Shown here in pieces: positions 1 through 64,000 of a stretch of DNA of 64,000 nucleotides (the stretch's first letter is position 1; every line of letters starts with the position of its first letter). A program made the translations under genes and the position numbers. Under the pieces are notes generated by a model that saw nothing but the letters and a program-made list of their open reading frames with translations, was not told where the DNA came from and did not search any database. This stretch comes from Desmodesmus armatus (lineage: Eukaryota > Chlorophyta > Chlorophyceae > Sphaeropleales > Scenedesmaceae), in contig VIIQ02000100.1 of the NCBI GenBank assembly GCA_007449985.2, forward strand, positions 62,001-126,000. The letters run 5' to 3'.

Positions 1-78
1 ACATCTGAGAGATCAGCTGACACAAAGAGGGCTGGGTCAAAGGAAGGTTTGGTGCCAGCACACATCTTAGACAGCGGC

Positions 79-82
79 AAAA
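79..82 (-). terminator. Pol III terminator of the permuted tRNA-Ser
   Basis: On the minus strand a TTTT run starts two nucleotides after the 8-bp leader/trailer helix of the tRNA-Ser gene. A T-run of this length at this place is the usual RNA polymerase III stop and supports a transcript of leader, 3' half, spacer, 5' half and trailer. Confidence 0.6.
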
Positions 83-93
83 CGCAACCAGGC

Positions 94-207
94 TTCTAGT
101 CAATCGCCTTAACCGCTCGGCCATCACCGCACGATACTAGCTGCATCCCCTTCGGGATAGAATCGCGGCGAGCAGGATTCGAACCTGCGCGGGAGAACCC
201 AATTGAT
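94..207 (-). tRNA. Circularly permuted tRNA-Ser(AGA) gene
   Basis: Read on the minus strand, the 3' half of a type II tRNA comes first (207 to 164) and the 5' half follows (130 to 94), separated by 33 nt (163-131). Rejoined they give an 81-nt tRNA. The acceptor stem is 7 bp (130-124 with 171-165, one G-U). The anticodon stem is a perfect 5 bp (104-100 with 206-202). The anticodon is AGA at 97-95, the T stem is 5 bp, the variable arm is long, and the discriminator is G at 164, as in eukaryotic tRNA-Ser. The leader (221-214) and trailer (91-84) are perfectly complementary over 8 bp. They bring the two ends together next to the anticodon loop, as expected for splicing-endonuclease circularisation of a permuted pre-tRNA. 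The B box precedes the A box. Permuted nuclear tRNA genes are known from red algae and prasinophytes. It lies in or beyond the last visible sucrose synthase intron. Confidence 0.9.
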
Positions 208-1033
208 TGCTCGCTGGTTGCTGATGCCAATCGAAATTACCAAAATCTTTATATTCTTGCAACCGCTATTTTTTAAAATTTGCGTTTTTTGCTGTTTTGG
301 GGCCGAAGTTACATTTTACTCATCAGAAGAGTGCTGGAGATGAGTGATACTGTGAGACTGTGGCTTAGCTTATGGCCCCGGTTGCCACTGGTCGGCAGCT
401 TATGGTCTGGATTGACAGGCCCCAATGTAACACAAATCATCATCATCATAGCTTATGGCCTGAACTGACAGGCCCCATGTAACACAACTACTACTACTAG
501 GGGTCATGTCCATTTCCACACTGAAACAGCAGGTGCCTGTCACTCAGTCATGCGTATTCATGTTCATGTGCGTTCCACAAGGCCGCATCTTTCAATGCTC
601 TATGCCTTGCACATGCTTGCATGTCTTGCTAACTTTGTGTGTCTTTGCAGGTACTTGCTGAAATATGCAGGTCGGTGGCGCTTTGTTACTTTTGGGGGGA
701 TGATGGATTGGTGTCCCCGGTTGCCAATGGTCGGCAGCTTATGGCCTGAACTGACAGGCCCCATGTAACACAACTACTACTACTAGGGGTGCCTGTGAAC
801 TCGTGCCTGTGTGACACAAGTGCACAACCCATCCCTGGGACCCACTTCCCAACTTGGCAACTCTTGGAGTGGTGTCCCCGGTTGCCAATGGTCGGCAGCT
901 TATGGCCTGAATCAACCCATCATAGCAGTACCACCCCTTCTTCAAGTCAGTAGGATCTGCAGATACACACGGCCCTTGTGACATGCATGCCTTTCACAGG
1001 TGCCGCCTTGTTGATGATGATGATCTGTGTTGA

Positions 1034-1092
1034 ATTGGGGTCTGTCAATCCAGACCATAAGCAGCTTATGGTCTGGATTGACAGACCCCAAT
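1034..1092. repeat. Perfect 59-bp palindrome made of two inverted repeat units
   Basis: Two copies of the local repeat meet head to head: arms 1034-1062 and 1064-1092 are exact reverse complements around a single A at 1063. Imperfect symmetry continues outside, with GATGATGATGATC on the left and ATCATCATCATC on the right, so the whole 1010-1118 stretch can fold into one long hairpin, a MITE-like form. Confidence 0.85.
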
Positions 1093-2234
1093 GTAACACA
1101 AATCATCATCATCATCAAGACAAGAGTTGGCAAGAGACAAACATGCACAAGTGCATAGAACGAGTAAACTATTTGGTGTGATAGGTCATGGTCCCTGGTT
1201 GGCACTGGTCGGCAGCTTATGGTCTGGATTGACAGGCCCCAATGTAACACAAATCATCATCATCAAGTAAACGGCGATGCAACTGTCTGAACCATGCGAG
1301 CAGGCCTATACAATCCTATCCTTCAGGTCCCACAGGGCCAACTGCACATCACTGACATTTTCAGCCTGCACCTCTTACTCCTACTCAGCAATAGCATCAG
1401 CAACAGGTGCAACAGCGTCAACAGTTGCTTTTGCAGCAGCAACAGCAGCAACTGTCTGGATTGACAGACCCCAATGTAACACAGTAACAGTTGTTTTGCA
1501 GCAACAACAGCAGCAGCAAGAGGCTGCTGCTGCTCAGTTGGCTGAGGTTCAGCAGCAAGCAGTGTCTTACTTTTGGAGCTTTTGGAGGATTTTGTGGCCC
1601 TAGAGGCAGCCCCCAAGTCCTGGTTCCCTCAGGTCTCCCCTAGCCACCCATTTTTGTGTGTGTCTGGGGAATCGACCTTGAGTGTTCACCGTGTTGTTGT
1701 TGTGCCAGCAGTTGACTGATTCTCTGTTGACATTTGCCCCTGTTTCCTTGTTCATCTGATGCTTACACCGACATGCTTGGCTAATGAAGTTGAGGAGGCA
1801 GTGTGAATGTGTACTTGTCTTGCTTGCATTTTGCACAGCTTTGCTGCACTCTTACTTGTACATGCTCACACTGGACAGCAAGAGCCTGTCACTGAGTCAT
1901 GCTTGCCATGTTCATGTGCGCTTCACAACGCCGCATCTTTCCATGCTCGATGCCTTGCACATGCTTGCATGTCAGTTAACTCTGTGTGTATCGCAGGTAC
2001 TTGCTGAAAAAGGCAGGTCATAGGTGGCGCCTTGTTACTTTTGGGGGGATAATGGATTGGTGTCCCCGGTTGCCACTGGTCGGCAGCTTATGGTCTGGAT
2101 TGACAGGCCCCAATGTAACACAAATCATCATCATCATCAACACAGTTACTTTGGGGGGCATAATGGATTGGTGTGCCCGGTTGCCAATGGTCGGCACCTT
2201 AAGTCCCGAATTGACGGGGCCTCTAGTAACAAAT

Positions 2235-2336
<102 letters not shown>

Positions 2337-2838
2337 TCATCATCAGCAGCACCAGCAAGAGGTGCTCAGTTGGCTGAGGTTCAGCAGCAAACAGTGACGT
2401 ACTCTTGGGAGCTTTTGGAGGATTTTGTGGCCCTGGAGGCAGCCCCAAGTCCTGGTTCCCTCAGGTCTCCCCTAGCCACCCCAAGGTAAGGCAGGTCAAA
2501 AGTGGCGCCTTGTTACTCTTGGGGTGATCATGTATTGGTGTCCCCGGTTGCCACTGGTCGGCAGCTTATGGCCTGGATTGACAGACCCCAATGTAACACA
2601 ATAATCTTCTTGGCCTGAACTGACAGGCCCCATGTAACACAATCATCATCATCATCCTTCCACATCCTGTGAGTACCCATCCTTTCATTGCTGCGTTCAG
2701 TTGCAACATAGCTGCTTGCATAGCCCTTGCAACACCTTCCCTCTTCTTCTTGCAGCATAGCTGGTCGCATCACCTGTCCACCCCCTGTTCTTCCTTCTTC
2801 CCATCGTAATCTTTGCACCCCACCCCATTCGGACCCAC

Positions 2839-12486
<9,648 letters not shown>

Positions 12487-13148
12487 CTTGAGAGTGTGGC
12501 CTGCGTGGTGAGTAGATGTGGGAAGGATGGCGGGTGCATGAGTCGCTTGCTCAGTGGCTGGACTGCTGTGACACACGGCACGTCACCCTCAGAGATGCAC
12601 TGGTTTTGGTGCTGTGTCTCTGCTGCATGCTGAATAGGAAGTTGATGAAGCGCATTCCTGCCTTTTAGACAGCTGACACAGGGCCGGCAGCTTGGCTTCT
12701 GTTGGCTGCACTGTCGGAACTGTGATCAGCACTGCTGAATGCATCATCATGGGGCCAGCGCATGTGGCCCCCCACGGAGCACGTCTAGGTCGGACCGCAC
12801 AGCTTTCCATGATCGCTGACTAGTGATGCCTCTCAGCTGCGTGGCCAGCCTGGACTCAGTTGAGGTCCACTCACCGGTCACGACAAGGTTCGTGTTGGAG
12901 GCCCTAGGCTCTCAAATGCCTGTTTGTTTGTCGATGAATACGTTCAAAGGTGTCGAGTGTGTGTTCTGAGCTTGGACGGCCACGAGACAAAAACTTATGA
13001 TCTGCTTGAGTGCCGATATGCACTACGCTGCTACAGCAACTTAGCAGCCATTCGCAGAACAACAGGCAGCTACAGCCGTTATAAGGCTTCTGCTGGGCAG
13101 ACTCTGTCATATTACGTCACAGGAGGGAAAATTTGAAAAGTTGCCAGT
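12487..13148. other. Intergenic: sucrose synthase upstream region and OGDH 3' flank
   Basis: About 660 bp lies between two minus-strand genes. It must contain the OGDH 3' UTR and the sucrose synthase promoter. I see no further gene, no clear TATA box and no RNA gene. Confidence 0.6.
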
Positions 13149-16100
13149 TCATGCACCAACAGTCAATGCAGCATCGATCACATCAGCCAGCTCTTTTTGG
13201 TGAATGCTGAAGGATGCAGTAGCTGTGGATGCAGCGGCTGCCCTGCCAATGTACTTGACACCCCGGCGTGGCTGGCTGTTGCTGGGCACCTCCTGGCTGC
13301 TGCTGCTGCTGTGGTGGTCAGGTGCTGCTGCTGCTTCGATTGGGCCAGCATGCCTGAGTGCGGTCAGCAACCGCGGCTGCACGTAGCCCCATGCCCCCAT
13401 GTTCTTGGGCTCCTCCTGGCACCACATCAGCTCAGCCTGGTGGTACTGCTGCACCACGTTCAGCAGCAGGTCGTGCGGGAAGGGGCTGATCTGCTCCAGG
13501 CGCACCAGCACAATATCACGCTGGCGGCGTGCACGGCGGGCCCTGCAGGCCGCAAGGGAACAGGCAAGCAGAGTTGGGTGGAGTGCAGTTCGAACGCCGA
13601 CCATAATGCGGCTGTGCACAAAATGCACGAGCCTGCTCACCACACTTGTTCACAGTATCTGCCAAAGTGACACAAGCCTATCTACTGAGTACACGGCAAG
13701 ACTGACATTTGACACCTACAGAACAAAACCTTCTCCTGCGTGCAGCCTAGTGGGGCCTGACACCTTGTTGAGGGCTGCAACAGCTTCCAAAACACCTGAC
13801 CAAAGCCTGGCAGCGATGGCATGGCTAGCCAAGCACTGTCTTACCTTGACAGCTGGTAGTAGAGCTGTCCTGTGCACAGCACCACACGGCGTATCTGCTG
13901 GGCAGGCAGCAGGAAGGGCTCTCCCGTCGCCTTGTGCACGCTGAGGTGTCGTGTGTTGTCGCTAGCCTTGCCATCGTCAATGACACGGTTAAAGAATGTC
14001 CCAATGGTGAAGTCCTTGAGTGCACTGCTGCAGGGCTTGTGGTGCAGCAGGTACCTGTGCCAAAGTGGACCACGACAGCGGGCAGCAGCATGCGCCTTGT
14101 GTCAGCAGACAGGGGGAGGATCTGCGGCTGGGTCACAAGCCTGCATTGAAAGCAACAGCCTATCCAGTATGCCTCGCCACATGTTATGCATGCACATGTT
14201 GTGCTGCACAGTGCAAGTGCAAGATGCAGTGTGCTGTGTGAAGCAGATGGGGGATGTACAGGAGCAGAGCACACTGGTACACCATCAGTCGGCAAAGATG
14301 TGGCTCACTTAGGTGTGAAGAGGATGAGGGGCTTCTTGTGTGGCAGGTTGATCTGGCGCCTCAACAGATGGAAGTACTGAGCTGGGGTCGTCACGTTGGC
14401 AATGCATAGGTTGGCGTCACGCTCCGCATTGCGGCGAATGTACTGCAATGCAGCAAGCAGTACAGCGCTTGAGCATGAGGTGGCTCTGAGACGGTGGCAG
14501 CAGCTGCGTACCATATTGCTGGCTGCATGCAGTTGTAGGGGTGCAAGGACACAAGGTAAGGGCGCACTGGTCAAAGGAGGCAGCCGAGCACTGAAGTTGA
14601 GCCGACGTAATCTATTAGTGCATGCACTGCGCGCATCCCCTCCAACCCACCGACCTGCAGCATAAACCTCTCCCATGCTGGCCGTGTCAGGTGATGCCCC
14701 TCAGGTATGCCACACTCCTCCCACAGCAGCTCAACAGCCTCGGCATCAGGCGCTGACTGCAGACCACTGCCGCTGCTGACAGACATCAGCAGGTCCAGCA
14801 CCTGCCGCCTGCAGGACACAGCACAGGTCGCTTTCCGGCCTATAGCCCCTGATCAGTACAGGTGTCTTACACAACGTAATTGCATGACTGTCCTGCAGGA
14901 CCAGGCCTGGCAGCACACGCAATACAGTACTGGCGCCAACACCCAGCAGGGGAATGACATGTGCTGCAGGCATAGGATGACGACGCTGCTGACAAAAGTT
15001 GTGCAGGCTCGCATGCGTCCAGTTGCCAGCTGCATGTGGAAAGACTGGGGCCAGCCTGCCAGGTTGGGTTTGCGGCTTCTCAAGCACAGAGTAAATTACC
15101 GCCGTTGATGAGACTACCGATAACGCTTTGTGGCACAAGATGCCCTGCCACTCACTTTGAGATCTTGCCTCCAGACTCTTTGCTCATCGCCTCAAATGTG
15201 GACTTGATCAGGTGCTGGTGTGCTGGGCTGTGCCCAGGCAGCGTGTCGGCATCGTCCTTAGCCAGCTGCAGCCACCTGAGCAGGCAGCAATGTTGCACGG
15301 TCCGTCTCAGCCTGGCTCTTGCCACCATCCAGTCCCTCTTCTGCCACCCCCCCCCCCCACCCACACACACACACACACACACACTGGCTGGTTGCAAGTC
15401 ACGTGTCAACACCCACACATTGTATTCCCAGTCAAATCCCCTTGCCTTTGCATGATGCATGCCACTCAAGTAACATATTTGTCATACTGACACTTGCCGA
15501 TGGGGACATGGCACAGCAACCGCATGATGCGTAGTTGTTGCATTGCACGACAGATTGCAGCGCGCTGCGCATGTGTGGCTCACCTCTCCATGCGTGCTGA
15601 GCTGTGGTCAGGGCCCTGACCGTCATAGCCATGGGGCAGGAGCAGCACCAGCCCACTGGTCTGGCCCCACTTGTCCTCACCAGATGCAATGAACTGGTCA
15701 ATGATGACCTGCACATGCACAGCCACATGCTGTGCAGTGTGTGAGCAGTTTGCAACACCGGCCACGCAGCTCCTACCATATAGCCTCGTGAATGCTGTCA
15801 GGTGTTGCGCGATGCTAGACCCATCAACCAGCCATGACTGCTGAGACACCCCAAAACAACGCAAAGCACTGTGCAGCTGGGTTGAACTGTCACAGTTCAA
15901 GTCAGGCTGTTGAGAACCGCAGCAGTCTCACCTGTGCGTTGTTGGAGAAGTCCCCAAACTGCGCTTCCCACAGCACCAGAGACCTATCCCGCGCTCCAAG
16001 GCTGTAGCCGTACTCAAAGCCCAGCACAGCTGCCTCGTTCAGGGGGCTGTTCCACACCTCAAACACGTCCTGCTTGTTGGGCTTGACGCTGTTCAGCAGC

Positions 16101-19100
16101 ACCAGGCGCTTGGCTGTGACAGGAAATGCAGCAGTTGCGTCATGTTGGGGTCACACGCAGCTGGCACGTGCATGGCAGGTTGCACTGCGGTCCATGCAGC
16201 CGTGTGGCTCCTGTCCTGGGTCTGCATGTCTCTGCGCAAGTGCCAGGACCAGGAACATTACTTGGTTGGGTCTGCATGTCCATGAGCATGTGCTAGGACC
16301 AAAAAACATTGCATTTTTGTTGACAGCAACAGGTGCACTGCCAGTCAATCACCAGCAACTGACTTGTGCTGACGTCCGACGTCGCTTTCAGAGTCTGAAA
16401 GCGTGGTGGCAGTCTGTGTGAGCGCAGCACCCACCCGTTGTCTGGTCCCACAGGACTGCATGCCGCTGCCCAAATGTGCCACGCTCGCAGTCCTGCCCTG
16501 TGAGCCGCACATCGTAGTGACCCGTGTTGAGGCCCCAGCCCAGAGGTGCTGACGTGGGGTTGTCCAGGAAGGGGTGTGGCGTGTCTGGCGCCTTGTCCCT
16601 GCACGCCACACAGGCACCAGCATTGGTCGACATCGTCGACCCCACCAACTTGTGTTGGTAGCACTGCTTCATTGGCTTGTCCGAGGCTCAACCCAGGTAT
16701 CCGCATGCCTACTAATGATGAGGCTCGGCTGCTTAATTGGACGTTGGCACCTGTTGTATGGCGCTCAAATCAAAGCAAGGTAACAGATTGGCCCAGTGCC
16801 GGGGATGTGTCCGTACTACGCTAGTAACTTCCTTGCACTGATTGCATCAGCACAGCACCGTCAGGAGCTCACCTGTGCAGCAGGAGTGTGCCAAAGGCCA
16901 GGGCCTCAGCCATGGCCCAGTCGACACGGCTGTCAGCATCAGCCACCATGGCCAGACGGTCAGCCAGCAGGGCATGGATCTGCATGTAACACACCAGCGC
17001 AGGATTGCCCTTCGTGCTTGCTGCATGCTGCGCCACGTGCATGTTGGCCCACACACCAGGGTGCATGCTGTGTAGTACAAGCTGTTACATAGCAAACGCC
17101 AGGATACACACCCTGTGGCTGTTGTCACCGACATCACAAGCTCACAGCTATCGAATGCAAGGCACTGGCTGCTGCCCACATGCTGCTTGGCCCTGAGTTC
17201 CATTGCTGCCTGTGGCCAGTCAAAGATAAGAGGCATCATACTGTGCGTGTAGCATGCAGGAGAAGGCACAGCAAGGTCAGTACCAGGCCCACACTTACAT
17301 CAGGGTGGGTGTTGAACCCGGGCGGCACCTTGCAGATGGCCTGACCCACACGCTGCAGGGTCGTGAGCGGCAGGCCGGTTGGCTCCTGACAGGGGTCACC
17401 CTCAGACCAGGAACGGGCAACAGACTGTCGACAGTGGCAGGCACGCAACAGCAAGCAGCACACAAAGTCAACTGGGAGCCACTCACCGCAGGCACCAACA
17501 TGAGGACCGTACCCGAGCGACATGCGTATATAAAAACATGCGTACACCTAGGTACAGCACGACTGCTGCGTCCTGGACTGTCACTGCACACAATCGACTT
17601 TGCACTGTGATACTGTGTGGCTGGTACGTGCAATGCTCACCGAGAGTGCGTCGCCTTGCCAGCTGCTGATAAGGAACTGTGCTGCGCTCTCCTTGAACTT
17701 GCCAGCCCCAGCTGCAGACCACTGCGCCTCAGCAGCGGCAGCCCAGGAGGCACGCCAGCGCTTGGTCTCAGCACCACTCACAACGCCCTCCGCCTGAACA
17801 AATTTGTGCAGCCGCAGCGCACGCATCAGTCAGCATGGGCTGGAAGCTGCTGTGTAAGAACACCATGCGCATTGCAGACAGGTCTGATGAGGGCAAATAT
17901 GTTTCTGTGCATGATGCAGGAAACCTCGGTTAGGAGCATGAGGATTATGTCAGGGAAAGAGACCCAGGCATGCAGAGACGGATGGTAGTGGCTCACTTCC
18001 AACTGTCTGCTGTACAGCTCGAGGACAGTGGGGTGGTTGTCGATGATGGTGTATGTCAGCGGCAGGGTTACGCTGGGGTCATCCTGCTCGTTGTGACCAT
18101 TGCGCCTGTAGCCGACAATGTCAACCACCACGTCCTTGTGCCATCTGCAAAGCATCCACACACGACAGCAGGGCGCGTCTACAACGCATCACAACTCACA
18201 AGCATGGCATGTTGCCTCTCAACTGCTAACAATACCTAGATACATGTTACTGTTTCTCCCTGAGCTGCAGCAGCGCATCAACAAGCCCCTGTGCTGCAGG
18301 ACAGATGCATACAACATGATGGCAGATGGTGCATCCGCTGTGTCCTCGACGTACCTCGTGCGCCAATCTGCAGCCATGATCATGGCCTGCACCACCGCTT
18401 CTGGGTCGTCGGCGTTGGCATGCAGGATGGGTGCGCCAATCACCTTCAGCACGTCTGATGGGTGGGGGCTGCTGCGGCCGTGCCGTGGCATGGTCGTGAA
18501 ACCAACCTGCCAAGCACCAGCACACACATGACTATTGTTTGAGGAGGGCTTCGCAGAAATATCAACTGCTTTTCAAGGCTCAATTCTGACCGCAGCAATG
18601 TGTCATGCAGGTGCACGCCTGCAGAGGCATGCACCGGATCTCTGCAGGGTTACAAGGGCATGTGCTGAGCTCCTCAAGCCAAACTGCAAGCACTTCCTGC
18701 TGCTGTGGCTGTGACACCGTCACACCTGATTGTTGATGATCACGTGCACACTGCCGCCCACACTGAAGCCAGGCAGGTCTGCCAGCTGCAGGCTCTCCAG
18801 CACCATGCCTAGGCCTGAGAAGGCTGCATCCCCATGGATCTGCAGCGGCATTACGCGCCTCCAGGCCTCCTCAGCACTGGAAACCACCCCGCTGCGGTAC
18901 AAGGCTGTCTGCTCAGCACGCACCAGCCCCAGCACCACTGGGTTGACCGCCTGGAGCACAGCCAGCCATGGCAGGAAAAAAAGCAACAGCAGCAACAACC
19001 GATTGAGGATTCATTAAGCCTGCAATGCAAAGTATGCAGGAGACAATCACAGCACATGATGTGCTCTGCTGTCTCTTCCTGAATGGCGGGTGAGTGACCC

Positions 19101-21298
19101 TGTCACGCCAGCTACGCCATTCTATGCTTGCAAGAGGCGCGCAAAACAATGCCGTACGTACCTCCAGGTGGGAAGGGTTGGGCGCAATCGACACTGCCAC
19201 AGGGGTGCGGGATGGTCCAACTCGCACTGTGCCAGACTGGCCCAGGTGGTACTTGACATCCCCCACCCTGAAGTCGCTCTGTTTGCCCTCCATCTCTGTG
19301 CACAGGGCACCCAGGGGCTTGCCCAGCAGGTTCACCAGCAGGCTCAGGCGGCCACGGTGTGCAGCAGCAACCTCCACCTGCAGCAGCAAGCAAGCCAGGA
19401 AACGACGCATGTGCGCCAGCCGATGGGTTGCCCAGCGCCGACATGTAGGCTTTGCCAAGCTGCTGCCGTGAAACTTTGTGGTGTGACACGCTTTGGGGTA
19501 CGGGGAAGTGTGTATGAAGATGAAGGCGCACACAACCCAACGCGCATCTGCACGGCAGAAGCAGCAGGTGCGTGGCATGCGTACCTTCCTGACTCCCGCC
19601 TCTGCCGCTGCTTCCACCAGCGCCAGCAGCCCAGGCAGCAGCGCCTCGCAGCCCTCCAGTCCAAAGCGTTTGCTGGCAGGAAACTTGCGGCTCAGGAACT
19701 GCTCAAACCCCTGTGCTGCCAGCAGCCAGCGCAGCACCTGTGCGCATGCAGGACACCACCCAGCCACATCTGGATGCATGACAGCAAAACACAACAATAA
19801 GGCGGCATGCCAGCCCCACAGGACCATGCAGTACATTCATTGACCTGCAGGTTCAAAGCATGCAGCGCGGTGGTACGCAGCACTTGCCACCCACCTGCCG
19901 CTTCTGGGTGTCTGTCAGTGGCCGCCTGCTTTCAAACCGCTGCTGTATCCAGGCCATCTCATCTTGCTGCTGCAGGTGCTTGTACTCCAACGAGAGGGTG
20001 CCGCAGTAGCTGTCAGCCATGACCTCGATGGCCTCATGCAGTGGCCACATGGTCTTGGCTGGAGTGCCGTCAGGCTGACCTGCACCATCGGGAATGGCAG
20101 CAAGCCCAGCAAACGAGCTGTCAAGGCTGTTGAAGGCTGTATGGCAGACAACTCTGCAAACCTTGCCCTGCCATCTGCCGTACACAAACATGTAGCTGAA
20201 AGCTCCGTGGCGCCCATGCGTGGGCATGGCCTAGGACTGCTGCGGCAGTGCTTACCTGGCATGTACTGGCCCACAGCAAACAGCCTGTCAGGGTGAGAGG
20301 ACCCCTCCAGCCCCAGCTCCTGGCCTATGAAGGCACAGCGCTCCACAGCAGATGCCGTCCTGGGGTAGTACTTCACCAGACGCAGCAGGCTGCTGTCGCT
20401 CCTGCACATTGGAAGATTGCAGCGCCTGGTCGTGTGCACTATTGACCTTCTATTGGAGTCCGCTGTTGACTCAAACTGCTGCCTTGTTGCCTAAGAACAG
20501 CTACTCCTAAGACTGCTTCGCCCCAGTTGTCACCTAGCAGCACTGCATTGCATTGCAGCATCACTCCTGCCCCTCCTCCCAAAGCTGGTGGTGGGGTACG
20601 TAGCGAGCCGCTGGCTGCAATGTACGTCCAGCGGGATTCACCTGGTGTATGCATCTCCAATAGGTCCCAGCCAGGGGCCGCCAGGGGTCCGCTTCAGGGG
20701 GTCCAGCTGCGAGACCAAGTGGCCACGAGACCTGAACCGCCTGATGCAGGCTGCCAGCGTGAGGGTGTCACTCATGTCTATGTGAGAGGCATCCAGGCGG
20801 CCGGGCCTATTGCTGCTGCTGTTGCCTGCAGTGCCGATGCTCACTGGCAGCACTTCGGTTGCAGCAGTTGCTGCTTCCGTGTGGCTGCCCTGTGTGCTGC
20901 TGCTGAGGGGCCTTCGGCCAATGTCTGCTGAGTGCCCGCAGCTTTGGATGCCACTCGATGCGTCAGCTGCCAGCAGCCCAAGAACGCTGCCCTGCTGAAA
21001 AGCAAAATGTGCCTGTTGCGCTTGCAGGAGGGTGCCAGAAGCAGCTGAGCTGTGTATAGCTGCACTGGCATTCCGCTGCGGTGTGTGCAGGGTCCTCTGT
21101 TCCTGCTGCAGGCTTGGGAATACGCCCCATTCCCATGGCAAGCTGAAGAGTGCTGGGCACAACAGCCTGTATAGCAGACAGACGGCATCCCTGTGAGGCT
21201 GCACACCATAGACTGACTCGTAATGCAACCAACTACAGTACTACGCACCTCAGCTGTGCTGTCCCTGGCTGTGCTGCCACTGATAGCAATCCAGCCAT
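13149..21298 (-). CDS. OGD1: 2-oxoglutarate dehydrogenase E1 component, mitochondrial
   Basis: This is the thiamine-diphosphate decarboxylase subunit of the mitochondrial 2-oxoglutarate dehydrogenase complex (TCA cycle). About 20 exons are visible: 21298-21249 (ATG), 21166-20642, 20401-20256, 20079-19895, 19737-19585, 19377-19162, 18950-18726, 18506-18355, 18144-17997, 17793-17641, 17385-17299, 16979-16873, about 16550-16435, 16113-15932, 15708-15584, 15275-15156, 14808-14655, 14442-14309, 14054-13845 and 13542-13149. Family signatures are [97 protein letters not shown] and [22 protein letters not shown]. The first about 130 residues are low-complexity, with a plausible presequence. The usual N-terminal segment ahead of the [11 protein letters not shown] motif was not recognised. 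About 75 extra residues interrupt the C-terminal region. The related 2-oxoadipate enzyme DHTKD1 is less likely because of the plant-like C-terminal [15 protein letters not shown]. The junction 16873/16550 was not resolved. Confidence 0.9.
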
Positions 21299-22036
21299 GT
21301 CGGCAGCAGTTGTGGGGGGTGGGTACCACCTACTGACCAAAGTGCTGTGCCATAACCCAACTATGCCTGATAGGTAGTTCAATCAAGACATATAGCGCGT
21401 CTCAAAGAGGTATGCCCCCCTAAGTTGGCCTGGACTGCCCCATCCACTTGCATTATTGCAACAGCTGCCTCATTGCAGTTGGTTCAGCTGCAGTAGCCAT
21501 CACCACAAGAGTACACAACAAGTGCACGTATTATTGCAAACGTCCTCACTAGGAATTCACTTGAATGCGGTGCATCGCACCAGTGACAAAATGACAAGCG
21601 GTTGGGGTAACAAAAGTTTGGTTGGGGTAACAGGTGGTCCTTGAAGACCTTCATCAACCGGAGTGACAATTTGTAAAATCGCTCGAGTTGAGAAACTGGC
21701 AATACTTGCAAACTTGGAGCAGTTTCGGTCAGCTTTGGGTCGCCCAGCATCTGGAGGGATAATCTGTTCAGGTCGACAACCAACGCCACCCAGCCATCAG
21801 TCCCAGATGATGCAGTTCTAAGCATCGTCGCTGACAAGTTGTGTCTCCTGGGAAGCAGCTGGCAGCCATGCAGGGCCAGGTGAGTGTTCAACAGCAAAGC
21901 AGTTGACGTGACATACCTTGCCATAAATCCTAAAAAATTCTCCATTTCAGATTAGCTTCATTGGTTCTGCATGTGCCTTGAGCTATAGCCCATGCCACCA
22001 ACATGGAACTGACCTCACTGAGCTGCTTGGCTGCAG
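21299..22036. other. Divergent intergenic region between OGDH and the NRPS-like gene
   Basis: It must hold the OGDH promoter and the unresolved 5' end of the NRPS-like gene. A plus-strand stretch ending at a good donor near 21880 (frame ending LCLLGSSWQPCR) and a 153-codon minus-strand open frame at 21484-21945 overlap here. Neither shows a recognised motif, so neither is called. Confidence 0.4.
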
Positions 22037-25000
22037 GGCTGCCAGCACGAGAAGGTTGGCGCTGTCCCGACAGGTCTGCTGCAGCTACAAGCAGGTGGCA
22101 CGCTTCAGCCCGAGGTGGTGATACTGGCGGCATGGCATGTGAGTGTGGACGCTGGCCGCTGGCAGGGTGACGTACATAGAGTGCTGTCCGGGCACAACGT
22201 TGTGCCCAAGTTGGCTCCTGCAGGGCAGCATGCAGGAGCCAGGGCTGCTCCAGCCCCACCAGCCAAAAAAATGACGTGTTAGCCCGGTGGTTGGGATGCC
22301 GTCAGGGCGATCCTGCACCATCTGCTTGCTGTGCCCAGCACAATTTGCCTGCATGCTGCAGTGGGACCAACACCTGCATGCGTGCGCATCATACCAGCTG
22401 CACAGCAGGCAAGGACAGAAAACGTCTAAATAAGCCAGTGTTATACGGGCCCTGTAGCACAGCAGGAAGGCAGCATTTCTGTGCTGGCTGTCCTGCAGGC
22501 GTTCTTGCTGCGCACCGGCAACCTGGAGGCTGGCGGCGATCAAATAGCCCACATTGCCCTGCAGCCCTCAACAGCCCTGCAAGCCTCGCTGCATGGAGGT
22601 GCAGCTGGAGAAGCAGGAGGACAGCACGAATCCCCACTGCTGATGGTGTGCTGCCCTACCTTCCGTGAAGACAACACCATCGCAGCACATGCGTGCACAC
22701 TCCAGGCTGCTGTGACAGCTGCACCAGCACAGTCCATGTCCGCTGTTGGCAGCTTTCAGGCAGCTGTGGCTCTGGGGAGCAAGGCAGCCTCGGAGGCAGC
22801 ATCCTCAAGCATCCTGGGCCTGGCACTGCTGCTGGCGCGCGGTGGTGACATCAGCGGCAGCCTCACAGCAGAACTGGTGTACACACATGCAGCATGCTCG
22901 ACAGAGGCCGCCAGGTTGATGGCGAGCCACCTGCAGGTACGGCTGGCTCTGCTGTGCTGGCCGACACTTACGGGTCGGAGGGCTGAGCTGTCAAACACTG
23001 GCTTGGGACATGCCGCAGCCTTATCCATGGCCCCATCAGCCTGCAGAGTGACAGTGCTAACTGCTTGTCTAACCTGCAGGAATCGGGCCACTACTGAGCG
23101 CTTCATGCACTGCGGATGTCAATCAACTCCAAGTTCCCTTGTATAACAAACCATGACATGCTATCCTCCTGCACAGGTGTTCATGTTGCAGCTGGTGCTG
23201 GATGATGTCTCACCCTCCCTGGTGCCCCTTCAGCGTGCACCCATGATGGACCAAGAGGAGCAGCAGCTGGTGCTCAAGGGCTTCAACCAAACAACCAGGC
23301 CATACGACGCATCCTGCTTTGTCCACGGCATGTTTGCTGAGCATGTCTGCCGCCAGCCTGCGTCCCCTTGCATCATCTTTGAAGACCATGTGTACAGCTA
23401 CAATGAGGTAGGGCTGCGCTGCAGTGATGTGCAAGCGCCTGGTGAGACGCAGACTCCAGACTTGCACAGCAGCAGCGCGTCGGTCGTCAACCTGTTTTGC
23501 AGGGAGTAGTGGCTGATGAGAGCAGGAAGGCAGCGACGTAGCTACGGACTGGTTTACCTGGCCGGCGTTGTACATGCTGTGTGATGTTGTCTTGCCTGCA
23601 GGTTGATGCTGCCGCTAACCGCATCGCGCATCACTTGCGCAACAAGGCAGGGGCCACACCTGGTGACATCATCGGGGTGCTGGTGCTGCGCAGCCCCCTG
23701 ATGGTTGCGACCCTGCTGGCAGTGTTCAAGTGCGGCTGTGGCTACTTGCCACTGGACCACCACCACCCTGAGGCAAGGATAGCCTTCATGCTGGAGGATG
23801 CTGCTGTCAAGGTAGGCATGTACGATAAGCTGCACGTTCAGCATGAGTCATGGGTAAGGCAGACACAGCTGGCCACCCTGCAGATGCCGTCGGCGCCTTG
23901 ACGCAGTTTGCAGTGCACAGTGCATGGCGGACTTTGGGTGTGCCCACCCTGTGCTCTGCAGCAGCTACATATGTACTACAAGTTATGTATTCCTGTGAAG
24001 CTACTTGCAGTCATGTGCCATCATAAAACCCTCAACGGCGCACGTCTCTGCTGTTGCACGGTGCAGGCTGTCGTCACGCAGCAGGACCTGGTGCACCTGC
24101 TTCCCAGCAGCGACAGCCTGCACACGCTGCTAGTGGATCCCAACAGCGCCGGCACCGCACAGGAGCGGGTCAGCAGAAGCCTCTCAGGGTTGACAGCAGC
24201 TGCCATAAGCCCTGAGTCACTAGGTGCTGCAGCTGAGGAGTCACCTGAGTGGCAGCTGGGGCAGCTTGGCGGACCAGACAGCACCTGCTACATCATCTAC
24301 ACATCAGGCAGCACTGGAAAACCCAAGGTGCGGGAGCCTGTGGAACATGGCGCACCTAATGCCTTCAGAAAAGGCGTACTGCAGTCATCTTGCTGTGCTG
24401 ACCGCTGACTGGACTGTACCGTGCCTGTGCCTGCAGGGCGTCGTGGTCTTGCACAAGGGTCTGACGGCCTACACTGCCTGGTTCAGAGGCCACTTTGGCA
24501 TCACTTCCATGTGAGTCGCTGCTGGCTTCTATCAAATAGAGCGCACTGTGGGAGCGGCTCCCTGGTATCTGTCGTGCTGGTCTCATAAAGCACTCAGCCC
24601 AGTCGTGTCAAGCTTGTTGAGACAGCCGTGCTCTGGAACCAGTCAGACACAGTCAAGCACCACACGTTGTGCACACGTGCCAAGTGGGCTGCTGCCCTGC
24701 TGCCCTTGCTTTTGCTGCAGGGATGTGTTCTTACAGAAGACCCCAACCAACTTTGATGCCTCAGTAGACGAGCTGTGGACAGCGCTGACAGCTGGGGCTA
24801 CACTGGTGGTAGCGCCCCCTGAGGCTCACAGGGATGTCCACTCAGTCATGACACTCATCACAAGGTGCGGCTGTGGACAGCCCCGCTGCCGAGTGGTGTG
24901 TCGCCAACCACACGCGTTGTGCCACATGCCAGCACTGCCTGCAGGACTCTTTGCTGTGCTGGGAGAATCATGGATACTTGTGCAGTCTACAAGTAGAAGT

Positions 25001-28000
25001 GAGTGACGGTCAACGCCAACATATGCAAGACACAGTGTGCCTGCGTCTGCTGCCGTATGCTGTGCACAGGCATGGGGTGACTACCGCAAGTGCCGTGCCC
25101 AGCCAGGTGCAGATGCTGGCACGTGAGATCCTGTCGGCGTACAGCTCTACAGATGCGGCAGCAGGCAAACCTGCACCCTGTGCCAGTTTGAAGCGAGTGC
25201 TGTCTGGTGGGGAGGCCTTGACAACCACGATGGCCTGGGAGGTGCAGTCGGCACTGCCAAACTGTGAACTGCACAACACCTACGGCCCGACGGAGACGAC
25301 AGTGGGTAAGTGCACACGGTGTATGAGGGCCATGCAGGCGCTTCCGGCCACACAAAAGCACCACCAGTTGCACTGCGTCGTGATAAACAATGCAGTGCAT
25401 CAGTACATTCCTGTCCTCAAGTTAGCTGCAGCCCGAAAGGAGTTTCTAAAGAATCCTTGTGTGTGGCGTCCAGGTATCACCAGCTGGCTCTACAAGCCCC
25501 CAACACGCATGCAAGATGAGGCTCAGCAGCGTGTGACAGCTGGCACCATCCCCATCGGGCGCGGCATCCACAACTCCCGGCTGTATGTCCTCGACTCCAG
25601 CTTGAGGCCTGTTCCCATTGGTGTGCCTGGGCAGCTGTTCATCAGCGGAGTGCAGGTGGCGTCTGGTTACCTCAACAGGAAGGACCTGACAGATGATGTG
25701 TTCCTGCCCAACCCATTTGTTGAAGGACCCGGCACTCACACCGACAGGATGTACAGGACAGGCGACCTTGTGAAGTGGCTGCCTGGGCAGCATGCCTGCA
25801 TTGAGTTCCTTGGGAGGGTTGATCACCAGGTGAGCATGTGCACACGCAGCTTTTGGTCGGCACGGTTACGTCCATCCAGAGACCTAGAGCCTGAACCTGG
25901 CGCTGGGCACTTTCATGCTTCGCACCTGCATGGAGCCTGGCCCCAATGGCAGACATCTTTGTACTGCCAAGAACGAAAGGATGTGGATGCCTTGGTGTCA
26001 CTGCAACGTATGCTTCTGTGCCTGTGCAGGTCAAGCTCAGAGGCTTCCGGATCGAGCTGCAGGTACTAGTGCTTGCTTATGCCTGTGACCTGATGTTATG
26101 GCACCTGTAGCTTGCCCCGGGCGTGGCATGCCACCGCATGATCCTTGCTTTCTCAACATTCCCGTGATGTGTGACTGTTTTTGTGCCTTATTTAACCCTT
26201 GCCCTCGTGTCCTTTCTGCAGGAGGTTGAAGCTGCCCTCGGTGCCCTGCAGGGTGTGTGCCAGGCAGTCACAGCACTGGTCAAGAACCCGGCCACAGACC
26301 AGGACCACCTTGTCGCCTGGATCAGCCCTGCAGCACTTGAGCCTGCCAGCCTCTTGCAGCAGCTACAGGGCAGCTTGCCTGAGTACATGATCCCAACAGC
26401 AGTTGTACTGATGGAGCAGCTACCCCTTCTGGTGTCAGAAAAGGTGGACAGGAAGGCCCTGCCACCTCCTGACTTCAGCACGGACATGGTCAGCCTCAGC
26501 ACAGCGCCAGCACTTCAAACAGGCGCTGTCATGGACAGCAACCCCACCAACGCCAGCTCTGGTGTCAGTATCACCCTCAGCGAGACTAACCCGTTGAGTG
26601 TGTTTGTGTCAGCGGTGTGGGCAGAGGTGCTGGGCTTGCAGCCCATGTCTGTGCTGGGTGCGTCAGATGACTTCTTTGCGCTGGGAGGCAACTCTCTGCT
26701 TGCAGGAAAGATGAACTCCACCCTCCGCGCCGGCTTGTCACTGCCACAGATGAGTGGCATGCTGATCTACATGCACCCTACGCTGCCTGCATTCGTGGAG
26801 GCGCTGTCTCAGCTCGGACCCCAGGTGCCTGTGCTGCCGGGCATGGGCTTTGGGGACCAGAACGGCGGCATCGATGGCAGCAATGACGGCAGCACCCCCA
26901 GCAGCAACTTTGCCTCCATGCGCAATGCTAGCTTTGCCAGCCTGAGCAGTGTTGCAAGCACAGCACAGGATTATACAATGCCAAGCAGCAGCGCAAGCTT
27001 CACAAGCCAGAGCAGTGGGCGAACCACCTTGCATACAGCATGCAGCAGCCCTGACCCCAGCATGAAGGCATCTGCATTTGCCACAGCCCAGCAGCCGTCA
27101 GGCACAACCAGGCTGGCCACCGTCTTCAGCAGCGGTCCTGACACAGACGCCGTCAGTGGTTCTGCAAGTAGCCTTCTCAAACAGCTTTCGCGCGGGTTGA
27201 GCAGGACTCTGTTGCCTGCTGGCAAGGACCAGCAGCTGGACACAGACCTCATTGCCTCAGGACTTCCAGTTGCAGTAGTGCCTGCAGGAGCTGCAGGACC
27301 CGGAGCTGCCAGCAGCACCTTCACCAGCACGCTCACCAGGGTGCTCAGCACAGAGAGCTTGTCACTGCGCTCTATCGTCGGCCCTTCCACTGTGGACGCA
27401 GACAAGCTGCCCATCAGCAACAGTGACAGCAGGAAGAGGGTGTCAGACGGCTTCAGCACCAAGACCTCCCCATTCAGCTTTCAGTCACCTTCCAAAGCTG
27501 ACCAGGACCGGCGTTCAGAGGCGCCGCTTGGGTCCAACAAGCCTGCAAGCAGGGCCAACAGCATGGCGGGTGCTGGGGATGCTGGTCAGAGCAACACTAG
27601 TGAGGGCAAGCAGCAGCAGCAGCAAGTCAAGCCGTCCTTGGCGCTTGCAACAGTGGTGCAGCTGTGCTGCATGTGCCTGGTGACTGGTGTCTCATCAGTG
27701 CTGGGGCTGGCCCCAATGCTGGTCAGCATGTACCTCATGCTGGAGGTTGGGTGGCGCGCGCTGGTGCTGCTGCCAGGCTTGGAGTTATGCGGCTGGCTGC
27801 TGCTGGCGCTTTGGTCCATCGGGGGCAAGTGGCTAGCAGTTGGGCGCTACAAAGAGTGTGAAGTGCCTTTGTGGGGCATTTACTACCTGCGGCACTGGGT
27901 AGCACACCTGTTCATCCTGGTGAGTGCACCAGCCGCATTGCGCATCGACCACCACACGTCACACTGAGTGCACACATCCAGGGTCAGCACTGTCTTGTCA

Positions 28001-31000
28001 AGCTTCCTGGAAGTTTGCATCCACACAGTGCCTGCTGTTCTACGGCTGCGCTGACTGCAACTCACCTGCTGTGGCTGCTGCTATCCACTTCCTTCTGCTG
28101 CGCAGAGTGCTCGGCAAAGCTTCATACCCCTTATGCGGCGCACATGTCTGCTGAACTGGTTTTACCGCGCCCTGGGTGCCAAAGTGGCTAGGAATGTGGT
28201 GATAGACACCGACGACCTGATTGGCCACGACCTCATACACATTGCAGACGACTGCATTTTGGACGCATCCTGCGGTGTATCTGCCATCACGTACCAAGCC
28301 GGCCAGGGCCAGGATGCACTGCATCCCCTTGGCACGATGCATGTCCGGCGTGTCACTATTGGGGAGCGTGCAGTGATTGGCCCCAATGCAATGGTCCTGC
28401 CAGGCCGCGTTGCACCTGACTCTGTGGTGCTCCCTTGCTCAGCGACCAGCAACCCTCCAAGCATCTGGCGGGGCTCCAGCAAGCCCACGTTTGGACCCGA
28501 GGGAAGGGCAGCAGTCAATACGCAGGACCCGGCACTGGGGGTCTTTACAGGCCTGGCCAGCATGTGGCTCACAAGTTTTCTGATCAACCTGCTCAGCTTC
28601 CCAGTTGTAGGTGAGTAGCTGGTAGTAACAGTCTAGTAGGGCCCACTGGCGGGCTTGGCTGTGGAGGCAAAGCAGCGTGACCCGGCACAGCATGCAGGGT
28701 ACATGGAGTCCAACCTGACGCGCTTTGATGTGCTTGCAGCCGCACGACTCGTGCGATGGCATCGCTTGGTGCTGAAAGACATGGCTGTATCCTGTGTGTC
28801 GCAGTCGGCTACTGGTGGTTTTTCCAGTGGCTGGCAGGACCCGCTGCTTATGACTCGGAGTCGGCCAGCGCGCCATCATGGGATGGCCTACTGCAAGTGT
28901 CCAACACTCTTGGTTGCTGGGTGCATGACAGCACCAGGACAGCAGAGGGTGCAACCTCATGTGGCTACCTGATGCAAGCAACGCTACTGGCAGTGTTGGT
29001 GCTGCCTGCAGCTGCCTTTGTCTCAGGTAGGTGGACGGCTGGTGGCTGACTTGGTGTCAGGGATACTTGCACTCATGCTGGCAGTAGGTTTCACATGCGA
29101 GATGTGTCTCATGATCCAGCATGTCCACTCAGTGCTGTTTCCGCTGCCCACTTTCACTGCAGGCCAGCTTCTGGTTGTGTTAGTGATTCCGTTCAAGTGG
29201 CTGCTGCGCAGCCATGCCCAGCCTGTTGGCGCTGTCGCCCCCGACAGCAAGCGGTCCTGGTGGCAACGGTTCCGACAACACCTCCAACAGTGCATCTTTG
29301 ACCACCCAACCGTCAAAGCCGCTGCATTCCTCTGGACTGGTAAGCTGTTGACGGTTGAAAGCTGTGGTGTTGACAGACAAAACTGGCCATGGCGGCTGGG
29401 AACTGTGGGTGGGTGCACAATGTGGGGTTCAGCAGACCGTCTGCTGGTCCAAGACACTGGATCCCAAGCTTTACCCGACAGTGTCCGCTCTGGTTATGCA
29501 GGTACTGCACTGTTCAATGCATGGCTGAGGGCCCTCGGCGCCAAGGTTGGCAGGCAGGCGTGGATTGGGGAGGTGAGTGCATGTCTTATTGGCCTGTTGG
29601 CTCCCAGCTGCTTCAATACAATCAGTGGCCACCACACAGCCCAGTGTGGTTTCCAGGAAATTAATCACGCTGGCACGCACCTGTACATGTGTGCTAGACC
29701 CCACCTGTGCGCGCAAAGCATCAAAACATTATAACCTACTTGCTACTGCTGTTGCCACCAGCAGTCATTGTCATGGGTGTTGCCAGCACCCTTGGGCCGT
29801 GCCATTCTCGAGCTCATGATCACCCTCCCCAACCTGTTGATCACTTTGCACTCGATGCTGTCTGCCTGCCCAGGATCTCCACCTGACACACCATGAGCTG
29901 GTTGATATTGGGGACACTGTCTCCATTTGCAGGTACGTGAGGAAGGTGGTCACTGCAGGCTGTGGTTGTACGTTGACTTGTGGGGACATGCCATCAATGC
30001 TTGGCATAAGTTAGACATACAGCCGCATGTAGTTTACATCAGCCGGCCAGCATGCATGCGCACGCCTGTACACTGCAGATGCAACCGTCACTGCCAGGCA
30101 GCCTGTGGGTGATCTGCATGCCTGCTGGTTTGTTCTTGCAGCGGAGTGAGTTTGCTGCCGTCCGCCGCCCTCGGCGCTGCCAAGATCACAATTCAGAACG
30201 GGGCAGACGTCACAAACCAGACTGCGTTGTACCCTGGGGTTACTGTCAAGCCAGGAGCAGTGCTGGGTGTTTTCACCTATGCAGAGGCAGGCAGGACGTT
30301 CCCCCAGTATTCCATCACGCAGGTGCGTATCCTTTAAACACATGCGCATGGATTGTTGGATCCTGCTGTTGCCATCTTCAGCTTCTGCCGCCCACGCCTG
30401 GGTGCCAAGCAAGCGCCCAATCGCTATCGCCAGCAGGGGCAATGGCACAGCATGCTTAGAGCCAGCAGCGGCTGGGGGTGGGTGGCCGGGCCGCGGCAGT
30501 CATACTTGGATCTTTCAAACGACAAATCATCCAGCTGCTGTGCCACATGCCCTCCAACTGTGATTGCCTGTGCAGGGGCCGATGGTGCTGTCTCCTGGTC
30601 AGCCCGACCCTGTGACACCCTCAAAACCAAGTCAAAGCAAGCCGCCCAAGCCACCGGCAGGCAACACACCTGTCCCGAGCCCAAGCCCTCCAGGTTCCAA
30701 CTACAAAACCCCGTTGGCAAGCCCAGCAGCTCCCCAACACTCTGGCAGTCCTGCTCCCACACCCAAGAAGCCAGCCCCGACAGCCACTACGTACAAGACA
30801 GGGACCAATGCAGCAGCGCACGACACGGATCCAGCAGAAGCTAGGCTGGTCAGCTGGGGCCGCTACCTGCGCTTCAACCTGTGCTACATCACCCTGATGT
30901 GTGTCCTGATGCCAGTCCACGCTGCCATGCTGTCAGCCCCCTTTGCAGTCGTGACTGTGACCCTTCTGTTCAAGCTCAACTGGTGGGCAGCGCTGCTACT

Positions 31001-31884
31001 GGCACCCGCTGTGAGCGGCCTGCAACTCGTCATCACCATCACATGGATGGCGCTGCTGAAGAGGTGAGGGCGGCATTGGCCATCAACTTGGCATGATGCG
31101 TTGCCACATGCGATGCTTCAGTACTGGGGATACTTTTCAAGGGCCTGCTGTGTGGCAGCCCCAGAAAAAAGTAAACTTGCAAGGTCACTCAAGGCTGACG
31201 ATCAGTACCCTCAACCACTGCACGGATATGCTTTCCCCCTGCAGGATCCTTCTGCCTCGCTGCCGAGGCAGCCACCCCTTCTACACATACACCCACACCG
31301 CCTGGATGGTTGAGGGCCTGCTGCTTTACTACCAGCAAATTGGGTTTGTGCGGTACATCAGTGGCAGCCAGCTTGCAGTGTGGTATTACCGGGCACTTGG
31401 GGCGAAGATTGGGCAGGGTGTGCTGCTCAACGGCCTGCACAGGTGAGAGGTGGATCACCAGTCGCCCCGCAGCAGGTGCAGCAGGCGTACACTGTGCATG
31501 GGTGAACTTCACTAGGAACTCTCAGCTGCTGCCGCTGTGGCGGACGCCTAACACTGCTGCACTCTTTGCTGTTGGTGCCGCAGTCAAGAACCAGACTGCT
31601 TGACAATTGGTGACGGCACTGTGATCGACGAGATGACATTCATCCAAGCCCACACTGTGGAGCAGCGCTGCCTGAAATTCCACGATGTTGTGGTTGGCTC
31701 AGGTGTCACTATCGGCTGTGGCTCCTGTGTGCTGCCTGGCTGCTGCATCAGTGATGGTGCAGCCCTAGGCGACGTGTCGCTGCTGATGAAGGGTGAAACC
31801 ATGCCCCCTGGCTCTGTGTGGAAGGGCGTGCCTGCTGTCCCATGCTTGGGCGCCACAGGTGCTGCACGAAGGATAGGGGCTTGA
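22037..31884 (+). CDS. Single-module NRPS-like synthetase, epsilon-poly-lysine-synthetase architecture
   Basis: Exons from 22499 onward (5' end uncertain, perhaps from 22037): 22499-22936, 23177-23407, 23602-23811, 24067-24327, 24437-24510, 24721-24864, 25070-25305, 25474-25829, 26030-26062, 26222-27919, 28106-28610, 28805-29026, 29163-29339, 29502-29572, 29874-29932, 30142-30322, 30576-31063, 31245-31442 and 31584-31884; phases agree throughout. Domains in order: the C-terminal part of a condensation-like domain; a full adenylation domain (YIIYTSGSTGKPKG, NTYGPTETTVG, YRTGDLVKW, GRVDHQVKLRGFRIELQEVE, EKVDRKALPPP); a carrier domain with the phosphopantetheine serine in LGGNSLLAG (near 26690); a Ser-rich linker of about 250 residues; then transmembrane segments alternating with three hexapeptide-like regions (about 28130-28480, 29500-30320, 31380-31880). 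No thioesterase was found. Bacterial Pls has A-T, six membrane helices and three tandem C-terminal domains. The product and substrate are inferred only. Confidence 0.85.
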
Positions 31885-33035
31885 ACGCCGCTGTATTCAT
31901 GATGCCCCTGACTGTGGTGCCACATCAGTGATGGTGTTGCTGGTCAAACAGCCGATGTGATGCAGATCTGTTGCGTGCTGCCCGCTGTTGCATTGGTCTT
32001 GAACAGTGCCTAACAGGTGGTTGGCTGCTGCTGATTACTTGTTGACTGTTGTCTGTGTCAGCTGCCCTAGGCTACTGATTGGCCTGATGCAGCTGCAACG
32101 AGTGCTTGCAGCACACAGAATAATGACCAACTGAACCCAAGCCGTCAGTATTGCACATCAGTATTCCATTTTGGAATGATGTGTCTCGTCATCACTGACT
32201 GTGACTGTTGTGTCAGTTGTTGTGTAGCTGCAGCTCAGCTGTCTGTTCTGAGTAGCACCCACGGCAGATTGCCTGCCCGGGCGCAGCCTGGTTTGCTGCT
32301 TGGAGGTTGCGTGTCTGTACTCACCCTCAATTCGCCAGGGGCATTGTGAGTGAGCCAGTGCAAACCTTGTGTACCCCTGACACAGCAGAGCTGCTGGTGA
32401 GAGTGAGCAGATACTTGATACTGATTTCTGTATGTCACTGCTAGTGAGTGTGAGCAGACACTTGGTACTGATTCATGCACCATCACTGCTGGTGGGAGTG
32501 AGCAGACGCTTGGTATTAATCGTCGCATGTCACTGCTGCAGCTCAGCTGCTGCAACTCAGCTGCTGCATCTCAGCAGCTTGATATGTCTTTTTCTGTAAG
32601 TGTGATGTGATCTGTCGGTCAAGGCAGCTGCCAGGGCAAAGGTGTGCAGCATAGATCAGAATGATGACGAGGTAACTACCGCTTTGCCGACAGCTGCATT
32701 GCGCAACTCACGAATGCTGTTAGCATGTACGTCGTGTGAAGCTGCCGCCCTGCTCTTCCTTACATACGTCTTGCCAGCTTGTTACAGAATTTTGAATCCG
32801 CGTTCTTGGCGGGCATACTTTTCAACCTTCCCTACTGCCCCGACAGTGCCTAACAAAGACGCTGCCGTTGATCGTGTAGTTTACAGCCGGGGACGCTCCA
32901 CACTGCACAAGTCTCGTTTCAAATTAAAGCTGATCAAGCTCTTCGTCCTGCCGCTGTGCTCACAGCCACGCCCATCTTTGCACCGCATCTTACTCAGCAC
33001 TTACAAAGTATCCATTTTGCCTGCTTTGCGGCAAG
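31885..33035. other. Intergenic: NRPS-like 3' flank and MCM6 upstream region
   Basis: About 1.15 kb contains a tandem repeat (listed separately), a TGTAA near 32596 that could serve as a poly(A) signal, and the MCM6 promoter. A 171-codon frame starting at 32642 overlaps the MCM6 start and has no recognised homology. No RNA gene was seen. Confidence 0.5.
32391..32532. repeat. Three tandem copies of a 47-48-bp repeat
   Basis: Copies start at 32391, 32438 and 32486. Each begins CTGCTnGTGnGnGTGAGCAG and continues with ACTTGnTA and a final TCA. They differ at several positions, so the array is not recent. It ends in a short GCAGCTCAGCTGCTG-rich stretch. Confidence 0.85.
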
Positions 33036-40395
<7,360 letters not shown>

Positions 40396-42129
40396 CGGCC
40401 AGTGAAGAGTTGGGCTAGCTAGGGGTTGCATGTGACCTGATGGGATGCTCTGAGGGCTGCTCTCATTGGATTGATGAGCTGATGGTGTCGAGCCACAGCC
40501 TGTGGCCTGCCCTGAGGGTGGACCAGTGCTGTAGTGTGTTGTGCTGAAAGGGCGGCATCAAGGCTGTGGTGTGGTCCGGACAAGCTTGGCAACGCTACTG
40601 TGCAGCAGTGCAGGGGAGTCGCTTGTAACATTAGTTGACTGCGTGCCAGTTGTACTGCTGCCAACCCGATTGGTGTGTGCTCCCCTGGCTGGTGCCATGC
40701 ATGGATGAGCTCACAGCACTGATGCAGTCTGAGGGTGGCACCTCCTGTCAGCCAGCCAAGGGTCAAGTGGGCATTGCATCATGTTCGCGTGGGTGTGTGG
40801 CTGTGTGTGCCTCGAAGAACTTCCTTTACGATCGCTTTCATCGCATCTTTGCACGTCTTTCCAGCAGGTGCGTTGTGCACAAGCAACAAAGTTACCCAGC
40901 TGCCATACAGCACACCACCAGGCCAACCCAATGAACAAGAGAGACACCAGTATGTCTGGGCCCTCAAAGCCAATCAGCTGTTGCAAGAGCACACGAGTAT
41001 GATACAGAACATGACACAGCAGCCCAAGTGAACAGAGCCGTTGCTCCACTGCCGGCCTATGCTGGCTGCTGCAGCTAATCAGCTTGTTGCCGCACGGTGC
41101 TGTTGCAACGCTGAACTGCAGCATGGGACCTCCAGAAAGGCACACCAGCTGTGTCGCGGTTGGTCAGCATGTAGGGCATGCTCCGCCACAAGCCCCGCAG
41201 CTCACATACACCCCAATCATGCATACTGGTATGTAGCTGCAAGGGCTGCACAGTGCTGAGCCCAGCATCGTGTTGCCATGCTTGTCAAACAGCAACACCA
41301 CTCCACCACCCACTGGCTCAAGCAAGAGCACACTGCAAGGGCTCCTGAACATGGACAGGTGCAGCCCAGAGAGGCATGCATTACTGCTGGCCTGGTCAAT
41401 GAGCCGGGTGGCACAGTCATGTCAGCAACTCTCAGGTGAACAGGCCAACAGACCGTCTGTTTTTGTGGACCGGGGCCAAGGACAGGCAGACGACAACACT
41501 CCTCTTGTGATGCATGCAATGACAGCACTGCAGTCATGTCTTAGGTTGTGTTGCCTCACATTCAGCTTGGTGTTGTGTGGTATTCATGTGAACCCTGCCC
41601 GACGCCCCAGCCACATGGCAAACCCATGGCAGCTTGTAAGCTGCCTCAATACTGCTCACCCAGGCGGCTGCAGGTAACCACACTCGATAACCATCAAGAT
41701 AGTAAAGCAAGCACGCTGCACAGTGCAGCAACACAACTGAAGAGATGGATCCAGCCTGCACCTGTGCCATGTGCAAGCAGGTAATAGCAGACTCTGCACG
41801 ACTGACTGCAAGCATCGTTGCGGATGCTCTGAATGATCGGCCGGTTGCGTACATGCCCTGGCCGTTTGGTTGTGTTCAGCTGGTAAGCAGTCAGTGGGCA
41901 CGTGCCACACACGTTGTACATCCCACAAGCAATAAGTCATTCAAGCTGCCATCACTGCATGCGAGCAAGTGAACAACACACACCCATCACTTGGTGCAAC
42001 CAAGCACACAACACTCTCAACTTGCAAGCAAGCACACAGCACATACCCACAATACCAGCAATCGCCTGGTGGGCTTGTCCACCTGTGTTGACCGTCAATG
42101 TGATGATTGGGCTCCACTCCTCCTCCACT
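40396..42129. other. Convergent intergenic region between MCM6 and the FAS1 gene
   Basis: The 1.7 kb holds the 3' flanks of two convergent genes. The first part is G/T-rich on the plus strand and the second part C/A-rich, as expected for two opposite transcripts. No further gene is supported. Confidence 0.5.
40624..40628 (+). promoter_or_regulatory. Candidate poly(A) signal TGTAA of MCM6
   Basis: TGTAA lies about 230 nt past the MCM6 stop codon. UGUAA is the usual poly(A) signal of chlorophyte algae. It was chosen by distance and motif only. Confidence 0.5.
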
Positions 42130-43249
42130 TTATGGGGGTGGCAGCAGCACTGTGTCAATGACATGGATGATGGAGTTGCCGGCACGGATGTTGGGCACAA
42201 TCACGTTGGCAACGTTGCAGGCGGAGCTGCCTGTGATGCGCACAGACCCGCTGCTCCTCTTCCTAATGGTCACCCTTGCATCCTGCAGTGCCGTCTCGTA
42301 GTCCTGGCTCTGGATTTGCTTGCTGTTCAGAGCGGCTGCTGGGATCACATGGTAGGACAGCACCTGCACATGAGGGAGAGGGGGCATTACAGGGGTCAAG
42401 GTGGTAGCACATTCTCTTGATACGGCCGTGTAGCGTGCTGTCTGTGCCACTTTTGAGGCTCAAACAAGCAGGTCTGGTCAGTATGTACCAGGCATGCCAG
42501 GCATGCTTGTGTTGAGTATTGATGACCGCTGTCACAACGGTTGTGCTAAAAACAGCCCATTGTGTATGCTGGTGAGCCTCTGCAGCGCAACACCACTGCC
42601 TGCAAGATTAGGCGGGTGGCACATGGCTCCTTCGTACGATACGCGTATCATGACTAAACCAGCACCGGCGGGGGGGGGGGGGGGGGCTGCACATGGTGCG
42701 AGGCAGATCGAGGGGATGCTTCCGCTCAGGCTTCACAAAGGGCATGCACCACACATGTGCTGCTGCTGCACCCACCTTCACCAGCAGGTCCTTGTTTTCA
42801 AGCAGCTCTGCAGCAGTCACGTCCAGGGCCTCCAGCAAGTCCTCGAATGCATCATTGGTGGGAGCGAGGATGGTCCACCGTGTGCTTGACCTGGCAAGTG
42901 GACCTGCCACGCCTGCAGCAGTGACTGCTGCCAGGAGTGTTGTCATCTGGGGAAGTCTGGAGGCGACGGCGACAGCACGGTTCAGGCTGTTGTACCAGCC
43001 ATTGTACCAAACCCAGTCTTTCCAATTCTTGTTCCAAGAAGAGGATCCTCCTGAGTGATGGGCGGCCCTTGCTGTTGCATCTTGCTCGTCCTGCTCCTGA
43101 GGCACCACTGCAGCCTCAGCAGGAACGAGTGCAGCCTCAGCAAGGACGAGTTCTGCCTCTGGGAGTTCAGGTGACCCTGCCTTTGTTTGTATTGCAGAGC
43201 TTACAAAGAGCAGCAGAAGAATGCAGAATGCGCGACTGGATTGCTGCAT
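42130..43249 (-). CDS. Secreted single-domain fasciclin (FAS1) protein
   Basis: Two exons, 43249-42776 and 42363-42130, encode 235 residues. The ATG at 43249 starts a classical signal peptide (basic start, hydrophobic FCILLLLFVSSAI). A region of about 40 residues rich in Glu/Ala/Pro follows, then a Trp-rich stretch, then one FAS1 domain. The two conserved FAS1 blocks are visible: TRWTILAPTNDAFEDLL (H1) and VLSYHVIP...IIHVIDTVLLPP (H2). FAS1 domains mediate adhesion in walls and extracellular matrix. Here a wall or secreted matrix role is inferred. No membrane anchor or GPI tail is seen after the domain. It is convergent with MCM6 and divergent from the microtubule-protein gene. Confidence 0.88.
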
Positions 43250-43988
43250 CGGATGGCAGACGGGTCGATTTGATGGAGAGCCACTTGTTGTGGTGGTAGG
43301 GTACGGGACGGGGATCCCTGCAATGCTGCTGCTGGTCGCTTGGGACAATGTGTAAGTAACGGGCTGCGGTGTGGCAGCGAATGCGTGGCAGGCCTGGTGA
43401 TCGCAGGTGCACAATGCCGCTACAGCCCGGAAGTGTTACCGTGACATGACAGTCACACAGCCTGGTGTCGTTGAAGGCGTGCAGACCTGCGCATTCTTTC
43501 TGAATTGGTTGAAAGAATCTTTCAGAAAGATGGTAGATAGAGCCATTTGGGCAACTGCCTCTGTTGTAGGACAGACAGGCAAGGAGTTAGCACATGCCGG
43601 ACAAGCCTGAAAGTTGTCTGGATAAGGTACAACAATCTGATGTAAATCTTGCACGCAAGATGGCAGGTGGTTTGTCCATCCATTGTTGTCAATAGGCTGC
43701 AGTCTGCTGCTGTGATCATTGAACCTCCTCCTGGCTGCTAACTCCCACAGGACACCTACGTCAAAGGGTACTTCACACTTATTCCTTATGTACAGCTTGT
43801 GACGGACAGCTGTCGGCTCTAAAAGCAGTATGAAGAAACACAAAGAAAACCGTTGGAAACCGCCAATACAAACTCCGTCTTCACAACACATACCTGGCCC
43901 CCCTTTTCGGGTCATATTGGGTAACAAGGCCTCGAGTGCTCAAGTTTTGCGGTTGCTTGTTGGCTCCTGATAAAACATACAAGCCAGC
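43250..43988. other. Divergent promoter region (FAS1 / TORTIFOLIA1-like)
   Basis: About 740 bp between two divergent start codons must carry both promoters. A minus-strand frame at 43436-43927 has no recognised motif and is not called. Confidence 0.5.
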
Positions 43989-46900
43989 ATGAGAACAGCT
44001 GATAGCCCCAGCAAGGACGTCATCTTGAAAGCCCTGACACGTCTAAATGAGCGCTCAACACTTCGTGTTGCTGCTGAGGAGCTCTCCATCATTGTCAGGG
44101 TGGGTAGGCATCCGCAGAGGCGGGCGACTTTCAACAGTCAGAACCACCAGCAGGCTGAACACTTCCCGTTCTGCAGGCACTGGACCAAGAAAGTCTAGGT
44201 GCACTAGTGCAGAGCATATGCACCACCACTGGTGCTTGGGAGCCAAAGCCAGTGGCTAAGAAGGTGAGGCAGGCCCACAAACGCAGCAAGCACCAGATCA
44301 TCATCAGGGTGTGAAGCCACCCATGCACCAGCTCCTGACAGACAGAGCTGGGGCCTTCGACTTTAGTAGTCTCAAGCTCTACATGTCCCTGCAGGAATGT
44401 GTCCGGGTGCTCGCACAGCTGCCGCAGCCATCGTGTCCTGTGGCAGATGTGGCGTTGCAGCAGCTGCTGCCCAAGATCTTGGGATACCTCAAGAAGCAAC
44501 TCCAGGTGAGGGGGCCGGGGCATCACCAGGTTGGGCTGGCAAGCAGCATGCAGCAACGATCATCAACAAACCACATGGCCAGCCAGAGAGGCTGTCCCAC
44601 CCAACGTCCGTCGCTGGGGGTTTGTGTCAGGTACAAACGGCAGCACGCTCCCAGCTCGGCGCATGCCACGCTGCTGTGCCACCACTTGATGCAGGATGCT
44701 GACAGCGTAGTGCGGGAGGCCAGCAGTGATGCCATGGCTGCGTACGCCCAGGGCTGCGCCCGGCTCTGGGGCTGTGCAGTGCCAGCCAGCACAGCAACAC
44801 CACTTGTCAAGGTGGTGTTTGATGTCCTGGCAGAACAAAAGAAGGAGGGCCAGATGGGCGCCAGCCAGGCGCTGCTCAAGGTGTGCACACCGCAATTTCG
44901 GGATGCAGCAGCTGCCGTGGATGCTATTACAGTCGCTGTCAGTGTCGCCTTGGGCGCAGGAGTGAAGTGCTGCTTGCAACACCCTTGCCGTCCCTGTGAG
45001 TTGCGACATAGTCCCTTTGGAAAGGCGACAGCACCCTGCCCTGCACACGCGCTGTGGCTGTGTTGCATGCTGCAGATGTCGCCCTTCCTGGGTCCCCTGG
45101 ACAAGGAGCTGGTGAAGGTGCTGCTCAAGCTGCTGAGAAGTCCCGCATTCCTGGGCACTGCGCAGCTGCTGGCCGCCATTGCCAGCACAGACGCAGAGCA
45201 GCGCACACCTGTGGGGCTGCTGAAGGTGGGGCCAGCACATGCCAGGGACCAGCCCACAAACACGATGCCTCAACTTGCAAGCATCGTTACCACGTGCGCA
45301 CTACAGACTGCAAACCCTGAGCCCGTACCACTACACCGATCAGCTGTACGGTGTGAAGATGGAACCAGTTGATGCCCGATGTCCTTTGGGGCCAATAGTC
45401 ACTCCTAGACTTCTGCTTGTCCTGCTGTGTTCCTACTGCTGCACGTCTCACCGGTTGTGCATGCATCTTTATTGCTGCCGCAGCACGGGACGCCTGCGTT
45501 CCTGCCCTACATCAACCACCTGGTGGGGCAGTCCAGCCAGCGCCGGGCCTCAGCACACCAGGACCCGGTGGGGCCCAGCAGTGGAGGCGGCAGCAGCGCC
45601 AGCTCCACCATCACCCTCAGCGGCAAGCCCTTCAGCGCTAGCGGCGTCCTGGGCTGCCTCTCCTCACAGGACTGGGCCGTGCGGCGTGCTGCTGCTGATG
45701 CAGTGCGCGCAATGGTGCTGCTGGTGGGGCCTGAGCTTGAGCCTGAGGACTGCTGGGGCCTGGGGGACCCTGGCTCAGTCACAGGCAGGTGCCTCAACGC
45801 CCTGGAGGACTGCCGCTTTGACAAGGTAGGCACCACACCTTGCACGGCTGCCAGCAGCAGCACGTATATTTGGAGAGCGCATGCGCACTAATGGTTGGTG
45901 GGTATGGACGCAGCGCCTGCGTGCACGGGCATGGCTTGCAGCTGGCACTCAGTGATTTGGGTGCTGGACGGCGTCGCGGCAGCAAATCCTCGCTTTGACG
46001 CCTTGACCTGCATGCTGCAAGCACGGCGCAGCTCCTGCCCAGCAGCTCCGGTGGCACCAAGTACATGCAATGGTTGAGAGTTAGGGAGGCCTGCGACGCA
46101 TGCGCATAATAGAAGGAGAGCATGCAAATGCCTTCATAAGTGTGCATGTGGTGCTGTTTCCAGGTGAAGGAAGCCAGGGAGGCTGCCAGGGAGGCGGCTG
46201 CTCTCATCCACCAGCTGCACCGCTTTGTGGCCGAGCAGGGCTCAGATGGTGACTGGCGTGCTTGGGCAGGCAGCAACCTGCCATACTCAGGTGCGCACCG
46301 CTGGGGCCGCACGCAGTAGCACAATGCAGTTGGGTGCAATGCCACAGACCCGCACATCCTACCAGGGGCCATAGCTCGCAGTTGCGTGGCATTGCAGCAT
46401 GCAGAATGAGTTGCAAAACACACCCTTGATCGCATGCCGTGCTGGTTGCTGCTGCCCTGCAGGCTGGCAGTCTCCTGCAGCATCACCGCCCCACAGCCCA
46501 CTGGCACCTAGGTCCCCGAGCAGCTTCAGACAACTGCAGCACATGTCATCACCCATAGCTGAGCGCTTCAGGCAGGCTGCCATGGACAGTGACGTCATCG
46601 TAGAGCCAGGGAGCAGGGTGCTGCAGCAGCAGGACTCACGTGATGCTGCTGCAGCACCAGCACCAGCAGCGCACTGCACAGCAGACACAGCCGCAGCAGC
46701 GAGCGCTGCTCTTGGGGTTGATCGCCTGGTGATTGAGGGGAGCGAGTCGCACGTGGCTGGCAGCATTGACGGGGAGCACAGTCAACACAGCACAGGAGCA
46801 CCTGACATGGCAAAGGAGCAGTCCAGCATGAGCGTGAGCAGCAGTGGCCAGGAGGGCAGAGCGCTGTCCAAAGAGCAGTCGCAGCAGGCACAGCCACGCA

Positions 46901-47831
46901 AGCTGTGGTCTGTTGATGCTGCAGCAGCGCCGATGCGCAGGACAGTGTCCAGCAGCCGCCCCAGCAGTAGGCCTGGCAGTGCAGGCACCAACGGCAAGCA
47001 GCAGCCCAGCAGCAGGCGTGCAAGCACCCAGGAGCAGCAGCAGGGGTCTCTTGGGAAGGAGAGCAGCCAAGGAGCAGTGTCGGGCCCTGTGCCCAGCTAT
47101 GCAGCAGGGACTCGCAGCTCAACAGCCAGGGGGGCTGGTGCGCCTGCAGGGGGGTCCAGGCCTGCATCGAGACCTCAAACTGCAGGTGAGGCTGCATACG
47201 ACAACCAGGGGCGACGAAGCCAGGCGCCAGGTGTAGCAAGTAGTCAGCATGCAGTCCCATATGCTAGCCCGCTATGTCAGCAGGCGTGCGTAGCGCAGCT
47301 TCCTTTTGTCCTTTGTCTTTCACTCTTGCATAAGGACCAGCACCGCGCTGTTTTTTGTCTGCCATGTTGCCTTGTGCTGCCCTCACTGCAGGTGCTTGGC
47401 AGGGCCCATCCCAGCAGGAGTGGGAGCTAGTGCAACAGCAGCTGGCGGAGCAGCAGCAGCAGCTAGCAGAGCAGCAGCAGCTGGTGGTGCAGCTGCAGCA
47501 GCAAGCTGAGGCCACCCAAGTGCAGCATGCGGCTGAGGTCCTGGAGCTCAAAGAGACAAGCACGGCAGCATGTGTGGCACTGCAGGCAAGTCCCCCAAGC
47601 ACACACAGCTCTGGAATGCTTGGTGTGTGCACATGATGCTCTTGCAGCTTTCAAGTGTTTGGTGCGTGCACATGGATTCCTCGCGGCAGGGCTGCCTGAC
47701 TGCTGTATGTGCGAGTATGTTGCGGGTTGCGTCTCAAATGCTGGTAGTTGTGCAATTGCAGGAGCGTGTCGTGGCCCTGGAGGTGCTAGTGCAACGCCAG
47801 CAGCAGCTGATGAAGGAGCAGTGGCAGGCGT

Positions 47832-47876
<45 letters not shown>

Positions 47877-49364
47877 CAACCCCCAGCAGCTTGATCCCCT
47901 CCTCCCCACTGAGCAGTCGGCGGTCACCCACTAGGTGCAGCAGCAGCCCTTCAACAGGTGCAGGCATGGCGGCAGCAGCAGCAATTGCAGCCAACAGCCC
48001 TGTGGGTGGTGTGCTCAGCAGGGATATAGTGCTGCAGCAGCACAGCATCCTAACTGAGGGGCCGCCCAGTGGCAACAGGCTGTACAAGTCAGCAGAGTGG
48101 GGTGGCCTGCAGGGGTGCAGCAGCGGGCGCAAGGGGCTTGTCACGCCCATTGACCCCCTGGCGGTGGGGCGCCGCAGCTTCAACTGCCTGCTCACCCCCG
48201 GCTCATCAGCAAGCGGCGGCCTCAGGGTGAGCTGATAGTGGGGGTCCCCTGACTGCTACTATGGAGGTCATGTGTGCTGTCATGGCAGCCTGGGCGTGAT
48301 CTTGACACACACGGGCAGCAATGCAGAGGAGCACATGACAGAGGTGACACACGGAGGCCATGCACTGGCTTTCGCAAGTGCAGAGCCCACAGGGCTCATG
48401 CAGTGCCACGCAGCTTGAGTGTTGCATGCGTGACACGCCACTTGTTCGGGCGCTACATCGGTTGACTGCTGCGGGTGTTTGGCTGCCTCCTTCCTGCAGA
48501 GCTGCGACTCTGCAGCTGTGACGCCTGGCGACTTGGAGGCGGCGTATGCAGACGCGGTGCGCAATGAGCGAGGCAGCGTGCACCTGCTGCGGCTGACCCA
48601 GAAGACAGGCCCTGTGTGGGGCCAGCTGTCAACCCAGACCTGCCACGCCCTGCTGGAGGTGTTCATCAAGCACGTGAGGGTGAGCAGGGCAGCTGGACGC
48701 CTATGCATATGCAACAGTGAGGGTCAGAGGGCTCACCCTGTAGGGTATCATTTGAAGAGCTGTTTTTGAGTGCCCTACTGAGTGCCATTCTGCCCTGGCA
48801 CCTAAGTCGGCCTACGCAGGATGCCTCACAACGAGGGCTGTGCTGTGGCCACATGGCTAGCTTAATGCTGGCTCTGCCCATGCCATGGACAGCAACTGGT
48901 GGCTGGTAGTGGCATTCTGGGTAATTCTTAAGAACGTGCCGGCCCTGCCACCATTTGCAGGATGGCGTCATGCTGCACCGGGTGCTGCCATGGCTGTGGA
49001 GGCTTGCTGATGAAGATGCGGGCAGGCCAGAAGTGCCAGAGGGGCTGCAGCAGCAGCTGCTTGAGGCACTGGAGTGCTGCCCAGCTGCTGAGGACCTGCA
49101 GGTGTGCAGAGTTGGAGGCGCACCCCCTGTGGGGCGTGCTGGCCCTAGCCATGGGATGCCACGCGGCTGCACTGTCTGCCTGTTTTCCTGGATGGTCCCA
49201 ACAGTGGCCAGCTTTTGATGCTGCCCTATCAGCAGGCATACCTTGCTAGGTATGCTTGCGCATCTGTCAGGGACCTGACCAATTCTGCCTGTGCTGCGTG
49301 GCCGCAGGCACAAGAGAGGGTCTGTCTGCTTTTGGACACACTGAAGGCGGTCTGGACACACTGA
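43989..49364 (+). CDS. TORTIFOLIA1/SPIRAL2-like HEAT-repeat microtubule-associated protein
   Basis: Exons: 43989-44099, 44177-44263, 44395-44505, 44695 to about 44930, 45076-45225, 45484-45825, 46164-46290, 46463-47185, 47392-47585, 47762-48226, 48500-48679, 48961-49101 and 49308-49364. The exon 4 end and a possible short exon near 44280 are unsure. The N-terminus is a TOG/HEAT array (LKALTRLNERSTLRVAAEEL, CVRVLAQLPQP, DADSVVREASSDAMAAY, SQDWAVRRAAADAVRAM). A long Ser/Gln/Ala-rich linker and a Gln-rich coiled coil (about 47400-47870) follow. Last comes the conserved C-terminal block with AAYADAVRNERGSVHLLRL and KTGPVWGQLSTQT, as in plant TOR1/SPR2, which control cortical microtubule minus ends and severing. 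The intron after 47585 has a GC donor (GCAAGT). The last exon contains a 20-bp tandem duplication that creates the stop at 49362-49364. Confidence 0.82.
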
Positions 49365-49373
49365 AGGCAGTGG
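49334..49373 (+). repeat. 20-bp tandem duplication in the last exon of the TORTIFOLIA1-like gene
   Basis: GGACACACTGAAGGC occurs at 49334 and again at 49354, with one mismatch just after. The second copy shifts the frame and brings in TGA at 49362. Without it the frame would continue only about ten residues further to a TGA at 49397-49399. Confidence 0.8.
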
Positions 49374-49428
49374 CAGCGCAGCTGATGGCCAGTGTTTGAA
49401 ACCAAAGCTGTCACAAATCGTGCCAGGG

Positions 49429-49433
49429 TGTAA
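49429..49433 (+). promoter_or_regulatory. Candidate poly(A) signal TGTAA of the TORTIFOLIA1-like gene
   Basis: TGTAA lies 65 nt past the called stop codon. It is the chlorophyte-type signal, called by motif and position only. Confidence 0.45.
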
Positions 49434-49445
49434 TTCACCCCGCAA

Positions 49446-49724
49446 TCAGGCCAGGACGAATGGCTCCACATGTTCATTTGCCCGTAGTTGAGCAATATAT
49501 GGTCGCAGCCCCTTCCTGTCAACATTGTGTGTCCGCATCCGCAATCCGAAGTCTCGACAGTAGAGCTCTGTGCCGTTCACGTCGCAAGTAAGAGACATCA
49601 TGGAGATCGATCTGACGTCGTTCAGCTCCATTCCTGTGGACAGCTTGATATCCCCAGCCTGGGCTCCGGAGAAGATGTTGGGCAAGGGCCTCTGGGAAGG
49701 CTCTGATGGTAGGCCGTGAACCAC
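49446..49724 (-). CDS. Short open frame of unknown function (doubtful)
   Basis: Ninety-two codons are open on the minus strand between two plus-strand genes. The translation (for example MELNDVRSISMMSLTCDV and CRDFGLRMRTHNVDRKGL) is less biased in composition than typical shadow frames here and looks protein-like, but I recognise no family and see no supported start or partner exon. It may be a gene fragment or chance. Confidence 0.25.
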   Translation of the reverse strand: MVHGLPSEPSQRPLPNIFSGAQAGDIKLSTGMELNDVRSISMMSLTCDVNGTELYCRDFGLRMRTHNVDRKGLRPYIAQLRANEHVEPFVLA

Positions 49725-49823
49725 ACCGTGACAGCTTCGATCTCATTGCGCTCGACCTTACAGCAGTCCTGACGCTTTGCTGTGTGGCCGCTGCCCGCAG
49801 ACGACGGTCTGGAGGAGACAACA

Positions 49824-51048
49824 ATGGGGAGCTCAAGCACCCCTCCAGACACGCCCTACTACAGCAGCGGCATCCCTTACCTTCAAGGTGGGCTTTTTCC
49901 GAAGTCCTGGGGCTCGCAGTGCGCTCCGGTCAGGTGCTGGATGGCACACAAACCTGTGGTGTATGCTGTGCTGACGCGTAGCTCCCGGGTGTCTGCGTTT
50001 GTCGCGTGCACAGGTGCATCATGGCCCCAAAAAGCCCTCAAGGTGTCCGAAAGCAGCAGCGAGCAGTCCGCGCTGGTGGGGACCAACTGGTAAGCAGTGC
50101 AGCTGGGGGCTCCTTGTGCTGTTGTAAGGCTGGCATTGGTCTGCGTCCCACCACTGGTCGAATTGAGACTGACCCATGACTGTCTGTCATTTACAGGGCT
50201 CCAAGTGGCATCCACAGTGGCAGCTGCGCACAGAGCTCAGAGTCTGGACTCAGCGAGGGTCTGCCAGCAGTCCTGGACGTCCCAGCAGCCGAACCTGCAG
50301 GTGAGGGCCTCTTAACAGGACGGGGCTGCGCTACAAGATTACTTCAAATAGGTGTTGATCAGCCAGCCATCATGTCATCATCCACCATCTGCATGTGCAA
50401 GGTGCACACCACTGGCCTGACCCCTGCTGTCTGCATGTTTACCCGCTACTGCTGCAGCTGTGGCTGAACCACGTGTGGTGTCACGCTCAAGGGCACGCCG
50501 CAACCAGGGCCCAGAGGCCCCATCCGCCCAGGCCATGGCTGTGGACCAGCCAGCTGCACAGCAGGTGCAGCAACAGCCAGATGTCCAGACGCTGGAGCCC
50601 ACATCTCGCACCCAGCAACGGCCTCAGTGGGCGTTCAACAAAGGCACCATCATGTACGGCGAGGTGAAGCCGTTTGAGAGCATCAAGGTGCGGTTGACGA
50701 AGGGTGGCAGTCATTGGGCCTTGGCACTCACGGCCACATTGGTTGCAGCAGTGTTTCAGGGGCACCAGCACTGCCTTGGTTGTGTCAGCACTATTGCACT
50801 GTACAACTTGGGCTGGCGCGTTCTTTCCAAAACTGTTCATGGCGGCCAGCGTATTGGTGCATCGACAGTTGTGTTGCTGGTGCTGCAAGTGATTCGCTGA
50901 CACAACTCCTTTCCATCTTGCACGCTTCCTTCCCTTGCTGTTGTTGCAGGGCTTCAGTCTTGAGACGTCGTGCACGCTGCAGCATATCAATGCAAAGCTG
51001 AAGATCTGCCATCAGCAGCAACAGAAGCAGCAGTACTGGCACATGTGA
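49824..51048 (+). CDS. Uncharacterised 190-residue protein
   Basis: Five exons with good GT-AG borders and matching phases: 49824-49887, 50014-50089, 50197-50300, 50458-50687 and 50950-51048 (TGA), 573 nt in all. The protein starts MGSSSTPPDTPYYSSGIPYL. It has a Ser/Glu/Ala-rich middle, a basic patch (SRSRARRNQG), a Gln/Val-rich stretch, then a more conserved-looking end (WAFNKGTIMYGEVKPFESIK, then CTLQHINAKLKICHQQQQKQ). There is no signal peptide or membrane segment. I do not recognise the family. The exon structure is coherent, so I regard it as a real gene of unknown role. Confidence 0.6.
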
Positions 51049-54000
51049 TGTGGTGGGGAAGCAGCAAGGCCTTTGCGCGTTTGTGACTCACTTGCGCGCC
51101 AATTGCATCAGGGAGATTGCCTGGTGGCTTGAGGGCTCAACAGGCAGGCCACTGAACCGGCCATGACGCAGTGGCTCCATTGCCCCAAAATTGTCATTCT
51201 CTGAGATGTTTTTTTTTGGGGTGTGACTTCACAACCACAAGCTGGTCCAGTGGTGCGTGGCCATTGCAAGCACTGCAGAGGAGCCAGGGGCGGTCAGCCC
51301 CAGCACGATTGTTATACTGTTTTGTGTCTGTTTTGAGGGCAGGCAGCTGATGCCGCCGCACAGCCGCATGGTTGTGAGTGCGTGAGGTCAGGGTGAGGCT
51401 TTGTGACGCCTGCAGTGCCCATCCTGCGTGCCGCGCCCTTTTAGCAGGCTTGCATGTTGTCCGTGGTACAAGATGCAGGTGTCATGTGCTGCCAGCAGCA
51501 CGCCCGTACTGCTTTATTCCTTGCAATGGTTTGGCCGGCCTGGCCGCAGGAGGTTCTTTGTAGCATTTGATTACTACTTTGTGTTGACTATTACTTTGTT
51601 CTACTCAGCCTTTGACTACTAGCTCGTGACTGTTCTTGTATGTCTGTCTGCGGGTGGCAGGTGCTTTAGCAGCTGTGTTAGCAACGGTGTGGGGGTGGGG
51701 GGCTGTGGGTGAAAGCTACCCTGGCACCTGTGCCCAGCGCGCCAAAGGCAGGTGTCAACGCATCATGGTATGCGTTTCAGCTGCAGCGAGAGATGCCTCG
51801 ATGGCTTGTATGCCATAGTGTGTGGTGGAGTGGTGTGTGTGCGCATCTTGTCCAGTGAGTGCTTCATGTGCGGAATTAAGGCAACACAGCCTGTGCAAGA
51901 GACTTGTCAGCCGGCCTGCGGCTGTACAGCGTCTTGCCCTTGCACCGTCCTGGATGGTGTGGTTCCAGCTAATAGTGCCCAGTATGTGCAGCATTGGGTT
52001 GTCCCCTCTTGTTTGGCTGAGGTCCTCCGGCATGGTGGGTGCTCCACCGTCGTCATGTATTGCGTTGTGCCGACTGATTCGCGCAGGTGGTGCAGCTGAG
52101 CATGTGTGCTTTCATGCTGGTTTGATACCTTGGCCGTGCTTTGCTAGCCTTGTGCGTGCCCCTGCAGGAGTTTCTGGTCTGTTTGCTGCATAGCGGTGCG
52201 CTGGTTACTTTGCCGACGTGCCGCTGTTCTTGTCCTCGGATCTGTACTCCATCTCCAGCTGTCCCAGTCTTTTTCCATCAGCACCGCAGCTTCACGTGCA
52301 GGTTGGCGCAGGGTGCAGGTTGCGCAGCATGCAGCAGTGCCTGGTGTGTCTTGCAGCGTCCCATTCAGACCCCACCTGGCTGCCAACTTTTGGCGGTCTT
52401 TGGCCGGTTGGCTTTCCTTTGGATCACACCACACTGGCAGTGTTGTTGCGTATGCATGCATGCATGAAGGACCGGATTGTGGCACTGCACAGAGCAGGTA
52501 TAGGCAACTTATTGACTGTCACTGGGTTGGGTGGTGTGATGCTCTCGTGCGCGCGTTGTGATGTGTGGTTTGAGGCGGCGCTTGCGCATTGCAGGAGTGT
52601 AAACTGGTGATGTATGCAGGTTGTGGCATAAGCGGGTGACAGCAGCTGTTGCTTGTACGGGTTGTGAGCCTGTGCACGTATCTTTGTGTGTGTATGCGTT
52701 GTATCGTTACTACCTGTCAAGGAGCCCTTGAATCTGTTCTACGCATGGCTGTGGCCTCCGCAGTCTCTCAACTGCCTGTTGGCAGCCGCAACACAAGTGT
52801 GCAGGCAGGTGCTTGCAAACCCAGGCTGTGGACTTGCACGCTGTGGTGCTTTTGTATACACTGAAAAGTGTTAAGGTTTGGCAAATCCAAGACTCAAGGC
52901 CCTCCTGGGTCGTCGTACACAAGCGGCTTTCCTTGCATTTGACGTCACACAGCGCTGCTCACTGACCTGACACACATTGCCACTGTGCATCCCAGGCATG
53001 GTTGGTGTTTGTGAGTGTGTCTTCTGTGTACTACTACTAGATTTGGTGATCTACAAATCTCAATCTCAAGCTGCTGCAGTGGTTTCGGCGCACCCTTGGT
53101 GGGACTTCGTATCCTTGCAGCCACTTGGCAGCTGCTCTGCCACACATCCTCGCTTCACACGGACACCCGGCCCTTTGTCAACCCTTGTGTGGGTTTTGCA
53201 GTATGTTTGTTGCTCTACATGTCGGCAAGGCTGCCGTGTTGCTGGTGATACTGCTCAGCTTGGTCCGCCCCTACTCCTTGCAGAAATACATCTGGCCCAT
53301 TTGCCATGTGGGTTGTACCCTTGTGATTCTTGCAGCATCTGCATCCATGCACTGCCCATGCACTGGTGTGTTTCGATTGCGGCATGCGCAGCAGCCCTGT
53401 GCGCTGTGCAGCTCGGTATCAAATCAAGAGTGGGGTGAGCGGCCTTATGTCAGCACGCTTGTGCTGTAGGAGCGCGGCAACAGCATGCAGCTGTTGTGCG
53501 ACCAGGTGTCTGCATCAAGTGTGATGGTGGGTTCTAGATCCGTCTTGTCTGTGATCGCTGGTATGGCATTGCTTTCTTGTTCAGTCGAGCAGAGGCTGTG
53601 TCACACTGTGCCAATGCTTGCAATTGCTGTTGTGTTCGCACGACATGGCCTGGCTGCGGCTTGGCCCAATACGCAGGCGGTGTTTTTTGGGGCATCCCAG
53701 TATCACGTCGCTGCACTGGTTTCAAAATATGCCTTTTGATAACTTTTGGTGCTTGTCATGCAGACACCACCACCTCCGGGCCGTGCTTGTCTGCAGCACT
53801 CGTGCCTTTTTGTGACGGCTGGGGACTCCTTTTGCAGAATCACGCCTGCCCGTGTGTGGCACAAACAGCCGTATGCTGTTTCTGGTTTGGAGGTTGTGGA
53901 ATGTAGGTGCACCTGAGCATCCTGTCTGGAATGTGGCTTGAGAATCGTGTCGAGCAATCTTCCTGGCAGTTTTGGTATGCAGGCAGGGTCCGTTTCTTGT

Positions 54001-55469
54001 GGTTGTGATCATGCTCCAGGTTCAGTGTCTCCTGCACACTGCAGCATCTCCGCCACTTCTGAATGTGTGCTGGCGGCGCAGGTGTTGCATGAGGTCACCC
54101 ATGCTGCCTGTCCTGCCAGTGTCCACCCTTTGCACATCGCCAGTGCTCCCATCACGCTGGCCACTGCGGTCAAGCTGTGTGGCTGTGACGGTTGCATGAC
54201 AGTTTGACCAGTGCTGTCAAACGCGGACCTTCATGAAGTCATTTGTCCCCCAATCATCTGTCGGCCTGGCCAAAAGCAGACGTGCTCAGCAGCTGCACTG
54301 CTCGAGTTGGTTGCGTGCTATGTCTGTCGTGTGCATAGCAGTCGGTGTGTGCACCTCCACCCTGGCTGAGTTGTGCTTGTGGTGTGCAGTTGCAAGGTTG
54401 TTTTGGACCTTCAGGCACTGTGCCCCAAGGTCTTCAGGTGTGCTGCGCACTCTATACATACAGTAGGTAGGTGATGATGTGCTTGTGGTGGGCCCGTCAG
54501 GGCAACAAGATGAAAGTGCAAGGACTCTCTGTAACAAGCACAATGTGTTTGTGAAGTTGGCTGCCACATGACGGCTGGATCGCATTGCACGTTGAGAGTG
54601 TCAAGACCCAGTGCCTTGTTGATAACGCTTGCAGCCTTATGTCGGGCCCTGTCAATTGTTCCAACGCTTGACATGCCACACTTTGAGCAGTGAGAAGCTG
54701 TGCAGCTGTCTGACCTGAACACCACCACCCTGCATAATCATTGAGTGCTGATGACCCTTCTTGAACTGCCTAAGCTAGCTTGCATGGCGGTTTCCCTTGC
54801 TCCCGCTGACTTGCAAGTGCATCTCCCTGTGAGCTGGCTTGCGGACGCACCAACACCTGTGCTTTCATGCCAACAAAATTGCTGAGTTTTTAGTGGTGTA
54901 CCATCTAGGCAGCCACTGAGCAATTACTGACGATGTCATCCTGCTGACTCCCCTCTGCGAGGGATGCCAAGACAGAAAGTGTGCCCCTTTCGAGCCTGAA
55001 AATGATACACCCCTCAGGGGCTTACTTGCCAGGACAGAAGTTTGCCCCTTTCGAGCCTGAGAATGATTCACCCCTCAAAAGGACTTGCTTGCTACATGTG
55101 CACCATTCACTCCATTCACTTTGTCTACCGGGGCCTGTGATCCGTGGACGTCGTTGACACTCCACCACCCGTCATGTCAGCCATAAAGCCCAGAACCCAG
55201 TGAACACTCTCCCAGAACAGCCTAGCGCTCAAACACAGCACAACACTAAACACACGGCACGCACTCATCAAGCACAGTCAACAACCAGCTGCACACCAGC
55301 TGCCCAAGCGGCTGAAACCACCCAGCTCTGCAATACACACAAGGCAGCAGCTGCAGACGCTGCTGACCACTCAAAACACACTGCCTGCGCACACAGGCGG
55401 CTGCTGCTGCTGCAGCAGCTGCCGCCGCCTCCAGCTGGATACAGTACAAAAGCTGCAGGGGCCTGCTGC
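51049..55469. other. 4.4-kb region without a supported gene
   Basis: Many frames are open but none shows a domain, coherent exon series or family motif. From about 51.05 to 54.7 kb the plus strand is strongly T- and G-rich, resembling introns and 3' UTRs of plus-strand genes in this window. After about 55.1 kb it is C/A-rich, resembling minus-strand transcripts. It may be a very long 3' UTR, a non-coding RNA, or a decayed gene. Confidence 0.5.
54966..55076. repeat. Two tandem copies of a 62-bp repeat
   Basis: Copies at about 54966-55015 and 55028-55076 share GCCAnGACAGAA, GCCCCTTTCGAGCCTGA and CACCCCTC, with a few mismatches. No coding frame is conserved. It sits near the point where strand composition changes. 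Confidence 0.85.
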
Positions 55470-57673
55470 TTAGTCGAAGGAAGGCCACAAGCAGGTCAGG
55501 GGGATGGTCACGCCCTGGACGTTCTCAGAGCTTGGTGTGACGCAGTGGTGGATGTTGGCCATCTGCAGGACACACAGCAACAGCAGGACATCAACAGGCA
55601 TCAGCAGCAGCACACCAGGTACACCCGACTAGTAGTCCATAACCCACCTAAGCTTTCTGACGAGGCGAATGATCTGAAGTGCTGAAGGATCGCCCTGCTG
55701 GTACTATATGGACGAAACTCAACAGCAGCAGCAATAAGTGGCAACCAGTCAGGCAAAAAACCCACAAAAAGGCAGAATGGAAGCCGTGTGCTGTGCTTAC
55801 CCAGTTGTTGGCTGCAGGGTTGCTGAGGTGGTCTGCCAGGTCGCCCAGGGGGCCCTTGCCGGTGGCCTGTGCCTGTGGAGACAAGCAGCAGCAAAACAGC
55901 ACAAATGGATGCATGAGCACAGCAAAGCCCCCACAATCTGTCTGTTCATGTCCACTGACTGTCACTGCTGCACTCCACCCAGCCACCCAACATGAAGTGC
56001 AACTGTACAAGCGGCACGCAGCAGCCGGCCAGCCACGAATATCAGCACACAACATGCATAACATCCTATTGGACACACCCTTGCTGTAGTCCAAGCCAGC
56101 TGTCCAGGCCTGCTGGCTGTGCAACACGCTTCCTTCCCCAATCAGACATGTGTTGCCTCTCAACACATAACAAAAATCCTGGTCAGGGAATGGCCGCTCT
56201 GCCAACTAACGCACCTGCAGGACGAAGCCCATAAATGCCACCATGGCAATGCGGCCGTTCTTGATCTCCTTGGTCTGCAGCTCCTTGAAGTTGCCCTTGC
56301 TGAAGCCCAGGGGGTCAAAGAGCCTGCCACCGGGGTAGCCCATCTCGGGGTTGGGCACCTTGTTGCCCTTGAAGATGGGGTCCTGTGTGTGTGTGTGGGG
56401 GGGGGGGGGAGGGCAGGAGGGACAAAGCCACAGCACACCTCAGCAACGGCAGTTTGCCAGTCCCAGCCAAGTCAATCTCTGCGATGGTAATGTCGCCGTG
56501 TGTCTAGCAGAGGTACGCTAGCTGCAGCGCTAATGTCACACCTTATCACTGTGGACTCAAACAACAGTCCTAACGCCTTCAATACATGATTGAAGGGTGC
56601 ATCTGCATGAAAACAGCAGCAGATGAGGATGCATCAACCTGTGTGCCCCACACCTATTCTGCCTGCAGGTCACATAAACCCTGCGTGAGATGCAGCCGCT
56701 TCCGCTGCTTTTGACTCTCACCCCCACGCAATTCCCTCTGCCTGCTGCTGCCAGCTGCTCCACCAGCCCGGCTCTGTTTCCATCCTACAGAACCTACGCT
56801 GGCAGCAGTAGCCCGTGCCCCAAGGTACAGCAGAACCATCGCTCCACCACGAAGCACCCCCACAGACAGCAACAGCCTGAATCTTGCCTGCCCGATTTGC
56901 AAGAGAAGTGCTGCAGCTGACAAGCTCTGGCCCCTGCCAAGGCTTTCTCTGCAATTATCCCTGCACCTGCTGCTGCTGCGTACCTCGTTGACTGAACCGA
57001 AGTTCTTGTAGTCCTGCCACCTGAGAACCTCCACAAAGTGCATCAGGATGAACTCCCATGCCAGGAGGCCGCCCATGTTGATGTTCTTGAATGGGCCGGG
57101 CAGGTTCTCTGGCAGGCCTGCCTCGTACCAGAACACATCTGGGCGCAGGATCTCCTGGCCAAGCACACCAGCAACACCCAGCATGGCCCAGCGTGCGTGG
57201 ACCAGCTCAGACTGGCGGTACCTGCACAAAAGGGTGCAAAAATGCAAACCATTGATGCATGACTGTATCACCACCGTTCTATGCAACAGGAAGCTCCTTG
57301 GCTGCAACACCAGCGCTTGGCACACTCCCGCACCCGCTGCTGTGCTCTGCAGCAAGATACTCACCACCTCAGAGCGGTGGGGTTGGCACCCAGGCCGAGA
57401 GGGTCAAAACCTGCAGGCAAACCCACATCTGTCACCCATCGGGACTATCACTGCGCCAAAATGTGGGCACTGCTAAATGGATTGCATCTTCCCACCATAG
57501 TCGCCCGCCAGTGTGCCATCCAGGTATGTTGGTGCGACAACATCGGGTGCCCACAGCTTCCTGCTGGCTGCTGCGCGGACGACCACGCTGCTGCGGGCAG
57601 CAGGAGCGCGGATTGCGCTCCTGGACTGCACCTGCTGGCCAAAGCAAGCCTTCTGTGCACGCATGGCAGCCAT
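55470..57673 (-). CDS. LHCA: Photosystem I light-harvesting chlorophyll a/b-binding protein
   Basis: Six exons: 57673-57496, 57410-57365, 57221-56984, 56382-56215, 55872-55801 and 55562-55470 (TAA), giving 264 residues. The first about 40 residues form a plastid transit peptide (Ala/Arg/Ser/Val, ending near SSVVVRAAA). Mature-protein motifs: [14 protein letters not shown]; helix [12 protein letters not shown] with Glu-Arg pairing and a His ligand; helix [20 protein letters not shown]; the loop [13 protein letters not shown]; helix [20 protein letters not shown]; and a C-terminal [10 protein letters not shown]. This is the LHCA pattern, closest in memory to Chlamydomonas PSI antenna proteins, but the exact number is not assigned. 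The helix-B ligand is His, not the Asn that gives red chlorophyll forms in plant Lhca3/4. The intron before exon 4 carries GT and poly-G runs near 56390-56410. Confidence 0.95.
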
Positions 57674-58089
57674 TGTGAACAAGTAAGGCTGTGTGAGTGA
57701 CGTTGGAGCGTGAGAGCTGGCTCAGAGAGCTTCTGCAAGCCCTTTCCGTCCGGGCACGGGCTCGCTTGCTAGACCCCAAAGCCCCAGCGAGATTTCAAGA
57801 TCCGTGTTGCTGGGCACTCCACAGGTCCGAAAGTATACCAAGTAAATAAACTGATTATTTTAGTGCTGGGCGGTTCACCAGTCGGTAATTGTTGACCACA
57901 GCATGCTCACCACGTGCATGGATCACTGCTCAACACTTCAGCTGGGAACCAAGCACTACAGGACCCGCAAATCCTTGCATGTAGACATACATTCACCCTG
58001 GATCACATGTCACCCAGCCTAGTGCAACGAGCAGTAGGCTGGCAGCCATGCTTTGGGACGGGAAGTCATGGCCCCTCCATCAATCATTC
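57674..58089. other. LHCA upstream region
   Basis: About 415 bp between the LHCA start codon and the left inverted-repeat copy must hold the LHCA promoter. I see no gene and no RNA. Confidence 0.5.
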
Positions 58090-58455
58090 GCTTGTGACAG
58101 GCTGCCTGCTTGCAGTCGGAAAGGTGTCCGTTAGGGGCTGAGGGTTTGAATTTGACAGCTCAAGGGGCTTTGGGGCCCTCATAAGCCGAGCACTTGTCCT
58201 GCAACAAGCACACACTTCCTTGCACTGCAAGAAGAACATCCGTTGTCTACACGTACACAAAGGCTTTCCTGTGCACTTGACTACTGTTCAACAGTACCCA
58301 CTGCACCCAGCACAAACACGTCAACATGGCCACCCTCCGTGCCCCTACAGCTCGCCCTGATGAGGAGAATGCCGCCCCCAAGCTCAAGGGCGTGAAGGCA
58401 GACGCAGCAGAAGGAGGTGAACAGCAACAGCAACTGCACAAATGCAGGACGCAGG
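58090..58455 (+). pseudogene. Inverted duplicate of cyclin B promoter and exon 1
   Basis: This 366-bp stretch is a near-identical reverse complement of 61525-61902. It contains the upstream region, an ATG at 58326 and a first exon beginning [20 protein letters not shown], then a donor GT after 58416. Relative to the intact copy exon 1 is 13 nt shorter (91 versus 104 nt), which changes splice phase and removes the Arg residues that start the destruction box. Downstream there is no exon 2 in this orientation. As it stands it is a promoter with an orphan exon, pointing toward the cyclin gene's 3' end. Confidence 0.88.
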
Positions 58456-59378
58456 AGTTTCACCCTGTCATTCCATAGCCCAACATGCCTGGAACGGCCT
58501 ATCGTGTCATGGAGGGCCACAGGCTGCAACCGGCTGCACAGCGTCCTGAGCAGTCATTGCATCCGCAGCCTCAGACCATCCGAGGTGTGGAACAGACTTA
58601 CAACACACCAGCAAGCTGCCTTCAAACGACGGCCCAGTAGCAAGCATTACGTGCAAAGGGTGTAGGCCAAGTGCATCAGGCTGCCCACCGCAACCGTTCA
58701 CTGTCTGTTGGTTAGCACCTGGGACAATAAAAGAATGGCGACTTTGTGCAGGTTGGTGTGACGAAGCCAGCTCAGGGTGTGAGGAGACTGAACTGCCTTG
58801 GCATTCAACTCTAACAGCCAATACACATTTACTGCTCCCTGCAAGCGCATCAGTGAGTTACAGGATGCATGACCAAACCCCTGGTACAGTGCGCACAGAT
58901 GCAGAGTTCAACAATGATGGAACGGATTCATTTCAGGAAGAAGCTGCTGGCAGCGCACCCCTACGGAGGCATGCTGCAGCACGCCGTTAATCAAATCAGC
59001 ATTGGACATGCCGCCAGGACATGCAAGAGGGGAAGACACAGGGGCCCAGGTGGGGAGCACTCGTGCACAGTGCATGGACGCTGCCAAAACCATGGGGACA
59101 AAACAAACAGCTCACACTGCCTACATGCAGGGTTCTGTGCACGGGGCCCCCACAAGTGCTGCACGAGCCAGCACCATACCCATGTAACAGCAATCAGAAC
59201 AGCCAAGCCAGACAGGGCCTATGCAGTGCGGTGCTGGCCTAGCACCATATGAGCTGCCCAAAGGAGACAGCCAAGGAACCAATGAGGAGCCAAAACACCA
59301 AGATACAGCACACACACACAGCTGCAAACAACACACTTGAGAAACAACGGCGCCTAGCGTCTGGCAGGAGCCAGACGG
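58456..59378. other. Between the orphan exon and the cyclin B stop
   Basis: About 920 bp must contain the cyclin 3' UTR; TTACA at 58858-58862 reads TGTAA on the minus strand and could be its poly(A) signal. No gene was recognised. Confidence 0.45.
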
Positions 59379-61666
59379 TTAGATGTCGGTTGCCTCTGGC
59401 AGCACTGGCACCTCCACGCGAGCCACCTCGCCAAACTTGCTGCTGCAGTGCTTCTTGTAGACGGCGCGCAGCGAGCTCTCTGGGGCCTTGCGCATCAAGC
59501 TCACAATGTACCTGCAGCCCATGCATCAGCGGGTCAACAGGCTAGAGTCAGGCACAACCGCCTTGAGTCGTTGGTAGTTGAACATGTAAGGATACACAAA
59601 GCCATCCATGCCAAACCAAACAGCTGTGTGCAGCATTTCTGGGCCAAGCAGTGTGCAAGGACGCAGAGACGGTGGGCTGTGCGCAGTGCCTACCTTGCTG
59701 CAGGCAGCACCTCCTCCAGCTTGTAGCGGCTGTGGCGTGCCAGCGCACGCGGGAAGGTGTCAGCACGGCCCAGCGCAGTTAGCGCCACGTACAGCACGGC
59801 AGCGGACAGCATGCTGAGGGGGTGGCGGGACGATGACAGGTCCACCAGACACAGCTCTGACAGGTACTCACACATCTGGTTCACCTGCAGCAGCCAATAC
59901 ATCGTAAACATGTTGGGAACAAGAGAAGATGTTGTTTGACATTGAGCAAGGGATGTTGTGTAGCCAAAAGCAACATGCAGGCTGTGAACACAAGCCAGGT
60001 GAAAGAAACGAGGTGCAGCTGGCCAACCACACAGGCCCAAAAGTGACATGACGCAAAGTCCTCACCTTGAGGTCCTCCTGCACGCCGGCAGCCTTGCGGA
60101 AGCGGGCGTTGAAAAGGTAGCATGTTGGCACCGTGAGGTCGTACTGCAGTGTTGCCAGCATCTGCTTCTCCATGCCCAGTATGTCCTCCCTGCAGGCACA
60201 GGACATTGGCAGCATGTGAGCATCCAGCTGCACAGAAATCAACATACGGCTGGCGCACGAGTCCAACGGCCCTTTGACTCCTGCTTGCTGTTTGCAGCAC
60301 AATGCCAGCAACCACAAAACACAGTCTTATGCGCACCGTGTGTAGGCCTTGTCAGAGATGTAGACGAAGTCGTTGACCTCTGGCGCCCAGATCTCCTCGT
60401 ACTTGGAGGCAATCAGCATGGCGGTGACGCCAACCTGCAGGACATCAGAAAGCACAGGGTCAATCACTTGCTGGTGGTGGTGCCACTATCCTGCACCCCA
60501 GCACAGAGGGTCAAGCAGTAAGAGATGGCGCAGCAAGCTCACCAGCTGCAGGCGCTTGCGTGTGACGTTGCGGATGGCCAGGTAGCGGTCGATGATGTTG
60601 CATGTCAGGTAGAGGGTCTCGGGCATCAGCTGCAGCAGAAACAGGGGCCAGCACAAGCCATCAATTTGTCAGCTCTGAACAAAAGGCTGCAGCAGTGAAG
60701 TCACAAGGCTGCTCTGCAGGATTTTCTGAAGGACAGCAAGGACTGCACCATTATCAACTGTCTCGCACCTTGAACTTGAGGTGCACCTCGACCAGCCAGT
60801 CGATCAAGATGCCACGCATCTTCTCGTTGATCTCCACCTGCAGGTGAAAACAATTGCTGTGATGAACAGGTGCTGCGAGCAAGCACGCAGCCTTGGGCCT
60901 CCCAGCTGCAGACACTGTGTGTTGAGCTGCCCAGCCAGCAGCTGCACTTTGCCCACCTGTGACTTCATGTAGTCAAAGGACACGCTGAACTTGGGCTCCA
61001 CCCGCCTGTAGTAGTCATAAATGCTGCTAGCATACTCTGCAGCTGCCAGAGGGTTGTCCTTGTCAACGCTGTCGATGTCTGGCAGGGGGGAGAGGGGCAC
61101 AGCTGCTTTGGGGATGGCAGATTCTGCCCTGTTCTGCAGCAGGGAGCTGAGGCTGACGCCTGCTGGGCGGCTGCTCTGAGACACCTTGGAGCGCAGGGCA
61201 GCTGCTGTGGCATTGGGATCACGTGGGCGAAGGCTGGTTGTGGGCTTGACACCTGCAGCCTGCACATCATCAAGCAGCAGACGTTTGAGCAGCGCGCAAC
61301 AACGCCTGCACGAAAGCCCCGGCTGCTTACACGGATGATACGCGTTGTAATTGATGGCAATGCACGTCAAAAGGCGTGTGCTGACGTGCTGGCTGTTGGC
61401 TGATTGTCTCGGACCTTGTCTTTGGCTGCCTGGGAACGGGTGGTCACGCCCTGGATGTTGCCGATGTCTCCAAAAGCCCTGCGAAACGGAACCAACATCG
61501 TGGCGTGAGCAAGTGCTGGCTTGCCCTGCGTCCTAGTTTGTGCATTTGCTGTTGCTGTTCACCTCCTCCTGCTGTCTCCTGCTCCTGCGTCTGCCTTCAC
61601 GCCCTTGAGCTTGGGGGCAGCATTCTCCTCATCAGGGCGAGCTGTAGGGGCACGGAGGGTGGCCAT
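59379..61666 (-). CDS. CYCB1: B-type mitotic cyclin
   Basis: This is the regulatory subunit of the mitotic cyclin-dependent kinase. Nine exons: 61666-61563, 61478-61415, 61259-60957, 60837-60769, 60629-60543, 60434-60337, 60189-60066, 59884-59694 and 59511-59379 (TAA), together 1173 nt, 390 residues. The cyclin box is clear: [74 protein letters not shown]; the C-terminal cyclin fold follows ([18 protein letters not shown]). A destruction box RRAFGDIGN spans the exon 1/2 junction; plants and algae usually have Leu where Phe stands. DIDxxDxxNPL and the D-box sequence fit cyclin B over A. The gene body lies between inverted copies of its own promoter and exon 1. Confidence 0.94.
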
Positions 61667-61902
61667 GTTGACGTGTTTGTGCTGGGTGCAGTGGGTACTG
61701 TTGAACAGTAGTCAAGTGCACAGGAAAGCCTTTGTGTACGTGTAGACAACGGATGTTCTTCTTGCAGTGCAAGGAAGTGTGTGCTTGTTGCAGGACAAGT
61801 GCTCGGCTTATGAGGGCCCCAAAGCCCCTTGAGCTGTCAAATTCAAACCCTCAGCCCCTAACGGACACCTTTCCGACTGCAAGCAGGCAGCCTGTCACAA
61901 GC
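61525..61902 (-). repeat. Right arm of the inverted repeat: cyclin B promoter and exon 1
   Basis: This 378-bp segment is the functional copy: upstream region, ATG at 61666, exon 1 and the first part of intron 1. Its reverse complement is at 58090-58455. The arms are 3.07 kb apart. Identity is nearly complete upstream of the ATG and falls slightly in the last 60 bp (small indels and substitutions near 61525-61600). Confidence 0.9.
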
Positions 61903-62412
61903 AGCATGACGCTGATGGTGGCACAAGTCAGCTTTTACACGTGCACAACAGGCCAGCATGCTGCTGGTTTCCCCTTGTGAGTTGAGGATCTTGGAATGTG
62001 GGCTGCACAGCAGACAGCACATGAGCAATTCTCAATCTACTTTGCAACAACATGCCGTTGTGTGCCAGAGAACAGAACATCAGCTGCTCGCTGGGCGATC
62101 CATCTCTGCCTGGTCTGGTTGCTGCTGTGCTGCACAGCAGGCTCCCTCTCGGCTGACAGGCAGCTCGTCGGCAACAGTGATTGGGCGAACAACCTAATCC
62201 ATAGTGCGCGATACAGCATCTGCCTGCCTGTCTGCTTGCCCAAAGCCCAACTGTGCTGGCCGGGCTTGGTGCAAGGGGGGGCAAGTGGAGTAATGGAGGG
62301 CTGCCGCAAAGACTGACAACACGCACAAGCAATCAAGTGCCCAGCATAGCAGCTGGCACAGATATGCACGTCCACAACGCTGCACTGCACTGCAGTCTCC
62401 TGCACCTGCAAG
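61903..62412. other. Intergenic: XPG 3' flank and cyclin B far upstream
   Basis: About 510 bp with no supported gene. TTACA at about 61936-61940 reads TGTAA on the minus strand and could end the XPG-type transcript. Confidence 0.45.
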
Positions 62413-63956
62413 CTACTCCACCTCCTCTGCCACTTCTTCATCACCTACTACATCTGGCTCCTTAGCCAGCACCCCACCGCCCTTCTGCAGGTCGGGCATG
62501 TGATCAGTGTTGGCATAGAACAGCTCAGGGTTGACATCGCTGCCCGAAGCTGCCACAATGGCTGTGACTGCCTGCTGCAGGCGCTTGCTGCGGATCTTGG
62601 CGAAGCGCTGCTTGTGGGTGAGGAACTGGTCAATGCGCAGCTGCGTGGTGCGCTCAGAATATGATGTCAGCACAGGGCGCAGCAAGTCATCAGCCTTGGC
62701 CTTATCCCAGCCAAAGTAGTCCCTGCAGGCAAGCAGAGACGCAAAATCCACAGATGTCAACAGATTGATGGATGGACAGGACGCCATGTGGCCGCCAGAA
62801 ACCAACCACATGCAGTCCACGTCTGTACCCACACATGCATGTACCCGCACATGCGTGCTGGTCCCGTGCTTTGGTTCAAAGCCAAAGTGTGGCGTTGAAA
62901 GCATCACCAACAAGTCATCCTGCATGATCCCCAGGTGGCTTGGGTCCCGGTGGCTCACTCACCTGCAGAACTGCATGAGCAGGTCACCGCTTGGCCTGCC
63001 AAAGAGGAACTTGGCTGGGTTGCGGTCCACCAACGGCTGCAGGTAGGCCTCATGCACGCGGCTGCTGGGAAAGTTTGCGGGCACGTGCCAGCTGCGCGTC
63101 ACACCCCTGTGAGTGGCCTTGAAGCGCTTCTGTGCTGGGGTGTCACCAGCCAGCTGCTCTGATTCCTGCTGCTGGCTGTGTTCTTGCTGCACTCCGCTGC
63201 CTTCTTTCTGGCTGCTGCTTTCCTGCGCTGTGGTGCTGGCAACCCCAGGTACTGCTGCATCTCCATCACCAGAGGCTGCACCTGCTGCCTCGTCAGCTGA
63301 GCTGTCATCACCGCTGCCGCTGCCGCCATCTCTAGCAGCTGCCGCGCCCCGCCCCTTCCTACCACCACGCCCCCTGGCACTACCCCTGCCCCTTGCCCCT
63401 CGCCTCCCCCTGCTTGAAGTGCCCCTGGCCCCTGCTCTGCCGCGGCCCCCCTTCTTCTTGCCGGCTGCCTCGGTGCGCTGCTGCGCGGCGCTGCTCTGGC
63501 CCTTGGCGTCCTGCAGGGCGGCACTAGCAGCTGCAAGGATGCGCTCATCTGGGCTGTCAGCCCACTGCTTGAACCCTGCTAGGCCCTCCAGGCCATCAGG
63601 CCATGCTGACACCACCTCCAGGGCATTCACCACCCCAATGCCAGCAACACCCTCTGTGTAGTCCGACCCCAGCAACATGGCCAAACACACCTGCACACAC
63701 AGGCGACAAAGTCAGCTCTGGCGGCCCAGCAGTCCAGATGCTGCACTGCAGTGCTGAGCGCCCACAAACTGCAGACACACCCGCAGCTGGGTGCACGCCA
63801 AGCCTTCAGTGCTGCATCGGCCCCTCACAGCAGCATTGCACAGCGCACTTCACCACCACAGAGGTTGCAGAGGCTAGACTGCGCACACTTACCAGTCTGC
63901 CCCGGTCCACTCCAAGCTCCCTCTCTATGTCAGACATGTGATACTCCTCAACATAC
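62413..63956 (-). CDS. UVH3: XPG/ERCC5-type DNA repair endonuclease, C-terminal part (runs off right edge)
   Basis: A structure-specific FEN1-family nuclease making the 3' incision in nucleotide excision repair. Visible exons: 63956-63893, 63690-62963 and 62722-62413 (TAG). The first encodes YVEEYHMSDIERELGVDRGR. The second continues CLAMLLGSDYTEGVAGIGVV, with the I-region aspartate of GSDYTEG and the helix-turn-helix, then after an insert the stretch NFPSSRVHEAYLQP and GRPSGDLLMQFCR. The last has DYFGWDKAKADDLLRPVL and QRFAKIRSKR, typical of XPG over FEN1 or EXO1. An Arg/Gly-rich then acidic Ser/Gln-rich insert of about 130 residues (63200-63540) interrupts the family core. No PIP box was recognised at the acidic C-terminus. 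The N-region is beyond the window. Confidence 0.9.
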
Positions 63957-64000
63957 CTGCAGCCAGCACGGCAGCACAATGAGAGGCATGGGCGCCCAGC

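Follow-up and report, generated by a model that had tools for sequence, protein, structure and literature searches.

The window, by which we mean the whole 64,000-nucleotide stretch of Desmodesmus armatus DNA that was analyzed, carries on its minus strand (221-79) a class II tRNA-Ser(AGA) gene in which the 3' half is encoded before the 5' half. When the two halves are rejoined, the acceptor, anticodon, T, variable-arm and D pairs all form, and the anticodon loop is split as CTAGAA/A, that is, at the junction 37/38. The first-pass annotation of this DNA had described a permuted nuclear tRNA-Ser(AGA) whose halves meet at the anticodon-loop splice site. Its coordinates for the halves, leader, trailer and T run are exact to the base, its T4 terminator is the TTTT at 82-79, and the identification is borne out by the complete cloverleaf on rejoining and by nine relatives in the same assembly (Table 1). 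A conventional intron-containing tRNA-Ser at this locus was considered and rejected, because such a gene needs its 5' half first and the order here is reversed. An organellar origin was rejected as well, since the contig has nuclear-type genes (an MCM gene and one for an AMP-binding enzyme) and a nuclear-type composition. Elsewhere in the window, an ordinary tRNA-Asn(GTT) gene lies at 6440-6515.

Table 1. Parts of the permuted tRNA-Ser(AGA) gene (window coordinates) and contigs on which the permuted genes of the assembly lie
Feature	Position	Strand	Remarks
TATA-like element TATAAAG	247..253	-	46 nt upstream of the 3' half
Leader, h' strand GCAACCAG	221-214	-	leader as a whole 208..221
Leader, H strand CGAG	213-210	-	opposite anticodon-loop positions 35-32
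Leader, 2-nt bulge CA	209-208	-	adjoins position 38
3' half, tRNA positions 38-73	164..207	-	variable arm, T arm, 3' acceptor strand, discriminator G73; CCA unencoded
33-nt spacer	131..163	-	small hairpin ATCCC GAA GGGGAT; predicted to be excised by tRNase Z and RNase P
5' half, tRNA positions 1-37	94..130	-	anticodon AGA; last part is anticodon loop CTAGAA
Trailer, GC (93-92) and h' strand CTGGTTGC (91-84)	84..93	-	perfect 8 bp with 221-214
TTTT, predicted Pol III terminator	79..82	-	downstream of the trailer
Permuted Ser(AGA)	C96 (window), C572, C560, C88		DNA search with the window locus
Permuted Ser(CGA)	C786		DNA search with the window locus
Permuted Ser(TGA)	C97, C1, C692		DNA search with the window locus
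Permuted Leu(CAA)	C73, C786		class II A-box pattern

In the assembly examined (115.8 Mb, 831 contigs), ten permuted class II tRNA genes were found on nine contigs: four for Ser(AGA), three for Ser(TGA), one for Ser(CGA) and two for Leu(CAA). The DNA search with the window locus gave nine matches at eight places, every one a permuted Ser gene. A class II A-box pattern occurred at 23 places, comprising the eight permuted Ser genes, the two permuted Leu(CAA) genes, ten conventional Leu genes with AAG, CAG or TAA anticodons (one of them, L041, decayed) and three chance matches. In all ten permuted genes the 3' half precedes the 5' half on one strand, rejoining yields a full cloverleaf and the junction lies at 37/38; the copy on C560 has a single D-stem mismatch, A·C. 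The spacers span 8-67 nt and are locus-specific in sequence, and none of the ten starts with CCA, so that an encoded CCA is absent throughout. A count of other Ser(AGA) genes, which the first-pass annotation had called for, gives three more, all permuted, and an intact one was not found in the searches made. What that annotation overlooked is that the window gene is one of ten permuted genes, which seemingly replace the conventional Ser(UCN) genes.

Rfam at the gathering score and linear ARAGORN both missed the permuted gene in the window, as expected from its permuted order. ARAGORN run on circularized 220-nt segments detects it, but as an Ala isotype, and the circular calls are likewise wrong (Ala instead of Ser) for several permuted genes; in the shuffle control for this procedure, one of three shuffled windows produced a spurious wrap match. 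A leave-one-out covariance model, trained on the other nine permuted genes with the window gene excluded, scores the window gene at 111.6 bits (E 1e-28), and nothing else in the window matches at E up to 10 apart from one sequence of 6 bits. The eight conventional Ser(GCT) genes score no higher than 32.5 bits under this model. Matches to conventional tRNAs reach E 1.2e-6, and therefore E-values alone cannot tell permuted from conventional genes, whereas bit scores can.

The alignment of the ten genes in their permuted structure is paired in 98.1% of 270 cells, with two-sided changes in 16 of 27 pairs. None of 500 shuffles matched either the paired fraction or the number of two-sided changes, and 29 of 500 equaled the number of further pair types, the kinship of the genes being ignored in these controls. 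The helix between leader and trailer is less telling. The first-pass annotation had emphasized its perfection in the window gene, and the 8 bp are indeed present, but this is not the best conserved pairing of the family, which is that between the leader and the anticodon loop. Its shuffle p value is 0.09 (any register, G-U allowed), and the other nine genes have eight contiguous leader/trailer pairs (C88) or four to seven, not all in register and none with p < 0.05. On its own, the 8-bp helix is thus weak evidence for permutation. The folding energy of the window transcript is ordinary (z −1.12; 27 of 200 shuffles are equally stable), and the predicted fold of the linear transcript lacks the acceptor stem. 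The case is carried by the completeness of both tRNA halves and by the nine relatives, not by the 8-bp helix or the folding energy.

The splice-site context at the anticodon loop, which had also been pointed out beforehand, is upheld by the family as a whole. With the leader numbered backward from position 38, its bases −6 to −3 stand opposite anticodon-loop positions 35 to 32 in an arrangement resembling a bulge-helix-bulge (BHB), with bulges beside 37/+1 and −1/38 and a closing pair −7/+2. Across the ten genes, helix H and the closing pair are paired in 45 of 50 cells (90%), compared with 10-42% when slid by one to three columns. With kinship again ignored, no shuffle of 500 reached the paired percentage, the number of cells with two-sided change or the covariation score; for the BHB alone, the number of pairs with two-sided change was equaled by 147 of 500 shuffles and that of further pair types by 338. 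By inspection, the Ser(TGA) genes have a strict 3-nt/4-bp/3-nt BHB. That of the window copy is relaxed: H has three of four pairs because position 34 is unpaired with the leader, and a 4-nt bulge precedes h', here the 8-bp helix.

The behavior of position 34 divides the family by anticodon. It pairs with the leader in all six genes whose anticodon does not start with A, through varying partners (C34-G, U34-A), and in none of the four Ser(AGA) genes (Fisher p 0.005, kinship ignored). The leader base opposite A34 in these four genes (L002-L004 and the window gene) is G, A, C or C, and never U. We speculate that A34 is perhaps left unpaired with the leader for inosine editing, and that the pairing may be tuned accordingly.

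Signals expected of a transcription unit are found around the permuted genes. All eight permuted Ser genes, and neither permuted Leu(CAA) gene, have TTTT no more than 17 nt past the 5' half; the background frequency of such a run in the window is 2.3% (427 of 18,282 stretches). TATA lies within 60 nt upstream in four of the ten permuted genes, including that of the window (at −46), against one of 40 ARAGORN calls of conventional tRNAs at the loci examined (Fisher p 0.004), a few of these 40 calls being mis-typed or tRNA-like repeats. Three close paralogue pairs are 89-96% identical over the body, 65-75% over the leader and trailer (20 nt each) and 25-50% over the flanks beyond. Because identity drops beyond leader and trailer, the conserved unit corresponds approximately to the predicted pre-tRNA. 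As a separate observation on conventional genes, AAACCCT, which we take to be telo-box-like, stands within 60 nt upstream of five of seven Leu(CAG) genes (L043, L048, L053, L055 and L089), and may serve conventional tRNA genes as an upstream element.

A conventional Ser(UCN) gene was found neither with the A-box patterns nor with rejoined Ser(AGA) and Ser(TGA) queries of the assembly. The rejoined Ser(AGA) query gave 13 matches at the eight permuted Ser loci and the rejoined Ser(TGA) query seven matches at five of them, in each case to separate halves only, and none of these matches extends more than 4 bases beyond 37/38. As a positive control, a rejoined Leu(CAA) query recovered the two permuted genes and also four conventional Leu(CAG) genes, each matched in one piece across the junction, so that this type of search is able to see conventional genes. 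A looser A-box pattern occurred at 46 places: six are known permuted genes, 20 were read and the remaining 20, with two mismatches, were left out. The 20 that were read comprise eight conventional Ser(GCT) genes, one Leu(CAG) gene and 11 places without a tRNA. For CGA, the absence of a conventional gene is judged from the A-box patterns and the likeness to AGA and TGA. The absence of conventional Ser(UCN) genes is therefore strongly indicated yet unproven, because only first-look candidates were scored, the rejoined queries for this box covered AGA and TGA, and the assembly may be incomplete. As far as the searches reach, the UCN box appears to be served by permuted genes only and the AGY box by conventional ones.

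The genes of other isotypes that were read, for Ser(GCT) (all eight), Leu(CAG/AAG/TAA), iMet and Cys, are conventional. The iMet and Cys patterns were modelled on eukaryotic tRNAs in general. The iMet pattern gave 66 matches, of which 51 were left out and 15 loci were read. Eight of these are complete conventional genes (six with an intron of about 12 nt), and the other seven are 5'-half fragments in repeats. The Cys(GCA) pattern gave 22 matches; the seven places read comprise four complete conventional genes and three without a tRNA. An RF00005 scan of the assembly covered 63 of 2577 candidates by scoring.

Several tRNA-related repeats were noted along the way. L066, L067 and L072-L076 (around 1501-1520) are dispersed sequences that open with the 5' half of tRNA-iMet, without a 3' half in the flanking sequence that was read; one downstream sequence is common to L066, L073 and L076, and one to L067 and L075. 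L019 1501-1574 and L022 1501-1574 are two tRNA-like genes of almost the same sequence. Their anticodons are TCA and ACA, their downstream flank is shared, and they represent either a repeat family or unusual tRNAs. Among the RF00005 candidates scored, a tRNA-like repeat with identical scores of 59.6 bits occurs at G000:C359:1492-3910 and about 20 other places; on C359, four copies are spaced by about 780 bases.

Three contigs differ in composition, the GC content of loci on C38, C76 and C278 being 30-48% as against 52-62% at nuclear tRNA loci. We take C38 and C76 to be chloroplast contigs and C278 to be the mitochondrion, and we assume a single organism as the source of both the nuclear and the mitochondrial contigs. 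C278 is a mitochondrial genome in which UAG is read as leucine, UCA serves as stop and AGA apparently encodes alanine. Of its 40,363 bases, 40,000 were read; they contain a tRNA with a CTA anticodon, and the only Ser tRNAs among them are for GCT and GGA. The nad4 and nad5 ORFs (Pfam) use TAG 44 and 36 times and both end in TCA, nad1 uses it 15 times and ends in TAA, and a putative cox2-like ORF uses it seven times and ends in TCA. In nad4, TAG stands at conserved leucines, and AGA stands at both alanines of the HVEAPTAGSV motif of the best-matching chain, the only place where AGA sites were tallied. UAG as leucine is common to Scenedesmaceae, and AGA has been reassigned to alanine in Coelastrella, Hariotina and Rotundella, according to the excerpt of PMC6821328 used here. 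This mitochondrial code places the assembly in the Scenedesmaceae and, taken by itself, would perhaps suggest Coelastrella or Hariotina, the former a member of the core chlorophyte class Chlorophyceae.

Taken together, these observations lead us to assign a probability of about 0.9 to the reading that window 221-79 is a functional type II (37/38) permuted nuclear tRNA-Ser(AGA) gene, predicted from sequence, and one of ten permuted class II genes, eight of which apparently supply all UCN-reading Ser tRNAs. Alternatively, circular or tandem pre-tRNAs could have left dead or retro-integrated copies at the permuted loci, the real Ser(UCN) tRNAs coming from conventional genes that escaped the assembly or the searches. 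The genome does hold a decayed conventional tRNA copy (L041), and the genome searches scored only part of the candidates. Against this, the stems are preserved through two-sided changes, identity drops at the pre-tRNA ends and all eight Ser genes carry T runs. Conventional Ser(UCN) genes were missing from the pattern and rejoined-query searches, and yet UCN codons are in use, accounting for 6 of 20, 5 of 28 and 10 of 24 serine codons in the three nuclear ORFs checked. We consider this explanation quite unlikely.

A split tRNA, with halves transcribed separately and joined in trans through the leader/trailer helix, would likewise need complementarity between leader and trailer. It has a very slim chance of being correct, as the halves lie only 8-67 nt apart on one strand in all ten genes, TTTT is absent from every gene body, and the T run of the eight Ser genes comes after the 5' half. 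The position of the gene, only 79 bases from the window edge, might raise the suspicion of an assembly inversion or of chance matches to tRNA fragments. The window, though, lies inside a 380-kb contig, 62 kb from the contig start, and the same order recurs at ten loci on nine contigs with locus-specific spacers; we give this possibility next to no credence.

For the functional permuted gene, we propose a circular pre-tRNA pathway, inferred from the arrangement of its parts. Pol III would start about 15-20 nt upstream of the 3' half (the TATA of the window copy being at −46) and stop at the T run. Leader and trailer would then pack onto the anticodon stem to form a bulge-helix-bulge. After cuts by the splicing endonuclease between 37 and +1 and between −1 and 38, a ligase would join 37 to 38 to give a circular RNA. 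RNase P and tRNase Z would excise the spacer from the circle, after which CCA would be added; A34 would be edited to inosine. A working Ser(UCN) tRNA probably requires such an RNA circle, because every gene found has its halves swapped. A search with the catalytic domain of tRNA splicing endonuclease (PF01974) gave two loci above the cut-off, confirmed on ORFs, which by their motifs we take to be Sen34-like (L101) and Sen2-like (L102). For TFIIIC, the Tau95 profile found no match, and no control match either, and the B-block profile had a single weak match of exon size (E 0.0135; 22.4 bits, the cut-off being 22).

Alignments among the four Ser(AGA) genes run on through the spacer (71-86% identity over 151-176 nt); the genes thus seem to have multiplied in already permuted form. 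The hairpin CTGGTGCAACACCAG or a near variant lies directly 3' of four conventional Leu(CAG) genes (L048, L053, L054 and L089). The spacers of the permuted Ser(AGA) genes L003 and L004 contain it as well, and that of a third such gene has a looser form. In the tandem-duplication model, as given in the excerpt of PMC3978253 used here, the spacer is the sequence that formerly stood between two tRNA copies. The hairpin common to Leu(CAG) 3' flanks and Ser(AGA) spacers would fit this model, although the likeness is only suggestive.

It is possible, at rather less than even odds, that Ser(UCN) permutation is ancient, essential and shared. It would then predate the split of Mamiellophyceae, Trebouxiophyceae, Chlorophyceae and the green ancestor of chlorarachniophyte plastids, would have been kept by the dependence of a whole codon box on circular pre-tRNAs, would have spread here by duplication of whole units and would have been lost in Chlamydomonas. 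If all Ser(UCN) tRNAs come from permuted genes, the translation of four codons depends on circular pre-tRNAs, and if this is true in an alga with a 116-Mb genome, permutation is more than an oddity confined to very small genomes. The size of the family offers enough natural variation to work out the rules of BHB, of spacer, and of TATA versus internal promoter use, and genome comparison could test an ancient against a repeated origin in green algae.

Permuted tRNAs are known from other algae. Auxenochlorella belongs to the Trebouxiophyceae, not, like the present host, to the Chlorophyceae. Type II (37/38) permuted tRNAs with hBH motifs are described, in the portion of PMC3978253 on which we draw, from four prasinophytes and the Bigelowiella nucleomorph. 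Its Table 1 lists permuted Ser(AGA), Ser(CGA) and Ser(GCT) for Micromonas pusilla, the Ser(AGA) spacer being 64 nt, and permuted Ser(CGA) and Ser(TGA) for Ostreococcus. As far as that portion goes, the prasinophyte type II genes and the window gene are alike in isoacceptors, junction and hBH-type splice context, and the 33-nt spacer of the latter falls inside the known range of 1-74 nt (PMC3978253). The difference lies in number and host, with ten genes found here, four of them for one anticodon, in a chlorophycean with a 116-Mb assembly. Moreover, all eight Ser(UCN) genes found here are permuted and all eight Ser(GCT) genes read are conventional.

The nucleomorph of Bigelowiella natans has a permuted Ser(AGA) with junction 37/38 and 5-nt spacers (PMC3978253, same portion), compared with 33 nt in the window gene. 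Permuted Ser(AGA) and Ser(CGA) are given for the nucleomorphs of both B. natans and Amorphochlora amoebiformis in the excerpt of PMC4494063 used here; these are two isoacceptors also permuted here, but the genome is that of a relict green-algal nucleus. The first-pass annotation had held that a serine tRNA would widen the known range, but it does not, since these sources already list Ser(AGA), Ser(CGA) and Ser(TGA) as permuted (PMC3978253 Table 1; PMC4494063). Its parallel suggestion for a core chlorophyte is likewise anticipated in print, by the permuted tRNA genes reported for Auxenochlorella in the excerpted text of PMC12633428. Like the Desmodesmus host, Auxenochlorella is a core chlorophyte with nuclear permuted tRNAs. 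Among the matches listed from the open-licence literature, there is no earlier report of permuted tRNAs in Sphaeropleales or another chlorophycean.

In Cyanidioschyzon merolae, both the circular intermediate and the aminoacylation of a permuted tRNA have been shown experimentally, as cited in the same portion of PMC3978253. Its genes resemble the window copy in the upstream TATA, the downstream T run and the BHB at the junction. As described there, however, C. merolae is a red alga with several junction positions and mostly one gene per anticodon, whereas here all ten genes are joined at 37/38. Chlamydomonas reinhardtii has no permuted tRNA genes according to that source (PMC3978253). Permutation as such is therefore known from other algae, and its extent in this alga exceeds the textbook examples: what is unusual is that apparently a whole codon box is permuted, and this in the class of Chlamydomonas, which reportedly lacks such genes.
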